A DNA stretch of 64,000 bases from an uncultured Acidimicrobiales bacterium (GTDB taxonomy: Bacteria > Actinomycetota > Acidimicrobiia > Acidimicrobiales > SZUA-35). The notes under the pieces are model-generated. The model worked only from the letters and a program-made list of their open reading frames with translations. It did no database searches and was not told where the DNA came from. The stretch is taken from positions 1-64,000 of the forward strand of contig CALAJV010000006.1 of the NCBI GenBank assembly GCA_937922805.1. The letters are read 5' to 3'. How positions within the stretch are numbered: position 1 is the stretch's first letter; every line of letters starts with the position of its first letter. A program made the translations under genes and the position numbers. Shown piece by piece: positions 1 through 64,000 of this stretch.

Positions 1-709
1 TGCCAGCAGCTCCCTTACCAACATCGCCAACCTTGCCAGCAGCGCCCTTACCAACATCGCCAACCTTGCCAGCAGCGCCCTTACCAACATCGCCAACCTT
101 GCCAGCAGCGCCCTTACCAACATCGCCAGCTTTGCCGGCCATTCCCTTAGCACCAAGGGCAGCGGCACCTACTGCGGCACCAGCACCCATTTTGCCAGTC
201 GTGGAAGACATCAGGCCACCAAGAACGCCCGATTTCTCCATGCTGGCCTTTTCGGTTGCGAGTAGACCCGACAGGCCCTTAGCATCGAGACGATCGTCAG
301 CTCGGCGTTTGCCAATCGCACCCATGACAACGGGAGCGAGCATTGGCAGGAGCTTGCCGATCATCCCGCCACTTAGGCCAGTGTTGGAAGCCAACGAAGA
401 TACGAGATCAGTTCTGCTGCCCCCAAACACAGTATCTAGGATGCCGTTGCCAACTGATGTATTGCCGCCTTCGAGGAAGCCACCAAGGTCGCTAAGCGTC
501 GAGCCATTGTCGCTATCGAGCATGTCGACAATTGCGTCTGAACCGCCCGGCTGCGCTGCTTTGTCAGCTAGTCCGTTGAGAACTGCTGGCGTTGCCGCAT
601 CGATTGCGGTTTTCGCTTGCTTGTTGTCACCTCCGATCACAGAGGCCATCTTGGAGAGGGAGTCACCCTGTCCAAGGAGAGAAGTTACAGATTCAAATAG
701 GGAAGGCAT
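1..709 (-). CDS. DUF937 (YidB-like) protein, C-terminus off the left edge
   Basis: Unrecorded function. Reading the minus strand from an ATG at 709 gives an open frame to the window edge (236 codons seen). A GAAAGGTGG ribosome-binding site lies about 7 nt upstream. The first ~150 residues look like the DUF937/YidB family: small residues dominate, and a KLLPMLAPVVMGAIGK segment matches the family's conserved 'LLP.LAP.VMG' core. After residue ~190 the protein changes to repeats of the 11-residue unit GKVGDVGKGAA, rich in Gly, Ala and Lys, which continue past the edge. No signal peptide or membrane segment is visible, so it is probably cytoplasmic. The plus-strand Pro/Ala-rich frame over the same bases is an antisense shadow. 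Confidence 0.8.
   Translation of the reverse strand, partial: MPSLFESVTSLLGQGDSLSKMASVIGGDNKQAKTAIDAATPAVLNGLADKAAQPGGSDAIVDMLDSDNGSTLSDLGGFLEGGNTSVGNGILDTVFGGSRTDLVSSLASNTGLSGGMIGKLLPMLAPVVMGAIGKRRADDRLDAKGLSGLLATEKASMEKSGVLGGLMSSTTGKMGAGAAVGAAALGAKGMAGKAGDVGKGAAGKVGDVGKGAAGKVGDVGKGAAGKVGDVGKGAAG
5..136 (-). repeat. 33-bp tandem repeat inside the DUF937 gene (four units seen)
   Basis: Four back-to-back 33-bp units occupy 5-37, 38-70, 71-103 and 104-136. They are nearly identical at base level; the first differs by one base and the last by a few. On the minus strand each codes one 11-residue GKVGDVGKGAA unit in frame. Near-identity of bases, not only residues, implies recent duplication and possible length variation between strains. 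The array probably extends beyond the left edge. Confidence 0.9.
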
Positions 710-1064
710 TGTTGTGCCCACCTTTCTTTCGCGTCAAAGCGGAAGTCGGTAAACCTTGGGTGTTTTCGGTTTTAGATTGTTTTTACTATCGCCCGTGATT
801 TACTCGGCATTTGATGTCGCATCTTTAGGGTTATCCAAAAAACACAAGCACATCGGCGATTTACCGGCATCTCACTGCTGTCTCAAGTCTTGAAACAGCC
901 GTCATAGATTCTAGCAACGGTGACACCGCGAACGCGCGGACCACGGATCGCATACCCGAGGTACATCAAAACAAAACAATTAGGTGCTGGTAGTACTACT
1001 TAGGTTCTGATTCGTCCTGGTGGCTTTCGGCGATTCATGCGTTTGTACCCAGAAGCCGCCCGGC
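710..1064. other. Intergenic region without a gene
   Basis: No open frame with a ribosome-binding site is seen. It must hold the promoter of the leftward DUF937 gene, but I find no clear -35/-10 pair. An imperfect inverted repeat (GCTGT...CAAG-t-CTTG...ACAGC, about 872-894) and a 10-bp palindrome GTAGTACTAC (990-999) are present. The latter could belong to the end of the molybdopterin oxidoreductase transcript. Confidence 0.5.
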
Positions 1065-3251
1065 TCACAGCGACGCTGGGACGATAACTACTTGGTTGTC
1101 GTGATAGACGGCACCTCGGGCCATGTCGGAATCGCGTTCAGCCACCGTGTTGTTCAACTCCATAGACCACCAGCCCTTGCTACTGACCGCAGTGCCTCGC
1201 CGAGCGGCAGTTGACCATTCGAGTTGAGCAGTGAATCCCCCTCGATCATTTCGCAGCTCTACCATTGCCCCATCGCTCAGACCGTCTCGCAGACCATCGT
1301 CAGGGTGAACAATCACCGAAGGCGTTGTTGTTCGGGCCAACGTAACTTCGGTTCCGGCGAAGGTTGAGTTGAGGTGGTAGTCGCCGGCAGCAGCAACTAA
1401 TTGGTAGACGCCAGCGCTCCCGTCGTTGCCGCCCACTTCTGCTGGGGCGACATAGGAGGGCAACGGTCCCAGCCCGTGAGCGTCAGCTCGCTCAGACCAG
1501 AACTCGAACTTGCCAGACGGCGTCGAAAACCGAGTAGCGAACGGCTGATACGGACGACTTGCGTTGGGCAGGCGGGCCCAACCGGTTTCGCTCAGCGATT
1601 CGAACGTTATACCGGCGTCGGCCAACTCGGGAGTGTCGAGAAGGGCATCAATCAACTCTTGGTCACCGGCGTACAACGAGGGATCACAAAGTTTCATGGC
1701 CCGAGCTAATCGGCGAAAGATCTCGGTGTGAGCTAGGCACTCCCCTGGCGGAGCCACAGCCGGAAGATTCAGATGAAGGTAGAGGTGAGCGAAAGAGTTG
1801 TTCAGCTCAAGTTGTTCGTGCTGCATAGCCGAAGGCAGGACAATATCGGCGTAATCAGTCGTATCTGTGTGGAATAGGTCAACGACGACGGTGAAGAGAT
1901 CGGGCCGAGTTAGAGCCCGGCGAACCCCGCCAGTATCAGGATTCGAGACAACCGGATTGGCGCCATAGACGAACAAACCTTCAACTGGAGGGTCTAAACT
2001 CGTGAGGTTCGCGACCAGATTCGTCATCGCTAGGCTCCGAGGGCCTCGTCCGTTCCGACCGGAAGCTGCGTCGATGTTGAGCTCATACGCTGGCCCGGTC
2101 GAATAGACGAGCCCTCCACCAACATGATCGAACGACCCGAGCAATCCGGGGAGACACGAAATAGCGCGGGCGGCCTGGCCGCCACCAGCGTGGCGCTGAG
2201 CCCCGTGTCCAAACTTGACCGCCAACGGTGTTCTGTCGACCAAGTCATCCACAAGCTGGGAAATTTCATCAGCTGAGAGACCGCAGACCTCAGCCACCCG
2301 GGCCAGCGTCCATTGCTCAATCGAATCACGGAATTGATCGGGCCCGGCAGTTCGGGCCGCCAGATAGCTGGCATCAACTGCACCGCGGATGAACAGTTCA
2401 CGACATAGACCGAGGGCCAAGGCGCCGTCAGTCCCGACTCTCGGAGCGATGTGAACATCGGCCCGTTCCGCGGTCCGAGTTCTCGTCGGGTCGATAACGA
2501 CGATTTTTGCCCCATTGCTACGGGCTTGTTCAACGAACGGCCACCAGTGCTGATTCGAGATCAACGTGTTCGATCCCCAGAGCACGACGATGCCAGCGTG
2601 AACAACATCTTCCGGATCCATCCCAGACCCATGACCCATCGTGTAGCCAAGGCCGGCATGACCGCTGACAGAACAAATAGTAAGGCTGTGATCAGACACA
2701 CCCAAGTGATTCCAGAGCCGACCACCAGCAGGGCCGTGAGCACCTTGAAGGTAGCCGACATTGCCGGTCCCAGGGAACGGCCAGATAGCTGAAGGTCCAG
2801 TCGTTTCGATTATTCCGATGAACCGACCGGCGATCTCGGCCAGCGCCTCGTCCCATGAGATGGGCTCAAACGCGGACGATTGATCATCTATTGAAACCGA
2901 TGACCCTTTGGGCGCCACTCGCCGAAGCGGAGTAAGTAAACGGTTTCGATCAACGGCATAGTCGAGCCAAGGGTTCACCTTCTTGCAGAGTCCGCCATCT
3001 GTGAACGGGTGCTCGCTATTGCCGCGCAACTTGACCGCTTCTGCTTTTGTTGTGCCGTCGGGTTGTTCTCGATCCTCAACTGTGACAACCCAAGAGCATC
3101 CATCCGGGCAGTCCAATGGGCAAGCCCCAACGACTTGGCGCTGCTTGGCGGGCAGACCGGTTGACTGTTGATTCCGAACCGAGACCGGGATCCGGGCCGA
3201 CTTCTTTGAGGAACCGGTACTCACTCGCTTCTGGTCGGATGGTTGGGCCAT
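1065..3251 (-). CDS. Molybdopterin-dependent oxidoreductase (DMSO reductase superfamily, MopB type)
   Basis: A 728-residue molybdenum/tungsten bis-MGD oxidoreductase. The N-terminal 4Fe-4S cysteines are C44, C48, C52 (CPLDCPDGC) and C89 (GGLCKK). The Molybdopterin and Molydop_binding domains follow: 'VVLWGSNTLISNQHWW' and 'IVVIDPTRTRTAERAD' are typical pterin-binding stretches, and 'YADIVLPSAMQHEQLE' is the conserved later motif. A Cys in TICSVSGHAG is a plausible metal ligand. About 40 basic, flexible residues precede the cluster, with no twin-arginine signal, so a cytoplasmic location is likely. No partner subunit or Mo-cofactor gene is adjacent, so electron donor and substrate are unknown. 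The family includes formate dehydrogenase-like and polysulfide/thiosulfate reductase-like enzymes, and the sequence alone does not choose between them. Confidence 0.85.
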   Translation of the reverse strand: MAQPSDQKRVSTGSSKKSARIPVSVRNQQSTGLPAKQRQVVGACPLDCPDGCSWVVTVEDREQPDGTTKAEAVKLRGNSEHPFTDGGLCKKVNPWLDYAVDRNRLLTPLRRVAPKGSSVSIDDQSSAFEPISWDEALAEIAGRFIGIIETTGPSAIWPFPGTGNVGYLQGAHGPAGGRLWNHLGVSDHSLTICSVSGHAGLGYTMGHGSGMDPEDVVHAGIVVLWGSNTLISNQHWWPFVEQARSNGAKIVVIDPTRTRTAERADVHIAPRVGTDGALALGLCRELFIRGAVDASYLAARTAGPDQFRDSIEQWTLARVAEVCGLSADEISQLVDDLVDRTPLAVKFGHGAQRHAGGGQAARAISCLPGLLGSFDHVGGGLVYSTGPAYELNIDAASGRNGRGPRSLAMTNLVANLTSLDPPVEGLFVYGANPVVSNPDTGGVRRALTRPDLFTVVVDLFHTDTTDYADIVLPSAMQHEQLELNNSFAHLYLHLNLPAVAPPGECLAHTEIFRRLARAMKLCDPSLYAGDQELIDALLDTPELADAGITFESLSETGWARLPNASRPYQPFATRFSTPSGKFEFWSERADAHGLGPLPSYVAPAEVGGNDGSAGVYQLVAAAGDYHLNSTFAGTEVTLARTTTPSVIVHPDDGLRDGLSDGAMVELRNDRGGFTAQLEWSTAARRGTAVSSKGWWSMELNNTVAERDSDMARGAVYHDNQVVIVPASL

Positions 3252-3317
3252 GATGTAACAGTACGTGCCATCGCCCTGCAGCCGCTAGTTGATTTTGTCT
3301 GCAAGCTAGTGCAGCCG

Positions 3318-3707
3318 TTATCCTCCGGACCGATTGCGAAGTCGATCAATCGTCCGACGTTCCTTCTTTGTCGGTCGACCCTGACCTCGTGCTCGAGCCC
3401 CGCCAGGAGGAGCTAGTAATGCATCCGCCGATTTTTTGGACGGTTCCGGCGGAGAATGGTCCTCAACGCACTGTTCAACCAGCTTGGCCCCAACCCGCTT
3501 TTCCACGAGTTGAAGCGCCTTATATAGGTAAATGCGGTCGCCTCTTCGAGCCTCGACTTCGTCGCCGACCACGACTTTGCTCGCCGGTTTAGCTGGCTCG
3601 CCATTGATTTTGACCCGACCAGCATTGCAGGCTGAGGTGGCCGACGTCCGGGTCTTAAATACCCGTACGGCCCATAGCCATTTGTCGACTCGAATCGATT
3701 CAGCCAT
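3318..3707 (-). CDS. hslR: Hsp15-like S4-domain RNA-binding protein
   Basis: 129 residues. The S4 RNA-binding fold fills residues 5-55 (RVDKWLWAVRVFKTR ... AGRVKINGEPAKPASKV), followed by a basic, Pro/Gly-rich tail ending RGQGRPTKKERRTIDRL. This matches HslR/Hsp15, which in E. coli binds free 50S subunits carrying nascent chains after heat shock. Its start overlaps the end of rsmI by 8 bp, so the two are probably translated from one leftward mRNA with the DUF192 gene. All three fit a translation/RNA theme. Confidence 0.88.
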   Translation of the reverse strand: MAESIRVDKWLWAVRVFKTRTSATSACNAGRVKINGEPAKPASKVVVGDEVEARRGDRIYLYKALQLVEKRVGAKLVEQCVEDHSPPEPSKKSADALLAPPGGARARGQGRPTKKERRTIDRLRNRSGG

Positions 3708-4593
3708 CGGATTCGGCCGCCAACCGGTTTGCCAAGTCGTAAATCCGTCTCTTCGGTTCGCCAGTCTTAGCTACGACTGAAGCCACTGCATCCCTCGTGC
3801 TCAAACCACTGCTTCGGAGCACGACTAGCTGAGCTTCAATCTGTTGGTCGTCGAGTGGCTCGCCATCGTCGACCTTGCCCTCGATAACCAGGACAAACTC
3901 GCCGCGAGGTTCAGTAGAGTCAAAGTGGGCAATAGCGTCAGCGATCGAGCCACGGACAACTTGTTCGTACAACTTTGTCAACTCACGAGCGACCGCGATC
4001 GACCGTTCTGGGCCTACCGCGTCGGCCAAGTCGGCCAAGGTTCGTTGTAGCCGATGGGGTGCCTCGTACAAAACTACTGCTCGCTCTTCGTCACCGAGTT
4101 GAGCAATCCGCCGTTTTCGCTCAGCTCCTTTGCGTGGCAAGAAGCCTTCAAACACGAATCGAGAAGCCACCAGGCCACTTACCGCAAGAGCAGCTGAGAC
4201 CGCGGTCGGCCCCGGAACCACCTCGATTGAGATCGCAGCGCTAGCCACCGAAGCCACAACCATTTGGCCCGGGTCAGAAATTGTGGGCATCCCGGCATCG
4301 GTTACTAAACCCACTATTTGCCCTTGCTCGAGGCGATCAATAATGTCTGACAACCTGTCTTTTTCAGTGTGCTCATTTGCAACCAGCAGGGCGGCTCGAC
4401 CTCGGTCGCCAGAACCGATATGAGCGAGCAACTTACCGGTCCGCCTAGAGTCTTCACATACGATCGCATCACACTGACGCAAGGCCCGAATGGCCCGCTC
4501 GCCTAAATCACCCAAATTTCCGATGGGTGTTCCGATGACGATGAGACGGCCAGAGCTGCCAGCCTCTTGGTTAACTGGTTGGCTTGACGTCAC
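3700..4593 (-). CDS. rsmI: 16S rRNA (cytidine-1402-2'-O)-methyltransferase RsmI
   Basis: 297 residues, close to the family's usual length. It 2'-O-methylates C1402 in the decoding centre of 16S rRNA using SAM. Visible hallmarks of the tetrapyrrole-methylase-like fold are the N-terminal VIGTPIGNLGDLGERA, 'VCEDSRRTGKLL', the 'LVTDAGMPTISDPG' loop, 'VVPGPTAVSAAL' and 'FEGFLPRKGAERKRR'. The stop of the upstream DUF192 gene overlaps this start by 4 bp (ATGA), and hslR overlaps the 3' end, giving a three-gene operon. Confidence 0.95.
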   Translation of the reverse strand: MTSSQPVNQEAGSSGRLIVIGTPIGNLGDLGERAIRALRQCDAIVCEDSRRTGKLLAHIGSGDRGRAALLVANEHTEKDRLSDIIDRLEQGQIVGLVTDAGMPTISDPGQMVVASVASAAISIEVVPGPTAVSAALAVSGLVASRFVFEGFLPRKGAERKRRIAQLGDEERAVVLYEAPHRLQRTLADLADAVGPERSIAVARELTKLYEQVVRGSIADAIAHFDSTEPRGEFVLVIEGKVDDGEPLDDQQIEAQLVVLRSSGLSTRDAVASVVAKTGEPKRRIYDLANRLAAESDG

Positions 4594-4973
4594 TGGCCAC
4601 CCGATTCAGTGGCGCGGACCTCAAGAACGTCACCGACGTTCAAGTTCCACCGCCCAAATGCGCCGGACTCGGCTTCGATAACCATGTGGGCCTTCCAAAC
4701 TGGAAACGTAACTCGATTTCGTCGAAGTCGGACCGTGCGGATAACAGTCATTGAAGAGTCGAGGAAAGCGACGTCAAGATCGAACCCTAGTGACACTGTG
4801 TGCACCGAACGGGTCTTAGGTATAGCCAGCACCCCGTCGATTCCAGACCGACCGAGCAGCCCTTTGGCTTTGGCCCCACGGTTAGCCGCTAGTTCGAGAG
4901 ATGCTAGAACAGTGCCGTCGCGCACCAACCAGCCCGGCTCGAATAAACACTCCGATCCGAGCCACCCGATCAT
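4590..4973 (-). CDS. DUF192 family protein
   Basis: 127 residues matching DUF192: 'ELAANRGAKAKGLLGR', 'GIDGVLAIPKTRSVHTVSLG', 'DVAFLDSSMTVIR' and a C-terminal 'ESGAFGRWNLNVGDVLEV'. The biochemical role of this family is not established. Many members carry an N-terminal signal peptide; this one has none, so it appears cytoplasmic. It starts 42 bp downstream of ychF, and its TGA overlaps the ATG of rsmI (ATGA), so translation is probably coupled. Confidence 0.82.
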   Translation of the reverse strand: MIGWLGSECLFEPGWLVRDGTVLASLELAANRGAKAKGLLGRSGIDGVLAIPKTRSVHTVSLGFDLDVAFLDSSMTVIRTVRLRRNRVTFPVWKAHMVIEAESGAFGRWNLNVGDVLEVRATESGGQ

Positions 4974-5015
4974 GAGACGTGATCTGCGGTTTGAAGCCGG
5001 ACGACCGTGTCGCTG

Positions 5016-6092
5016 CTAAACGTTAAACCGGATCTCCAAAACATCCCCATCTTCGACAATATAGTCCTTGCCTTCCTGCCTGACCTTGCCAATCTCGCGA
5101 GCTTTCGACCACGAGCCGATCTCCAACAGCTCATCCCACCGAATTGTTTCTGCTCGGATGAAACCTCGTTGTAAATCGGTGTGGATCTTCCCAGCGCATT
5201 CCGGAGCGGTTGATCCAACTTTGTAGGTCCAGGCTCGGCTTTCTTGTTCTCCGGTGGTGAGAAACGTTCGGAGGCCCAGCGTATGGTACGCCGCCTGCAG
5301 AAATCGAACCAGAGCGCCCTCGCCCAGCCCAAACCCATCCAACATTTCAGCTCGATCATCGGGGTCGAGCTGAGCTGCCTCCGCCTCAAGCTGAATACAA
5401 GCACCGAAAACCGGGGCCAAGTCACCAAGCTCTTTTTGAACTGGGTCAATGACGGCGTCGGCGTCTGCCAATTGTTCCTCGTCAAGGTTGACGATGGCCA
5501 GGACTGGCTTATTCGTCAGGAGGAACCACTGATAGAGAGCATCTCGGTCTTCTGTAGCTAGGTCGCTTCTATAGAGTGGCGTTCCGGACTCAAGAACGGC
5601 GAGCGCTTTCTCCGCAGCCTCGACCTCAACCCGCAAACTAGGATCGCCTTTTAGTGCCTTACGTTTCTTGTAGACCTGTTTCTCAACCGTTTCAAGGTCG
5701 GCATAGGTCAGCTCAAGCTCGACAATTCGCAAATGTTCCAGCGGATCAGATGGCCCGGGAACGTCGTCGTCTCGAAAGGCCCTAAGGACAAACACGATGG
5801 CGTCGACCTCGCGGATACCTCCCAAGAACTTGTTGCCTAAACCCTCCCCTTTACTAGCACCCTCAACCAACCCACCGATATCGGCGAACTCGACACTGGC
5901 GGTTACAACCTTCTTCGAGTTGCTCATTTCGGCCAATTTGTCGAGCCGCTCATCGAACACCTTGGCCACCCCAATATTTGGGTCTGTGGTGGCAAAGGCA
6001 TAAGGGGCAGCGAGGGCGCTGCCACCAGTCAGTGCGTTGTAGAGGGAGGACTTACCCGCATTGGGCAGTCCGGCAAATCCAAACTTCTCCAT
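5016..6092 (-). CDS. ychF: YchF/OLA1-type P-loop ATPase
   Basis: 358 residues, standard for YchF. The G1 loop is GLPNAGKSS (residues ~7-15). The G2/G3 region is 'FADIGGLVEGASKGEGLGNKFL', with the hydrophobic replacement of the catalytic Gln seen in HAS-GTPases. The G4 position reads NLDE in place of NKxD, the change that gives YchF its ATP preference. The C-terminal TGS domain ends 'EGKDYIVEDGDVLEIRFNV'. YchF binds ribosomes and affects stress responses. It is probably the first gene of the leftward ychF-DUF192-rsmI-hslR group; the divergent PHP gene lies across 157 bp of shared promoter space. Confidence 0.96.
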   Translation of the reverse strand: MEKFGFAGLPNAGKSSLYNALTGGSALAAPYAFATTDPNIGVAKVFDERLDKLAEMSNSKKVVTASVEFADIGGLVEGASKGEGLGNKFLGGIREVDAIVFVLRAFRDDDVPGPSDPLEHLRIVELELTYADLETVEKQVYKKRKALKGDPSLRVEVEAAEKALAVLESGTPLYRSDLATEDRDALYQWFLLTNKPVLAIVNLDEEQLADADAVIDPVQKELGDLAPVFGACIQLEAEAAQLDPDDRAEMLDGFGLGEGALVRFLQAAYHTLGLRTFLTTGEQESRAWTYKVGSTAPECAGKIHTDLQRGFIRAETIRWDELLEIGSWSKAREIGKVRQEGKDYIVEDGDVLEIRFNV

Positions 6093-6249
6093 AGGGATCC
6101 ACAGTATCTTCGGGCTGAATCATCGCACGCCCAACCACCGGTATCTTCACGCAGTTCAAACTACTCGGTCGGAAACACCGGTCATCTAGGTCTGATTTGG
6201 CGTCGGAGATTTCGTGAACGGCTGGCGTCCATCGTTGTAGGCTGGGGCG

Positions 6250-7299
6250 GTGCCGAAACCGACAGACGCTGGCGGGTTGGAGGTAGCTCCATACCGAGCT
6301 GCTCTTAATCGGACTATCTATCTGCTCGATCGGGATTTAGCTCCGGTTCAGAAGGTTCGGGCCTTTGTCAAGGGTCGAGCGATCCTCGACCAGCTTGATC
6401 CGAGCGAAGTCGAAGATCGGGCTCGGGCCAATACCCTGACGCAGCTCGAGGGTATTGGGCAATCAATTAGCGCCGTTGTGCGCGGCGCGTATGGCCACGG
6501 ACCTACCTCGTACCTCGACCAACTTGAAGAGGCAACCGAGATTCCTCTGGGGCTGGGCGCAGAGATTAGGGCGCAACTTCGCGGTGATTGTCATTCTCAT
6601 TCGACCTGGTCCGACGGCGGTGACGATATCGAGGCAATGGCGTTGGCGGCCAAGGCGCTTGGACACGACTATCTGGTAGCGACCGATCATTCAGCTCGGC
6701 TTACCATCGCCCATGGTCTTTCCCCCGAACGGCTCGGACAACAAGTAGCGGAGATTGCCGAGCTGAACCGTCAGCTTGCTCCATTCCAGATACTAACTGG
6801 CATGGAGGTCGACATTCTCGAGGACGGCCGGCTCGACTTACCTGACGATTTTCTCCGCCTGCTTGATGTCGTTGTAGCCTCGGTTCACTACAAGATCCAC
6901 CAGAACCCAACCCAGATGACGAAACGCTTAGTCCGGGCGGTATCGAACCCGAACGTTGACATTTTGGGTCACTGCACCAACCGCAAGATTCTGTCCAAGC
7001 CCCGCAAACCAAGCCAGTTCGACGCAGAGGTTGTTTTCGCCGCCTGTGCCAAATTCAATACCGCAATCGAGATCAACTGCCGGCCGGAACGGCAAGACCC
7101 ACCTGATGACCTCATAGGGCTGGCGCTAGAATGGGGCTGTCGCTTTAGCATCGATTCAGATGCTCACGCTCCTGGTCAGCTGGAGTGGGTGAACTACGGC
7201 TGCGATCGTGCCGCAGCGGCGGGCATTCCGGTCGAGCAGATCATCAATACTCGGTCAGCCGACGACCTAATCGAACTGTGCAATGCCGACTCGCCCTAA
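6250..7299 (+). CDS. HhH-PHP phosphoesterase (PolX-like without polymerase domain)
   Basis: 349 residues from a GTG start. Residues ~10-105 resemble the helix-hairpin-helix 8-kDa region of family X polymerases (LNRTIYLLDRD ... LTQLEGIGQSISAVV). Residues ~108-345 form a PHP domain with the full metal set: HSHSTWSDG, ATDHS, TGMEVDI, VVASVHYKI, DILGHCTNRK and IDSDAHAPG. The nucleotidyltransferase domain that separates these two parts in PolX is absent. PHP domains hydrolyse phosphoesters, often as 3'-5' exonucleases, so a DNA-repair phosphoesterase is likely but unproven. Its last 4 bp overlap the converging kinase gene. Confidence 0.85.
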   Translation: MPKPTDAGGLEVAPYRAALNRTIYLLDRDLAPVQKVRAFVKGRAILDQLDPSEVEDRARANTLTQLEGIGQSISAVVRGAYGHGPTSYLDQLEEATEIPLGLGAEIRAQLRGDCHSHSTWSDGGDDIEAMALAAKALGHDYLVATDHSARLTIAHGLSPERLGQQVAEIAELNRQLAPFQILTGMEVDILEDGRLDLPDDFLRLLDVVVASVHYKIHQNPTQMTKRLVRAVSNPNVDILGHCTNRKILSKPRKPSQFDAEVVFAACAKFNTAIEINCRPERQDPPDDLIGLALEWGCRFSIDSDAHAPGQLEWVNYGCDRAAAAGIPVEQIINTRSADDLIELCNADSP

Positions 7300-7790
7300 T
7301 CTGACCGGCGATTGCTTGTGATCAGTTGTTTCTTACCATCGAAGTTCCGATAAAGGTCTGCGTGCGCTCGTCGAGAAAACACGTCGTTCCTAGCGGTGTA
7401 TTGCCTGATCCAGTCGATCAGGAATTCTAGATTTGCATCTTGGGCGGCCTTAGATTCGTACTTGTGCGGCTCCCACGGTCGGCTCCGAGCGTTCTTGACA
7501 CATTCCTCGATTGGCAAGTCTAGAAAGACGATCTCGGTTGAGAATGGCTGTGCTATCTCCAGCAGGTCGGTGTAGCCACCTTCAACGATCCAACCAGAAT
7601 TCTCGTGAATGAAGCTGGTTATCTCTCGCGCTGAATCTAACTTTTCCCGGCGAGTAGGTGGATTAGTTGGCAGCCATGCCAACGTGTCGAGATCGAGGTG
7701 GGCGAGTTGCTGGGCTTCGGCCAGTTGGTGGGCCAACGTTGATTTGCCCGACCCAGAATTCCCGAAGATCAATACCTTTCGGGCTGACAT
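7296..7790 (-). CDS. P-loop kinase-like ATPase (adenylate kinase / FlaR-like)
   Basis: 164 residues. Walker A is GNSGSGKST (residues ~10-18). It is followed by 'LDLDTLAWLP' and 'GWIVEGGYTDLLE', features of the adenylate-kinase-related group often annotated as topology modulation (FlaR) proteins, whose substrate is not settled. 'EIVFLDLPIEECVKNARSRPWEP' is the Walker B and lid region. It converges on the PHP gene with a 4-bp overlap. The 71-bp gap at its 5' side is shared with divergent bL37. Confidence 0.7.
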   Translation of the reverse strand: MSARKVLIFGNSGSGKSTLAHQLAEAQQLAHLDLDTLAWLPTNPPTRREKLDSAREITSFIHENSGWIVEGGYTDLLEIAQPFSTEIVFLDLPIEECVKNARSRPWEPHKYESKAAQDANLEFLIDWIRQYTARNDVFSRRAHADLYRNFDGKKQLITSNRRSD

Positions 7791-7861
7791 AGTCGAACAC
7801 TACCATCCCAGTCCGTAACATGCTGGCGGATACGCGCTCCGCAGCCGATAAGGTTGATGGC

Positions 7862-7948
7862 ATGTCAAAGCGCAGAAAAAAGAAGCGCCTGCTTGCTCGA
7901 CGTAAGAAGGCAAACCACGGTCGCAAGCCAACCGTAGGTCGTAACTAA
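7862..7948 (+). CDS. 50S ribosomal protein bL37 (28 residues)
   Basis: A 28-codon frame: ATG at 7862, TAA at 7946-7948, with AAGG about 8 nt upstream. The product is very basic (over 40% Lys/Arg). It begins MSKRRKKKR and contains KKANHGRKP near the C-terminus. This matches my memory of bL37, the tiny actinobacterial large-subunit protein first seen in mycobacterial ribosome structures, where the conserved tail reads like ANHGKRPN. It stands alone between a divergent kinase gene and a converging mutase gene. Its size makes it easy to miss. The assignment rests on this short motif and on composition. Confidence 0.82.
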   Translation: MSKRRKKKRLLARRKKANHGRKPTVGRN

Positions 7949-7997
7949 GAACACGATCGCTGCTCGCTACTGCGACCCCGGGACAACCGTCGTCGTA

Positions 7998-9767
7998 CTA
8001 GTCGTTAGCTACCAGATCCGCTACTGAACGCTTCAGCCCTTCTAGTTTGTGCTTGGCCACTTCTTTGGCCTCTTCCACCTCGTCTAGCGACTCAACTGCG
8101 GCTACAACTTCAAGATAGATCTTTATCTTAGGTTCGGTTCCGCTCGGGCGGACTACCACTCGCGAGCCGTCTTGTAGGTTAAGTAGTATCCCAGAGGCTG
8201 GCGGCAACCGTCGCCCTTCAGCTAAGTCTTCCCGATCAGCAACTGGAATCCCGGCCAGCGAAGACGGAGACAACGCCAGCGCTTTCCGTTTGGTTAGGGC
8301 TCGGTCCGATTGATCCATGGCGCCCAAATCAACCACAAGTTGCCCGGTCAGGTGGATCCCGTGCTGAACGAAAAGCCGATCAAGACGATCCAGCAGCGTT
8401 CGCCCGTTGCGCCTTTGCTCCGCTGCGGCCTCGGCAATAAGCAAGGCCGCGCTGATGCCATCTTTGTCTCGGACCTGATTGCCGATACAAAAACCAAGGG
8501 CCTCTTCATAGCCGAATAGATACCTCGCCTCTGGCCGGTCGACAATTGGTCGAGCTATCCATTTGAATCCGGTTAGGGTTCGGACGCTCTCCACTCCAAC
8601 CGCCGCGGCCATTTTGGGAACGAGCAAAGAAGAGACAACCGAAGAAACAACAAGGTCATGACCACCCAGCTCGGAGTGGCGGAGGATGTGGTCGGCCAGC
8701 AGCGCTCCGAGGTGGTCGCCGCTCAGCTGAATCCAGCCCTGGTCTGGTTGCCAGACCGTTACCGCTAATCGGTCGGCATCAGGGTCGTTGGCAATTATCA
8801 GGTCAAGGTCGACCCCGCTTTGTTGGAGCCTCGCAGCCTCAGCCAACGCCGGAGCTAGAGCCCCCGGATCTTCTGGGTTCGGGTACTGGGCGGTGGAGAA
8901 GTTCGGATCCGGACCGAATTGGGCCGCCACGACCATAGGAACCGGAAAGCCAGCAGCGTGAAAACAAGCTAACGCCTGAGCCCCACCGACCCCGTGGACC
9001 GGGGTGTACAGCACCGAGATATTTCGAGCATCAGTGTGCAACACCCCGATGGCAACTTTTTTGTGCTGATCGATAACGGCAGACCCCAACTCGTGCACCC
9101 GCTCTGACCGCGGCGCCATCGCCAGCTCCGATGAAGCGTCTGAGGGTTGCTGTACCCGAGAAACGACCTGGTCGATCGCGGCAGCGATCTCGGCATCAGC
9201 TGGCGAGCTGAGCTGAATCCCGTCATCCAAATACAGCTTGTAGCCGTTGTCGGGCGCCGGGTTGTGACTAGCGGTGATCATAACCCCGGCACACGCCGAG
9301 CGGTCGAGCACAGCTCGGGCCAGAACGGGGGTCGGGGTTGGCTCTGGGATTAGCTCTGCTATCCCCCCATTTGCTGCCACGGTTCGAGCCGCTTCGTCAG
9401 CGAACTTCTTGGAGTTGGTCCGAGCATCAAAACCGATCACAACACGCACCGGCCCTGTGGACCTATCCGACAACCACCGCATTAGACCTGCGGTGGTTTG
9501 ACGAACAACTAGCTGGTTCATTCGTAGTGGCCCTGGCCCCATTGGGGCTCGAAGCCCGGCGGTGCCAAACGCAATGCGCCCGGCGAACAACATCCGAGCT
9601 GCTTCGACGTTCGACGCTCGTAGTTCGCTTAGCTCTCGGACAGTTTCTTGGTCTGGATCTTCGGCCAGCCACCGGGCGATCGCATCATCAAGCTCACACC
9701 TCGAATGCTCTTGGCTACTTCCGTCCACAGAATGTTCGTTCTTACTAGACCGTTCAGGCGTACTCAT
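7998..9767 (-). CDS. Phosphoglucomutase/phosphomannomutase (alpha-D-phosphohexomutase)
   Basis: 589 residues with all four phosphohexomutase loops: the phosphoserine loop TASHNPAPDNGYKLY, the Mg2+ loop NDPDADRLAV, the sugar loop GYEEALGFCIG, and the phosphate loop RPSGTEPKIKIYLE near the C-terminus. Length and the 'ARWLAEDPDQETVREL' start match the long PGM/PMM type (PmmB/PgcA-like) common in Actinobacteria. It interconverts hexose 1- and 6-phosphates for glycogen, trehalose or envelope sugar synthesis; exact sugar preference cannot be read from sequence. The enoyl-CoA hydratase gene ends only 6 bp upstream, so both may share an mRNA. Confidence 0.92.
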   Translation of the reverse strand: MSTPERSSKNEHSVDGSSQEHSRCELDDAIARWLAEDPDQETVRELSELRASNVEAARMLFAGRIAFGTAGLRAPMGPGPLRMNQLVVRQTTAGLMRWLSDRSTGPVRVVIGFDARTNSKKFADEAARTVAANGGIAELIPEPTPTPVLARAVLDRSACAGVMITASHNPAPDNGYKLYLDDGIQLSSPADAEIAAAIDQVVSRVQQPSDASSELAMAPRSERVHELGSAVIDQHKKVAIGVLHTDARNISVLYTPVHGVGGAQALACFHAAGFPVPMVVAAQFGPDPNFSTAQYPNPEDPGALAPALAEAARLQQSGVDLDLIIANDPDADRLAVTVWQPDQGWIQLSGDHLGALLADHILRHSELGGHDLVVSSVVSSLLVPKMAAAVGVESVRTLTGFKWIARPIVDRPEARYLFGYEEALGFCIGNQVRDKDGISAALLIAEAAAEQRRNGRTLLDRLDRLFVQHGIHLTGQLVVDLGAMDQSDRALTKRKALALSPSSLAGIPVADREDLAEGRRLPPASGILLNLQDGSRVVVRPSGTEPKIKIYLEVVAAVESLDEVEEAKEVAKHKLEGLKRSVADLVAND

Positions 9768-9773
9768 TGGGCC

Positions 9774-10628
9774 TTAGCCTAATTCAGCTCCGAGGTCGCC
9801 AACTCGCATCTCGCCCGCTATTGTTTGACCGCCTTTGGCCAAGAACGATTCCATTCGCTGTTTCGATTCGGGATAACGGAGAGTTTGGTCGAATAGAAAT
9901 GCCTCGTTCAACAACCCTGGAGTGGGGTCGGGCATAGCAGCCAAGACCGATTGCTTAGCCAGCCGTACCGCGTCTGCAGGCATTGCGGCCAACCTCTGGA
10001 CCAGCGATTTCACAAAGGGGGCGAGAGCTTCGGGGGCTAGGGCCCGATTGAGCCACCCCCAACGTTCTAACGTCGCACCGTCAACATCGTCGCCGCTCAA
10101 AACAATCTCAAGCGCTCGACCTCGACCAACCATCGAAGGTAGCCGCTGTGTTCCGCTTCCACCGGGAAGGATCCCAAGCGGTACTTCCATCTGGCATAAG
10201 ATCGTTTTTCCGATGGCCCCGAATCGCATATCGCATGAAGCCGCCAACTCACCGCCTCCGCCGCCGACCCTTCCGCTGATCTCGCAGATCGTTGGGATGG
10301 GAAGTTGCCGAAAATCTTCACACATTTGATGAAAGCCGTGCAGCGATTCCGGTTTAACTATGGGTTGGGCCGAATCAACTGCCGCTTGAGAGGCCAAGAT
10401 CAACTCAACATCAAAATGGGCCAAGAAGAACTTCGGATTAGCACTGCGCAAATGAAGCACTCGCGCTTCGGGGTGCGCTACCACATAACTTGGCAGCTTC
10501 CGCAGCTCCCGAAACAAGCTGCGGTCAATCAGGTTTATTGGGCCGTTGTCGATCGCGGCGTCAACCACCCCGTCGACGACCTCGACTCGAATCTTGTCAA
10601 ATTTTGGATCTGTTTCTAGCTGGTCCAT
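9774..10628 (-). CDS. Enoyl-CoA hydratase/isomerase family protein
   Basis: 284 residues from the ATG at 10628, chosen because GGGGAG lies just upstream; a GTG at 10664 would add 12 residues. Crotonase fold: the two Glu residues that act as hydratase acid/base are both present, in GGGGGELAASCDMRFG and MEVPLGILPGGSGTQRLP. The oxyanion-hole region is in 'ANPKFFLAHFD', where the family usually has 'FCAGAD' (changed here). This suggests a hydratase-like enzyme, possibly with altered substrate. No other beta-oxidation gene is adjacent. Confidence 0.82.
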   Translation of the reverse strand: MDQLETDPKFDKIRVEVVDGVVDAAIDNGPINLIDRSLFRELRKLPSYVVAHPEARVLHLRSANPKFFLAHFDVELILASQAAVDSAQPIVKPESLHGFHQMCEDFRQLPIPTICEISGRVGGGGGELAASCDMRFGAIGKTILCQMEVPLGILPGGSGTQRLPSMVGRGRALEIVLSGDDVDGATLERWGWLNRALAPEALAPFVKSLVQRLAAMPADAVRLAKQSVLAAMPDPTPGLLNEAFLFDQTLRYPESKQRMESFLAKGGQTIAGEMRVGDLGAELG

Positions 10629-10857
10629 GCTCTCCCCTAATGATCGGTACCGTTCCATCTTCACAAAGTCATCCCTTGGCCACTCTTAGCACCCAGACCA
10701 CATGCAACGCCAGACTTGGCCGCTCAAAACGGAGATCTTCGACTAACTCTTGTATGCTCGTGCCTGTGGCTTTGATTCGACTCTCAGATCCACAGCCGAC
10801 TTCGGCCGGCGATGTTTCGACCTAGTTGAAGAATCGGTTCGAACGGGAGTGAGACAC

Positions 10858-11589
10858 GTGGATAGCCATTCAGCTGGAGTATCGAAACCGAACGACGGCG
10901 GCGCCCCACGGTCCAACCCTGAGCTTCGCACCCTGTTCGTCGCCGACGACGCTGAAGGGTGGGCGGCCGCTGGATTTAGTCTTCGCCACAACGGACGCGA
11001 ACGATCGGTCGTAATCGGAACAATCCGAATCGTACTAGAGCCCGACACGTCAGCGAACGGGATCACCCACTGGGCCTTCGGTTCATCACAGATCACGGTG
11101 ACTGACGGTTCCATCGATGGAATCAGAACCGTAGTTACCGACGACGGACCGGCCGAACCCATCGACGCTGAGCACCCCAATGGCGCCAGTCGAATCGATC
11201 ATGTTGTCGTGACAACGCCCGATTTGCCTCGAACCCTTGAAGCGCTTCAAAACGCCGGGTTTGCGGTGCGCCGATCGAGAGACGTCCCGAATTCGAACAA
11301 AAGACAAGTGTTTTTGTGGGCGGGCGAGACCATCCTCGAGGTAGTTGGCAGCGTGAAACAACACGACTCAAGCGGCCGGACCGATGCAGCGCCAGCCACT
11401 CTTTGGGGTTTGGCCATAACAAGCAACAACCTACAAGATGCAGCCGAAACGTTAGGGTCTTCGCTTAGCAAACCTAAAGATGCGGTTCAACCAGGCCGTC
11501 TCGTAGCCACTGTCGCAACCAACCAACTCGATATATCGGTACCAATGATTCTCATGACCTCACACATTTCTTCGAACAAGGCCGATTGA
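10858..11589 (+). CDS. VOC (glyoxalase-like) superfamily protein
   Basis: 243 residues from a GTG at 10858 with GGGAG 8 nt upstream. An in-frame ATG at 10750 would add 36 residues but has no good ribosome-binding site. The product has two related halves. The C-terminal half begins SRIDHVVVTTPDLPRTLEAL, the typical first strand and helix of a vicinal-oxygen-chelate module, and contains 'FLWAGETILEVV', where the Glu fits a metal ligand. The substrate is unknown. It is followed 7 bp later by a hypothetical gene, probably co-transcribed. Confidence 0.72.
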   Translation: MDSHSAGVSKPNDGGAPRSNPELRTLFVADDAEGWAAAGFSLRHNGRERSVVIGTIRIVLEPDTSANGITHWAFGSSQITVTDGSIDGIRTVVTDDGPAEPIDAEHPNGASRIDHVVVTTPDLPRTLEALQNAGFAVRRSRDVPNSNKRQVFLWAGETILEVVGSVKQHDSSGRTDAAPATLWGLAITSNNLQDAAETLGSSLSKPKDAVQPGRLVATVATNQLDISVPMILMTSHISSNKAD

Positions 11590-11596
11590 GGAATCA

Positions 11597-12193
11597 ATGC
11601 TTGATCATGTCTTTACCGACGCAATTGGCGCCCTCCGGGACGCTCTCGAATCAGCCTTATTAGAACGACAAGCCCTTGAAGAGAGATTCCAGGCTGATGT
11701 TCTACTCGGCGACGTCACCTGGGAAACTAGCTACGGGCTCCCGGGCGAAGGGTCGCCACCAAGGGTTCAGGCTGATCTGACTCTTGAATGGCCAACCTGG
11801 GCTCAAACTGCGTATCGAACCTGGTATTTGGACGAGGAATTCACCGAGGGGCCAGTTATCGAGATTGAAGTAGTTTTCCGTGTCCAGCGGCTGGCTGAAC
11901 CGCCAGACCCGGCGGTAATTATGCAAGGAATGCCCAAAAATCCGCCCCAGGTAGGCGAAGAGGAATTGACCGGTTTGGGCCCAACTCTAGAGACGGTTTA
12001 CGACGTCGATCTGGATGTGATTTCCCATGCGGCAGAGATTACCTACACCGGTTCGTACGAACTTGACGAGAAAACCTTAGAAGATGGCTCCTCGCTCGAC
12101 CACCACTTTGGCTCCGTAGGGGGCTGGATTACATCGGCCTTGGTACGACTTGGGGATCTTCCACTATCGTTTCAGCCTGCCACTGAGGCCTAG
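11597..12193 (+). CDS. Conserved-looking protein of unknown function
   Basis: 198 residues, acidic. I do not recognise a family. The N-terminal ~35 residues (ALRDALESALLERQALEERFQADV) should form a helix or short coiled coil. The rest looks beta-rich, with many Trp and Tyr (LTLEWPTWAQTAYRTWYLDEEF) and no signal peptide or membrane segment. Its coding character is supported by start 7 bp after the VOC gene and by the EAL gene 19 bp downstream, so the three probably form one operon. Confidence 0.6.
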   Translation: MLDHVFTDAIGALRDALESALLERQALEERFQADVLLGDVTWETSYGLPGEGSPPRVQADLTLEWPTWAQTAYRTWYLDEEFTEGPVIEIEVVFRVQRLAEPPDPAVIMQGMPKNPPQVGEEELTGLGPTLETVYDVDLDVISHAAEITYTGSYELDEKTLEDGSSLDHHFGSVGGWITSALVRLGDLPLSFQPATEA

Positions 12194-12212
12194 CTCCGGC
12201 TAGCCTTAACCT

Positions 12213-13241
12213 GTGCGCAGTGCTGAGCAAACGTTCGAGTTACCAGGGGCGGACCCTACGCTTGTACTACTTGGGGCCAATGACCCCAGCGAAGTGCGTC
12301 ATCTTGATGAATCCCTGGTAGCCGAAGCGGACACAGTTGATATCCGCTCTGGAGTAGTTTGGCTCGAAGTTCCAAACGGGCGAACGTTCATGCGGCGCTT
12401 GGTCGACCTTATGGTTCTCACCAATCCTGGTATCAAAGTTGCGGTCGCCGATCCGAACTCGTCCCCGCAGGAACTGGTGAAGGCTGCCCTTTTGGCGGTT
12501 GATCTGACCACGATCTCGGACGCGCTAGAACAGCAAGAACTCGCCAACGCCGAACTGAACTACGAAATTCGCTATCAACCAATAGTGCGTCTCAGTAATC
12601 GAACCATTGTCGGCTTCGAAGCGCTTCTTCGAGCTCGAGTCGAGCGTGACATTCTTTCCGCCAACGAGCTGATAGCTCGCGCCACCAAAGGCGGTTGGCT
12701 CGGCGATTTAGATCAGCTCGGACGAGAGCTGGCAGTTCGCGGCGTAGGGTCGTGGCTTGGAGCAGGGCTTCTGTTCCTGAACATTATGGCCCCTGACGGA
12801 ACATTCGATCTGGCCGCCGCCCGACGGACCATTCGTCAAGCCGAAGACATTGGCCTTGAACCAGATCAGTTGGTTTTCGAAACAGCCGAACGCAACCGGT
12901 ACACAAACATTGATCTAGCCGCCGCCCAGCTCACCAAGCTAAGAAACGCCGGGGTAAGAATTGCAATTGATGACGTTGGCGACGGCTACTCAAGTCTGCG
13001 GGTGGCTACCAGTTTTAAGCCCGACGTTTTGAAAGTCACTGGCGACCTAATTAAGGAACTCCCCGGCACTGAAGCAACGGCGATAATCAGTGCGGTGGTA
13101 GATCTGGCCCACCAGACCGGCGCATGGGTAGTTGCCGAAGGAATTGAAACCGAAGCGCAAGCGAACAAACTGCGAGAACTTCAAGTCGATTGGGGCCAAG
13201 GTCTCCTTTTCGGCGGTCCGGAACTCCTCCCCGCCGAATAG
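12213..13241 (+). CDS. EAL-domain protein (putative cyclic-di-GMP phosphodiesterase)
   Basis: 342 residues from a GTG start. About 115 N-terminal residues are of unknown type, with no membrane segment. Residues ~118-340 form an EAL domain: FEALLRAR (E136), LFLNI, LVFETAERNRY, IAIDDVGDGYSSL, VVAEGIET and GQGLLFGGP. These supply the metal-binding Glu/Asn/Asp residues. The usual KID reads KVT here, and DDFGTGYSSL reads DDVGDGYSSL. Activity is therefore plausible but not certain. No GGDEF partner is in the window. Its likely operon mates are the VOC and hypothetical genes. Confidence 0.85.
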   Translation: MRSAEQTFELPGADPTLVLLGANDPSEVRHLDESLVAEADTVDIRSGVVWLEVPNGRTFMRRLVDLMVLTNPGIKVAVADPNSSPQELVKAALLAVDLTTISDALEQQELANAELNYEIRYQPIVRLSNRTIVGFEALLRARVERDILSANELIARATKGGWLGDLDQLGRELAVRGVGSWLGAGLLFLNIMAPDGTFDLAAARRTIRQAEDIGLEPDQLVFETAERNRYTNIDLAAAQLTKLRNAGVRIAIDDVGDGYSSLRVATSFKPDVLKVTGDLIKELPGTEATAIISAVVDLAHQTGAWVVAEGIETEAQANKLRELQVDWGQGLLFGGPELLPAE

Positions 13242-13478
13242 GCCGGCCGGACTACCGCACACGCCTTAGCCACCAAATTCAGCCCTTGAAACGCGGCCAG
13301 TCGTAGCGAATATCTAGCGGGTGTCGGCGGCTCCGGGAACATGTACCCGCCCGAGCCGGGCTTGCGGACTCTGTTTCGATACCGGCGCGCCCTGATACTT
13401 CTAGAAGTGTGCTTAGCGGCCGAGAACAACACCCGTTCAATTGACCGCTAGAAATCCAACCACCAGGGGCAGGCCGTC

Positions 13479-14297
13479 GTGAGCTACGAAGCAACATCAG
13501 ACAAGAAAAGAACGAAACCTCGACTTCTACTATTCGTTTTCCTACCACTTCTCTTTGCTGGAGCGCTATTCATATTGTCTCGACCCGTTGGCAACTTCGC
13601 TCAAGCCCAATCGGCAGAACCAGTTGAGGTAGCCGACACCGTCTTGGTCACCAACGCCATTGTGGTTGAGGATCGCGTTCGGCTAGCCGTGACCGTTACC
13701 AACGTTGGGCCAGGCGATGAGCCAAAACTAATCTCGGTCGTCAACACCTTTCCCGAGGGCACAACCTTTGCTTCATTCAGCGGCGATAACTGGGTCTGCG
13801 AGCACAATGAGGAAACCAGGACCGCCGATTGCAAGCACGAAGCACCCCTTCCTGCTGGCAACCGAACCGAGCTGGTACTGCTAGCCGACAAAGGCCCGGA
13901 CCTTCGTGATTCGTATCTGAACACGACTGCCGCCATCGGCACCTTGAGCGACCCCGAGCTTGACAACAACTCGGTTGTCACCGAGTTGTTCTACTTGGGA
14001 CGAGATGTTCAAGATGGAGTCGAAATCGGTTCTGATACGGCCGAGCAGACGGCCAACGATGGTTCGGCCAACGACACAACCATCGTCGAGGACAGTTCAG
14101 ACACCGATCGGGAAACCGACGACAACGCAACTGCTTCAGACAACAAGCCAGAACCGATCTTGCCAAAGACCGGAACGAATTTGACTGCCCTGCTGGTACT
14201 GGTCGGCGCCGTCATGGCTCTGACTGGCCGATCGATGGTTAGCCGATCAGAGCAATCGAAAATGTTGGCATTCGCCACCAAAACTCACCGAAGCTAA
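13479..14297 (+). CDS. Cell-wall sorted surface protein with LPKTG motif
   Basis: 272 residues from a GTG, with AGGGG upstream. A signal peptide spans about residues 13-43 (KPRLLLFVFLPLLFAGALFIL ... AQA). Residues ~50-165 look like a DUF11-type beta-sandwich repeat (VAVTVTNVGPGDEP, FPEGTTF), with C107 and C118 close enough for a disulfide. An acidic Ser/Thr/Asp linker (175-225) follows, then LPKTG (228-232), a hydrophobic segment and Arg residues. This is the classic sortase sorting signal, except that the cytoplasmic tail (~22 residues) is longer than usual. No sortase gene is in the window. Confidence 0.8.
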   Translation: MSYEATSDKKRTKPRLLLFVFLPLLFAGALFILSRPVGNFAQAQSAEPVEVADTVLVTNAIVVEDRVRLAVTVTNVGPGDEPKLISVVNTFPEGTTFASFSGDNWVCEHNEETRTADCKHEAPLPAGNRTELVLLADKGPDLRDSYLNTTAAIGTLSDPELDNNSVVTELFYLGRDVQDGVEIGSDTAEQTANDGSANDTTIVEDSSDTDRETDDNATASDNKPEPILPKTGTNLTALLVLVGAVMALTGRSMVSRSEQSKMLAFATKTHRS

Positions 14298-14335
14298 CCA
14301 ATCCACCGACTCGTTACCTTCTCGGTATCTCCCGA

Positions 14336-15322
14336 CTAGTGAAGTCCGGATAGAGGTTGGTGGGGACGAGGCCCGATGTGGGAGATCACTTCAGCCGCGG
14401 CAAGTGAGCCGAGGCGACCGGCTTCGGCCAGCGGCAGCTCTTTACTCAAACCGAACAACACGCCAGCAGCGTATTGGTCACCTGCCCCGGTGGAGTCAAC
14501 CACTGGTCCCAGTTGCTCGGGAGCTATTTCAAATCGCTCCGAACCGCTTGCGAGTACAGACCCGTTTTTGCCCAACGTAATGCAGGCCAAGCCAACATCA
14601 GCGGCCGCCTTAGCGATGGCCTCTTCCAGCTCGCATCCGTAGAGGGTTTTAATTTCCGCTTCATTGGCAAACAAAATTTCGACCGGACCTTGAACTAGTT
14701 CCAGAAATTCGCCGTGGTGACGTTCGATGCAGAAGGTATCGGACAGCGTCAGGGCAACACGGTGACCGTTGCTGACCGAAATGTCCATCGCTTTTCGAAT
14801 TGCTTGTTTAGCCGATTCGACGTCCCACAAATACCCCTCACAGAACAAGATTTTGGCCCTGGTAACTGCCTGAGAGCGAATATCGCCGGGTTCAAGCAGG
14901 GACGACACCCCCAAGTAGGTATTCAGGGTTCTCTGGGCGTCAGGGGTAACGAGAACGACGCACACTCCCGTCGATGGGCCTTCGTTCGCTGGCGGCTGAT
15001 CAAATATCACTCCCTGGCTACGCATATCTTCAGCAAAAACCTTGCCTAGGGTGTCATCGCTGACCTTGCCTATATAGGCCGAGGTGCCACCGAATGAGGC
15101 AATGCCGGCCATGGTGTTCGCAGCGGAACCTCCAGAAGCTTCAATTCCGTCGTTTCCTACCATCTCGTAGAGAGCGTTAGCTCGATCTTCGTCGATCAGC
15201 GCCATCGCCCCTTTAGTGAGCTGCTGCTCAGTAAGGAACTCATCAGTACTACTCACAATTACGTCGACCATGGCATTACCTACGCCGACAACGTCGACCT
15301 TGGTGAGGGAGGAATCAGTCAC
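14336..15322 (-). CDS. PfkB-family carbohydrate kinase (adenosine kinase-like)
   Basis: 328 residues from a GTG at 15322. The longer open frame to 15478 adds Cys/His-rich residues that do not fit the family. PfkB signature 1 is GGSAANTMAGIASFGG; signature 2 is DSTGAGDQYAAGVLFGL, with the anion-hole Gly-Ala-Gly and catalytic Asp. The opening 'VDVVGVGNAMVDVIV', the 'IGKVSDDTLGKVF' motif and overall length resemble bacterial adenosine/ribokinase-like enzymes, so purine nucleoside salvage is my best guess; other sugars or nucleosides remain possible. It converges on the LPKTG gene. Confidence 0.85.
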   Translation of the reverse strand: MTDSSLTKVDVVGVGNAMVDVIVSSTDEFLTEQQLTKGAMALIDEDRANALYEMVGNDGIEASGGSAANTMAGIASFGGTSAYIGKVSDDTLGKVFAEDMRSQGVIFDQPPANEGPSTGVCVVLVTPDAQRTLNTYLGVSSLLEPGDIRSQAVTRAKILFCEGYLWDVESAKQAIRKAMDISVSNGHRVALTLSDTFCIERHHGEFLELVQGPVEILFANEAEIKTLYGCELEEAIAKAAADVGLACITLGKNGSVLASGSERFEIAPEQLGPVVDSTGAGDQYAAGVLFGLSKELPLAEAGRLGSLAAAEVISHIGPRPHQPLSGLH

Positions 15323-15586
15323 GGGTTCGACGCTAGCCCGCCGATGATGACGTACGTTCGAATGTTGACAAATATGACAAACGTGATGCGAACCACAGTC
15401 CTGTAATTGTTTGTGCTTCGACATAGACGCCATGGAAACCGATAGAAAATCTAGGTTAGATCCACCATCGGACGTCATTCACCGGACAATATGTCATTCA
15501 GGTTGCAGATACATCCCCTAGCCGGTACAAATATAAGCGAGGAGTTCGGCGGAGAACTCGGGCGCTGAGGACGTGTTCTAAGAAAA

Positions 15587-17182
15587 ATGCTTACACCACT
15601 TCGGATAAGCACGCTCTGCGTTGCGTTGACTGCCGTCTTGTCGACGACTCTGCTCGCCGCCGACTCAGTCCCTTCTACTGATGACGGCGAGACACAAACC
15701 ATCTCGGCCTCGGCCGATACTCGATCTAACAAGAGCGACCAAACAGCGCCAACAGATGAGCTGCTTGTTGTTGGCGATCTCGCTGGTAACAGTGGTTCCA
15801 CCCGAAACGGTGTCAATGTTGGAGGCGAAACGCCAGCCGACGCAATAACAATGCAGGATTCAGTCCAAGATTCGACTGAGCAGGGTTCGGCCGACCAGAG
15901 TTCGATGACAGCAACCGGCGATAGCGAAGCTGGATCCGACGATTCGTCAACGACCGATACCCCGGCCCCAGCAACCGGCACAGAACCAGCTGGACCGAAC
16001 TCCCAAACAGCCAAGAATCCGGTTTCATCGCCAACACCGTCTGCGTCTTCACCGTCAGACACGTCGTCGAACACCGACTCTCAATCGACTGAGAAAACCC
16101 AGGTCACAACAAAATCGACCACGAGCCAGCAGTCGGACAAGCCAACTCAGACCTCCACAACCGCATTGCCAAGTACAACAGCGGCCCCAGCCACAACGTC
16201 GCCTCCAGCTCAGGCAAGCAAGTACGAGTCGATGCGCAACAGCAACGACAAATTCGGCCGGTTCGCAAATACGCCGTCTAATCAACTAAACGTCGACAGC
16301 CTGATGGAGCCAGTGTCACCGGTTGACTACGGTGGCAACGGGACTGGCCAGTTCCGAATCGCTTGTGAGTATTCACACTTCAACTACGACGACCCGATCG
16401 TGTATCCCGGCCAGCCTGGCAAGTCACACTTTCACATGTACTTCGGAAACACCCGAACTGACGCCAACACCACAAAGAACAGTCTCGTGAATAGTGGTGG
16501 AGGGTCCTGCAATGGCTTCGAACTCAATCGGTCATCGTATTGGACTCCAGCAGTGCTCGATGGGAAGGGGAACGCCATCGTCCCTGACCACATCATCATC
16601 TACTACAAGACCAAGAAGCCGAACGAAGTACAAGCAATGCCACAGGGCCTCCAAATCATCGGGGGCAACGCCAACGGGCAAGACTTCTCGCCCAAAGAAA
16701 CCCTCTTTTGGTCATGCGGTTCAAGCGGCCACTCGTATAACCACACTAATCGGATTCCTAGCTGTGGCGGAGATCAAATAAACGCCACAATCGCCTTTCC
16801 TCAATGCTGGGACGGCAAGAACCTGACCTCATCCGATTTTTCATCTCACATGAAAGAAATCAGCGAGTCCAGCTCATGCCCATCGAGCCACCCAGTTCGA
16901 CTCCCTCAGCTCACCTACCTGCTCTACTACCCTCCAGGAAATTCGAGCACGTGGTACCTCTCCTCCGATCGATCAGGCGGGTTTAATACTGGACCGGGCG
17001 CAACTCTCCATGCCGACTGGATGGGAGGGTGGCACGACGCAACAATGAACCTCTGGATCGATACCTGCGTCCGTCGAGGCAGGAACTGTTCGTTCGGCCA
17101 GACTGGCACCCCTAAGAAACTCGCGGCCCTCAACCCGCTTCAGGCTTTCACGGGTAACAACACTATTCCAATACCCCGATAG
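15587..17182 (+). CDS. Secreted DUF1996 protein with Ser/Thr-rich linker
   Basis: 531 residues. A signal peptide (1-25, ending LLAADS) is followed by about 200 low-complexity Ser/Thr/Asp/Gln residues, then a DUF1996 domain (~245-520). Recognisable marks are CEYSHFNYDDPIVYPGQPG, the His pair in SHFHMYFGN, 'SYWTPAVLDGKG' and 'LHADWMGGWHDATMNLWID'. DUF1996 is common in fungal and actinobacterial secreted proteins and has no assigned activity; conserved His, Asp and Cys suggest metal binding or hydrolysis (inference). A hairpin (GAGTTC-N6-GAACTC, 15542-15559) sits in the 5' leader. The linker may be glycosylated or span the cell wall. Confidence 0.85.
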   Translation: MLTPLRISTLCVALTAVLSTTLLAADSVPSTDDGETQTISASADTRSNKSDQTAPTDELLVVGDLAGNSGSTRNGVNVGGETPADAITMQDSVQDSTEQGSADQSSMTATGDSEAGSDDSSTTDTPAPATGTEPAGPNSQTAKNPVSSPTPSASSPSDTSSNTDSQSTEKTQVTTKSTTSQQSDKPTQTSTTALPSTTAAPATTSPPAQASKYESMRNSNDKFGRFANTPSNQLNVDSLMEPVSPVDYGGNGTGQFRIACEYSHFNYDDPIVYPGQPGKSHFHMYFGNTRTDANTTKNSLVNSGGGSCNGFELNRSSYWTPAVLDGKGNAIVPDHIIIYYKTKKPNEVQAMPQGLQIIGGNANGQDFSPKETLFWSCGSSGHSYNHTNRIPSCGGDQINATIAFPQCWDGKNLTSSDFSSHMKEISESSSCPSSHPVRLPQLTYLLYYPPGNSSTWYLSSDRSGGFNTGPGATLHADWMGGWHDATMNLWIDTCVRRGRNCSFGQTGTPKKLAALNPLQAFTGNNTIPIPR

Positions 17183-17349
17183 CCAAGCGCAACACCGTCG
17201 CTTGCATACTGGTGGCAGACCAGGTCCAGCATCGAGCGTTTGCGCTTGCGAACACCGAGCTTGCGCAGCGTAGCTATCTCGATTGATCTTCAGTAAATTT
17301 TTCCCTAACGTGGCCCAAAGGCGACGAGTGTGGACTGCGTTGGAGCGTC

Positions 17350-18978
17350 ATGAAACCAGTAGCGAACTTGGCGGCAGCGTTCGAGGCTAAGTATGACCTC
17401 GAGAGCCACCGAAACAAGTGGGCCCTTAGGCGGTCGGAAAACAATCGAGATCGGTCGCTAGCTAAAGCGGCGGCGGAAAAAGCTACTATTAGCGACGAAC
17501 CTGGAGCCCGCAAGTCATTTGCTATGGCTCGCCGATCGGAGGTCGAAGCCCGAAATCGGCTCCTCAGCGATGACTGGACCGAGCTGTCGTCGATCTTTGA
17601 GGACTCACTTGAGGTCGAGACCGGACTAGACCTCGACAACGTTCGCAATACCATGATGGTGGGCACCTACAAGCCGAAATTCCTGGCGGTATCAGAGCCC
17701 AGACCGAAGTGGGAAGACTACAATCCCCCGTCCAATCGGCTAGCTGATCTCATTCCGCTCCTGCGAGACAGCCGCCAACGTCTTCGTGACGCTGCGGTAG
17801 AGCAGTATCGGAGCGACCTGGTCAAGTGGCGTGAAGCTGAAGAAGATCGAGTCCGCCAGATTGAAGAGTCCGAGGCGATGTACGCCGAGTGGCTAACGAG
17901 AGAGAAGGGCCGAACGACCCGAGAGCAGCTTGAACTGGATCGCTTTATCGGGTTGATAAACGGCGGCGATAGCGACGCCATCCTCTCGTTCTTCACCATG
18001 GTACTTAACTCGATGGTTTGGCCCCCCGATTTTCCTTCTCGGTTCGAGCTGCGCCTCGACGGTTCTAGCTCGCTGTTGGCGCTCGACTACTACCTCCCAG
18101 ACATTCACGTAATCCCGGCCAAAGAGTGTAACTACGACAAAAAGGCTGACGCCTTCGATCATGTTCTTCCCTCCGACGAAGCAGCGGGCGAACTCTATGA
18201 GCAGATCATGTGCCAAAGCGCTCTCAGATTGCTGCGAGAACTATTCGGAGCGGACCAGTTCGAGGCCATTCAAACCGTCGCTCTGAATTGTCGGGTGGAC
18301 ACAATAAACCCAGCGACCGGCCAGCCAAATTCCCCTTGTCTTATCTCAGTCCGAACTACAGCAGCCGAGTTCGGCACTTTACGGATGTCCCATGTAGAGC
18401 CCATTCCGTGCCTGGAAGGACTGGGCGCTGTTATCTCGCCGGATTGCCAAGAGCTTGAGCCCGTTCACCCCATCTTCGACCTACGTCAAATCGATTCTCG
18501 TTTTGGCCTCGGCCCCGAAATTCTTCTGGCCACCGATAGCCGAAAGAACCTGCTCGACTTCTCCCCGCAAGACTATGCCGCTCTGATCGGCAACCTGATT
18601 AAGAAGATGGGTTTAGAACCATCCAAACCGACGTTAACCAAAGACAACACTGTTCATGTGGCCGCGCACGATGCCAGAGCCGTTCTCGGTGGCACAATTC
18701 TGATTCGAGCTTCACAAGACAACGAGCCAGTAACGGTAAGCGCGATGCGGGAGCTCTACCGTTCGGTACAAAGCCAAGGGGCTCTCAAAGGTGTCATGAT
18801 CACAACAGCCGGATTCGGACGAGCTTGCTACGAGTTCGCAAACGGCAAGCCGTTAGAGCTCATCTCGGGACCAAACCTATTGTCGATTCTGTCTGAGCAT
18901 CTACCTGATCGAAAAGTCCGAATCGTCGGGGTCAGCAACACTCCCAAGGGAGAGTTAACCAAGCTGCCTCTACAGTAG
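17350..18978 (+). CDS. Mrr-like restriction endonuclease-fold protein, catalytic residues lost
   Basis: 542 residues. The first ~210 are charged and helical (coiled-coil like). A middle domain (~215-385) and the C-terminal ~130 residues resemble a large actinobacterial group annotated as 'restriction system/Mrr' proteins: 'DFSPQDYAALIGNLIKKMGLE', 'VMITTAGFGRACYEFANGKPLELISG'. In active members the core reads DGGVD...GGKVLIQAK. Here the second Asp is H436 and the QxK triad is RAS (453-455). The PD-(D/E)xK centre is therefore missing, and I predict no nuclease activity. No methylase or other defence gene is adjacent. It may bind DNA or act as a scaffold. Confidence 0.78.
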   Translation: MKPVANLAAAFEAKYDLESHRNKWALRRSENNRDRSLAKAAAEKATISDEPGARKSFAMARRSEVEARNRLLSDDWTELSSIFEDSLEVETGLDLDNVRNTMMVGTYKPKFLAVSEPRPKWEDYNPPSNRLADLIPLLRDSRQRLRDAAVEQYRSDLVKWREAEEDRVRQIEESEAMYAEWLTREKGRTTREQLELDRFIGLINGGDSDAILSFFTMVLNSMVWPPDFPSRFELRLDGSSSLLALDYYLPDIHVIPAKECNYDKKADAFDHVLPSDEAAGELYEQIMCQSALRLLRELFGADQFEAIQTVALNCRVDTINPATGQPNSPCLISVRTTAAEFGTLRMSHVEPIPCLEGLGAVISPDCQELEPVHPIFDLRQIDSRFGLGPEILLATDSRKNLLDFSPQDYAALIGNLIKKMGLEPSKPTLTKDNTVHVAAHDARAVLGGTILIRASQDNEPVTVSAMRELYRSVQSQGALKGVMITTAGFGRACYEFANGKPLELISGPNLLSILSEHLPDRKVRIVGVSNTPKGELTKLPLQ

Positions 18979-19025
18979 CTGTCGCGAAGTCGTCTGAGGC
19001 CAGCGTAAACACAGCACCCAAAAAC

Positions 19026-19065
19026 CGAAAGGGCCGCCTCGACATTGTGTCGGGCGACCCTTTCG
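19026..19065 (-). terminator. Rho-independent terminator of nrdJ
   Basis: A long hairpin: CGAAAGGG (26-33) pairs with CCCTTTCG (58-65), with a second paired block GCC/CGAC inside. On the minus strand it is followed by GGTTTTTGG. It lies 45 bp beyond the nrdJ stop and also separates nrdJ from the converging Mrr-like gene, so it may work in both directions. Confidence 0.75.
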
Positions 19066-19110
19066 ATGATTTGCTGCTTCTGTCAGGAACGTACCGAAGC
19101 AGCAAACTCC

Positions 19111-21903
19111 CTAACTACAACCACTAGTGTTCCCACAACCTGGGCAAGCGTGACAGCTACCGGCCCGTTGCATCGTAATTCCGCACTGCATACAGATAGG
19201 AGCATCAGGATCGATCGCTGACGGTCCTGCCGGTGCCTTAATGGACTCAAGAGCTGAGATCAAGTCGTCGGCCGATTCAACAGTTGGAGGATCTACTGGC
19301 ATATCGCCGGGAGAGGAGGCAACTTCATCAACCCCAGGCAGCGTTTGCTGGGTTCGCTCACCAGTTGTGAAAATGCCGAGAGACGCTCGTTCCTCATAGC
19401 TGAGATAGACAACCGCTAACTTGCGGAACAGGTAGTCCATGATCGAGGTAGACATTCTGATATCAGGATCGTCAGTCATGCCTGCCGGCTCGAAGCGCAT
19501 CCCGGTGTAGGTGTCTACATAGGTGCGAAGCGGTACGCCATATTGGAGGCCGTGGCTTAACGAGATGGCTAAGGAATCCATGATTCCCGCCAATGTTGAG
19601 CCCTGCTTAGAGACACGGAGGAACACTTCGCCTGGTCGACCATCGTCGTACTCGCCAATGGTCACGTAGCCTTTGCAATCAGCTACTCGGAATTCGAAGG
19701 TGCGTGACCGTCGGTCCCGAGGCAGCCGCTCTCGAATCGGCTTGTAAACAATCTTCGTAACCGGCTCGGGAGCCTCGGCTACCGCAAGTGCGGCCGGACT
19801 ATCATCGCTGTCTTCGCCATCTTTCTTAGCCATCGACAGCGGCTGAGCAACCTTGCAGTTATCTCGATAAATAGCGATGGCTTTCACGCCCATCTTCCAG
19901 GCATCGATATGAAGCTGTTCAACTTCTTCGACCGTTACCTCTTCGGGCATGTTCACAGTCTTTGAGATTGCGCCCGAAATGAACGGTTGCACCGCAGCCA
20001 TCATCTTTACGTGCCCGAGATAGTGAATCGGGTTGTCGCCCATTGAACAAGCGAAGACTGCGACATGTTGCGATTGCAGGCCTGGCGCTCCAAGAATTGT
20101 TTTGTTCTCGTCGATGTAGTTGGTAATAGCGACAATCTGTTCAGCGTCATAGCCAAGGCGCTTGAGCGCTCGTGGCACTGACTGGTTGACAATCATCATG
20201 GTCCCACCGCCGACGAGCTTCTTCATCTTGCACAACCCAAGATCCGGCTCGATACCAGTCGTGTCGCAGTCCATCAACAGGCCAATCGTTCCTGTTGGCG
20301 CCAGAACAGTAGCCTGAGCGTTACGTACGCCGACCGAGGACGCCAGCTCATTGGCGCCATCCCAGGCCTGCTTGGCTTCGGACAGGAGAAGACCGTTTTC
20401 TGATGTTTCAGAGATCGACGCTACTTCGTCTCGGTGTTGGTCAAGAACACGCAAAACATGTTCTTTGTTGACTTCGTAGCCGTCATGAGCACCCATTCGA
20501 GCAGCTGTCTTAGCTGAGGTGTGGTAGGCGTGGCCAGTCATCAGAGCTGTGATCGATGCTGCCAACGATCGTCCGTCCTCTGAGTCGTAGGGAAGACCCA
20601 AGTTCATGAGCAGAGCGCCAATGTTGGCGTAACCGAGACCGAGCTGGCGAAACGCTCGTGAGGAGTCACCAATAGGGCCAGTTGGATAGTCTGCTCGCCC
20701 GACAAGAATCTCTTGAGCGGTAAAGAAATGCTCAATGGCAACCTTGAACCCTTCGACATCGAAGGAGTCGTTGTCATCGAGAAAGGTGAGCAGGTTCAAA
20801 CTGGCTAGGTTGCACGCCGAGTTGTCCAGATGCATGTATTCGCTGCACGGATTAGAACCGTTAATCTTGCCCGTTGCAGCTGAGGTGTGCCAACGGTTGA
20901 TGGTCGAATCGAACTGCATCCCCGGGTCAGCGCATTCCCAAGATGCTTGCGAGAACTGCCGCATAAGATCACGAGCTTTAACCGTGCGGACGATACTGCC
21001 GTCGGTTCGAGCCATTAGATTCCAATCGCCGTCATCGACGACTGCCTGCATAAACTCATCGGTTACCCGGATCGAGTTGTTGGCGTTTTGATATTGGATG
21101 GAATGGCTATCGGCGCCATCTAAGTCCATATCAAAGCCCGCTTCGCGCAGTACACGGGCCTTTTTTTCTTCTGTTGCCTTGCACCAGATGAACTCTTCAA
21201 CGTCTGGATGGTCGACGTCGAGCATCACCATCTTGGCCGCCCGACGGGTCTTGCCACCAGATTTTATGGTTCCTGCTGATGCATCGGCGCCCCGCATAAA
21301 GCTGACCGGGCCCGAGGCCGTTCCGCCACCTTTGAGAAGCTCGTGGCTCGAGCGAATACGAGAAAGGTTAATTCCAGCGCCCGAACCACCTTTGAAGATG
21401 GTTCCTTCTTCGACGTACCAGTTCAAAATGGCGTCCATCTGATCCTCAACCGAAAGGATGAAACATGCAGAGGCTTGTTGTGGCACCCCGCGTACACCGA
21501 TGTTGAACCAGACCGGTGAGTTAAACGCTCCCATTTGATGGATAATCATGTGCCGGAGCTCGGCGTTAAACGTCTCAGCTTCGGAAGCGTCGAAGTAACC
21601 ATCGTCGATGCCCCACTTGGTGATCGTGTTCACAACTCGATCAGCAACTTGCTTCAGAGACGTTTCTCGTTCTGGCGTGCCTTGGGTCCCACGGAAGTAT
21701 TTCTGGGCCAAAATGTTGGTGGCATTAACTGACCAGGTACTTGGTACTTCTACGTCAAGCTGCTCGAACGCTATCTCGCCAGTTTTCCAGTTTGAAATCC
21801 GAGCATCTCGCTTCTCCCACGTAACTGTGTCGTAGGGATCAACTCCCGGAGTAGTGAAGTATCGGCGGAGGCCTATATGTGTTTGCTCGGAGGCTAGTGC
21901 CAT
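19111..21903 (-). CDS. nrdJ: Adenosylcobalamin-dependent (class II) ribonucleotide reductase
   Basis: 930 residues from the ATG at 21903. Earlier in-frame starts (ATG 21939, TTG 21975) are possible, but family members begin near 'THIGLRRYFTTPGVDPYDTVTW'. It reduces ribonucleotides to deoxyribonucleotides with a B12-generated radical. Seen: FNSPVWFNIG, the GGSGAGINLSRIRSS loop, NPCSEY with the thiyl-radical Cys, and a C-terminal cysteine-rich tail (CMQCG...CHACPGCG) typical of NrdJ, which binds Zn or re-reduces the active site. No nrdAB or nrdEF is in the window. It is probably controlled by NrdR (gene at 24199) and preceded by a very long non-coding leader. Confidence 0.96.
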   Translation of the reverse strand: MALASEQTHIGLRRYFTTPGVDPYDTVTWEKRDARISNWKTGEIAFEQLDVEVPSTWSVNATNILAQKYFRGTQGTPERETSLKQVADRVVNTITKWGIDDGYFDASEAETFNAELRHMIIHQMGAFNSPVWFNIGVRGVPQQASACFILSVEDQMDAILNWYVEEGTIFKGGSGAGINLSRIRSSHELLKGGGTASGPVSFMRGADASAGTIKSGGKTRRAAKMVMLDVDHPDVEEFIWCKATEEKKARVLREAGFDMDLDGADSHSIQYQNANNSIRVTDEFMQAVVDDGDWNLMARTDGSIVRTVKARDLMRQFSQASWECADPGMQFDSTINRWHTSAATGKINGSNPCSEYMHLDNSACNLASLNLLTFLDDNDSFDVEGFKVAIEHFFTAQEILVGRADYPTGPIGDSSRAFRQLGLGYANIGALLMNLGLPYDSEDGRSLAASITALMTGHAYHTSAKTAARMGAHDGYEVNKEHVLRVLDQHRDEVASISETSENGLLLSEAKQAWDGANELASSVGVRNAQATVLAPTGTIGLLMDCDTTGIEPDLGLCKMKKLVGGGTMMIVNQSVPRALKRLGYDAEQIVAITNYIDENKTILGAPGLQSQHVAVFACSMGDNPIHYLGHVKMMAAVQPFISGAISKTVNMPEEVTVEEVEQLHIDAWKMGVKAIAIYRDNCKVAQPLSMAKKDGEDSDDSPAALAVAEAPEPVTKIVYKPIRERLPRDRRSRTFEFRVADCKGYVTIGEYDDGRPGEVFLRVSKQGSTLAGIMDSLAISLSHGLQYGVPLRTYVDTYTGMRFEPAGMTDDPDIRMSTSIMDYLFRKLAVVYLSYEERASLGIFTTGERTQQTLPGVDEVASSPGDMPVDPPTVESADDLISALESIKAPAGPSAIDPDAPICMQCGITMQRAGSCHACPGCGNTSGCS

Positions 21904-22222
21904 TTTCGGTAATTCTCTTTCTGCATTTCTCTTCACCATCGCAGTCGGTTGTCCGAAATATTGCTCCGGGTCCAAACACTTCTTTCGACGTCAATCTGTG
22001 TGATGTCGATTCGATGTTCGGACTCGACGTCTCGAACTGTGGGCTGTTCTGGGGAATCAGATAGCGGGTTAGATTTCTGTTGTTTTCGGTTAATTTTCCT
22101 GAGCGGCCGGGGCACGTTCACCGTGCAGGTCGACTCCGCCGCCGACTTGCCCGTGTCTTTACCGTCACGTCCGTTCTCTATTTCTCTTTTAGTTAGAGCT
22201 CGGTAAGAACTCCGGTGTTTCT

Positions 22223-22276
22223 GAAGCCCGTTCGGGCTTCTCGCCTAGATCTAGGTGGCAGTCCAGATCACTCTGG
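22223..22276 (-). repeat. Three adjacent inverted repeats in the nrdJ leader
   Basis: Within 54 bp: GAAGCCC-GTTC-GGGCTTC (22223-22240, 7-8 bp stem), the perfect 12-bp palindrome CCTAGATCTAGG (22244-22255), and CCAGA-TCAC-TCTGG (22263-22276). They sit about 320 bp before the nrdJ start, in the region expected to be transcribed from the upstream promoter. Such tight packing suggests a folded RNA leader, or operators for dimeric proteins. Confidence 0.5.
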
Positions 22277-22711
22277 CTCACTACCTACATCATGAACTGT
22301 CAAGTACTACTGGCGGCAACTAACTGTCATTCGCCGACCATGGATAACTAATTACGGGTGACTAGCTACTCGCTCGACTAAGCCGAACAGCTTGTTTTTT
22401 GGTGTTTCTTACTACCTTGCAAACTTTGCCGTGTCTATATGAACCGTCTCTTGAACTGGATCTTCTCGCTGGACTTTCTTGGTGGTGCTTTGCTCGCGTT
22501 TCTGGCAACTCATCCGGGCGACGCTCCGCTCACTTCGTCATCCAGAACAGTTCCCCCGAGCAGCCATTCGAGAACCGCCTAGTTCACGAACAATTTGCTT
22601 CAAAACAACCGTACTTTGGACTTTTAGCGTAGTTCCTGTGAAAAACTCCGCCCACTAGATCTTGTGGTTCCCCTTAGCTAGGCCAGGATCGCACACAACA
22701 TGTGGGTAGAC

Positions 22712-22741
22712 ATTACATCATTGTAATTACGATGCTGTCAA
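22712..22741 (-). promoter_or_regulatory. Predicted sigma70 promoter reading toward nrdJ
   Basis: On the minus strand: a perfect TTGACA -35 (22741-22736), an 18-nt spacer, and TGTAAT -10 (22717-22712). The -10 lies inside an inverted repeat ATTAC-N6-GTAAT (22712-22727). A second short one, CACA-ACA-TGTG (22694-22704), covers the expected start point. The overlap of operator-like repeats with the promoter is what one expects for NrdR control, but the bases do not closely match the NrdR box as I know it. The mRNA leader would be about 800 nt. Confidence 0.45.
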
Positions 22742-23180
22742 CAGTGCTACCAAGAAATCCGGCTTTTATTTTTCAAGACTTCGCTTTCTAGCTACAGCCG
22801 TTCTAACTAGGTCAATTTTGGGTTGGTCAATCTGCGTTTGGTCGTTAGCTGATAGGCGGCTACTAACAGCTTTACCCGTTTGGCAATACATCGATCGGGG
22901 CGAAAGAGGCTAGTCAGAACTAACAGGTCAAGGTACGAGGCGACGATCAACAGCAACGAATTCCGCCGAGCGGAATGCCCTACGCACCCAAGGACCTTTT
23001 CAGTGGAATAACAAGACCTGTAACCAACGTACGCAGCTAGCAGGTCAATACTGGCTTCTCGAACACGGCTGTGCTCTCCACCAGGCTCTACCAATCCAAA
23101 GCCCATTTCATACTGATGTTCTAACCCAACCTCCGTCGCAGCCCGCGCCCAACAACTGGGCCTGCCCGTATCTTATTGAC

Positions 23181-23251
23181 TGTGGGTTGTGGATCGAAAG
23201 TGGAGCAAGTTGTGGATTTTGTGGGGATTGAGCCTCCTAGGTTGTGGACCA
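23181..23251 (+). repeat. Cluster of five TGTGG motifs resembling DnaA boxes
   Basis: TGTGGGTTG (23181), TGTGGATCG (23188), TGTGGATTT (23211), TGTGGGGAT (23220) and TGTGGACCA (23243) all lie on one strand within 71 bp. The DnaA box read on this strand is TGTGGATAA, so several units match 7 of 9 bases. No dnaA or dnaN is nearby, so this is not the usual origin. It could be a DnaA-binding or titration site, or an operator of the following gene. Confidence 0.35.
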
Positions 23252-23377
23252 GTGAGTACCGCTACGGGGAACGGCCCTATATTGACCAATAGATGACGAC
23301 TTCGACCCCCCAATTGTTTCGACCCAGACATCTGATCAACCACCCAAGAAACATCAGCAAGTAGGAGATACAACAAC

Positions 23378-24163
23378 GTGCAACGCTTGTTTCCGTCGAA
23401 CGATTCACAGCCAACGAACGATTCACCGCCATCGGGGTCGAACGACGCTGCCGTCGTACCGAAGGTTGATATTCCAGCTGAGGCAAGATCATCTGCTGGT
23501 CGCCCATGGATATACACAAACATGATCACTTCAGCCGACGGAGGCACCGCAGTAGCAGGCGTCTCAGGCGGTCTCGGGACTCCATCGGATAAGTCGGTCT
23601 TCGCCGCGCTACGGTCGGTAGCCGACATAATCCTGGTTGGCGCCAGCACCGTCCGAGCAGAAAACTATCGAGCCCCTGGCTCTAGCCCTGACTCACTAGC
23701 AGCACGAGAACATCGGGGACAGCAGCCGTACCCTCGGTTAGCAATTGTGTCCCGGACACTTCAACTCTCGCCAGACTTACCGCTGTTTGATCACGAAACA
23801 AACCGGCCATTGATCTTCACCGGTTCTGACTCCCCGACCAAGGAGCGAGAAGCTCTGGCTGAGCGGGCGGACGTGGTAGTTGCAGGCGAATCCGGTGTTG
23901 AGGTGGTTCAGGCGATCGATTACCTGACCACACTCGGCGCCAAAACGGTCTTATGCGAAGGCGGCCCGAACCTCAATGGTCAATTGGTTGCCGCCGACCT
24001 CGTTGATGAGTGGAATCTATCGATTTCGCCGCTCTTACTCGGATCAGATTCCAAACGGGCCGCCATTGGTCAGGCCTCAAGCGGCCCACCACAGGGCATG
24101 CAACTGGCGCGAGTTTGGTTGGGAGACGACGTTCTTTTCTGCCGTTGGACCCGCAAACCCTGA
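23378..24163 (+). CDS. RibD C-terminal / dihydrofolate reductase-like protein
   Basis: 261 residues from a GTG with AGGAG 8-12 nt upstream. Matches the RibD_C fold: RPWIYTNMITSADGGTA, 'DIILVGASTVRAENY' and 'KTVLCEGGPNLNGQL', the last being the NADPH-binding Gly-rich loop. RibD_C reduces the ribosyl group of the deaminated pyrimidine in riboflavin synthesis. The deaminase domain is absent and no rib genes are adjacent, so this is a stand-alone reductase. It may act in riboflavin or F420-linked metabolism or on another substrate. It converges with nrdR. Confidence 0.82.
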   Translation: MQRLFPSNDSQPTNDSPPSGSNDAAVVPKVDIPAEARSSAGRPWIYTNMITSADGGTAVAGVSGGLGTPSDKSVFAALRSVADIILVGASTVRAENYRAPGSSPDSLAAREHRGQQPYPRLAIVSRTLQLSPDLPLFDHETNRPLIFTGSDSPTKEREALAERADVVVAGESGVEVVQAIDYLTTLGAKTVLCEGGPNLNGQLVAADLVDEWNLSISPLLLGSDSKRAAIGQASSGPPQGMQLARVWLGDDVLFCRWTRKP

Positions 24164-24198
24164 TCCGATGATGGGCCAGTCAGCCGCCGACTGTCCAC

Positions 24199-24702
24199 TC
24201 AGGTTGGGCCGCTAGAACTTTCGTGCTTGATCAATTGAGCTTCACGCTGAAAGTCGCCAATTTCAGAAAAATCTTTGTAGACACTAGCGAAGCGCAGATA
24301 GGCAACGTCGTCGAGCTGCTTTAGGCGCTCCAGCACAGCCAACCCAATCCATCGACTGGTGACAACGCCGCCTCGCCGACGGGCTAGCTCTTCGACTTCA
24401 AAGACAAGAGACTCAAAGTCTGCCGCCGCCAGCGGCCGCCCCTTGGCCGCCGCCGTTAGCCCGGCCACGATCTTGGCCGCTTCGAATGGCTCGGTCTGTC
24501 CAGACTGTTTTGTTACTAGAACGGCAGCATGTGCACTGACTTCTACCCGTTCAAAGGTGTTGAACCGATGCCCGCAATCGCTGCAAGCCCTTCGTCGCCG
24601 AATCGACTGACCATCGTCAGCCGAACGGGAATCAACAACTCTCGTTTCTTCGCTTGAACAAACTGGACATTGCACTCCGCCAAATTTAGCGGCCAACATC
24701 AC
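24199..24702 (-). CDS. nrdR: Transcriptional repressor NrdR
   Basis: 167 residues. A Zn ribbon with CPVC...CSDC (starting ~residue 11) is followed by an ATP-cone domain (~55-145). NrdR senses ATP/dATP and represses ribonucleotide reductase genes. The likely target here is nrdJ, 2.2 kb away. The GTG start overlaps the stop of the LysM gene by 4 bp (GTGA), indicating translational coupling. An internal GTG right before CPVC gives the more usual N-terminus, but its ribosome-binding site is too close. Coupling to a LexA-controlled gene would tie its level to DNA damage. Confidence 0.95.
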   Translation of the reverse strand: MMLAAKFGGVQCPVCSSEETRVVDSRSADDGQSIRRRRACSDCGHRFNTFERVEVSAHAAVLVTKQSGQTEPFEAAKIVAGLTAAAKGRPLAAADFESLVFEVEELARRRGGVVTSRWIGLAVLERLKQLDDVAYLRFASVYKDFSEIGDFQREAQLIKHESSSGPT

Positions 24703-25322
24703 CCAACAAGCTGCTCCGGGACAATGATTTGTTGTCCTACGGTCACCGATGACCCACCATTAGCTTCAATCAGCGCCTGAACAGCTGTTTGAGGGTTCTC
24801 GGTAGCCCCCAGATCGGCCGCGATCGACCACATAGAATCGCCTGGCTCAGCGACCACAATGCGAGTGTTGCTATACCCGATAGGTCGAACCGGACCAGAT
24901 TCATCTTGAAACAGCTCGGTTTGGGTAGAACCAGGTGAGAGCGACAGCGATGGATCAGGGCTTCCCTGCACCAACCGAATACTCAACAGGAAGCCGAACA
25001 CAACAAAGGCCATGGCAGCAGCGACAGCGACCATACCAGCTTGAGCGAAATCGGCTCCGAACGACGTGGAGACCACCGCAGAACCCCTCGATGCACTCAC
25101 CGAAGATTCACTATCAGCGCGTCGCCCAACCAATCCGCCGATCCCCCGTCGTTGATGGTGCCGGGAAGGCGAGGTTTTCTCACGGTCGACTACAAGTTGT
25201 AGATGACAACGCTGACTCGTCTGGTTATCGGAATACGTGGAACCAGAACGATAGGTACCAGGATTACCGGAACCAGACTGAATCGATTCGGACAGATTGT
25301 TTGGGCGAATGAGAGCGACCAT
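24699..25322 (-). CDS. LysM-domain membrane protein (ChiZ/Rv2719c position)
   Basis: 207 residues: a disordered, basic, Ser-rich cytoplasmic N-terminus (1-~90), one membrane helix (~100-122, MVAVAAAMAFVVFGFLLSI), then an extracellular LysM domain (~155-205, AEPGDSMWSIAADLG ... GQQIIVPEQ) that should bind peptidoglycan. In mycobacteria the equivalent gene between lexA and nrdR is Rv2719c (ChiZ), an SOS-induced wall protein affecting division. The same gene order and adjacent LexA operators support a similar role here, although the proteins need only share LysM and topology. The start has GGGAGA about 10 nt upstream. Confidence 0.8.
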   Translation of the reverse strand: MVALIRPNNLSESIQSGSGNPGTYRSGSTYSDNQTSQRCHLQLVVDREKTSPSRHHQRRGIGGLVGRRADSESSVSASRGSAVVSTSFGADFAQAGMVAVAAAMAFVVFGFLLSIRLVQGSPDPSLSLSPGSTQTELFQDESGPVRPIGYSNTRIVVAEPGDSMWSIAADLGATENPQTAVQALIEANGGSSVTVGQQIIVPEQLVG

Positions 25323-25432
25323 CAGCTAAGTCTCCCTTGGAGGTGTGACACTCAGAATTTTGAAACGATGAAAATGGGCTAAATGGTCGACAATCGACCG
25401 CTTGCTACTTACTTGCACTTCTGATATTCCGA

Positions 25433-25448
25433 ACGAACTACTGTTCGA
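25433..25448. promoter_or_regulatory. LexA operator (SOS box) 1
   Basis: ACGAAC-TACT-GTTCGA, 15 of 16 positions of the actinobacterial SOS box TCGAAC-N4-GTTCGA. It lies 111 bp before the LysM gene start and is the operator nearest to that gene. Confidence 0.85.
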
Positions 25449-25484
25449 AATCACTCCAATGTAATCTGCCACCTCCGACTATAG

Positions 25485-25500
25485 ACGAACGTTCGTTCGA
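25485..25500. promoter_or_regulatory. LexA operator (SOS box) 2
   Basis: ACGAAC-GTTC-GTTCGA, 15 of 16 consensus positions. The centre is 52 bp from box 1, about five helical turns, so both could be bound on the same face. Confidence 0.85.
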
Positions 25501-25511
25501 TGCAAACCATG

Positions 25512-25527
25512 ATGAACAAATGTTCGA
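25512..25527. promoter_or_regulatory. LexA operator (SOS box) 3
   Basis: ATGAAC-AAAT-GTTCGA, 14 of 16 consensus positions, 27 bp centre-to-centre from box 2. A weak -10-like GATACT overlaps its right end, so it could cover a lexA promoter. Confidence 0.75.
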
Positions 25528-25605
25528 TACTTTTTGGAAAGAGATCCCATTTCAGCCACTTCCCGGCAGGTCTAAAGGTCAACCGGTAAGAAAAACATTA
25601 CATTG

Positions 25606-25621
25606 TCGAACATTTGTTTGG
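25606..25621. promoter_or_regulatory. LexA operator (SOS box) 4
   Basis: TCGAAC-ATTT-GTTTGG, with a perfect left half and a right half with two mismatches. It is about 160 bp before the lexA start. A further pair of half-sites (ACGAAC...GTTCGA, 25649-25668) has an 8-nt spacer and is probably not a standard site. Confidence 0.6.
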
Positions 25622-25781
25622 TTCCTGTGGCATAGTACGAAAGAAGTAACGAACAAACACACGTTCGAAGATTACCCCGTTGTAAACAGTTGGCTAAACA
25701 GCAGCTGTCTACAAAAACGAGCAGCAGATCTCAGTCTTAGAAAACCATTGCGAGAAAACCAGCGTTAGAACCGAGGAACCG

Positions 25782-26417
25782 ATGGGCCAACATCAGCTAA
25801 CCGACCGTCAACGATCCATTTTGGAATTCATAGAGTCCGAAATGCGGGAACGGGGATTCCCACCATCAGTTCGCGAAATCGGTGCTGAAGTCGGTTTAAC
25901 CTCACCGTCGTCGGTCCACTCTCATCTGGCAACGCTTCAAGACAAGGGCTATTTGGTTCGCGACCCGACCAAACCTCGCGCCATACAGGTTAAGTGGGAT
26001 TCAACTAGTGGCGCAGTAGATATTGAGCGCCGACCCGTCCGGCACGTCCCTCTGGTAGGACAAGTAGCCGCTGGTACCGATGTATTAGCTGAGGAACATA
26101 TCGAAGAGACCTTCCCCGTTCCAGCTGATCTGACTGGTGAGGGCGACCTCTTTATGCTGACCGTTCGCGGCGATTCTATGATTGAGGCCGGCATCCTCGA
26201 CGGCGACTATGTAGTGGCCCGGGTACAACAAAATGCCACCAACGGCGACATTGTCGTCGCCGGTATCCCTGGTGACGAGGCGACGGTCAAGACCTACACC
26301 CGTAAGCGCGACAAAGTAGTGCTCTTACCGTCCAACGCAGCGCTGTCGCCAATGACTTTCTCGGCCGACGAGGTCCACATTTATGGTCGAGTTGTGACCG
26401 TTATGAGAAGGCTCTAA
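25782..26417 (+). CDS. lexA: SOS repressor LexA
   Basis: 211 residues. Winged helix-turn-helix at ~1-70 (LTDRQRSILEFIES ... SPSSVHSHLATLQDKGYL). The S24 protease-like domain carries the self-cleavage pair A97-G98, nucleophile S132 (GDSM) and K170 (EATVK), so it should be fully autoproteolytic. It represses DNA-damage genes until RecA filaments trigger cleavage. Its own upstream region has at least four operators, so it is self-regulated together with the divergent LysM-nrdR pair. Confidence 0.97.
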   Translation: MGQHQLTDRQRSILEFIESEMRERGFPPSVREIGAEVGLTSPSSVHSHLATLQDKGYLVRDPTKPRAIQVKWDSTSGAVDIERRPVRHVPLVGQVAAGTDVLAEEHIEETFPVPADLTGEGDLFMLTVRGDSMIEAGILDGDYVVARVQQNATNGDIVVAGIPGDEATVKTYTRKRDKVVLLPSNAALSPMTFSADEVHIYGRVVTVMRRL

Positions 26418-26440
26418 GAGCCCCTTACTCAGCGGGTTGG

Positions 26441-27259
26441 TCAGCCAGCGCTTGCTTCAGCCGCCATCTGTGTGGCTGCCATGCGCTCGCCGGCCACCTC
26501 GGCCCGCTGTTTCAACGACATCTCAGCAATGTCGTCAACCTCGCCGTCGGTGAACCCGGCCATCTTTCGGAACTGCCGGGCCAATCGGATCGGCGAGTCT
26601 TGTTCCTCACCTCGCTGGCCTCGGAAATTGAATAGACCATCAACGATTCGCTGGAACTCCAGAGCCTCTTTGCGACGCTCTTTGTCGTTCTCGGTAACCT
26701 CACGGAGCCATTTGGATCCCATCTTTACGTGCGTCACCTCATCGGCCAGCATGTAGTCCTCGCAGTATTCGAGGATTGGGTCTCCCATTGATTCGCCGAA
26801 CTCTCGCATTTGGGTGAAGACATCTATCGCTAGACCTTCGAGCGCTCTATTGACGCCAGCCAAACGGAATACGGCATCTTTGTGGCAAGCCGCTTCAAAC
26901 AACGTGGTGAATTCGGCGTACTCGCCCAGTTCGCCACCCATGTGTTCCGCCAGCTTTACCGAGATCTCACAGTGACGAGCCTCGTCCCAGCATTGTCGGG
27001 CCATGTCTAGTTTCAGTTCGTATGGCACTTCTTCAGTGCTGAAATCATAAGCTGTGCGCCCCGCACCTTCTAGGGCTTGAATCTCTCCAACGAAAATTCC
27101 GTGCATTCGGCGACGAGCCCGGTCAGCTACATCTTCTGCCTCGGCGTCGACGAACCCTACAACCATGGTGTCTCGGGTGTCGCTCATTCGTTGCTCGGTG
27201 TCGATTCGATTGAACCGACTATCTCGGGCTAGCGCTGATGGAGGAATGTTCTTTCGCAT
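26441..27259 (-). CDS. DUF455 ferritin-like di-iron protein
   Basis: 272 residues, start supported by CGGAG 7 nt upstream. A four-helix ferritin-like pattern is complete: E59 or E64, ExxH at E93-H96 (DEARHCEI), E141 (RALEGLAID) and ExxH at E174-H177 (DEVTHVKMG). This is a carboxylate-bridged di-iron site. DUF455 proteins are ferritin-like, with function mostly unassigned; some relatives are hydroxylases. It converges on lexA with 23 bp between stops. An oxidoreductase or iron/peroxide role is inference. Confidence 0.8.
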   Translation of the reverse strand: MRKNIPPSALARDSRFNRIDTEQRMSDTRDTMVVGFVDAEAEDVADRARRRMHGIFVGEIQALEGAGRTAYDFSTEEVPYELKLDMARQCWDEARHCEISVKLAEHMGGELGEYAEFTTLFEAACHKDAVFRLAGVNRALEGLAIDVFTQMREFGESMGDPILEYCEDYMLADEVTHVKMGSKWLREVTENDKERRKEALEFQRIVDGLFNFRGQRGEEQDSPIRLARQFRKMAGFTDGEVDDIAEMSLKQRAEVAGERMAATQMAAEASAG

Positions 27260-27353
27260 TGAGAATCTCCGAACTGTAGGTAGCTACAAGTGACGTCATA
27301 GCTCCGGCTGCTGTCCGATTAACGACGGACCAGCCTCCTAATTGTAGGCGAAA

Positions 27354-27378
27354 CGCCGGTTTTGTTCCAAAACCGGCG
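27354..27378 (-). terminator. Perfect hairpin after dapE, probable terminator
   Basis: CGCCGGTTTT-GTTCC-AAAACCGGCG is a perfect 10-bp stem with a 5-nt loop, about 90 bp beyond the dapE stop. The following T tract is short (TTTCGCC), so termination may be partial; the hairpin could instead stabilise the 3' end. Confidence 0.55.
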
Positions 27379-27466
27379 AAGAATCGACCAAGTCAAGGCC
27401 TTTTAGAGGAGAAACGATCATCAAATGTCACTGTCTCAAGAAAGCTAAATGCGCCTTGTCAATTGC

Positions 27467-28630
27467 TCAATCGGGCTGAACTAGGGCTCGCAGCGCGGAA
27501 TAGACCGATTCGATCGAAGACCGTTCAAGTCGCTCATCGGCAGCGTGGGCAACGGTGGCATCGCCCGGCCCAAAATTGGTGGCCGGGATGCCGAGCTGAT
27601 CGAAGCGGGCGACGTCGGTCCATCCGAGCTTTGACTTCACCTCAAGATTGTTGTCAGTGACAAGTTTCTGCAGGATTGGATGATTCATCGATGGCAAGCA
27701 AGCCGGAGACTGATCCAGAACTACAAGCTCGTCGTAGCCCCCTTTCCTCGCCGACTCATCACCCGAGCGGGCCCCACTACTCTCGTCTCGTTTAGCCCCG
27801 TCGGTATTTTCGGTGTTGGCGGTAACAGCGTCGGGCGCCAACTCGATGTGCGGCGCCAGAAGCTCTCGAACGAACGATTCAGCTTGTTGAGGCGAGCGAT
27901 CGGGGGCGTACCGGTGATGAATCTTGAGTACGACCTGATCGGGAACGACGTTGCCTGCTACCCCACCCTCGACCGATACCGCCTGAATAGCTTCTCTATA
28001 GACGCAACCATCAATTGTCGGTGTCCGAGCTTCATAGGCAGCCAGGGCGGCTAACACCGGTCCGAGGCGATGTAGCGCGTTGCGTCCCATCCAAGGGCGG
28101 GCGGTGTGAGCACGAGCGCCAGCCAACGTCAGTTGGAACCGCATCGCCCCCTGACAGCCAGCTTCGATAAGTGCTGAGGTTGGCTCGCCCAGGATGGCGC
28201 AGTCGCCGGCAAGTAGATCGGGCCGCTCCGCCGTCAACTCATTGAGCCCATTGTGCTCCTGAGCTACTTCTTCTCGGGCGTAGAAGATAAACGTTAGGTC
28301 GTATCTGGGATTTGTCACTTCTCGAGCTAGTTGCAAAGCGACCGCCAGGCCGCCCTTCATATCGGCCGAACCAACGCCCCAGAGCGTGTCACCGTCAATT
28401 CTGGCTTGAGCGTTACCGTTTGGAGGCACTGTGTCGGTGTGACCGGCGATGACGAGCCGTTGGGTCCGGCCAAGGTTCGTTCTTGCTACCAGGTTGTCGC
28501 CGACACGAACCGTTTCGAGATGATCGAGCTGTCCCAGCTGATCTTCGAGCCAATCCACGAACGTTGACTCTTCAAAAGAGACCGATGGCATAGCAACTAG
28601 CTCAGCGGTCAGTTCAAGCAAATCGGCCAT
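27467..28630 (-). CDS. dapE: Succinyl-diaminopimelate desuccinylase
   Basis: 387-residue M20 metallopeptidase-fold enzyme. It releases succinate from N-succinyl-LL-DAP in lysine and peptidoglycan synthesis. Metal ligands: H64 (AGHTDTVPP), D90 (GSADMKGG), E120/E121 (YAREEV), with later GEPTS and a C-terminal His (ATVAHAADE). A charged low-complexity insert (~280-305, TENTDGAKRDESSG) is not typical and is probably a surface loop. dapD and dapC lie 0.8-3 kb away on the same strand but are separated by two plus-strand genes. Confidence 0.92.
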   Translation of the reverse strand: MADLLELTAELVAMPSVSFEESTFVDWLEDQLGQLDHLETVRVGDNLVARTNLGRTQRLVIAGHTDTVPPNGNAQARIDGDTLWGVGSADMKGGLAVALQLAREVTNPRYDLTFIFYAREEVAQEHNGLNELTAERPDLLAGDCAILGEPTSALIEAGCQGAMRFQLTLAGARAHTARPWMGRNALHRLGPVLAALAAYEARTPTIDGCVYREAIQAVSVEGGVAGNVVPDQVVLKIHHRYAPDRSPQQAESFVRELLAPHIELAPDAVTANTENTDGAKRDESSGARSGDESARKGGYDELVVLDQSPACLPSMNHPILQKLVTDNNLEVKSKLGWTDVARFDQLGIPATNFGPGDATVAHAADERLERSSIESVYSALRALVQPD

Positions 28631-28692
28631 GATTGCACAGTAGCGGGTACGCTAAGAACAGTGTTGAAAATCGCCTACGTAAAGGTCAGTCG

Positions 28693-29049
28693 ATGACGGC
28701 AACAGAATCTACCTTTGGCCCATCGGGCGATAGCGCTGACGCCAAAGAAGCAACCGCAGCCGACGCCCAACGGGGTTTTTCGAAGTCAATCATGATTTCG
28801 GGTATCCGGTGCATGCTTACCTATGTAGTTCTACCCTTTGTGGCTCCGCTGCTGGGCTTCGCTCCAGGGATCGGCCCAGTAATCGGAATCTTGGTCGGAG
28901 TAGTGGCCATCGCAGCCAACGGATTTAGCATCCGCCGATTCTGGAGAGCCGACCACAAATGGAAGAAGCCAATCACCGGCATCCACCTCGCCGTCATCGC
29001 CCTTATGTTGGTGTTGATCGCCTTTGACGTTCGAGAGCTCTTAGCCTGA
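28693..29049 (+). CDS. Small membrane protein, unknown function
   Basis: 118 residues from the ATG at 28693, chosen for AAAGG 7 nt upstream; a TTG at 28633 would add 20 residues. After ~35 polar residues come two or three hydrophobic segments (MISGIRCMLTYVVLPFVAPLLG, GIGPVIGILVGVVAIAANG, and HLAVIALMLVLIAF). I do not recognise a family. Its last base overlaps the next gene's start by 1 bp, and the neighbour is also a small membrane protein, so they likely work together. Confidence 0.65.
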   Translation: MTATESTFGPSGDSADAKEATAADAQRGFSKSIMISGIRCMLTYVVLPFVAPLLGFAPGIGPVIGILVGVVAIAANGFSIRRFWRADHKWKKPITGIHLAVIALMLVLIAFDVRELLA

Positions 29050-29477
29050 TGCGACTTCTTTATCTCTTCTCGGGCCTGAGCTGCGTTGCGGTTGGTGGCG
29101 TAGGGGTGTTCGTGCCCGGCCTGCCGACCACCGTGTTCTTTATCGTCGCCGCCTGGTGCTTTTCTCGATCTAGTAAACGCCTCGAAAACTGGGTACTCAA
29201 CCTTCCGGTTATTGGCGGAACGGTACGAGACTTTCGCGATGGACTGGGTATGCCGAAGAAAGCCAAAGTTCTGGCAATCTCTTGCATCGTCGTGGCCGTA
29301 GGAATAAGCGCCGGCTTTCTGATCCCGAACCTAGCGGTGAGGCTCGTTGTTGTCGCCGTTGGCCTTATCGGTGTTTGGTATGTCGGGTGGCGGGTCCCAA
29401 CCAGAGAGAAAGTCCTGGCCTATCGAGCAGCAAACCCTGACTCGATCGTCACTGACTCGAGTGAAGCGCTTCGTTAA
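29049..29477 (+). CDS. DUF454 (YbaN-like) membrane protein
   Basis: 142 residues with the YbaN/DUF454 pattern: [25 protein letters not shown], '[22 protein letters not shown]' and '[20 protein letters not shown]', then two membrane helices. The family's function is unknown. It is translated right after the preceding membrane protein. The 3' end overlaps the converging dapD gene by 29 bp. Confidence 0.82.
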
Positions 29478-30345
29478 TTCCGCCCCATTTCGATGGGTCA
29501 GATTCTCGCACCTCGATAACGCCTGACGTCGAGTTTCGGATGAAGAGCATTCCTGACCGGCCTGACAGCTGTTTCGCCTTAACTTGGTCGCCGTTAGGAA
29601 GCGTTACGACCGATCCGCCGGTTATGTAGAGTCCGGCTTCTACTACACAGCCGTCTCCGAGCGAGATCCCGATTCCACCGTTGGCACCGATCAGGCATCC
29701 TTCACCAACAGTAATCTGCTCGGTGCCTCCGCCTGACAACGTGCCCATGATCGAGGCCCCGCCACCAACGTCGGAGTTAGCGCCAACAACAACACCGGCA
29801 CTGATCCGACCTTCTACCATTGCGGGCCCCAAGGTGCCGGCATTGAAGTTGATAAAGCCCTCGTGCATGACCGTCGTTCCCTCAGCCAAATGGGCCCCTA
29901 GCCGGACCCGGCTAGCGTCAGCAATACGGACACCGGCCGGGATTACGTAGTCGGTCATTCTTGGGAACTTGTCAACACCATTGACCGTCACGTGATGGCC
30001 CTGTTCGGCTGCGGCCGAAATCAAGGTGTCAATCTGTTCAGGGGCGACAGGCCCAGCTGAGGTCCAAGCCACATTAGTGAGCTTGCCAAATATTCCTTCG
30101 ACGTTGATTGCGTGCGGTTGATAGCGCCTTCTTGACAGCAAGTGAAGCCGCAAATAGGCGTCAGCAGCGTCGGTTGGAGGGGTGTCTGGATCTATTGTGG
30201 TTTCTATAACTTCGGCTTTGACAAGACCAAGTTGGTTGGCCAGGCACGTCCGAGCGGGAGAAACATCCGCCGCTGGATACCACACATCGAGGGTTGCCCC
30301 TGACGCGGCGTCGATATAGCTATGTCCTGTTGCGCTTACGTTCAT
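29449..30345 (-). CDS. dapD: Tetrahydrodipicolinate N-succinyltransferase, actinobacterial type
   Basis: 298 residues. The N-terminal half is the actinobacterial DapD-specific domain; residues ~130-280 form a left-handed beta-helix of hexapeptide repeats ([48 protein letters not shown]). It transfers succinyl from succinyl-CoA to tetrahydrodipicolinate in the DAP/lysine pathway. Together with dapC and dapE in the window it gives the succinylase branch. It starts 132 bp after dapC on the same strand. Confidence 0.93.
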
Positions 30346-30477
30346 GCCGACAGCCTATCCGTAACCGACAAAGCTACGAGGATGGATCCATCGGCGGCTG
30401 AAAGGGCAGCGCCAGCTTGCGTGTTGGCTATCAGCAGCTGATCGGGGCCGGCTACGTAGCGGGAGATACTTGCGTGT

Positions 30478-31641
30478 TCATCCGATAGAGAGGCCGAGCC
30501 GGGTTGCTCCTTGTTGTAGTTGCTCTTCGGATCTAACAACTGCGACTCGAACGTGGCCCGACCCCTGTTCACCGTAGAATTCTCCTGGGGAAACTAGGAT
30601 TCCGGCCTCGGTGGCCAAGGTCTGAGCGAACTCCCAAGCGTCACCAGAGGGAGCTGGAGCCCACAGGTAGAATCCACCCTCCGGCATCGACACCTCGGAG
30701 CCCAACGCCATCAGAATCTGTCGACCAAGCTCCAAACGACGGTGATAGTTGCTTCGCTGGACCTCAACGTGAGCCTCATCTTCGAACGCCGCAATCGCTG
30801 CATCCTGTACTGGGCCCGGCTGCATAAACCCGGCGTGCTTTCGCAGTTCGCGAAGATAGTGCACCAGATCAGGGTCACCAACATAAAATCCAGAACGAGC
30901 TCCAGCCAAGTTTGATCGCTTCGACAACGAATGGACGGCCAAAACTCCTTTCAACGACTTTTCAACGATCGTGGTGGGTTCTCCGTTCCAGGTGAAAGCG
31001 ATGTAGCACTCGTCGGAAACGACAAGGACATTATTGTCTCTCCCCCAGGTGGCAGCCACGTTCAGATCATCAACCGCACCAGCCGGGTTACCCGGGCTGT
31101 TAACCCAAAGGCAAAGGGCCCGAGCGGCGTCGGCTGGGTCGATTGATGAGAGATCGATGCGCCAATTGCTGTCAACGGCAACCGGCACCGCTCGGCAGCC
31201 TGCTAGCGTCGCTCCCATGGCGTAGCTCGGATAGCTTACGGCCGGGTACAGAACAGTATCTTTTGTTGGCGTTCGAAGCCGAAGCCAATGTGGGAGGCCT
31301 GCCACGAACTCTTTGGAACCGATGGTGGCGCCAATATCGTCCGCTCTCACCGAGCTCCCGGCAATTCGGTTAAGCCAATCAGCTGCGGCTTGGCGGAACT
31401 CAGGCCGACCAATGCTAGGTGGGTAGCTCCGAGCCGAGCTTGAGTTCAACAGAGCGTCTTCGACCACTTTGGGCGGCTCATCGAACGGAGTTCCTATTGA
31501 CAGGTCGACCATGCCTCCGTCGTGAGCGTCAGCGATTGCTTTCAGCTCGTTAAGACGGTCGTATGGGTACGGTGGCGGAACGAAACTTTCGGGCACAGTC
31601 ACCGAAGTTACTCTACCGAGAGTTATCGAGGCGACAGTCAC
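30478..31641 (-). CDS. dapC: N-succinyldiaminopimelate aminotransferase
   Basis: 387-residue fold-type I aminotransferase. The PLP lysine is K241 in HSLSKRSN, with D210 (VVSDECY) and the NSPGNPAG motif. The sequence and dapD neighbour match actinobacterial DapC, which aminates N-succinyl-2-amino-6-oxopimelate with glutamate as donor. Other class I aminotransferases share the fold, so the specific call rests largely on context. Confidence 0.88.
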   Translation of the reverse strand: MTVASITLGRVTSVTVPESFVPPPYPYDRLNELKAIADAHDGGMVDLSIGTPFDEPPKVVEDALLNSSSARSYPPSIGRPEFRQAAADWLNRIAGSSVRADDIGATIGSKEFVAGLPHWLRLRTPTKDTVLYPAVSYPSYAMGATLAGCRAVPVAVDSNWRIDLSSIDPADAARALCLWVNSPGNPAGAVDDLNVAATWGRDNNVLVVSDECYIAFTWNGEPTTIVEKSLKGVLAVHSLSKRSNLAGARSGFYVGDPDLVHYLRELRKHAGFMQPGPVQDAAIAAFEDEAHVEVQRSNYHRRLELGRQILMALGSEVSMPEGGFYLWAPAPSGDAWEFAQTLATEAGILVSPGEFYGEQGSGHVRVAVVRSEEQLQQGATRLGLSIG

Positions 31642-31724
31642 TCAATCGACAACATGCTGGGGTGGCCGAGCCTGGCGCTAGTTGTGTTCGCTCGCCGGTA
31701 GCGGGCGATGACGCCCAGGGCAAG

Positions 31725-33209
31725 TCAGTCAGTTAGCTTGGCCGTTACGAAGTCGCCGAGCCTCAGCGCTGACGCTTCTTCGAAGCGAGCTTCTACCCGC
31801 ATTCCGTCATCTTCGGACACCTCCGACAAAACTTCGCCCTCTCGATGGGCAGCCGCCAACATGTCACCGCGAGACCACGGGATAAACAACTGGTACACGT
31901 CAGTCTTCGCTCGCAGGCAATTGCCGATAGCTTCGAGCAGATCATCAATGCCCTCGCCGGACACAGCCGAAACAGCAACCGACCCAGGATGGTGAGCGAC
32001 CAAGGATCGTACCTGATCGGAAAGGTCGGCCTTGTTGAAGACCACCAACTGTGGAATATCGTTCACTTCGATCTCGCTCAGCACTTCGTGAACCGCGTTC
32101 ATTTGACCAACTGGATCGGGACCAGACCCGTCAACCACATGCATTAGCAAGTCGGCACCGGCGGAAACTTCGAGCGTTGATTTGAACGCCTCTACCAGTT
32201 GGTGGGGCAGCTTTCGAACAAATCCGACTGTGTCGGTGAGCAGAATTTGTTCACCGCCTGGAAGCTTAAACTTACGGGTTGTTGGATCTAGAGTTGCGAA
32301 CAAGCGGTCCTCGACTAAAACTTCAGCGCCTGTCATTGTTCGTAGTAGAGACGACTTCCCGGCGTTGGTGTAGCCAACAATTGAAACCGTTTGATACGGC
32401 GATCGCTTGCGAGCTTTCCGTTGGTTGTTACGTCTAGCGGTGATACCGGCGAGATCGCGCTCCAACTTATGCATTCGTCGAACCAGGCGTCGTCTATCAA
32501 CTTCGAGCTGGGTCTCACCGGGGCCCCTTGTGCCAATGCCGCCACCCTGCTGGCTGAAGTCTTTCTTTCCTCGAAGTCGAGGCAACCTGTATCGCAACTG
32601 GGCCAACTCGACCTGAGCTTTACCCTCAGCCGAGGTAGCGTGCTGAGCGAAGATGTCGAGAATTACCGCTGTTCGATCAAGAGCGGTTCGTTTCAGCATC
32701 TTTTCTAGGTTGAACTGCTGACCGGGGCTCAGTTCATCGTCAAAAACAACCGTGTCAGCGTCAATCGCTAACGATGAGTCGAGGATCTCTTGAACTTTGC
32801 CTCGACCAACGAATGTTCCTGGATCGGGACGATCGCGACGCTGAACGATTCGATCCAACGCGTCGGCCCCGGCGGTATCAACCAGCTGTTCAAGCTCGTC
32901 GAGTGAGGCGGTTGTCTCTTCGTCTGATTGGCCGCCCCGAGTAACACCGACAAGGATAATGCGCTCGCGAAAGCTGCGGTCGATGAAGCCGCCTTCAACA
33001 GTCGCTCCGTAGTCGCCGAACGCTCCTCGGTGATCGCCTTCAGCTTGAGCCGGTTCGAACTCACCGTCATCAAATTGGGCGAGGAAATCTCCATCACTAT
33101 CTTCTAGCCGACCGCCTTCATCAAAGACCCCCTCCTGACCACTACCTTCATCTGCATCATTTGGCTCTGTCGATCCGGGGCCAGCGGTACCGCCAGTCAA
33201 GTCACTCAC
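31725..33209 (-). CDS. hflX: Ribosome-associated GTPase HflX
   Basis: 494 residues. A ~75-residue acidic, disordered extension is followed by the HflX N-terminal domain (~85-265, including TFVGRGKVQEI and GGGIGTRGPGETQLE). The G domain has P-loop GYTNAGKSS (279-287), G3 DTVGF and G4 NKAD. HflX rescues stalled or heat-damaged ribosomes by splitting subunits. It overlaps dapF by 8 bp (dapF upstream on the minus strand), so translation is probably coupled. Confidence 0.95.
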   Translation of the reverse strand: MSDLTGGTAGPGSTEPNDADEGSGQEGVFDEGGRLEDSDGDFLAQFDDGEFEPAQAEGDHRGAFGDYGATVEGGFIDRSFRERIILVGVTRGGQSDEETTASLDELEQLVDTAGADALDRIVQRRDRPDPGTFVGRGKVQEILDSSLAIDADTVVFDDELSPGQQFNLEKMLKRTALDRTAVILDIFAQHATSAEGKAQVELAQLRYRLPRLRGKKDFSQQGGGIGTRGPGETQLEVDRRRLVRRMHKLERDLAGITARRNNQRKARKRSPYQTVSIVGYTNAGKSSLLRTMTGAEVLVEDRLFATLDPTTRKFKLPGGEQILLTDTVGFVRKLPHQLVEAFKSTLEVSAGADLLMHVVDGSGPDPVGQMNAVHEVLSEIEVNDIPQLVVFNKADLSDQVRSLVAHHPGSVAVSAVSGEGIDDLLEAIGNCLRAKTDVYQLFIPWSRGDMLAAAHREGEVLSEVSEDDGMRVEARFEEASALRLGDFVTAKLTD

Positions 33210-34002
33210 TGATGAGAACCTCGCCGACTCTCGTAGCCGGACCAGTCAGGAAGATTTCGTCCTCGGCCAAATCGATTGATGCCTCGCCGCCAGGCATTGA
33301 GACCGTTACTTTGGCGTCAACTAACCCCAGTCGGTTGGCCGCCCATACCGATGCGCACGCACCGGATCCACAAGCCTGAGTAACACCGGCGCCACGTTCC
33401 CAAATGAGTAGGCGAAGAGCGTTCGGGGATTCGACCTCAACTAAGTGGACGTTAACTCCCGCTGGGTAGTCGGCTTCGATTGCCGGTCCGATGGTGGCCA
33501 TGTCGGCATCCGAATGTGATGCTACAACCGCGACTAAATGCGGGTTCCCGATATCCACTCCGGCCTGAGCGATTGGTTCGATTCCGACTTCGCCCCATCG
33601 ATCACTCGACTCTGGCCCTTCGGTCGCTTTACCCATCCCGACTCGAAGCATCATTGTTTCTTCATCCGAAGACAGGACCCGAAGCATTCGCAGTCCGGCA
33701 TCGGTCATAATCTCCAACTCCCCACCCGTCGGATCAGTTGGTTGCTCGACGTTGGTGATGGCCTGCCCGAGGCAACGAATGCCGTTGCCGCTTATTTCAG
33801 CCCGGCTTCCGTCAGCGTTCCAAAGAACCATTTGCCACCGACCGTCGACCTTAGTGCCAATGATCAGTCCATCGGCTCCGATTCCAACCCGGCGATCACA
33901 CCACAAGGTTGCGTGATCCGAACCAATCGGAGAATCGGGATCGAGCGCGATTAAGAAATCGTTGCCAAGTCCGTGATGTTTCGTCAACCTATGCACAGTC
34001 AT
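33202..34002 (-). CDS. dapF: Diaminopimelate epimerase
   Basis: 266 residues with both catalytic cysteines: C77 in SGNGIRCLGQ and C211 in TQACGSGACA. HHGLGNDFLIAL is the usual N-terminus. It converts LL-DAP to meso-DAP for peptidoglycan and lysine. Its position between miaA and hflX is the common actinobacterial order miaA-dapF-hflX. Confidence 0.96.
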   Translation of the reverse strand: MTVHRLTKHHGLGNDFLIALDPDSPIGSDHATLWCDRRVGIGADGLIIGTKVDGRWQMVLWNADGSRAEISGNGIRCLGQAITNVEQPTDPTGGELEIMTDAGLRMLRVLSSDEETMMLRVGMGKATEGPESSDRWGEVGIEPIAQAGVDIGNPHLVAVVASHSDADMATIGPAIEADYPAGVNVHLVEVESPNALRLLIWERGAGVTQACGSGACASVWAANRLGLVDAKVTVSMPGGEASIDLAEDEIFLTGPATRVGEVLISE

Positions 34003-34077
34003 CTGACGGTCCAGTGTCGCAGGAAGTGAGCTTCACTGCTTACATTTTCTGGTCTTGGTAGTGAAATCGTCTTCAGG

Positions 34078-35049
34078 TCAGGCCGGTTTTTGGCCGCCCG
34101 CCTTGAGCTGGTCAGATCGGGAGACCCAATAGGCGAACACATCATCAGTCTTTTCGGCCGATTCGGCGTCAAACCAAGTAATCCGAGGATCGCGACGAAA
34201 CCAACGTTGCTGCCGTCGAGCAAACTTCTTAGTTCGCCGACTTGCCTCGTCCACAGCCTCGTCGACCGAACATTCGCCGGCAAGGTGTTGGAGCAACTCT
34301 CGATAGCCCAAGGCTTGGGACGCAGTGCGTCCGAGAGATTGTTGCTGTTGTAGTCGTGTGACTTCAGCCAGAAACCCGTCTTCCATCTGTTTTCTGTAGC
34401 GTTCGTCGATCCGCTGATCGAGAACACTTCGATCAATTTCCAAACCAGCCAGCACAAACCGGGTTTCGCCGTAGTTGTCAACGCCGGGACCAAATGAAGA
34501 GAATGGAGCGCCAGAGCCCAACGTCACTTCTAACGCCCGAACAATTCGGCGATGGTTAGTCGGTTCCATCCGGGCCGCAGCAACTGGGTCAAGACTGTTT
34601 AGTTGTTTCCAGAGTTTTAGCGAGTCGAGCTCTTGTTCGAGTTCGGCTCGAATGAGCGGATAGCTGTCGGGAACAGTGAAGTTATCGATGACCGCCTGAA
34701 CGTAAAGTCCGGTTCCTCCGGCCACAATGGCTGCCCCGCCCCGGTGTTCGATATCGGCTAAAGCTTGGTTGGCGTCGTGTTGAAACTGCGACACCGTATA
34801 CCCCTGCGATACCGGGACCATATCGATGACATGGTGTCGAACTTGGCCTTGATCTTCGACACTAGGTTTCGCAGTTCCGATATCCATTCCTTGATAGACC
34901 GCCATCGCGTCGGCCGACACTATCTCGGCATGGGCCGACGGGTACTCAGCGGCCAATCGAGATGCGACTGAGATTGCCAGCGACGACTTGCCGGAGGCTG
35001 TCGGCCCGACGATAACCAATGGCGCTAGATCAGGAATTGACGGATTCAA
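34078..35049 (-). CDS. miaA: tRNA dimethylallyltransferase MiaA
   Basis: 323 residues. P-loop GPTASGKSS (15-23), 'SADAMAVYQGMDIGTAKPS' and 'GGTGLYVQAVID' are MiaA hallmarks. It adds the isopentenyl group to A37 of tRNAs, the substrate for MiaB encoded at 37251. The start is TTG, overlapping the stop of the upstream kinase-fold gene (TTGA), so its expression depends on that gene's translation. Confidence 0.95.
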   Translation of the reverse strand: MNPSIPDLAPLVIVGPTASGKSSLAISVASRLAAEYPSAHAEIVSADAMAVYQGMDIGTAKPSVEDQGQVRHHVIDMVPVSQGYTVSQFQHDANQALADIEHRGGAAIVAGGTGLYVQAVIDNFTVPDSYPLIRAELEQELDSLKLWKQLNSLDPVAAARMEPTNHRRIVRALEVTLGSGAPFSSFGPGVDNYGETRFVLAGLEIDRSVLDQRIDERYRKQMEDGFLAEVTRLQQQQSLGRTASQALGYRELLQHLAGECSVDEAVDEASRRTKKFARRQQRWFRRDPRITWFDAESAEKTDDVFAYWVSRSDQLKAGGQKPA

Positions 35050-35924
35050 AATTTGGCCGATGATTGAAGCAACGTGTGAGCAAAAATGTAGTGATCGACG
35101 GCGATGAGGTTTGGTTCCATCCCGTAGCCCTCATAGAAGCCGAAGACGGCTTCGGAACCGATTTGACCACTAATGGCTAGGTGCATTCTCGCCATGTCGA
35201 AATGTCTGTCGATAATTCGAACAGCCGACAGCCCGAGCAAGCCGGCCGGACGTCCGTCGGCGACCAGCACATTTGCCGGCGTGAAATTCCCATGAGACAC
35301 CACGTTGTCAGCCGACGCCGGGCGGCCGCCTTCGAACATCTCAAGGAGCTGATCGGCTCCATACCGGTTGTAAGGCTCGGGCAACTGAGCCGAGACGAAC
35401 CGTGAGGATTGCAACTCGCTGCGAACCTGACTAGCTAGTCGGTCCCAGCTGTCGACCGCTGCGCCCTCCAGACCGCCTTCGACGTTGCTGCCTCGCAACT
35501 CGCCGACGACCTTGACATCAAGGTCGTGTAATCGTTTCAGACTAGCGCCGACTCCAATAGCAAGCTGGCCGGGGTCGGGATGGCTAGTCACCATCGAGGC
35601 CGGCCAGGACTGCGATCGTGTCAACATCGTCCACTTTGATTCTTGACCAGACCAGCCAGAGATCTCCGCTGGAATCGGACCGCCGATTTCGCGGGCTAGC
35701 ACTGACTGGTTACCAATAGCTTCAGCTGCGTCGGCCACGGTCGGCCACCGATCGATCACCAGGTTCTCGGTCAACCACCGACTACAGCGAACCGGTTCCG
35801 CTTCATCGGGGCGAGTCGGGTACCCGGCAATCTCGGCTTGCGTTTGCGCCACAACCGGCATCTGGCCAACCACTTCGACGAGGCGGGGTGGGCAACTAGC
35901 AGGCAATTGGTCAGTTGATGACAT
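35046..35924 (-). CDS. Aminoglycoside-phosphotransferase-fold protein, predicted inactive kinase
   Basis: 292 residues with APH/choline-kinase-like layout, but the catalytic loop HGDxxxxN reads HGNFTPANV (N213 in place of Asp). The Mg2+-binding IDW motif reads LLGLS (~229-233). The downstream DMARMHL helix still matches the family. Both aspartates needed for phosphotransfer are therefore missing. It is sandwiched between phhB (5 bp upstream) and miaA (4-bp overlap), so it is made together with MiaA and may serve as a binding or regulatory protein (inference). Confidence 0.7.
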   Translation of the reverse strand: MSSTDQLPASCPPRLVEVVGQMPVVAQTQAEIAGYPTRPDEAEPVRCSRWLTENLVIDRWPTVADAAEAIGNQSVLAREIGGPIPAEISGWSGQESKWTMLTRSQSWPASMVTSHPDPGQLAIGVGASLKRLHDLDVKVVGELRGSNVEGGLEGAAVDSWDRLASQVRSELQSSRFVSAQLPEPYNRYGADQLLEMFEGGRPASADNVVSHGNFTPANVLVADGRPAGLLGLSAVRIIDRHFDMARMHLAISGQIGSEAVFGFYEGYGMEPNLIAVDHYIFAHTLLQSSAKF

Positions 35925-35929
35925 GACGA

Positions 35930-36229
35930 TCAGGTTTGGGCGGCCAGCGCGTCAGCTTTGATCGCGAAGGAGAAATCAAGCTCGGTTAGACCATCACAAT
36001 CATGGGTGACCAACTCGATGGCAACTTTGTTGTAGACGTTAGACCACTCAGGATGATGATTCAGATCCTCAGCCATTTCGGCGCAGCGAGCCATGAAGGC
36101 GAACGCGGTTGCAAAGTCGGCGAACTCGAATAGTTTCTTGATCCGACCGTCATCAGTCAACTCCCAACCGTCGACGTTCATGAGTTGACTTTGGATTTGG
36201 GTTGACGACAACTTCTGCGGACGATTCAC
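35930..36229 (-). CDS. phhB: Pterin-4a-carbinolamine dehydratase family protein
   Basis: 99 residues, full family length. Active-site block EDLNHHPEWSNVYNKV carries the His-His-Pro motif, and 'LTELDFSFA' follows. PCD recycles pterin cofactor after aromatic amino acid hydroxylation, but no hydroxylase is seen here. Some bacterial members have been linked to molybdenum-cofactor metabolism, and a molybdopterin enzyme is encoded at 1065; that link is only suggestive. It heads the phhB/kinase-fold/miaA group. Confidence 0.92.
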   Translation of the reverse strand: MNRPQKLSSTQIQSQLMNVDGWELTDDGRIKKLFEFADFATAFAFMARCAEMAEDLNHHPEWSNVYNKVAIELVTHDCDGLTELDFSFAIKADALAAQT

Positions 36230-36326
36230 AATGTGAGTCTATAGCCTCGACATCGGCCACCTCATCGATTGCCACTAGCGCTAGTCCGAATTGCATATCC
36301 GTGCTTGCAATGTTGTCGTTCTCGCC

Positions 36327-37049
36327 TTAGACAGCTGCGTCACCGGTCATTGTGGCCACCATGTCAACTAACGTTGCGGCGACAGTATCGGGCGCCACTA
36401 CCTGGTGAAGATGATCGCCACCCAATTGATGAGTTGTCCAACCCGCTTTGCGGGCAGCCTCACAAGATTCGGCGTATCCGGGCCCGAACGATAAGAATCC
36501 GGCGGCCACCCGATCCGCCAAATCAGGTACCGGCACTGCTTGATCAAACCACGACCTTGGAACCGGTCGGGCTTCGTTGAACACCAAATCGCGAGCTATC
36601 GGATCAACGACAAGACCGTTTACGAGAGACCCCCACCACCGGGGCCACGGAGGTAGATAGTCGTCTGGTCGAACCATTCCGTCTAGCGTTTGTCCAAATC
36701 GAGCTGACGACTCGGTGAAAGAGATCCCATCGGGGAACCGCCCATCGACCAGAATCATGGAATCGACAGCCCAACCCTTGCCTATTAGCTCCTCCACTGC
36801 ATACGGAGTTCGAGGGCAGGCGGCCGAGTGGGCAACAACGGTGGTGAACGCCCCGTCGTCGGGAACGTTCATTGTGAGCAGATCGTTGACCCACGGTGTG
36901 AGGTGATCGATATCAGCAGTTGTTGTCATCTCGGCATCGGCGACTGCGGTACACCAACCGCGTTGGGTCAGCACATCGGCGACCGGGTGCCAGCTGGCCG
37001 GGCCAAGCAAAGGGCTGGGAATTAGTAGCCAACTACGGCGCTCTTTCAC
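36327..37049 (-). CDS. Alpha/beta-hydrolase fold protein
   Basis: 240 residues. Ser nucleophile in VVAHSAACPR (A-x-S-x-x rather than the usual GxSxG), Asp candidate in ILVDGRFPDG, His in GGDHLHQV near the C-terminus. The N-terminal 'WLLIPSPLLGPASWHPVADVL' resembles the oxyanion strand of small esterases. The substrate is unknown. It stands alone, with 97 bp to phhB and 201 bp of apparently empty sequence to miaB. Confidence 0.7.
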   Translation of the reverse strand: MKERRSWLLIPSPLLGPASWHPVADVLTQRGWCTAVADAEMTTTADIDHLTPWVNDLLTMNVPDDGAFTTVVAHSAACPRTPYAVEELIGKGWAVDSMILVDGRFPDGISFTESSARFGQTLDGMVRPDDYLPPWPRWWGSLVNGLVVDPIARDLVFNEARPVPRSWFDQAVPVPDLADRVAAGFLSFGPGYAESCEAARKAGWTTHQLGGDHLHQVVAPDTVAATLVDMVATMTGDAAV

Positions 37050-37250
37050 AAATGTCTCCCTGCCCAGTCCTACGTCTTCACAGTGGCAAAGATGCAGCTG
37101 TCCTGCAAGTCCATCTGAGATCCTCCTAGAGAACTAGCTGATTCCAAACCGTCCACCGGCGCCGTCGATAAAGCCAATACCTGCCACGTCAACAATGGAC
37201 AATCGAGGCCCACCAGCAATTAGGTACAGCAACGCCCTTACTAAGCTAAC

Positions 37251-38702
37251 CTACAGCGCTGCTACCGGGATCGTTGTCCGGTGGGTTGCTCTAGCGGTGA
37301 CCTCCACCAGATTGCCGCTGAGGTACTGACGCGTTGCGTCGACAATCTCCACGAGAGCATAGGTTCCGGGCTTAAGGTTTTCGGCTTTGAAGTGGACGAT
37401 TTTGTTGTGACTGGTTCTGCCGGTTAAGACACCTTCGTTCTTTCGAGACGCTCCCTCAACCACAACCTCTTCGATCAGCCCAATGCGGGCTCGGTATTTG
37501 GCTAAGCCAAATCGATTGATGACAACCCGTAGCCGTTCGTATCGATCCTGAACTACCTTGGGGTCGCAGAACTGATCGACTAGTTCGGCGGCCTCGGTTC
37601 CGGGCCGGGGAGAAAACACGAAGGTGTAAGCGCTATCGAACTCGGCTGCCGCCGCTACTTCAAGGGTGGCCTCGAAATCGTCATCGGTTTCACCCGGGTA
37701 ACCAACGATTATGTCGGTACTAACCGCCAAATCAGGAATCACTTCTCTAGCCGCCGCCAGCTTCTCTAGAAAACGGGCGCCGGTGTAACCCCTATGCATG
37801 GCCGACAAAATTCGGTCTGATCCAGACTGCAACGGAAAATGCAAGTGGGGAACGACCGATGGAACGTCCGCCATTGCTGCGAAGACGTCAGGAGTCATAT
37901 CTTTGGGGTGGGGGCTAGTGAACCGGACTCGACGTATACCGTCGATTTGGCCAACAGAGCGAAGCAGAGACGCGAACTGAGGTCGGATCTTAATTGAGTT
38001 AGCTGCCGTAGCTGGCTGCTCACCTGAAGCTTGCGCCTGCTCAGCTGCCTTGCGGGCCGCTAGGGACAGGTCTCGACCATACGAATTCACGTTCTGACCA
38101 AGCAGCGTTACCTCGGTAACGCCATTGGCTGCCAGCTGTTCTGCCTCGGCAACTATGTCGTCGAACGGACGACTGATTTCTTGACCTCGTACCGCGGGCA
38201 CAATGCAAAAAGCACAGGAATTATCGCAACCAATCTGGATTGTTAGCCAACCGGCGTAGTCGGTCGCTCGCTTAGCTGGAAGGGCAGAAGGAAATGTTGC
38301 GTCCTCATCCACCATGGCTTGTTCCCAGATTTCTGTAACTGGTCCTGTTTGTTTTGCCTCAGCCAGAAGGTCCATCGCCCGATGAACATTGTGAGTACCA
38401 AACACAACGTCAACGTGGCCTGCTCGTTCTTGGATACCGTCCCGGTCTTTTTGGGCTAAGCAGCCAGCGACGACAATCTGGAGATCCGGATTGGCGTCTT
38501 TGAGCGGCTTTAGATTGCCGAGCGTCCCGTACAACTTGTTGTCCGCATTTTCGCGAATGCAGCACGTGTTGAGTACAACAACATCGGCGTCTTCGGCGTT
38601 ATCGGCCTGGCTGTAGCCATCGGCTTCGAGCATGCCCGCGATCCGTTCCGAATCGTGCTCGTTCATCTGACAACCGTAGGTTCTTAAGTGGTACCGCTTC
38701 AC
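37251..38702 (-). CDS. miaB: tRNA-2-methylthio-N6-dimethylallyladenosine synthase MiaB
   Basis: 483 residues. An N-terminal UPF0004 domain (TYGCQMNEHDSERIAG; three Cys for the second 4Fe-4S), a radical SAM core with CDNSCAFC, and a C-terminal TRAM domain (~415-475). It adds the methylthio group to i6A37 made by MiaA. A low-complexity Ala/Gln stretch (AARKAAEQAQASGEQPATAA, ~215) inside the radical SAM domain is probably a loop insertion. Confidence 0.96.
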   Translation of the reverse strand: MKRYHLRTYGCQMNEHDSERIAGMLEADGYSQADNAEDADVVVLNTCCIRENADNKLYGTLGNLKPLKDANPDLQIVVAGCLAQKDRDGIQERAGHVDVVFGTHNVHRAMDLLAEAKQTGPVTEIWEQAMVDEDATFPSALPAKRATDYAGWLTIQIGCDNSCAFCIVPAVRGQEISRPFDDIVAEAEQLAANGVTEVTLLGQNVNSYGRDLSLAARKAAEQAQASGEQPATAANSIKIRPQFASLLRSVGQIDGIRRVRFTSPHPKDMTPDVFAAMADVPSVVPHLHFPLQSGSDRILSAMHRGYTGARFLEKLAAAREVIPDLAVSTDIIVGYPGETDDDFEATLEVAAAAEFDSAYTFVFSPRPGTEAAELVDQFCDPKVVQDRYERLRVVINRFGLAKYRARIGLIEEVVVEGASRKNEGVLTGRTSHNKIVHFKAENLKPGTYALVEIVDATRQYLSGNLVEVTARATHRTTIPVAAL

Positions 38703-38839
38703 TTCACTAATGGTAGGCCCGGCGGCAACTTAATCGACGTGAATGTCGTTGACTATCTGGTTCACATATCTAGACCAGCCAATTATTCGGGCCGTCAAGT
38801 GATCTGCACAGAATCTTCATCGCCGGTGCCAACCTATTC

Positions 38840-39979
38840 GTGTCCCGATGGGAGACACTAAATGCCGTGCCCAGATTCCCCTCCCCCAGCTCGACTGTCG
38901 CCGGCTCAACAACGGAAGGGCGACGCGCAGCATCGGAGGCCGGAGCTGGCGACAAACCTAAACGGATTGCGGCGCCCAGCCGCTCAGTCCCACGCCTGTT
39001 CGTTGGCTTCGTTAGCTGGGGCATGCTGGTCATTGTCTGCGTAATCATCTGGTTTCGATCCTCTGACGCATCGAGCCCGCTATCGATAGCTATCGCCGGA
39101 ATCACGGCGTTCGCCGCCTTCCCGTTGATGATCGGCGTGGTTGGATCGTTTGTCAGCCGGGGGCGCACGCTTCGCCTAAGTGCCGGTTTGGTCGCCAGCG
39201 TGTTCTTTTTTACAACTACCCCATTGGATGCCATCGTTGGTTGCCGTCCGGCCAGCAGTGCTTCGATTCAAGAAGGTCAACCCCGAAACGGCGAGCTAAC
39301 GATCCTGACCGCCAACGTTTTATATAGCGCAGGGGGTGCAGAAGCTTTGGCGACCATGATTGCCGAATCGAATGCTGATGTGGTCGCTCTTCAAGAAATG
39401 ACTCCGGCAATATTTGCGGCCTTGGTTGATAACCCAGTGCTCGCCGACTACGTATACAAAGACAATGCCGGCTCTGACGCTCCGTTCTTCACTGCTACTC
39501 TGGCCAAGCTTCCCATCCCCCCTCGGGAATCAGCTTCTCCTGACCGCCGAGTAACTACGACAGTCGTCCCAATTTCTGACCGGAACCCGATTGGTCAACA
39601 GTTCACAATAACTGCGTTGCACCTGGACGCCCCACTGACGTCGTCCAACACGATTCGTTGGAAGCAGCAGCTTGGCTCACTAGCGCAGATGGAAAAGGAC
39701 AAGCCTGCGATTCTGGTCGGCGACTTCAATGCGTCAGAGGACCATCGACCGTTTCGAGCATTGTTAGCTTCTGGCTGGGAAGATGTTCATGAAGAGAAAG
39801 GTTGTGGGTTCGACGCTACGTTCCCTAGTTCAAACCGTTTCCCGGTTGCCCTAATGCGTATCGATCACATCTTGGTCACCGACCACTTCGAAGTGATCAG
39901 CGTTAACGTTGTCGCCCCGGCCAACGGCAGCGATCACAATGCCGTCTTGGCCCGCGTTCGATTGTCGGCCGAAGGCTAA
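38840..39979 (+). CDS. Membrane-anchored endonuclease/exonuclease/phosphatase family protein
   Basis: 379 residues from a GTG. A polar N-terminus (~50 residues) precedes three hydrophobic segments (~53-135), then an EEP domain (~148-375). Catalytic motifs: LTANVLYS, ALQEMTP, LVGDFNASED and GSDHNAVLA. The topology resembles YafD-like proteins with an outside-facing phosphodiesterase domain. The substrate could be lipid head groups, nucleic acid or nucleotides. It converges on the pentose phosphate operon. Confidence 0.83.
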   Translation: MSRWETLNAVPRFPSPSSTVAGSTTEGRRAASEAGAGDKPKRIAAPSRSVPRLFVGFVSWGMLVIVCVIIWFRSSDASSPLSIAIAGITAFAAFPLMIGVVGSFVSRGRTLRLSAGLVASVFFFTTTPLDAIVGCRPASSASIQEGQPRNGELTILTANVLYSAGGAEALATMIAESNADVVALQEMTPAIFAALVDNPVLADYVYKDNAGSDAPFFTATLAKLPIPPRESASPDRRVTTTVVPISDRNPIGQQFTITALHLDAPLTSSNTIRWKQQLGSLAQMEKDKPAILVGDFNASEDHRPFRALLASGWEDVHEEKGCGFDATFPSSNRFPVALMRIDHILVTDHFEVISVNVVAPANGSDHNAVLARVRLSAEG

Positions 39980-40012
39980 CCTCTGGCCTAACGCCCCTGA
40001 GATAGTGAGGCT

Positions 40013-40756
40013 TTACCCTTGGCGAGCCGCGTCCATGTCGGCGATCACGACCGAATGACTAGGTCGCAGCAAACCGGCCGGAATAGACATATCGCCAGCG
40101 AGAAGGCGTCCTAGCATGGCAGCTTTGTCGGAACCGCTTACAAGCCACAGGACCATTTGCGCCCGATCAAGTACCGGTCGGGTCAGACTTATTCGACGAT
40201 GACCGTTTAGTTCTGGCGTGATGCCAACGTAATTGCGAAGGTCTTCAGTCAAATCCTGGCCAGGAAACAAAGAAGCAGTGTGACCATCAGCCCCAATACC
40301 AAGATGGACTAGGTCAAAAATCGGAGGCTCCCCAATGAGGCCGGCCAGTTTCAACCAGTACCCGTCGATGATGGCGGTCATTTCGGCGTCAGATCCGGCT
40401 TGAAGGAGATCGTTCACCGGAAAGGGAAGCCATTCAACCGCTAGATGTTGAAACATCCCTTGTTGTATGGCGAAGTTCCGGTCGTCTGAGTCGATTGGTA
40501 CTAGCCGCTCATCGGCTTGGGCCAGCACTACGTCTTGCCAGGGAAGGTCGTAGGTCGCCAGCAACTCGAAGACGGGAACTGGGGTTCCGCCACCGCTAAG
40601 AGCGATTACGCACCGGCCTCGCTGACGCACCGATGCTTCAATAGCGGCAGCAAAAACGTCTGCCGCTCGGCGAGCCCAATTTTCATTCGATGCGATATCG
40701 AGGATATGTACGTCATCTGCCACGAAGTTTCTACCGTAGCTGGATTGGATTGCCAT
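40013..40756 (-). CDS. pgl: 6-phosphogluconolactonase
   Basis: 247 residues of the NagB/Pgl fold: VIALSGGGTPVPVFELL, 'QADERLVPIDSDDRN' and 'HLGIGADGHTASLFPG' are the family motifs. It hydrolyses the product of Zwf in the oxidative pentose phosphate pathway. Start supported by AAGG 8 nt upstream. Last gene of the leftward gnd-zwf-glk-pgl cluster, 119 bp after glk. Confidence 0.93.
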   Translation of the reverse strand: MAIQSSYGRNFVADDVHILDIASNENWARRAADVFAAAIEASVRQRGRCVIALSGGGTPVPVFELLATYDLPWQDVVLAQADERLVPIDSDDRNFAIQQGMFQHLAVEWLPFPVNDLLQAGSDAEMTAIIDGYWLKLAGLIGEPPIFDLVHLGIGADGHTASLFPGQDLTEDLRNYVGITPELNGHRRISLTRPVLDRAQMVLWLVSGSDKAAMLGRLLAGDMSIPAGLLRPSHSVVIADMDAARQG

Positions 40757-40875
40757 TGACTCGCCTTAGGTCAGCAAATGTTGGAAGAAGCGCTCAGCTA
40801 GTTAGAACGCCGTAACCTCTCTCATCGACTTGTCGACATACGCCATTAGCAAATTGGCTACTTTGGCGTCATCGG

Positions 40876-41841
40876 TCAGCCGGTTCGCCCAACCGCGTTC
40901 CACCAGGCAGCAGCCCCGTGTAGGGCTGCGTCATCGCCAAGTGCAGCAGACTCGACTGCGATCATGGCCGCCCGCTCTGGCCCGAACCGCGTAAGTTGAG
41001 CAGAGATTATTGGCGCAACCAAATCGTGGTTCCGTCCAACGCCTCCACCCACGACTATCACTTCCGGAGCTACGATCCATGCCAGATTAGCTAGTCCAAC
41101 GCCGACTGCTGCTATCGCTGTTTCCCAAATCGCAATTGCTTGCTCGTTGCCCGATCTGACGCGGGCCACAAACTCAGCTCCATCTCGTGGCAGTCCGGCC
41201 GCAGCGGCAGAGTTGGCTATCGCCGTTCCTGAGCCGATTTCTTCAACGGTTGCCGGCATGCCATTCTGGGCCGCCCCAATGTCGACAATCGTATGGCCTA
41301 TCTCTCCGCCGGAGAGCGTTCCCTTTACCAGCTTCCCGCCGACGACGACACCAGCACCGACTCCAGTAGAGATCGTTATGTACACGACGTCTCGATGGTC
41401 GCGTCCAGATCCGAATGTTGCTTCGCCAACGGCAGCCAAATCGGCATCGTTAGCCAAGCTGACTACGCAACCAAGCTTGGCTTGAAGGGTCTTTTCTGTC
41501 AGTTCAGCGATCCACCGTTGAGGAAGGTTTGGGGCTGCTATTAGTCGCTCAGAGACGTGATCGACCACTCCGGGCAGACCGATGACGGCCCGGTCCGGCT
41601 GCAACTCCGCCTGAGCGCAAACCTGTTCGACTAACCCGACCAGGAACTGAGTGTCGGCGTCGCCAGTTGGTGTAGGAATACGATCTTGGGCCAAGATAGA
41701 TCCGCTGTCGTCGACGACGGCAGCGCGAACATTGGTGCCTCCCAAGTCGATCGCAGCCGTAATCGAACCGCTCGCTGTCTGCCCACTCTCGGGTAGAGCG
41801 CTTTGAGTTTGAGAGTCAGCGTTTTGGCTTGACCTGATCAC
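40876..41841 (-). CDS. glk: ROK-family glucokinase without the usual zinc motif
   Basis: 321 residues from a GTG that overlaps the zwf stop (GTGA) and has GGCGGAG upstream; an ATG at 41865 would add 8. The ROK signature is present: [39 protein letters not shown] and [10 protein letters not shown]. After the conserved His, however, the CxCGxxGC zinc motif is replaced by a shorter stretch ([18 protein letters not shown]) with no Cys. Glucokinase is the best guess because zwf and pgl are operon partners that need glucose 6-phosphate. Confidence 0.82.
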
Positions 41842-43274
41842 GATACCGCTCCGCCTTGACTGCATGGAGAGTCGCCGTCCTGGTCAGTTGATACGTTCGA
41901 CGCCAGATCGGGATAGGTCGCCCCGTACTCATACTGATACACCGGGCCCGGGTTATCCAGAATTGGTTGAACGATTCGCCAGGCTTCGTCGACTTGGTCG
42001 CCTCGGGCGAACAGCCGACGGTCTCCTTCCAACGAGTCGCCAAGGAGACGGTGATATGGGGACGGTCCGAACTCCATCCCCCGATGGTCTACCTGAAGGT
42101 GAACGTCCTCGCTGGTAAGTGTTGCTCCCGGGGATTTGGCCTGCATCTCGAACTCGATGAGATCATTCGGCTTCATTTCGAACCGCAGCCGGTTTGGCTC
42201 CGGGCGACAATTCATGTCGGTAAAGAGTGGTCGAGGTGGCTGATCGAACTCGACAATAGCTTCGGTTCGAGTTATGTCGAGTGCTTTTCCGGCTCGGATC
42301 GTCCACGGAACACCAGCCCAACGCCAGGAGTCAATTTCGCATTCGACGGAAATGTATGTCTCTGTGTCGGAGTCGGGCTTGACCCCTCCTTCGTCCAGGT
42401 ATCCGTCATATTGTCCTCGCCACGATTTGGCCGGATCGAACGACCGCATGGAGCGAAGAACCTTTACCACCTCGTCTGACAACGCGTCAGCGTCGTCCGA
42501 CACCGGTGGCTCCATTGCCAGAAGGGCAACGATTTGAAGTAGATGGTTTTGGACCACATCGCGGAGCGCCCCGACTTCGTCAAAGAACTTCCCACGGCCT
42601 TCGACGCCGAAGTCCTCTGCCATGTTGATGGTGACTGACTTAATGTAGTGTCGGTTCCACAGCGGTTCCAGAATCGAGTTGGCGAATCGGAACACAAGAA
42701 GATTTAGGACCGGTTCCTTGCCGAGAAAGTGATCAATCCGATAGATACGATCTTCTGGGTAGTGTTCCTTCACCGCTCGATCAAGCTCTCTGGACGTATC
42801 GAGGTCGCGACCGAACGGTTTCTCCAGTACAACTCGACCGCAGTTCAGCTTGGCTGCACCCAGTCCATCGACGACAGTGGCGAACAAAAACGGCGGGATG
42901 GCCAGATAGGCAACGGGGCATTCCGAGCCAGGAATCCGACTCGCTACCTTCTCAAACGTTTGGGGTTCTCGATAGTCGCCAGAGACATAGTCAAGCCTGC
43001 CTGACAATCGGTCAAACGCAACCTCATCGATAGCTAACCCAGTTTTCTCCAGCGACTCTCGAGCGCGTTCACGAATGTCGTTCACCGAAAGATCAGATGA
43101 GGCGATCCCTACTACTGGCCCCCTCAACAGGCCCTCGAGCTCCAGCTGGTATAGCGCACTGAACAACTTCTTGCGGGCCAGGTCGCCGGTAATACCAAAC
43201 AGCAGTAGCGCATCGGCGTGGACAGGAGGTGTGGCCGCACCCTGATTAGTGGCCGTGCTATCGCTAGTAGTCAT
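41838..43274 (-). CDS. zwf: Glucose-6-phosphate 1-dehydrogenase
   Basis: 478 residues from the ATG at 43274, which overlaps the gnd stop (ATGA); the open frame extends to 43433 but inside gnd. NADP loop [12 protein letters not shown], active-site RIDHFLGKE, and '[10 protein letters not shown]' late in the protein. It catalyses the committed step of the oxidative pentose phosphate pathway and supplies NADPH, for example for reductive biosynthesis. It is tightly coupled to gnd and glk. Confidence 0.96.
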
Positions 43275-44293
43275 TCCGCTTTCCGTTCGTGGTGGCCTCC
43301 AAATTCGGCCCGCATCGCAGAAAGCACCTTGTTGGCAAAGAGGTCGTTGTTTCGGGACGAAAATCGGCTGAACAACGCTTGGCTGATGGTGGGAGCCGGG
43401 GTTCCAGACTGAACTGCGGCTTCTACTGCCCATCTACCTTCGCCAGAATCAGAAACAGTCCCTTGGAAATTGTCGAGCTCTGGGTTGGCGTTCATAGCCG
43501 AAGCGGTCAGATCGAGCAGCCATGATCCAATCACGCTCCCCCGGCGCCACAGTTCAGCCACGTCGGCCTCATTGATGTCGTATTGGAAAAGGCGCGGATC
43601 GCTCAATGGCGCAGTTTCAGCGTCAGCTGCCCTTGCTTCAGATCCCACATCGGCTCGGTTCAACATGCCGAAACCCTCCGCATAGGCCTGCATGATCGCG
43701 TACTCAACTCCGTTGTGAACCATTTTGACGAAGTGGCCAGCTCCCGATGGGCCGCAGTGCAAGAAGCCCAACTCAGGCGCACCTGGTTCTCCGGATCGTC
43801 CCGGGGTTCTTGGCGCCGCGTCGACCCCGGGGGCTAGCGCGGAAAACACAGGCGTTAGCCGTTGAACAGCCGATTTGTCACCACCGATCATTAGGCAGTA
43901 ACCACGCTCGAGGCCGTGGACTCCGCCGCTGGTGCCAACATCGAGATAGTGAATTCCCCGCGGTTGGAGTTCATCGGATCGAGCGATGTCTAGAGGGTAA
44001 TGGGTATTGCCTCCATCGATTATGATGTCGTTTGCTTGGCACAGTGGAGCTAGGTCATCTACCACCGCCCCAGTTACCGCTGCCGGAACCATAATCCAAA
44101 TTGCCCTAGGCTCTTCCAGCTGTGCAACCAGCTCATCTAGTGAGTTGGCTCCCGAGACTCCGTCGACATCAGCGACAAGCTCAGCTACTTTGTCGTCGTT
44201 GCGGTCGTAGGCAACACATTCGATCCCCCCGGCCGCTAGCCGTCGAACCATATTGGCGCCCATCCGCCCTAAGCCAATCATCCCAAGTTGCAT
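43271..44293 (-). CDS. gnd: 6-phosphogluconate dehydrogenase (short, decarboxylating type)
   Basis: 340 residues from the ATG at 44293 (AGGATGG upstream; ATG at 44302 also possible). The open frame to 44494 is ruled out because it runs into the divergent RNase Z gene. Motifs: [11 protein letters not shown] (dinucleotide loop), [16 protein letters not shown] and [19 protein letters not shown]. The length matches the short Gnd type, frequently NAD-dependent, rather than the ~470-residue form. First gene of gnd-zwf-glk-pgl. Confidence 0.93.
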
Positions 44294-44445
44294 CCGAACC
44301 ATCCTGTAGTGTCGAGAAACATCTGTCAGGATCGACGATAACCAACGTTGCTCTAAACAAGTAGCACCGATCCAATAATCAGCCGGGCTGAGGGGCCTGT
44401 TCAGGTAGGTTGGTTGAACCGACTTCGGCCCCGAAAGGATGAGCC

Positions 44446-45384
44446 ATGACTTCTCGACAGCTGATCGCTCTAGGCACATCCAGCCAAGCGCCAACCCGGC
44501 ACCGGGCCCATAACAGTTACGCCCTACGGTGGGACGACCAGCTAATTCTTTTCGACCCAGGAGAAGGGGCCCAAAGGCAATGCACGTTGGGCGGCGTGGC
44601 GGTGGCCAAACTTACCGCGGTTTGCGTTACCCATTTCCACGGTGACCACTGCCTAGGTCTACCCGGAATTATCCAGCGTCGAGCGCTCGACAACCGTAAC
44701 GCTGATGCTGGTCCCCCTGTCCCATTACCGATTTTTTATCCGTCGGAAGGTCAAGAATATTTCGATCGAATGCGTAAGATTTCGGTTTTTCATGACACCA
44801 GCAACGTTGAACCTCGCCCGATCGAATCCGATGGCGAGCAAGCCGAGCTAGGAAAATTGACGCTAACGACAGGGGCGCTCGACCACCGGATCTCTACTTA
44901 CGGATACCGACTTGAAGAACCTGACAGCTTCGCTTTCGATGGCGCCAGACTTGAGGCTGCGGGTATACGAGGGCCAGATGTTGGTCGGCTGCACAGGCAA
45001 GGCTGGCTCGAAACAGCCACTGGTCGAGTCGGGATCGAGCAGTTCGGCGCCACCCGAAAGGGCCAGTCGATGGCTTTCATTATGGATACGGCGCCGTGCG
45101 AGGCGGCCGAGCGTTTGGCCCATGGCGTTGACTTGTTGGTGTGCGAGTCTACCTTCATGGCTACTGAGGCGGAGCTAGCCGTTCAGTACAAACATATGAC
45201 GGCCGCCGATGCTGGCCGACTGGCAGCCAAAGTCGGAGTACGAAAGTTGGTTCTGGCCCACTTTTCGGCCCGCTACCCCGATCACGAAGTATTTGCTTCT
45301 GAGGCCAGCGAGTTTCATCCCAACGTCGAAGCGGCCTACGACCTGGCGACGTTCGATGTTCCACCCCGAGAGCCGATGGATTAG
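44446..45384 (+). CDS. rnz: Ribonuclease Z
   Basis: 312-residue metallo-beta-lactamase-fold tRNA 3'-endonuclease. Zn motif THFHGDHCLG (HxHxDH), later 'FIMDTAP', 'LLVCESTFM', 'HMTAADAGRLAAK' and 'VLAHFSARY', all typical of RNase Z. Divergent from gnd across 152 bp. Confidence 0.94.
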   Translation: MTSRQLIALGTSSQAPTRHRAHNSYALRWDDQLILFDPGEGAQRQCTLGGVAVAKLTAVCVTHFHGDHCLGLPGIIQRRALDNRNADAGPPVPLPIFYPSEGQEYFDRMRKISVFHDTSNVEPRPIESDGEQAELGKLTLTTGALDHRISTYGYRLEEPDSFAFDGARLEAAGIRGPDVGRLHRQGWLETATGRVGIEQFGATRKGQSMAFIMDTAPCEAAERLAHGVDLLVCESTFMATEAELAVQYKHMTAADAGRLAAKVGVRKLVLAHFSARYPDHEVFASEASEFHPNVEAAYDLATFDVPPREPMD

Positions 45385-45414
45385 CCAGCCTCGTGCTCTC
45401 AGCGTTGACTAGTG

Positions 45415-46710
45415 TCAGCCTAATTGTGGTGCTTTCGGCGGGCCGACGGCAAACCGGCTGTTAAGTACAGAAGCGAGAAACATCAGGCCTGCTGCGAAGA
45501 TGCCAATCGTGGACAGAATATGGAAGCCAGCCATGGTGAAGACTAACCCCGACCCAAGCGCTCCGACGCCGCTGACGACAGCAGCCATTAAGTCAGCGGT
45601 GCCTTGAGCCGCTACCTGCTCTTCTGGTTCGACCGATTCTGTAAGCAGGGTGCTACTGGCCACCATCCCGAAGCTCCAACCTAAGCCCAGCAAATAGAGG
45701 CTTGGGAACATCAGAATCGCTGGGGCTTGACCGGCCAGAGCCGCCATTACCGTAGCGATGACGAGCACGACTGCGCCTAGCTTTATTGTTGGCACTCGGC
45801 CGAAACGGTCGCTAGCCCAGCCAGCGAGCGGAGCAAACGCGAACATGCCTGCAGTGTGAGCGGCGAGAACCCAGCCAATCGTTCCCACTTCATGATCGTG
45901 AGCCCGCATATGAAGGGGTGTCATGGCCATAACCATGACCATAACCAGCTGCGATATCACCAATCCAATGACAGCCAGCCGGGCCAGAGGCTGCGAGAAC
46001 AACGTAGCAATTCCCTTCTTGTACTGAGCGAACGCCGAACCAGCATCGGTAACGGGAGCCTTATCCGACAAGAGCCCACCAGAAACTACGAGCGGATCCG
46101 GTCTCAGGCCAAAGAACAGGATTAGCCCAGCGATCAAGAATGAGCCGGCAGCGAAGCCGTATGCTCCGATGAGTTCGTTCAGACCAAATCGTTTACCCAA
46201 ATCATCGGCAAAGCCGGCCAGTGCTGGGCCACCGACTGCTCCAATAGTGGAGGCGAAAACAACGTAGCTGATGGCCTTAGCCCGGTTCTTGTCATCAGCC
46301 AAGTCGGCAGCCGCGTATCGAGCCAGATTGTTACCGCCCTGCCCAACGCCGACCAACACCAGCCCGACCACGAAAAGAACCAGTGTTAAGCCCTCACCTC
46401 CCCATCCGGCGAAGCCAGCTCCGGCGGCACCGGCGATATAGCCGAGCGTAAGTCCCGGTCGGCGACCTCGTCGGGCCATGTAGCTGCTTAACAGCTTTGA
46501 GCTGAGCGCCGTTCCAACAGTAATGGCAGCGGTAGCGGCACCAGCCCAGGTACTCGAGTTAAGAATGTCCTCCATCAGAAGGGCGGCGAAAACGAAACTA
46601 AGCGACATAGAAGCCCGGCCGAAGATACTGCTCGCCATTAGCACCGCTAAGGTTCGCCGCTGAAGCCCCTGCCAGTTCGAAACTTCCCTCGATCCGCTGT
46701 CAGTCAGCAC
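45415..46710 (-). CDS. Major facilitator superfamily transporter
   Basis: 431 residues with about 12 hydrophobic helices. A loop with MARRGRRPGL follows helix 2, and DRFGRVPTI lies in the equivalent place of the second half; these are the two MFS loop motifs. A long cytoplasmic loop sits near the centre (LRPDPLVVSGGLLSDKAPV). Drug or metabolite efflux is typical, but the substrate cannot be inferred. It is 404 bp downstream of recA and separated from it by a terminator. Confidence 0.85.
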   Translation of the reverse strand: MLTDSGSREVSNWQGLQRRTLAVLMASSIFGRASMSLSFVFAALLMEDILNSSTWAGAATAAITVGTALSSKLLSSYMARRGRRPGLTLGYIAGAAGAGFAGWGGEGLTLVLFVVGLVLVGVGQGGNNLARYAAADLADDKNRAKAISYVVFASTIGAVGGPALAGFADDLGKRFGLNELIGAYGFAAGSFLIAGLILFFGLRPDPLVVSGGLLSDKAPVTDAGSAFAQYKKGIATLFSQPLARLAVIGLVISQLVMVMVMAMTPLHMRAHDHEVGTIGWVLAAHTAGMFAFAPLAGWASDRFGRVPTIKLGAVVLVIATVMAALAGQAPAILMFPSLYLLGLGWSFGMVASSTLLTESVEPEEQVAAQGTADLMAAVVSGVGALGSGLVFTMAGFHILSTIGIFAAGLMFLASVLNSRFAVGPPKAPQLG

Positions 46711-46931
46711 TGAAACCTCTCAATTTGTCGACTCGGCCCGCTCCCGTTTTGCGAAGATAGCGTTTTGGCTCGGTAGTTAAATACTCGGTAGTGATTTGTC
46801 ATTGCCACCGACTCAGCTTGAGTTGACCGATCCCGACCGGCCGTAGCTGGATGGCCATCTGCTCTCGGTCAGGTGACGCTACGTCACATCGTATCCCGGG
46901 CGGCTCACACTGGCGAAACGATCGGAAAACA

Positions 46932-46968
46932 CCAAGGGCCCCACCGATAAACACGGTAGGGCCCTTGG
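46932..46968 (-). terminator. Terminator downstream of recA
   Basis: CCAAGGGCCC (46932-46941) pairs perfectly with GGGCCCTTGG (46959-46968), with an inner ACCG/CGGT pair and a 7-nt loop. On the minus strand it is followed by TGTTTTCC. It lies about 150 bp past the recA stop, before the MFS gene on the same strand, so it marks the end of a recA transcript. Confidence 0.75.
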
Positions 46969-47113
46969 CTTCGTTGCCGTGGCTCGACTCTGCAAGCGCC
47001 TTAGAAGCGCCTTGGAATTTGCTGCTCTCAAGCGTTTCAACTCAACGAAACAAGGAATTCGATGAGTGTCCAGGAATAAGAAGGCTTCCCGGGAAACGCC
47101 TTCTATGCAACAA

Positions 47114-48253
47114 CTACTTATCTAATGAAATTGGTTCATCGTCGGCAGACGTTGCTTTCTTCGACTTACCGCTTGCCTTTGACTTGCCCTTGGGCTCGAG
47201 ATCTATTACATCATCAGCTGCTGCTGCTGCCTCGGCGGCGGCGGCTTCGGCCGCTTCAGCCTCGTCGACTTCTGCAAGCCCGACTTCTTTAAGAACCCGA
47301 TCCTGGATTTCCATAACCAAATCAGGGTTATCAATCAAGAAGTTCTTGACGTTCTCGCGTCCTTGACCGATCTGCTCACCTTCGTAGGTGTACCAGGCGC
47401 CGGACTTCTTAACTATCTCACGATCAACAGCAATATCTAGCAATGATCCCTCACGGCTGATGCCCTTGCCGTACATGATGTCGAACTCGGCTTGCCTGAA
47501 CGGTGGAGCAACCTTGTTCTTGACTACTTTGACTCGGGTTCGGTTGCCAACAACTTCGGCGCCGTCTTTTAGCGATTCGATACGGCGAATGTCGAGACGA
47601 ACTGAACTGTAGAACTTAAGCGCTCGACCGCCAGGGGTAGTTTCTGGTGAGCCGAACATAACACCAATCTTTTCCCTCAACTGATTGATGAAGATACAGA
47701 TAGTGTCGGTCTTGTTGAGGTTGCCGGTGATTTTCCGCAACGCTTGAGACATCAATCGAGCTTGGAGGCCAACGTGGGTGTCACCCATATCCCCTTCGAT
47801 CTCGGCTCGAGGTGTCAAGGCCGCCACCGAGTCGATCACGATGACGTCGATCGATCCGGAACGAACCAAGATGTCGGCGATCTCCAACGCTTGTTCTCCG
47901 GTATCAGGCTGTGAAATCAGCAACTCATCAACATCGACACCAATGTTCGAAGCATAGAGAGGATCCATGGCATGCTCAGCGTCGATATAGGCACACGAAC
48001 CACCGTTCCGTTGAGCCTCAGCAACTACGTGCATGGCGAGCGTAGATTTACCCGAAGACTCAGGACCGTAGATCTCTACAACTCGTCCGCGTGGCAACCC
48101 ACCTACACCTAGCGCAAGATCGAGAGCGAGAGCACCCGTAGGCACGGTTGCGATCTCCATATCCGACCGGTCGCCCATCTTCATGACAGCGCCTTTGCCG
48201 AACTGCTTTTCGATATTGCCGAGCGCCATATCTAGCGCTTTGTTCTTCTCCAC
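47114..48253 (-). CDS. recA: Recombinase RecA
   Basis: 379 residues from a GTG with AGGAGA 8 nt upstream. Walker [10 protein letters not shown] (63-71), '[10 protein letters not shown]' Walker B, loops L1/L2 ('[24 protein letters not shown]' region, '[14 protein letters not shown]'). No intein is present. The C-terminal ~50 residues are low-complexity Ala/Glu then Lys/Ser, more extended than in many RecA proteins. It drives recombination and LexA cleavage. The SOS promoter lies about 280 bp upstream; recX is not downstream. Confidence 0.98.
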
Positions 48254-48571
48254 GATCTTCTCCTGGTGTTCTGCTGATCAACCTAGACAGGTGCCAACAC
48301 GGTTCTGAATGGTCCACGTAGGTGGCTACATATTTTTGCAATCTTGACCATACGTTTGGCCTGTGACGGTCAAGCTCCGCACTAACAACTTGCGAATCCT
48401 GACTAGGCTAAAATTTGGCTTGATAACAGGGTTTCACTACATATCAGGCAGCATGGTTGGCAGCATATTTGCCACCGCTTCTACCTACATATCTGGGACC
48501 ACACGACCGTAATTACACTGTCGGCGTTCACTGCTTCGAACTCTAGCGCCGAACAGGTGTTCGGTCAACGA
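48254..48571. other. recA 5' leader region without a gene
   Basis: 318 bp between the glycosyltransferase stop and the recA GTG. Besides the SOS promoter at its far end it contains an imperfect hairpin (GGTTGGCA ... TGCCACC, about 48455-48476) and no coding frame. The recA mRNA should therefore carry about 280 untranslated bases, unless a second promoter lies closer; I found none that is convincing. Confidence 0.6.
48540..48568 (-). promoter_or_regulatory. LexA-controlled recA promoter
   Basis: On the minus strand: -35 TTGACC (48568-48563), a 17-nt spacer, and -10 TAGAGT (48545-48540). The spacer is almost filled by the palindrome CCGAAC-AGGT-GTTCGG (48549-48564), 14 of 16 SOS-box positions. 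LexA bound here would block RNA polymerase directly. It begins only a few bases after the upstream gene's stop codon. Confidence 0.8.
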
Positions 48572-50878
48572 CTAGGGAGAACTTCTATCAACAATTTTCG
48601 CCTTTGTACGGTTTTGAGCCGCGCCACAAACCTCAACTCCTACATTCTGACTTCCCGAAGTTGCGGCCCCCGAATCTGATGCTTGTTCCTCCAACGATGC
48701 CAGCAGGCGGCGAACCCGGTCGGCGAGAACCGCAACTGAGTACTGTTGCCGGACATAGTTGACACCAGCCGCTGAGAGTGCCTCCCACCGAACGGGGTCA
48801 CGATGAAGTTCAACGATTCGCTGGGCAAATTCTTCGGTGGAGCCAGCCTCGACTACTAGGTCGCTAAACGAAACCTCTGATCGAGGCATTCCCTCGAACG
48901 CCACATCGGTGCCAATGACTGGCAGCCCGTAGTCCATGCTGGTGGCGACTTTACCTTTGAGCCCGGCCCCATATCGCAGCGGGGCGACGCTCAACCGAGA
49001 TTCACCGAACACCACCTCGATGTTGTCGAGATGCCCAAAGATCACCACATCAGGTGCGGCTTCGTTCCAAATTCGATCTGGCAAACCACCGCCAATAATC
49101 TTCAACGTGATTGGGGGAGCGCCGGTATCTCGACAACGCCGGCGCACCGCAGGCCAAATATCGAATAGTAGCCAATCAAGTGCATCTCGATTTGGCGGGT
49201 GAGCGAACCCGCCGATGAACACGACCCCGCTTCGTTCTTCGAACCGGGTTGGACCACGACCGTTAGGGACTCGAATGAGTGGAAGCACTGCCACCTGATC
49301 ATGCCCAAGGTCGGCCAGGTGCTTACGCTCAACTTCACTGAGAACGATTGAGACATCAGCGGCAGAAATAACTTGTAGCTCGCAGTGCTCGGTGTACCGA
49401 GCCTGCTCTATCAGCTTGGGATCGCCGAGCAGTTCGGCCTCACGCAATTCTCGGAGTCCATGCAAATCGACCGTGTTAAAGATAACGCTGGCACCCGGGC
49501 AATGGTTCTTCACCGAGTCGATGTGATTCTGAGCGATGAGATACCGACTCAATACAACGTGGTCGAAAACAATTTCATTGGCGGCCAGGTAAACATCAAC
49601 CGAGGCATAGTGCGGGGCCAGCAACGTTTCCACTCCCATCTGTTGCAGACGACGAGTTGACGCTCCCTGATCTTCCAAGTTCTCGTACGCATTGGCATAG
49701 TGAACTCGATAGCCCAGATCGAGTAAGATCTGAATCAGGTTCACCATGTCGAGCGACCCCGAATCCTTGCTCGGGGTCGGCGTGCAGGCGTCAATAATTA
49801 GTATGTGGCCCAACGCGATTCGGTCGGCTGCCATGAGGGGCCGAGCGCTTCCTCCTGGGAAATGCCGGGACAGTTCAAGCCGCCACTTCCGCTCAAAGGT
49901 CACCGCATTTGACGCCTGATGGCTCTTCGCTCCAGCAGTCAGGCTCGTACCGGAAGAAATTCCTTCGTAGTGAATGACTTCAGCCGCTGGTTGATAAAGC
50001 ACTCGAAAACCAGCTTTGCGAACAGCGAACGCCAGGTCAGTATCTTCGTAGTATGCAGGAGCGAACCGTTCATCGAAGCTTCCGACTTGAGCGAAGAGCT
50101 CAGACGGAATCATAAGCGATGCCCCAGAGACGTAGTCCACGTCGCGAACGTAGTTGAAACGAGGGTGGGTGGGATCATTGCCTTTCCCATAGTTCCAGCC
50201 GCTTCCATCGCGCCAAACAACACCCCCGGCTTCTTGCAGGCTGCCATCGGGATAGCAGAGCTTTGAGCCGACGATTCCGACCCTGTCGTGCTGCTCGAAC
50301 GTTGAACACATAGCATCGAGCCAGTCTTCGGCTACCCGGGTGTCATTGTTCAAGAACAACAGGAACCGACCCCGGGCTATCTCACTGGCCCGGTTGCAGG
50401 TGCGAAGGAAACCTAGGTTTTCATCGTTTTGGACGTAACGAACCCCTGGGATATCCCGAAGGAGTCCAACTTCAGCCTCGGTTGACCGGTCATCCATGAT
50501 GATGATCTCAAATCGACGGCGGGTCTTTAATTGGCGAAGAGAATCGAGACAATTGAGGGTGAAAGCCGTTTTGTTGTAAACGGGAACAATGATCGAAACC
50601 TCAGGATTACTTTCGGTTACGAAGCCGAGGTCGGCTCGAACCTCAGAGAGGTTTAGAGCGTTGATGGCGGCAATTGCTTGTTCATGAACCAGTTGATCCG
50701 GCGACCCAGCACCCACAGCACCGATGGCCGGCTCCTCGACGACGATTGGGTCACGTTCGACCTTTGACTCACTCCCCCACCCCCAACGCGATGACAACCA
50801 ACGCGATGACACCCAAGCCATGCTTCGGTGTTTGATGCTGATTGCGACGGAGCGGAGAAGCTGAGAGATTCGAGCCAC
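48572..50878 (-). CDS. Bifunctional glycosyltransferase (GT2 + GT4 domains)
   Basis: 768 residues. A GT2 domain at ~93-345: VSIIVPVYNKT, IIIMDDRSTE, LLFLNNDTR (metal/nucleotide site), and 'YYEDTDLAFAVRKAGFRVLYQP'. A second, GT4/GT-B-like domain at ~365-740 includes FIGGFAHPPNRDALDWL, 'LKIIGGGLP', and 'SVAPLRYGAGLKGKVATSMDYGLPVIGT'. Two domains in one chain suggest successive sugar additions to one glycan, as in O-antigen, rhamnan or capsule assembly. No signal peptide; a cytoplasmic, membrane-side role is expected. It is at the edge of the glycan island, next to recA. Confidence 0.88.
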   Translation of the reverse strand: MARISQLLRSVAISIKHRSMAWVSSRWLSSRWGWGSESKVERDPIVVEEPAIGAVGAGSPDQLVHEQAIAAINALNLSEVRADLGFVTESNPEVSIIVPVYNKTAFTLNCLDSLRQLKTRRRFEIIIMDDRSTEAEVGLLRDIPGVRYVQNDENLGFLRTCNRASEIARGRFLLFLNNDTRVAEDWLDAMCSTFEQHDRVGIVGSKLCYPDGSLQEAGGVVWRDGSGWNYGKGNDPTHPRFNYVRDVDYVSGASLMIPSELFAQVGSFDERFAPAYYEDTDLAFAVRKAGFRVLYQPAAEVIHYEGISSGTSLTAGAKSHQASNAVTFERKWRLELSRHFPGGSARPLMAADRIALGHILIIDACTPTPSKDSGSLDMVNLIQILLDLGYRVHYANAYENLEDQGASTRRLQQMGVETLLAPHYASVDVYLAANEIVFDHVVLSRYLIAQNHIDSVKNHCPGASVIFNTVDLHGLRELREAELLGDPKLIEQARYTEHCELQVISAADVSIVLSEVERKHLADLGHDQVAVLPLIRVPNGRGPTRFEERSGVVFIGGFAHPPNRDALDWLLFDIWPAVRRRCRDTGAPPITLKIIGGGLPDRIWNEAAPDVVIFGHLDNIEVVFGESRLSVAPLRYGAGLKGKVATSMDYGLPVIGTDVAFEGMPRSEVSFSDLVVEAGSTEEFAQRIVELHRDPVRWEALSAAGVNYVRQQYSVAVLADRVRRLLASLEEQASDSGAATSGSQNVGVEVCGAAQNRTKAKIVDRSSP

Positions 50879-50927
50879 TCACCCAGTTTCGTTCAAGACG
50901 CCAACCCACCGGGCCATGGTGGCCAGG

Positions 50928-51473
50928 TCAGCCCCCTTCACCGATTCGAGTCGAATCTGGGCCAGCGGTGTCCGGGCCACCAAACCGCGGTGTCGTCGTA
51001 CTGACAGAGGCTGCACTTGTTGTGGTTGTGGAAGCATCAGGATTGGAGTTGACGATTACTCCCGAGTTTCGAGGGTCGGTAGTCGTCGGTAGTGATGAAG
51101 GCCGAGATCTAGCTGATGTTGTCGACGTCGACACTGTTGTGGGCGAATGAACGAAACCTTCGATCAAAGCACTGCGATCAGGGCAATGATGGTTGAATAC
51201 AAATTGCTGAAACGCGAACTGCTGCTCATCCAGTTTGGCCCAAAGCCGCAGCAGCAGCTGGTCGTCGAGCTGGCAGAGATCGTCGGCGGTTTCAAGTTGA
51301 CTCACAACCTCAGCGGGCGAAAGCGTTCTCCCAGCGACCAGCTCAAGCCGTTCGCCGATTGTCAGCTCTGGCTCCGGATCGCTACAAGCCGAAACAGCTA
51401 GGACAGCAACGGCTGCTACCAGCAACGAGGCTGCCCTGAGCCGAAAGGTCGACGTTGACCTCAACCTACTCAT
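50928..51473 (-). CDS. Small lipoprotein of unknown function
   Basis: 181 residues. A signal peptide with lipobox (VLAVSAC, lipidated Cys at ~30) is followed by a short folded part (~35-110, GERLELVAGRTLSPAEVVSQL; two Cys) and a Ser/Thr/Pro-rich tail. It should sit on the outer face of the membrane. I do not recognise a family. The start overlaps the LLM gene stop by 4 bp (ATGA), and the GT gene follows 49 bp later, so the three could share an mRNA. Confidence 0.75.
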   Translation of the reverse strand: MSRLRSTSTFRLRAASLLVAAVAVLAVSACSDPEPELTIGERLELVAGRTLSPAEVVSQLETADDLCQLDDQLLLRLWAKLDEQQFAFQQFVFNHHCPDRSALIEGFVHSPTTVSTSTTSARSRPSSLPTTTDPRNSGVIVNSNPDASTTTTSAASVSTTTPRFGGPDTAGPDSTRIGEGG

Positions 51474-52369
51474 CGGAAAGAAGCGGCAACTTCAGTCAAG
51501 AATCGATCGCCGATCTCATCTTTTTGGTTCGGATCGCCAAGATTAAAGTCGGGAACGATAATCTCATCGACTCCCATTTCTTGCATCTCGGCTACTTGAG
51601 CCCGGAGTTCCTCAACGGTGCCGATCAGCGACGGACGGGCTATTCCCTTTTCTCTGAGCTTGGCCGACTCCGCCTCAGTATCGCACAAGAAAAGCAGGGC
51701 CACCGACGACCGTTGAATCGAAGCCGGGTCGCGTTCCAGCTGCTCACAGTGACGGTCAAGGACCGAAATCTTGTGGCGCATGATTTCCGGATCGGCCCAT
51801 ACATTCCACTCGTCGGCGTACTGGGCCACCATTCGAAGCGTTTTCTTTTCCCCCCCACCACCAATGAGGATTGGTAGAGGTCCGACCGGCTTCGGAGCCA
51901 ACGGGGCATCGAACATCTGGTAATGCTTGCCGTCGAACGACGTCAGATCATTGTCTCGCAGAGAAATAACAATTTGAAGCGCTTCCTCCAATTTTTCAAA
52001 CCGGTCAGTAAACGTTCCAAACTCCATGCCGTAGGCAACGTGTTCGTTCTCTTGCCAACCAGATCCGATTCCCAGGACCATTCGGCCACCGCAGACGTGG
52101 TCAGCTGCGACCGCTTGCTTCGCGAGGACGGCGGGGTTTCTATAGGTGTTGCCACAAACCATAGGACCGAGTCGAACGGTTGAGGTAACCTCACCCAACG
52201 CCCCTAGCAATGACCACACTTCATGCATCGGTCCGGTTCGATCGTCGCTGTTGGGCATGAAATGATCAGCAAGCCAAAGACCGTCCCAGCCAGCCTGCTC
52301 GCAGTGTTCGGCGCTACGCCGAATCTCGCCCCATTGGTGTCCATTGCCAAGCCAAAAACTGAACCGCAT
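51470..52369 (-). CDS. LLM-class (probable F420-dependent) oxidoreductase
   Basis: 299 residues, luciferase-like TIM barrel: 'CEQAGWDGLWLADHFM', 'VRLGPMVCGNTYRNPAVLAKQ', 'GGRMVLGIGSGWQENEH', and 'PLPILIGGGGEKKTLRMVAQYADEWN'. These match the actinobacterial subgroup that uses cofactor F420, although flavin-dependent members share much of the pattern. The substrate is unknown. Coupled by 4-bp overlap to the lipoprotein gene. Confidence 0.85.
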   Translation of the reverse strand: MRFSFWLGNGHQWGEIRRSAEHCEQAGWDGLWLADHFMPNSDDRTGPMHEVWSLLGALGEVTSTVRLGPMVCGNTYRNPAVLAKQAVAADHVCGGRMVLGIGSGWQENEHVAYGMEFGTFTDRFEKLEEALQIVISLRDNDLTSFDGKHYQMFDAPLAPKPVGPLPILIGGGGEKKTLRMVAQYADEWNVWADPEIMRHKISVLDRHCEQLERDPASIQRSSVALLFLCDTEAESAKLREKGIARPSLIGTVEELRAQVAEMQEMGVDEIIVPDFNLGDPNQKDEIGDRFLTEVAASFR

Positions 52370-53122
52370 GGCTTGACTCTAGCCATTCTGGTGCCAACAA
52401 GGCCATCGGCGACCCGAGCAGGCATGAACCTGATCGGCCCGTTAGTTCGTTAGTTGGTTAGTTACTAGTTAGGGGGCCAAACCCGCCTAGATTCCTCACC
52501 GTGAGAGGCGGTAGTTGTCGAGGTCTCTACGACGGGCTGGCCCACCCTTGCTCTAATGATCTTGGGCTGCCAAGATCGAGCAAGCCTTGCCGAGCTAGCA
52601 GGAGCTAACCCGGGCGAATCTTTTGCCGGACATGAACTCCAACAGAGCCACCAAACATGGGGCGGCAGCTAACTCACCAAACCAAATGGTCCAATGTCGA
52701 GACACGTTGTTCACTACGAAATCGACAGGCAGACGGGGCCCTCGTTCACCGGGTGTGTAACACCCACGACTGTTCCAAGACGAACAGCTGATCGCTTCTC
52801 TGATACCGGCCAATCGGCGCCAAGAGCGAACTCTTAAGCACTTGCTCTCCGCATGAGCCGCCCAGAGACAAGCACTAAGACACGGGTAGAACACACAAAA
52901 CGACCATGAGTCAGTCGCATGGTGCGACATCAATGTCGACCAATAGGCAGCCGCGGATACCCACCCAACGCGCGTTACGCTAGTTCCGATGGGGCCCGCC
53001 GCACCTGGAGTAGAGCAATTCTGTCGCGTCCAAAGCGAACCGCGCCTTCGGACAGGCTCACCTTTGGCGTTCGATAACCGCGCCTACCGCGTCTATTCTC
53101 AACCCTTAAGCCGAGGCTGTGG
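52370..53122. other. Gene-poor 750-bp stretch between divergent genes
   Basis: No frame here looks coding; the 112-residue minus frame at 52595-52933 has poor composition and no ribosome-binding site. It contains a short tandem repeat (52441-52472), a perfect hairpin GATCTTGG-GCTG-CCAAGATC (52558-52577) and CTCAC-C-GTGAG (52495-52505). It probably carries the promoters of the LLM gene (left) and of the sulfotransferase run (right). Confidence 0.55.
52441..52472. repeat. 8-bp tandem repeat GTTAGTTN
   Basis: Three copies of GTTAGTT plus one variable base run head to tail (52441-52464), followed by a related CTAGTTAG. The array lies about 70 bp upstream of the LLM gene start and may vary in copy number. 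Confidence 0.6.
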
Positions 53123-53881
53123 ATGGAACTGATTGTCGCTGGTTTCCACCGGAGTGGCACCTCCTTTACAACCCAAGCGCTCCATGCCGCCGGGCTGTTC
53201 GTCGGCGACGATCTACTTGGGGCAGTTCCATCTAATCCGTACGGACACTTCGAGGATCGAGTGGTCATCAAATTCCACGAGGATCTCTTGCAAGCGAACG
53301 GAGCGACCTGGCAGCTTGAGCGGCCGCTTATTCCTGCGGTAACTCCAGCTCAGTGGGGCCACGTGCAAAACTTCATCGCCAGACGGCGCCGTGATCACGT
53401 CTTCTGGGGTTTCAAAGACCCAAGAGTCTGTCATTTCCTGGGTTTGTGGCGCCATGTTATGCCTGGAGCCAAGGTTCTGGTTGTGTATCGACATTACGAC
53501 GGCTGCGTCCAATCGCTACACCGACGACACGCAATGCAACTAGCCAAGAACGAAGGGCCACCCCAGGTTCATCGGCGATTCTTCGAAGAACCGGACTTCG
53601 GTTTGAAAATGTGGATTCATCACAACAAAGCCCTACTTCGTCAGGCCAGAAATGCACCCGAGAACACCATGGTGGTTTCATTCGAAAATCTGACCGAAGG
53701 CTTTCCGCTCATGGAACGACTGATCAAAGTCTGGGACGTCCCATTGGAGCCATCGTCGGTTACCTCTCTGTTCGACCCGAAGGCCACTACGGCTCCCGAC
53801 CCCATCGACGTTTGCAGTCCCCAACTCGAAGCCGAGGCAAATGAGCTCATGGACCACCTAAACAATCTTCATCAAAGCTAG
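53123..53881 (+). CDS. Sulfotransferase-family protein
   Basis: 252 residues, start supported by GAGG 7 nt upstream. The PAPS-binding loop GFHRSGTSF (7-15) and a 3'-phosphate motif in WGFKDPRVCHFLGLW match cytoplasmic sulfotransferases. 'VLVVYRHYDGCVQSL' fits the second phosphate-binding segment. It would move sulfate from PAPS to a hydroxyl, here most likely on a sugar because the next genes are glycosyltransferases (inference). First gene of a five-gene run with gaps or overlaps of 10 bp or less. Confidence 0.85.
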   Translation: MELIVAGFHRSGTSFTTQALHAAGLFVGDDLLGAVPSNPYGHFEDRVVIKFHEDLLQANGATWQLERPLIPAVTPAQWGHVQNFIARRRRDHVFWGFKDPRVCHFLGLWRHVMPGAKVLVVYRHYDGCVQSLHRRHAMQLAKNEGPPQVHRRFFEEPDFGLKMWIHHNKALLRQARNAPENTMVVSFENLTEGFPLMERLIKVWDVPLEPSSVTSLFDPKATTAPDPIDVCSPQLEAEANELMDHLNNLHQS

Positions 53882-53888
53882 GAGAACC

Positions 53889-54287
53889 GTGGAACGCCAC
53901 TTAGAGTCAGCGGCCGCTCAGGACCTAATCAACAACGCTAACGACGAGCGAAGCCGATCGCCGGCGGAACAGAGCCAGGGTCGCCTTCGGAAAGACGATG
54001 ACATCGAAATTGTTGAACGGCAGGAAAATCATCGGTTAAGAATGGAATCTGAGCTGCTCACGATCGAATCACAGTTCCTTCGATCCACCCGCCACGAGGC
54101 CGACAGGCTCCATCAAGAAATCGCAGATCTCCATCAGCGACTGAGCGCCGCCCATGAAGAGATCCACCGTTTGACCGAAGCCGAACATCAGCTTCGTCGA
54201 TTGCTCACCATGGTAAACAACAGTCCGTTCGGCTTTGTTGCTCGTCGCAAGTGGGGATTTAGAAAGATGGTCGAGCAGTGGCTTTAG
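53889..54287 (+). CDS. Coiled-coil protein
   Basis: 132 residues from a GTG with AGGAGA 5 nt upstream. Residues ~45-110 are a strong heptad-type coiled coil (ENHRLRMESELLTIESQ ... EEIHRLTEAEHQLRRLL). The C-terminus is basic and aromatic (FGFVARRKWGFRKMVEQWL). Similar coiled-coil segments are often fused to the N-terminus of glycosyltransferases or methyltransferases, so this may be a scaffold for its neighbours. It lies 7 bp after the sulfotransferase and overlaps the next gene by 10 bp. Confidence 0.65.
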   Translation: MERHLESAAAQDLINNANDERSRSPAEQSQGRLRKDDDIEIVERQENHRLRMESELLTIESQFLRSTRHEADRLHQEIADLHQRLSAAHEEIHRLTEAEHQLRRLLTMVNNSPFGFVARRKWGFRKMVEQWL

Positions 54288-55306
54288 CAGTCCACTATCG
54301 CGGTGCTCGCGTCACCCAAGCGTCGCCTCTGTCGGGAGCTCGGCAGCTAACCGACTTCGACGTCATGCGTTTGGACCTGAGCGACAAAATTTCGGGCGCT
54401 AAACGACTCGACATTAGCGAGCCCATGTCATTTCCGTTCGAGGATTTGCCGTCATGGGCGTGGACCATGCCGCTTACGATTCATCTGCCTCAGCCAGGAT
54501 CCCCTGGAAGTACTGCCAGTTCGCTCGTCGCCTTACTGGGGTCCGATGTCTTTTCTCGGCTCACGGTACTCGACGCTGTTTCAGCCTCAGATGACGTGTG
54601 GCCCCAGCTCCAACAACGGTACGGGTGGCCAGACTGGATGAGGGTTAGTTCAGGGTCGTTCACCACCGCGGCCGAGATCAGAGACACCGAAGCGATCGAG
54701 CTAAAACGGGCTAAACACGGCCAAAGCCCCTACGACAACTTTTCGATTAGAACGACACAAAGCAAAGAACGCCTGCTGGCGGTCCGAGCCATTGTGCGGC
54801 GAAGTGTGAACCGAGCGACCGAACTCCTTTACCGAGACCCATCTATCCAAATTCATGGCTGCCACACGTCGGCGTTCGTTCCAATGATGTGGTCTGGACT
54901 GGCTGGCGTGTGTGAACACAATCGAGCTGGGCGACTACTTCTTCAGAAAAACTATCTGGCTCCCCCGTTCGAGCTAATCGATCCGGCCCTTGGACCTGGG
55001 TCCCGGCATGAATTAGTCGAATCAGCCGACATTGTCGTAGGTATTGGCAATTTGAGGCGACCCAGCAACCAAGACATCCGGGACGCGTTTGACGCAATGT
55101 TTCAGAGCCTGCGAGTAGGAGGGGCCCTCATCATCTGTGAACGGCTCAACGGTGTCTACGGCCCGAACGATCTGCTCGAACTTCTGCTCGATGCGTCGAA
55201 CCACGATCTGGTCATGGACGACATGGAGACTGTTCGAGTTCCAAGCGATGAAACTCACGGATACGCCGTGATGACATTTTGTAAGTTAGGAACCCCAAAA
55301 CGATGA
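54278..55306 (+). CDS. Unknown protein, weak methyltransferase-like C-terminus
   Basis: 342 residues from a GTG. No family recognised. The C-terminal third (ESADIVVGIGNLRR ... AFDAMFQSLRVGGALIICE) resembles late strands of a Rossmann methyltransferase ('LRVGGALII'), but no GxGxG SAM-binding loop is evident earlier. It is translationally embedded between the coiled-coil gene (10-bp overlap) and a GT4 gene (4-bp ATGA overlap), so a glycan-modification role is the natural guess; that rests only on context. Confidence 0.6.
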   Translation: MALAVHYRGARVTQASPLSGARQLTDFDVMRLDLSDKISGAKRLDISEPMSFPFEDLPSWAWTMPLTIHLPQPGSPGSTASSLVALLGSDVFSRLTVLDAVSASDDVWPQLQQRYGWPDWMRVSSGSFTTAAEIRDTEAIELKRAKHGQSPYDNFSIRTTQSKERLLAVRAIVRRSVNRATELLYRDPSIQIHGCHTSAFVPMMWSGLAGVCEHNRAGRLLLQKNYLAPPFELIDPALGPGSRHELVESADIVVGIGNLRRPSNQDIRDAFDAMFQSLRVGGALIICERLNGVYGPNDLLELLLDASNHDLVMDDMETVRVPSDETHGYAVMTFCKLGTPKR

Positions 55307-56613
55307 CAATTTACTCCGACGCCCAGTCGTCAAGCCCAGCCGCATCTGCCACTGGGGTTGGTGGGCCACCATATTTGGACCTCGCAGCCAACGCCATCCC
55401 AGGACGGGCTGACCGGACACGTCCAGTTGCTAGTCCCGAGGGGAAGCGACTGCCAGTCGTGATTGTCTCCAACGATGTAGTGCCCGGAATGGGGATGGCC
55501 GTTGCCGCTCCCGGTCTACGTAGCCACGGATTAGCTGAAGGGTTGACAGCAGCCGGCTTTACCGTCACTCAAACAGTGGCTGAGGGGCCAACTCGAGCAA
55601 AGTGGCATGGCTCTGTTCCGCCACCCCAGTTGCCGGACGTCGAGATAATCCGAACCGGGGACCTTGCAGACTATCTCCGTACCCGAGCACCGTTGATCGT
55701 GGTCGCCATTAACTCAAACCAAATCGACAAGATCCCCGATGACCCCAACATCCACCTAATCGTGGACTTGTTCGCCCCCCGGATGTTAGAAGTTGCTTGC
55801 CAATCGGACCACTACCCGATCGAGCAGTTGCGCGATATCCGGGCTCGAAACCTGGAAGCCTTTGCTCGTGCTGACGGCTTCATTGTGAACGGAGCCAAGA
55901 AAGTACCTTTCTATCTCGGCTGGCTCATGCAAGTCGATCGTGATCCTCGAACGGTTCCACTTGACGTAGTGCCGATGACGATGACGAAAGGGTTCGATGG
56001 CCACGCCTCCGAACGGTCAACCGTCGACGTCACCAACCGAAACATTCAAGCTGTAACTGCAGGGTACTTACAGGGTTGGAGCAAACCGGGCCAGTGGTTT
56101 TCAACAGTGGCCGACCTGGTGGGCGCATCCGACGGCAGCTTTAATGTCCTACTCGTGCCCCGACGAGGCACCGACGACGGAGGGGGCCAAATCGATGAAG
56201 TATTCAACCACTCCGCAGTTCAACCGCACAAAGAAATGCTCTTTCCTGATTTCCAACGGTTCATGTCCGGGATGGATCTAGCCATTGATCTTTTCTCTAA
56301 CAGCATCGAACGCCAATACGCCATGATCACCCGAACAGTTGGAGCCATCGCCTGTGGCTTACCTGTTGTTCATCCGCCCTGGAGCGAGACATCGTCCTAC
56401 ATCGAACGCTACGACGCCGGATGGCTCGTTGACCCCGACGATCAATTCGCCCTGACCACTACCTTGGCCGAGGCCCTGAACGACCGAGACGCTCTCGCCC
56501 AAAAGGCAGCCAATGCTCGCCGCCTATGGACTGAAGTGTTCAATCCGGAAGCTGCCGTTGGCCCACTAGTGCAACAGATTAATACAATCGCTAGTCAACG
56601 GAAATCCCTCTAA
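55303..56613 (+). CDS. GT4-like glycosyltransferase A
   Basis: 436 residues. GT-B architecture: an N-terminal Rossmann-like half with the 'PGMGMAVAAPGLRSHGLAEGL' segment near the start, and a C-terminal nucleotide-sugar half with 'TRTVGAIACGLPVVHPPWSE' and 'YDAGWLVDPDDQFALTTTL', typical of GT4. The first ~45 residues are Pro/Ala-rich and probably flexible. Start overlaps the previous stop (ATGA); the next gene starts 2 bp after its stop. Confidence 0.8.
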   Translation: MTIYSDAQSSSPAASATGVGGPPYLDLAANAIPGRADRTRPVASPEGKRLPVVIVSNDVVPGMGMAVAAPGLRSHGLAEGLTAAGFTVTQTVAEGPTRAKWHGSVPPPQLPDVEIIRTGDLADYLRTRAPLIVVAINSNQIDKIPDDPNIHLIVDLFAPRMLEVACQSDHYPIEQLRDIRARNLEAFARADGFIVNGAKKVPFYLGWLMQVDRDPRTVPLDVVPMTMTKGFDGHASERSTVDVTNRNIQAVTAGYLQGWSKPGQWFSTVADLVGASDGSFNVLLVPRRGTDDGGGQIDEVFNHSAVQPHKEMLFPDFQRFMSGMDLAIDLFSNSIERQYAMITRTVGAIACGLPVVHPPWSETSSYIERYDAGWLVDPDDQFALTTTLAEALNDRDALAQKAANARRLWTEVFNPEAAVGPLVQQINTIASQRKSL

Positions 56614-56615
56614 CC

Positions 56616-57794
56616 ATGAGCCGACCTTCAAGCCAACCGGGACCAACATTCGTTGCGGGTCAGAAGCCACAAGCCCCACTGGGCAATACCGCTGACCGAC
56701 GAATTGTCTTCTACAGCCCCACCTATGATCCGGTCGGCGGCGTGGTGAAGATTTTCGATTACGTAAATCATGCCTTGGCGGCCGACATGCACGTCGAGTT
56801 CGCGTGCCCAAAACCGTTTCCGCACGAGGGGCCGATACAAGACATCCCTCATATCGCTGATGCCCTCAATACCATCAAGATTCACCGCAGTTTGGATGTG
56901 CCGATCGGACAAGACGATTTAGCGTTCTTCTCCTGGCCCACTCACTATCGTGACATCGCTGAATGCTTGCCAGCGGGCTACAGCCACGACCAGTTAATTC
57001 ACATCGTGCAAAATGTCCGGCACGCTAACCCTCACTGGATCAAAGGCTACGCAACGCGGCTACTCGGACGGCCTTTATCGAGAATCATGATCACCGATGA
57101 AGTCGAGGCTGCCTGTCGGCCGTGGGTTAACCCAAACTCAATCACCGAGACAATCATTGAGGGACATGCTGCCGACTACTTTTCGAAAGCTCGGTTCGGT
57201 CAGTTCAACAATCCTATTCGAGTTGGCTACACCACCTGGAAGTCAGAGGTTGGCTTAGAAGTCGAACAGCTCCTAGCCGACGACGATCGATTCGTTTTTC
57301 AATCGATCCAGACAACGGCCGGGTGGTCTGATATCCGATCGCTGTATCACTGGTCCGACATTTTCCTTGGCTGCCCTGGACCAGAAGAAGGCTTTTACCT
57401 CGTCGGGCTAGAAGCCATGGCCGCCGGCGCCATCCTACTAATGTCGGACGCTGGCGGAAATCGGGCCTACGCTCAGTGGGGCAAAAATTGCCTGCAGGTT
57501 AGACACGACTCAGCATCGGACTACGTCGACAAGATCGATGATTTAGCAACGTCTCATCCAGAAATTGTCAACGACCTGCGCCTTAGCGGATACCAAACGC
57601 CGGCCGCCTTTACGCTCGACCGGGAAGCGGCCCAATTTCGTCAGATGGTGGCCAATATATGTGACCCAAATCATTGCCGGTCGACGGCGCCATCGCTCGA
57701 TCATGACCTGACTCTGGCCCAGTCGACGTACGGTGAGCAAATTGTGCCTCCAAGCGCCGCAGCCGCCCTTCCTGCCGGTCTGGGCCGAACCTGA
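56616..57794 (+). CDS. GT4-like glycosyltransferase B
   Basis: 392 residues. 'FYSPTYDPVGGVVKIFDYVNHAL' is the acceptor-domain Gly loop, and 'GPEEGFYLVGLEAMAAGAILLMSD' holds the EX7E motif of GT4 enzymes. The last ~40 residues look disordered. Both this and the preceding enzyme probably act on a membrane-anchored glycan in the cytoplasm. Last gene of the sulfotransferase run. Confidence 0.83.
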   Translation: MSRPSSQPGPTFVAGQKPQAPLGNTADRRIVFYSPTYDPVGGVVKIFDYVNHALAADMHVEFACPKPFPHEGPIQDIPHIADALNTIKIHRSLDVPIGQDDLAFFSWPTHYRDIAECLPAGYSHDQLIHIVQNVRHANPHWIKGYATRLLGRPLSRIMITDEVEAACRPWVNPNSITETIIEGHAADYFSKARFGQFNNPIRVGYTTWKSEVGLEVEQLLADDDRFVFQSIQTTAGWSDIRSLYHWSDIFLGCPGPEEGFYLVGLEAMAAGAILLMSDAGGNRAYAQWGKNCLQVRHDSASDYVDKIDDLATSHPEIVNDLRLSGYQTPAAFTLDREAAQFRQMVANICDPNHCRSTAPSLDHDLTLAQSTYGEQIVPPSAAAALPAGLGRT

Positions 57795-57892
57795 TCGCGC
57801 TCAAGGTACCCGGATAATCACAAGCGTATAGCCGATTCTTACAACCCGAAAAAAGGTGCACGGGAGCGGCCGTTTTGCAGTACAACGAATGA

Positions 57893-58918
57893 ATGGCAGA
57901 AACGCAAGATCCATTTTCAGCTCCGTTCGGAACACTCTTCGGTGATCAGTACACCGTGGCCACCATGGCTGAGGGGACCTATCACTATTCCGGCAGCCCG
58001 GTACCGCTGGAGAATTTGTCCCTGCACCCGGCAACGCACGCTCTCCACTACGGCAGCACATGTTTTGAGGGTTTGAAGGCCCACCGCCAGGCTGACGGCT
58101 CCGTCGCTATTTTTAGGCTCGACGACCACATCAACCGGCTGTTGCAGTCGATCAGTCGGCTTAGAATGCCGCCACCCGATTTCGATATGGTTCGGACCAT
58201 GATCGTCGACGCGGTTGCCGCCAACATCGACGCCACTCCCGATGCACCAGGATCGCTTTATCTGCGTCCAACCTTCATAGGCACCGCCGCCAACATCGGT
58301 GCTGCCGCCTCGCCAAGCTCGACCGCATTGTTCTACGTTCTAACATCGCCAGTCGGCGACTATTTCGCCGGAGGCATCCGGCCTTTGACCATCTACATCG
58401 AAACATCAACACCTCGGACAACGCCCCAGTTCGGGATGGTTAAAAGCGGAGCCAATTACGTTATGGCCTTGGGTCCTACGCTCGACGCAAAACGCGATCA
58501 CGCCGCCGATCAAATCTTGTTCGCCACCAATGGAGATGTGACTGAAACCGGAGCGGCCAACTTCTGTTTGGTAGATGGCGACAGAGTGATCACTCGAAAC
58601 CTGGATGAGTCCTTCTTGCATGGCGTCACTCGGAATTCGATTCTAACCATCGCTTCTGACATGGGTTACACCGTTGAAGAACGGGCGCTTCCGCTTGACG
58701 AGGTAAAGGCTTTTGCTGAGCACGGCGAAGCGTTCCTTTCCGGCACCGCCGCAGTCATCTCCCCCGTTGGCAACATCTTAGTCAACGACGAAAAGATCTC
58801 GTTCGGTGACGGCCAACCGGGCCCGAACTCGTTGAAGTTGCGGGAAGCGTTGGTTGGAATCCAGCTTGGCAAAGCCGAAGATACTCACGGCTGGCGAACA
58901 GTAGTTCAAGCCGGCTGA
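57893..58918 (+). CDS. ilvE: Branched-chain amino acid aminotransferase
   Basis: 341-residue fold-type IV PLP enzyme. Catalytic Lys in GMVKSGANYVMAL; 'LHYGSTCFEGLKAHR', 'LYLRPTFIGT', 'ETGAANFCLVDGD' and 'FLSGTAAVISPVG' match IlvE. It makes Leu, Ile and Val from their keto acids with glutamate as donor. The ribosome-binding site is weak. It is transcribed toward cinA. Confidence 0.92.
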   Translation: MAETQDPFSAPFGTLFGDQYTVATMAEGTYHYSGSPVPLENLSLHPATHALHYGSTCFEGLKAHRQADGSVAIFRLDDHINRLLQSISRLRMPPPDFDMVRTMIVDAVAANIDATPDAPGSLYLRPTFIGTAANIGAAASPSSTALFYVLTSPVGDYFAGGIRPLTIYIETSTPRTTPQFGMVKSGANYVMALGPTLDAKRDHAADQILFATNGDVTETGAANFCLVDGDRVITRNLDESFLHGVTRNSILTIASDMGYTVEERALPLDEVKAFAEHGEAFLSGTAAVISPVGNILVNDEKISFGDGQPGPNSLKLREALVGIQLGKAEDTHGWRTVVQAG

Positions 58919-58937
58919 AACCTGCTCAGTAACCGAG

Positions 58938-60188
58938 CTACAACAGGCTGTCTATTTCCCGCCGGAGAAGGTCGAGCAGCGAAATTGTGCTGAACTGACG
59001 GATACGTTCCCGATCACCAGGCAATCGAATAGTGGTAGATCGGTGACCGCCGGGGCCAGCCATCCCCAAACAAGCTGTACCTACCGGTTTACCTTCGGCT
59101 TCTTGCGGACCAGCAACCCCAGTCGTAGCTAATCCGATGTCTGCTCCTAGCAAGCTGCGCACGCCGTTAGCCATGGCAACGGCCGCTTCTTCGGTAACGA
59201 CCGGGCCCTCTGGAACCTCAAGGACAGAGAACTTGATGTCAGGCTGATAGGCGACAACACCACCTCGAAATGCGTTGCTGGCACCAGGGACAGCGCATAG
59301 CCGGCCAGCTACATATCCGCCGGTGAGCGACTCAGCGACCGCTACGGTCAGCCCCCGAGACGTAAGCTCGCCAATGATCGTTGCTTCCATGTTTTGGTCG
59401 TCGACTCCGAACACGATGTCGCCCATCAAGGCTCGCAACTCACCTTCTTCTACGTCGAGTATCTGGTCAGCGCTCCCTTCGTCGTCCGCTTTGGCTGTTA
59501 TTCGAACTTTCAGCCCTTCGACGCCACTAGCCAGAAAGGCCAACGTCGGGTTGCCTGCTTCATCCAGTTCCTCGATTCGGTCTGCCAACAATTCGGCCAA
59601 ACCAGATTCCGACATGCCCCAGGTTCGTAGAACCCGGGAACGAATCACCGCCGGCGTTCCGGTTCGTGCTACCAGATCGGGAATAACTGTCCCGAGAACC
59701 ATCTCTTTCATCTCATAGGGAACTCCGGGAACGGCATAAATCACTTTCTCAACACCGGCGTGTTCCAGCGGACACAGCAGGCCGGGGGCGGTGCCAGGTT
59801 GTTCTGGAATTGGGCTCGCTCCATCTGGAATCAGTGCTTGTCGCAGATTATTTTCCGGCATGTCCCGGCCTCGACTAGTGAACATCATCCTGATCTTGTC
59901 GGCGATCGCATCATTAGGGATCAGATCAACGCTCAAAACCTCCGCTAGCACCTCTCTAGTCACGTCGTCTTGGGTTGGACCAAGCCCACCGCAACAGATC
60001 ACCGCATCGCTTCGAGATAACGCTTGTTCGAGTACCTCCCGCATCCGATGGGGGTTGTCACCAACTTTGGTTTGAAAATGAGAGTTCAAACCAGCGGCCG
60101 CCAGCTCAGAACCGATCCAAGACGAATTTGTGTCAACGATTTGACCGAGCAACAGCTCGCTACCGATTGCAACAACTTCTACGTTCAT
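58938..60188 (-). CDS. cinA: CinA (competence/damage-inducible protein; NMN deamidase type)
   Basis: 416 residues, the usual length. N-terminal MoCF-like domain: IGSELLLGQIVDTNSSWI and CCGGLGPTQDDVTREVL. C-terminal CinA domain: VAVAESLTGGYVAGRL and ATTGVAGPQ. Members act as ADP-ribose pyrophosphatase and nicotinamide-mononucleotide deamidase. In Actinobacteria cinA is usually close to recA and pgsA; here pgsA is near but recA is 10.7 kb away. Confidence 0.94.
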   Translation of the reverse strand: MNVEVVAIGSELLLGQIVDTNSSWIGSELAAAGLNSHFQTKVGDNPHRMREVLEQALSRSDAVICCGGLGPTQDDVTREVLAEVLSVDLIPNDAIADKIRMMFTSRGRDMPENNLRQALIPDGASPIPEQPGTAPGLLCPLEHAGVEKVIYAVPGVPYEMKEMVLGTVIPDLVARTGTPAVIRSRVLRTWGMSESGLAELLADRIEELDEAGNPTLAFLASGVEGLKVRITAKADDEGSADQILDVEEGELRALMGDIVFGVDDQNMEATIIGELTSRGLTVAVAESLTGGYVAGRLCAVPGASNAFRGGVVAYQPDIKFSVLEVPEGPVVTEEAAVAMANGVRSLLGADIGLATTGVAGPQEAEGKPVGTACLGMAGPGGHRSTTIRLPGDRERIRQFSTISLLDLLRREIDSLL

Positions 60189-60207
60189 CAGTTCCCTCTT
60201 CGGCTAG

Positions 60208-62367
60208 CTAAGAAATATCGATGTCCAGCAAAGCTGGCAACACCACGAATTCCAAATTAGCTTCGTAGTCCTCGTTGCTCGTGATCAGAATTACTTGGAC
60301 TGGCTGACCGTCAATCGTAGTCTCGAACCACTCAGCTCGAGTGTCCCCGCTAGAACCGCTCCGACGGTTCCACCTTCGCCCCAACTCTGAGGGTTCGATG
60401 GGGCCTACCGCTCCGGTCAACTCCGTTGGGTCACTCAACGATATGTCGCTTTGACCAACGTAGCTTTCGAGGCCCAAGACTAAGTTCTGATCAGCCGAAA
60501 GTTGGAAAAACACTGTTGGGTCGAGGAAAGACTGATCGCGGTACAAGTCACCGTCTAATGATCCGACTCGCCAACCTTCGGGCCTGACCGAACTCAATGT
60601 CTTGCCGTCGTCAACCTCGAACGAGAAGTCTTCCAGCTCTACCTCTTGCTGGCTTCGGGCCAGGAAGGTTAGCTCTTCATCGTCGAAACAACTGGCGTCT
60701 GGTTTTGAGTCGGGAGCAGTCAGGAACTCGGTAACGATAGACGATCCGCAATCACCGCCTGAAAGCCCATGCGACCCGTTCTCCGACACAACAAGATGGC
60801 TGTTGGAAAGAGTTTCCGCTGCCAACTCTGCCCACTGTGTCGGCGTAACTGGATCGAAGTCGCCGGCCATCAGAAGCGTCGGAATGTCGCTTGTTACTGC
60901 CTCGTTGGATGTGGCCGGTGCTTGACCGTTCTCGAAAGCAGCGCAGGTTTCGAACGCACTGAGGCCAGTGTTGGATGCAAGTTCGAACTTGTCGTCTAAC
61001 CCAAAAGGGTCATCGGGTAAAGCGGCCTTGACTATGTCGGGCTTAGCGAAACTGATTTCTTCTTGGCAAGCAATGGCGTAGAACATACCTGATGTGAAAA
61101 ATCGCTCACTGGTTCGGTCTTGGCTCAAAAACGTCGCTATCCCGTCGCTATCGCCGTTCTCTAGCTGTTCAATGACCTCGGGCAGATCTACGAACTGAGA
61201 CGGTGAATACAGAGCCGAAGTAACTACCCCTGACAAGGTGTCACCAGTTACAAACACGTCATCAGTTTCACCGCTGATCCAGTCTTCGATCTCAACTCGA
61301 AGTGGATCTTTTTCAAGATCGGCAACTACCGCCCGGATGCGGTCCCCTAGATCGCCTTCGGCCGCACATTCCGGCTCTTCGGCGCAAGCCGCCACAACCT
61401 TGTTGAGGCTGGCCAAAAAGGTTGATGGGTTCTCGCTGACCGAATCGACCTGGGGAGGGTAAACCGAATCGAGAATCGCAGTCCGTACATGCTCAGGGTG
61501 ACGGCGCATCACTTCGAGTGCCAGCTTGGTTCCGTACGACACACCAAACAGATTCCATTGCTCGTAGCCAAGAGCAATCCGTATTGCTTCCACATCATGA
61601 GCATTGTTTATCGAGTTGTAATCGACAAGAGCAATGCCGTCATCGAGAAGGCGATTGCGACAATCTTCAAGTGTTCGATAGAACTCATCGGTCGCTTCAT
61701 CATCATCAAGGCCGGGATCGTCTTCGTGCTCTCGGCTTAGCTCCGCAAGTTCTTGACAACGCAACCGAGGTTGGGAAAGTCCAACGCCGCGCTGGTCAAA
61801 GAAGACGACGTCACCGATTTCGAGAAGGGGCTTTACAACGTCCTCAACCACAAAGTCGATCGTTTCGAGGCTGTGACCTCCGGGCCCTCCTTCGAGATTG
61901 ACGATCGGCCCGACATCAGAGTTAGAAGAGCTTCGAAAGACCACTACTGCCAGTTCGATCTCCCCGGAACCTTGTTCCCAGTTGCTAGGAACGAGAACTG
62001 TGCCACAGTCTATTTCGAGCGATGTCGGCAGCGATTCGTCGCACGCTCCCTCGTCGAACGTTGGCTCGAACGCCCCAACGTCGACTTCGGCGCCGGAACT
62101 TTCACGATCTGGGTCGGAGTCGGCCGATCTTGTCAACTCTGAACTGTCTTTTCCAGTCGACCCGAAATCCGAGGACTCGCTGCCTAACAGCTCGTTTGGA
62201 GACACGGAGCAGCCTGCGGCTACCAGTGAAACCGCGGCCAAGATAACGATTCCTGAGGACCAGTTGCCCTCTCGACCGAGAAATTGAATCAGAGATCGAG
62301 TGAGAGGGCCACGAGGTGGCCGACGCAAGACGCGAACAACCAACCGGTAAATGAAGTGAGATGTCAC
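60208..62367 (-). CDS. Lipoprotein alpha/beta-hydrolase (TAP/proline iminopeptidase-like)
   Basis: 719 residues. The signal peptide ends with lipobox LVAAGC (Cys ~52), followed by an acidic linker. The hydrolase core has NLEGGPGGHSLE (oxyanion), FFDQRGVGLSQP, and nucleophile FGVSYG. A TAP-like C-terminal part gives Asp in LMAGDFDPVTP and His in ENGSHG, completing the triad. About 165 further residues with beta character form an extra domain of unknown type. Such enzymes remove N-terminal peptides outside the cell. It lies 19 bp upstream of cinA, so likely the same mRNA. Confidence 0.87.
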   Translation of the reverse strand: MTSHFIYRLVVRVLRRPPRGPLTRSLIQFLGREGNWSSGIVILAAVSLVAAGCSVSPNELLGSESSDFGSTGKDSSELTRSADSDPDRESSGAEVDVGAFEPTFDEGACDESLPTSLEIDCGTVLVPSNWEQGSGEIELAVVVFRSSSNSDVGPIVNLEGGPGGHSLETIDFVVEDVVKPLLEIGDVVFFDQRGVGLSQPRLRCQELAELSREHEDDPGLDDDEATDEFYRTLEDCRNRLLDDGIALVDYNSINNAHDVEAIRIALGYEQWNLFGVSYGTKLALEVMRRHPEHVRTAILDSVYPPQVDSVSENPSTFLASLNKVVAACAEEPECAAEGDLGDRIRAVVADLEKDPLRVEIEDWISGETDDVFVTGDTLSGVVTSALYSPSQFVDLPEVIEQLENGDSDGIATFLSQDRTSERFFTSGMFYAIACQEEISFAKPDIVKAALPDDPFGLDDKFELASNTGLSAFETCAAFENGQAPATSNEAVTSDIPTLLMAGDFDPVTPTQWAELAAETLSNSHLVVSENGSHGLSGGDCGSSIVTEFLTAPDSKPDASCFDDEELTFLARSQQEVELEDFSFEVDDGKTLSSVRPEGWRVGSLDGDLYRDQSFLDPTVFFQLSADQNLVLGLESYVGQSDISLSDPTELTGAVGPIEPSELGRRWNRRSGSSGDTRAEWFETTIDGQPVQVILITSNEDYEANLEFVVLPALLDIDIS

Positions 62368-62472
62368 TATGGCGCAACCTTGCCATCGAGGGAAATCATC
62401 AGCATAACTCCTCGTTGAGCGTTACTAGATCGAATGATCGGGCCCAATTTGGGCATGTCGATCGGGTCAGGG

Positions 62473-63117
62473 CTAGCGAGACCCAGTCGTGCGAAGGGCA
62501 CTGCGGCCATCGATGGCGTACTGCAGACCGCTATACCAGGTAAATCCGACGGCAATCCAAAGCAGCACATCGGCGACCTCCGGATACGGTTCCAGCGGAG
62601 GTAACAACGCCGCCGAAAGTGCTACCCCTTGAACCAGAGTCTTGAACTTTGCCGACTGCCGGGCTGGGATGGCGAGCCCCCGGCGGCCCCAATAGCTTCG
62701 GTAGACCATTATCAGTACTTCTCTCACCGCGATCAACGTAATCGGAAGCCACCCAAACCGGTCAATGACTACGAATGTATAGCCAAGGAGGAGCACCACG
62801 ACTTTGTCAGCGAGCGGGTCGAGAAAAGCTCCGGCCTTAGTTGGAGCCGACTTGCGAGCCAAAATCCCGTCCAGCAGATCGGTGGCCCCTAACAGCCACC
62901 CAAAGATAAAGGTCAACCACCACGGGTTCTTTGACAACACCAGTGCGCAAAGCACTGGAGCACCCAAGATGCGGGCGATAGTTAGTGAGTTGGCTGCTAA
63001 CGACCAACCAGACCGACCAAGCATGCTCATCGACCCGGTTGAACGGTCGCCCACTGAAGTGTCGCCGCCATTTGGGAGCGAACTAACTGAGTCGCTACTA
63101 AACGCCTCTTCGGTCAT
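62473..63117 (-). CDS. pgsA: CDP-alcohol phosphatidyltransferase (phosphatidylglycerophosphate synthase)
   Basis: 214 residues. The CDP-alcohol phosphotransferase signature D-G-x2-A-R-x8-G-x3-D-x3-D is seen as DGILARKS ... GAFLDPLADK. Several membrane helices follow a ~30-residue polar N-terminus. It forms phosphatidylglycerophosphate from CDP-diacylglycerol. Its ATG is 2 bp after the rimO stop, and rimO-pgsA-cinA is a standard actinobacterial order. Confidence 0.92.
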   Translation of the reverse strand: MTEEAFSSDSVSSLPNGGDTSVGDRSTGSMSMLGRSGWSLAANSLTIARILGAPVLCALVLSKNPWWLTFIFGWLLGATDLLDGILARKSAPTKAGAFLDPLADKVVVLLLGYTFVVIDRFGWLPITLIAVREVLIMVYRSYWGRRGLAIPARQSAKFKTLVQGVALSAALLPPLEPYPEVADVLLWIAVGFTWYSGLQYAIDGRSALRTTGSR

Positions 63118-63119
63118 AG

Positions 63120-64000
63120 CTAGGAAGTGGGCTCGGCAATGAGGTCGGGGCCTTCTGCATTAACAACTCGCGCTTGTACGAACTGCCCAAATTCCACATG
63201 TTGGGGCAGTCGCACGACCCCGTCGATTTCAGGCGCTTCAGACGTTGTTCGGCCTATTCCGGGCTCGTCCACCAAACATTGAACGACGCTGCCAATTCGA
63301 GCGTCTTGGCGCTCCGATGTGATTCGGTCCTGAAGCTCGCTGAGTTCAGCTAGTCGCTCGTTCATCAACCCGCTCGGGATTTGATCGTCAAGATCGTAGG
63401 CGTGAGTGCCTTCTTCTCGAGAGAACGAGAAGAATCCACACCAATCAAGCTGGGTTTGCTCAACGAATTTGAGGAGCTGATCGTGGTCGTCCTCGGTTTC
63501 ACCCGGGTAGCCAACAATAAAGTTCGACCGGAAAGCGGCTGATGGTTCAACGGTTCGGATCCGTTCGATCCGTTCGGTGAAAATGTCTCCACTTCCCCAC
63601 CGCCGCATCCGGCGAAGCAGCGGACGAGAGACGTGCTGAAGTGATAAGTCGAAATAGGGAACCCCGGTCTGACATATCGTCTCGATCAGTTCCTCGCTAA
63701 GGTCCGACGGGTAGAGATAGAGGAGCCGGACCCATGGAACTCGGTCGGCAACGGCACGAACCAGTTCGACGATTTGGCGTTCACCTTGGCCTTGATCTCG
63801 ACCGTAAGCGGCTAGATCTTGTGCCACCAAGACAACTTCTGATACTTCAAGCGCCTCGACTTCAGCGAGAATTGACGAGATCGACCTTGAACGTTGCTTT
63901 CCGCGAAATGTAGGAATGGCACAGAATCCACAATTGCGGTCGCAACCCTCGGCAATTTTGACATATCCCCAAGGGGACGCTGACTTTGGCCTCGGCAGCT
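63120..64000 (-). CDS. rimO: Ribosomal protein uS12 methylthiotransferase RimO (5' part off the edge)
   Basis: The frame is open to the right edge (293 codons seen). The radical SAM cluster motif CDRNCGFC lies near the edge, preceded by PWGYVKIAEG and followed by AIPTFRGKQRSR, which is diagnostic for RimO. 'FIVGYPGETEDDHDQL' and a C-terminal TRAM domain (~last 70 residues) complete it. It methylthiolates Asp of ribosomal protein S12. An ATG at 63830 is internal and is not the true start; the N-terminal UPF0004 domain is outside the window. Confidence 0.93.
   Translation of the reverse strand, partial: LPRPKSASPWGYVKIAEGCDRNCGFCAIPTFRGKQRSRSISSILAEVEALEVSEVVLVAQDLAAYGRDQGQGERQIVELVRAVADRVPWVRLLYLYPSDLSEELIETICQTGVPYFDLSLQHVSRPLLRRMRRWGSGDIFTERIERIRTVEPSAAFRSNFIVGYPGETEDDHDQLLKFVEQTQLDWCGFFSFSREEGTHAYDLDDQIPSGLMNERLAELSELQDRITSERQDARIGSVVQCLVDEPGIGRTTSEAPEIDGVVRLPQHVEFGQFVQARVVNAEGPDLIAEPTS

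Follow-up and report, generated by a model that had tools for sequence, protein, structure and literature searches.

A recurrent sulfotransferase-glycosyltransferase cassette near recA of an uncultured Acidimicrobiales bacterium probably builds or decorates a sulfated surface glycan

Whether the glycosyltransferase and sulfotransferase genes located between cinA and recA in an uncultured Acidimicrobiales bacterium form a unit, and what such a unit would make, is the question raised by this locus. The window, that is, the whole stretch of DNA analysed, comprises 64,000 nucleotides of contig CALAJV010000006.1. An earlier note had described a single island splitting the recA-cinA neighbourhood and predicted a sulfated surface glycan as its product. 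All the open reading frames that it named were located in the window (Table 1).

RESULTS

Two inserted pieces flank ancestral genes

The five plus-strand genes from 53123 to 57794 had been described as overlapping or abutting, and this was borne out, with gaps of 7 and 2 bases and overlaps of 10 and 4 bases. We infer from this spacing alone that the five genes would be co-expressed. A promoter scan upstream of 53123 revealed no promoter-like site. The conserved order rimO-pgsA-cinA, also claimed, held only in part: the rimO C-terminus and pgsA-type domains were found beyond cinA, but a 719-aa alpha/beta hydrolase separates cinA from pgsA.

In eight genus-mates, the order of the stretch was cinA-ilvE-(LLM)-lipoprotein-recA, with zero glycan genes. 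The ilvE, LLM oxidoreductase, and lipoprotein genes had been counted as parts of the island, and this has to be withdrawn, as they were already located at cinA-recA in genus-mates (fractions in Table 1). Since the genus-mates carry them without glycan genes, the gain in the window, as judged from gene order, comprises two pieces that ancestral genes keep apart, namely ST-CC-MT-GT4-GT4 (53123-57794) and the GT2-GT4 fusion. The G+C content (0.54-0.57) matched that of the neighbouring genes both overall and per codon position, so the insertion is not visibly recent. No mobile genes or flanking repeats were found around the inserts; a 29-base partial direct repeat was judged to be due to chance.

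Table 1. Genes of the two inserts and their ancestral neighbours
Feature	Position	Strand	Evidence
Sulfotransferase (ST), Sulfotransfer_3 subfamily	53123..53881	+	Pfam PF13469, E 1.6e-7, above cut-off
Short coiled-coil protein (CC)	53889..54287	+	Family profile matches in cassettes; fusion to ST elsewhere; coiled-coil scan
Methyltransferase-like two-domain protein (MT)	54278..55306	+	Alignments; predicted structure
GT4-like glycosyltransferase a (GT4a)	55303..56613	+	Pfam GT1 matches weak, below cut-off; PDB GT-B profile matches
GT4 glycosyltransferase b (GT4b)	56616..57794	+	Pfam PF13692 and PF00534 above cut-off
GT2-GT4 fusion, between lipoprotein gene and recA	48572..50878	-	Pfam PF00535 and PF13692
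ilvE, ancestral neighbour outside cassette	57893..58918	+	TIGR01123; adjoins cinA in 8/8 genus-mates
F420-type LLM oxidoreductase, ancestral neighbour outside cassette	51470..52369	-	TIGR03560; same place in 4/8 genus-mates and in other genera
Small lipoprotein-like gene, ancestral recA neighbour outside cassette	50928..51473	-	Same place in 8/8 genus-mates

The five genes recur together in two orders

All five genes were found together in 16 distinct loci, with the window counted. Ten loci had the order ST-CC-MT-GT4-GT4 (the window and nine others: Rubrobacter, Nocardioides, Nitriliruptorales, Sediminihabitans, and Rhodobacteraceae), and six, all in Acidimicrobiales, had a rotated order. The carriers thus span Actinomycetota and Pseudomonadota. 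In trees built separately for ST, GT4a, and GT4b, the loci fell each time into two groups that match the two gene orders, with the window copy among the ST-first loci. These comparisons of sequence and gene order mark the five genes as a conserved cassette. That unrelated genes landed together near recA by chance is extremely improbable: the recA-cinA stretch is indeed a gain site here with two separate inserts, but nine other distinct loci carry the five genes in the window's order and six carry them rotated, which refutes this for the five-gene set, although the refutation does not extend to the GT2-GT4 gene. No literature on this gene combination was found in a search that covered mainly open-access papers.

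ST and its coiled-coil partner

ST scored 32.2 bits against Sulfotransfer_3 (PF13469), for which the cut-off is 27. The PAPS-binding 5' loop (RSGT; HRSGTS) and the 3' R...S motif were recognised, with R10, S11, G12, T13, S14, R123, and S131 invariant in the alignment of relatives, which reach 52% identity in Rubrobacter. The predicted activity is sulfate transfer from PAPS. Solved structures were also considered as relatives of the ST subfamily, and the sole match was a spurious repeat protein.

CC has a heptad region at approximately residues 54-112 in a coiled-coil scan, about 60 residues long, and a conserved C-terminal motif, SP....RR..GFR. It belongs to a recurrent family whose profile matches in cassette loci; the proteins range from 84 to 236 aa among copies, and the coiled-coil length varies. 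In an amphipathic-helix test of the C-terminus, the hydrophobic moments were moderate and off-centre from the conserved motif. Pfam matches of CC (PspM/Rv2743c, tropomyosin, and others) were low-complexity matches below cut-off and were rejected. ST and CC are fused in a single chain in L115, L119, and L116, and single chains extend to ST-CC-GT4 in L158, ST-CC-GT4-GT2 in L175, and ST-CC-GT2 in L016.

MT has a methyltransferase fold with a degenerate SAM loop

A search with the 342-aa MT sequence alone revealed no relatives in 148 related genomes or in the genome collection, and relatives were found only via the neighbourhoods of ST relatives. Late iterated-profile rounds drew in ordinary methyltransferases, and membership was therefore set by gene position and by the profile of the N-terminal domain. 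The family profile matches methyltransferases, and 7 of the 13 relatives matched Methyltransf_11/25, whereas the window copy has no Pfam or NCBIfam match. In the predicted structure of MT (pLDDT 72.5), residues 148-342 adopt a class I SAM-methyltransferase fold and align with NodS (3ofk) with a Z of 15.6 and an rmsd of 3.3 over 167 residues. However, the glycine-rich SAM loop (E/DxGxGxG) is degenerate in the window copy, which reads IHGCHTSAF, with GCHTS for GxGxG, but is intact in relatives; Rubrobacter copies read EVGCGTGRW at this place. Given this loop and the lack of a Pfam match, MT of the window was not classed as an active methyltransferase; in this strain it probably lacks that activity, and its role may be only that of a structural partner.

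The N-terminal part is a small conserved domain with the family signature YAGR / SFP[FW]E. Compared with GT-B N-domains, its best Z was 7.6, to HepE (rmsd 3.5, 118 aligned), which is below the tool's reliable level; Gtf3 and WaaG were the next structural matches, and Foldseek gave no match under E 0.001. The "two proteins of unknown type" of the earlier note are thereby partly resolved, into a degenerate methyltransferase (54278) and a recognisable coiled-coil family (53889).

Glycosyltransferases, sulfate supply, and export

By profile, GT4a resembles GT-B enzymes in the PDB, and it is 42% identical to Rubrobacter cassette copies, although the Pfam scores of the window copy were all below cut-offs. 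GT4b matched PglH-like and MshA-like GT4s by profile, and the matches of the GT2-GT4 protein include phosphatidylinositol mannosyltransferase. In two genus-mates (G005 and G001), domains 50% identical to the GT2-GT4 protein adjoin ST genes. This fusion, though a separate insert, is probably functionally linked to the cassette.

Genes for PAPS synthesis and glycan export had been named as what to look for elsewhere in the genome, and both were present; genome-wide statements here are based on family searches and selected stretches of the genome. The PAPS genes cysD, cysN, and cysC lie beside LytR-CpsA-Psr and Alg14-like genes, and the genome encodes two Wzm/Wzt-type exporters (ABC-2 permease/ATPase pairs) and a flippase. 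Within the window, there was no Wzx/Wzy, ABC exporter, flippase, or polymerase gene, and the export route is therefore assumed. Around other cassette copies, Wzm/Wzt genes adjoin in L108 and L116, sugar-nucleotide enzymes are encoded in L113 (UDP-sugar dehydrogenase) and L148, and in L148 an ATP sulfurylase/APS kinase gene and a PAPS-reductase-domain gene are nearby.

DISCUSSION

Taken as a whole, the gene content, order, recurrence, and fusions, together with the PAPS genes and exporters of the genome, are best explained by a horizontally spread cassette whose probable role is to build or decorate a sulfated surface glycan. Its product is most likely such a glycan, in relatives also methylated. 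On the cytoplasmic side, GT4a and GT4b, probably with the GT2-GT4 protein, would assemble a sugar chain; ST would sulfate it using PAPS from the genome's own CysDNC; CC would hold ST, the MT-like protein, and the glycosyltransferases together; and one of the exporters that the genome encodes would carry the completed chain out. The earlier prediction of a sulfated glycan gains from the cross-phylum recurrence, the glycan and sulfate neighbours, and the ST-CC-GT fusions, as well as from the PAPS genes and exporters; it loses from the absence of an exporter from the window, and joint action of the proteins, a surface polysaccharide as the acceptor, and the surface location are what we infer.

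By analogy with known chain terminators, ST might cap the non-reducing chain end, with CC spacing the capping and polymerising enzymes and sulfation stopping growth and licensing export; the methyltransferase of relatives would then add a second cap. The N-to-C fusions of ST, coiled coil, and glycosyltransferases in several lineages have the layout of terminator-ruler-polymerase proteins, the methyltransferase adjoins ST, Wzm/Wzt genes lie beside some cassette copies, and CC length differs among copies. However, the cassette was not linked to any exporter that carries a glycan-cap-binding domain, the coiled coil of the window is short, the amphipathic-helix test was unconvincing, and mid-chain sulfation would require the same genes. 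That sulfate capping on a coiled-coil polymerase complex sets chain length, in a module travelling between actinobacteria and alphaproteobacteria, is a tentative proposal with perhaps one chance in four.

Enzymes of the GT4 family also synthesise glycolipids and act on small molecules, which counts against the preferred reading. Two of them suffice for a short lipid-linked sugar, and the MshA-like and phosphatidylinositol mannosyltransferase matches, with the absence of polymerase and flippase from the window, would suit a sulfated glycolipid or small glycoside. The coiled-coil partner, the fusions with further glycosyltransferases, and the ABC glycan exporters adjoining some copies make this product unlikely. 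It is still less likely that the glycan is bound to a protein (S-layer or secreted) rather than being a free or wall-bound polysaccharide: the window has no anchor enzyme for a polymer and GT4b matches PglH, a protein-glycosylation enzyme, but no oligosaccharyltransferase or S-layer gene was recognised near the copies examined, in gene lists judged by eye.

With a sulfated surface glycan as the preferred reading, the compact recurring cassette offers a genetic handle on sulfated glycans in actinobacteria and alphaproteobacteria. It also names two partner families absent from the family databases used here, and cultured carriers, such as Sediminihabitans luteus (DSM 25478) and Palleronia aestuarii (DSM 22009), exist for testing sulfation, chain length, and export.

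Among known proteins, Sulfotransfer_3 (PF13469) enzymes share their sequence family and PAPS-site motifs with ST, which differs from the family at large as a subfamily that goes with a coiled-coil partner of its own. The fold of MT residues 148-342 is that of class I SAM methyltransferases such as NodS, whereas MT of the window has an extra N-terminal domain and a degenerate SAM loop. Among known systems, WbdD, the kinase-methyltransferase of E. coli O9a, is a chain terminator that ends growth and licenses export (PMC3482155), and terminator-ruler-polymerase proteins have been described for K. pneumoniae O4/O7 (O7 ORF6 type) and related systems (PMC11231755). As in WbdD and O7 ORF6 systems, a transferase, a methyltransferase fold, a coiled coil, and glycosyltransferases are encoded together or in one chain, and an ABC exporter lies beside some cassette copies, though not in the window. 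Unlike in WbdD-type systems, ST occupies the terminator-like place and no kinase was seen in the cassette; in the window, the methyltransferase is degenerate, the coiled coil is a separate short protein, and the modules are neighbouring genes. A capping or ruler role would be by analogy. Synechan (xss) of Synechocystis is a sulfated exopolysaccharide made by an almost complete Wzx/Wzy cluster, which encodes eight glycosyltransferases as well as regulators (PMC8205485). Like xss, whose product is a sulfated polysaccharide, the cassette combines a sulfotransferase with several glycosyltransferases; unlike xss, it lacks both a flippase and a polymerase but includes coiled-coil and methyltransferase-like proteins.

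Two insertions between cinA and recA

ORF calling in the window, which takes up the first 64 kb of a contig 358 kb long in a 4.5-Mb genome, recovered every gene that the earlier note had named here. The five forward-strand genes from the sulfotransferase (ST) to GT4b, referred to as the cassette, are spaced by +7, -10, -4, and +2 bases.

Genes of the cinA-recA stretch, with Pfam and NCBIfam outcomes
Gene	Positions	Strand	Pfam/NCBIfam
GT2-GT4 fusion	48572-50878	-	matched
F420-type LLM	51470-52369		matched
Sulfotransferase (ST)	53123-53881	+	matched
Coiled-coil protein (CC)	53889-54287	+	coiled coil; Pfam matches low-complexity, below cut-off
342-aa protein (54278)	54278-55306	+	no match
GT4a	55303-56613	+	weak GT4 match
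GT4b	56616-57794	+	GT4
ilvE	57893-58918		matched

The stretch was compared with that of eight genus-mates carrying the region on one contig, read with the window's proteins. The distance between cinA and recA was 10.7 kb in the window versus about 2 to 5 kb in the genus-mates, in which the order was cinA-ilvE-(LLM)-lipoprotein-recA. The ilvE and lipoprotein genes were present there in all eight, and LLM in four (G001, G002, G006, and G011), indicating that these three genes are long-standing residents. Searches with the window's proteins found no glycan genes between cinA and recA in any of the eight. Judging from this gene order, two pieces were gained: the cassette, which separates ilvE from LLM, and the GT2-GT4 gene, which lies between the lipoprotein gene and recA. 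Thus, the single island previously described as splitting recA from cinA is correct in its genes but not in its limits. The base composition of both pieces equals that of the neighboring genes, suggesting that the gain was old or came from a similar donor.

In two genus-mates, G002 and G011, recA is inverted relative to cinA (L085:352-1422 and L091:5846-6823), a sign of a rearrangement-prone stretch. A 171-aa ORF (46851-47366, + strand) overlaps the recA C-terminus in antisense, and its similarity among relatives is accounted for by recA's own reading frame.

Recurrence of the cassette

A sulfotransferase alignment searched against a collection of 84,980 genomes yielded 80 loci. Partners were sought in these and earlier loci with family profiles (CC and the 54278 N-terminal domain) and the remaining proteins, and L118 and L145, which repeat L099 and L102, were left out of the counts. 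Counting the window itself, ten loci had all five genes in its order, the others being L104 (Acidimicrobiia), L105, L110, and L111 (Rubrobacteraceae), L112 (Nocardioides), L113 (Nitriliruptorales), L114 (Sediminihabitans luteus), L115 (Rhodobacteraceae), and L119 (Palleronia aestuarii). Six Acidimicrobiales loci (L102, L117, L127, L129, L131, and L144) had the rotated order GT4a-GT4b-CC-54278-ST. The cassette was present as far as the contigs reach in L106, L107, L109, and L121, and in L108 an ABC-2 permease and ATPase follow GT4a in place of GT4b. No locus had the CC or 54278 N-terminal-domain family without the sulfotransferase, a count that is not independent because all loci were fetched via the sulfotransferase. 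An independent CC-profile census, strict enough to miss the weaker G005 copy, found the family in 8 of 397 genomes of the order, namely the window's and seven of one genus in another family, which argues that the window's copy is an isolated gain within its family. A related sulfotransferase lies elsewhere in the genomes of three genus-mates, followed by CC and 54278 in G005 and with only weakly similar partners in G007 and G009.

When ST, GT4a, and GT4b were each placed in a quick maximum-likelihood tree (short searches without bootstrap, with weak deep branches), the six rotated loci formed one group each time (SH-aLRT 98-100), separate from the ST-first loci. The window fell on the ST-first side in all three and adjoined L104 in the ST (support 85) and GT4b (89) trees. 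The rotated cassette occurs in many other Acidimicrobiales species (L117, L127, L129, L131, L144, and L145), several sharing flanking genes, and so looks vertically kept there.

Partner proteins and fusions

The CC protein scores as a coiled coil over residues 54-112, and its family has a common C-terminal motif, L..L..SP.g...RR..gFR.l..r[YW], found once in the window copy and twice in Rubrobacter copies. In the latter (L105:9564-11446, L107:9749-10213, and L110:2024-2503), it stands as a tandem repeat (about 45 residues), and in L105 this repeat also opens the next protein.

In L115, L119, and L116, the sulfotransferase and CC are one protein, with CC at the C-terminal end. Single chains with ST, CC, and a glycosyltransferase, in that order, were found in L158 (Paenibacillus; glycosyltransferase assigned by an iterated GT4a profile, not Pfam), L175 (Vicinamibacteria), and L016 (Acidimicrobiales, G054; sulfotransferase assigned by similarity to the window protein). 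A candidate ST-CC fusion in L112 was rejected, its frame being out of register over the sulfotransferase. In G005 and G001, the counterparts of the window's GT2-GT4 domains (50% identity) come after an N-terminal part whose HxFKNAG[TS]S motif resembles that of sulfotransferases, with a Pfam match below the cut-off in G005 and none in G001. Very large genus-mate proteins (L099:12801-18136 and L103:9727-13428) combine a sulfotransferase-like N-terminus with methyltransferase or GT2-GT4 domains.

For 54278, 7 of 13 aligned members matched Methyltransf_11/25 (E to 1e-21), and the family profile retrieved methyltransferases among solved structures. In an AlphaFold model (13 sequences, pLDDT 72.5, pTM 0.75), residues 148-342 resemble class I methyltransferases (NodS, Z 15.6, rmsd 3.3, 167 aligned). 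The SAM loop reads IHGCHTSAF in the window versus EVGCGTGRW in Rubrobacter copies. The methyltransferase core is mostly lost from the rotated Acidimicrobiales copies, which retain the N-terminal domain, and in the Nocardioides copy (L112:10151-12043) an FkbM-type domain (Methyltransf_21) replaces it. This pattern of loss or exchange suggests that the N-terminal domain is the part that selection keeps. It carries the signature YAGR and SFP[FW]E, and its model (pLDDT 82) shows a weak likeness to GT-B N-domains (best Z 7.6).

Sulfate supply and export

The window's genome carries cysD, cysN, and cysC together on contig 11, adjoining LytR-CpsA-Psr and Alg14-like genes. Since APS kinase is also found in 30 of 31 relatives, having it is permissive rather than specific evidence. 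The genome also has one ABC-2 permease/ATPase pair on contig 16, where sugar-nucleotide genes adjoin it, a second such pair on contig 22, a flippase on contig 11, and sulfotransferases of the Sulfotransfer_3 Pfam family at four places. Among other copies, L108 and L116 have Wzm/Wzt pairs, with a Wzt_C domain on the L116 ATPase, and after the distant Desulfovibrionaceae copy (L148) come a gene for a fused ATP sulfurylase-APS kinase and a PAPS-reductase-domain gene.

In that MAG (L148:6009-17182), SIS, nucleotidyltransferase/HAD, and GHMP-kinase genes of the heptose-type sugar activation precede the cassette. In the window's own genome, the region L200:4216-10001, with cysD-cysN-cysC beside LytR-CpsA-Psr, Alg14-like, and GT2 genes, is a second candidate locus for a sulfated glycan.

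Proposed role and comparison with known systems

The cassette is a co-inherited set with partner fusions in relatives, and the genome holds a PAPS source and exporters. The recurrence of the cassette together with these features points in the direction of the sulfated surface glycan that the earlier note had predicted. The GT4a and GT4b pair would build a sugar chain to which the sulfotransferase would add sulfate, the coiled coil may keep the enzymes together, and a genome-encoded system would export the chain. As read from sequence, the cassette appears to be a new, compact, mobile variant of sulfated-glycan biosynthesis, two of whose partner families (CC and the 54278 N-terminal domain) are absent from the family databases used. 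In terminator-ruler-polymerase systems, the terminator and polymerase lie at opposite ends of a coiled coil (PMC11231755, PMC3482155). Membership in this group is not claimed, given that the cassette locus in the window has no dedicated exporter and that a ruler role is putative. The layout of the cassette recalls theirs, and sulfate capping of the chain, a rather unlikely outcome in our assessment, therefore deserves consideration.
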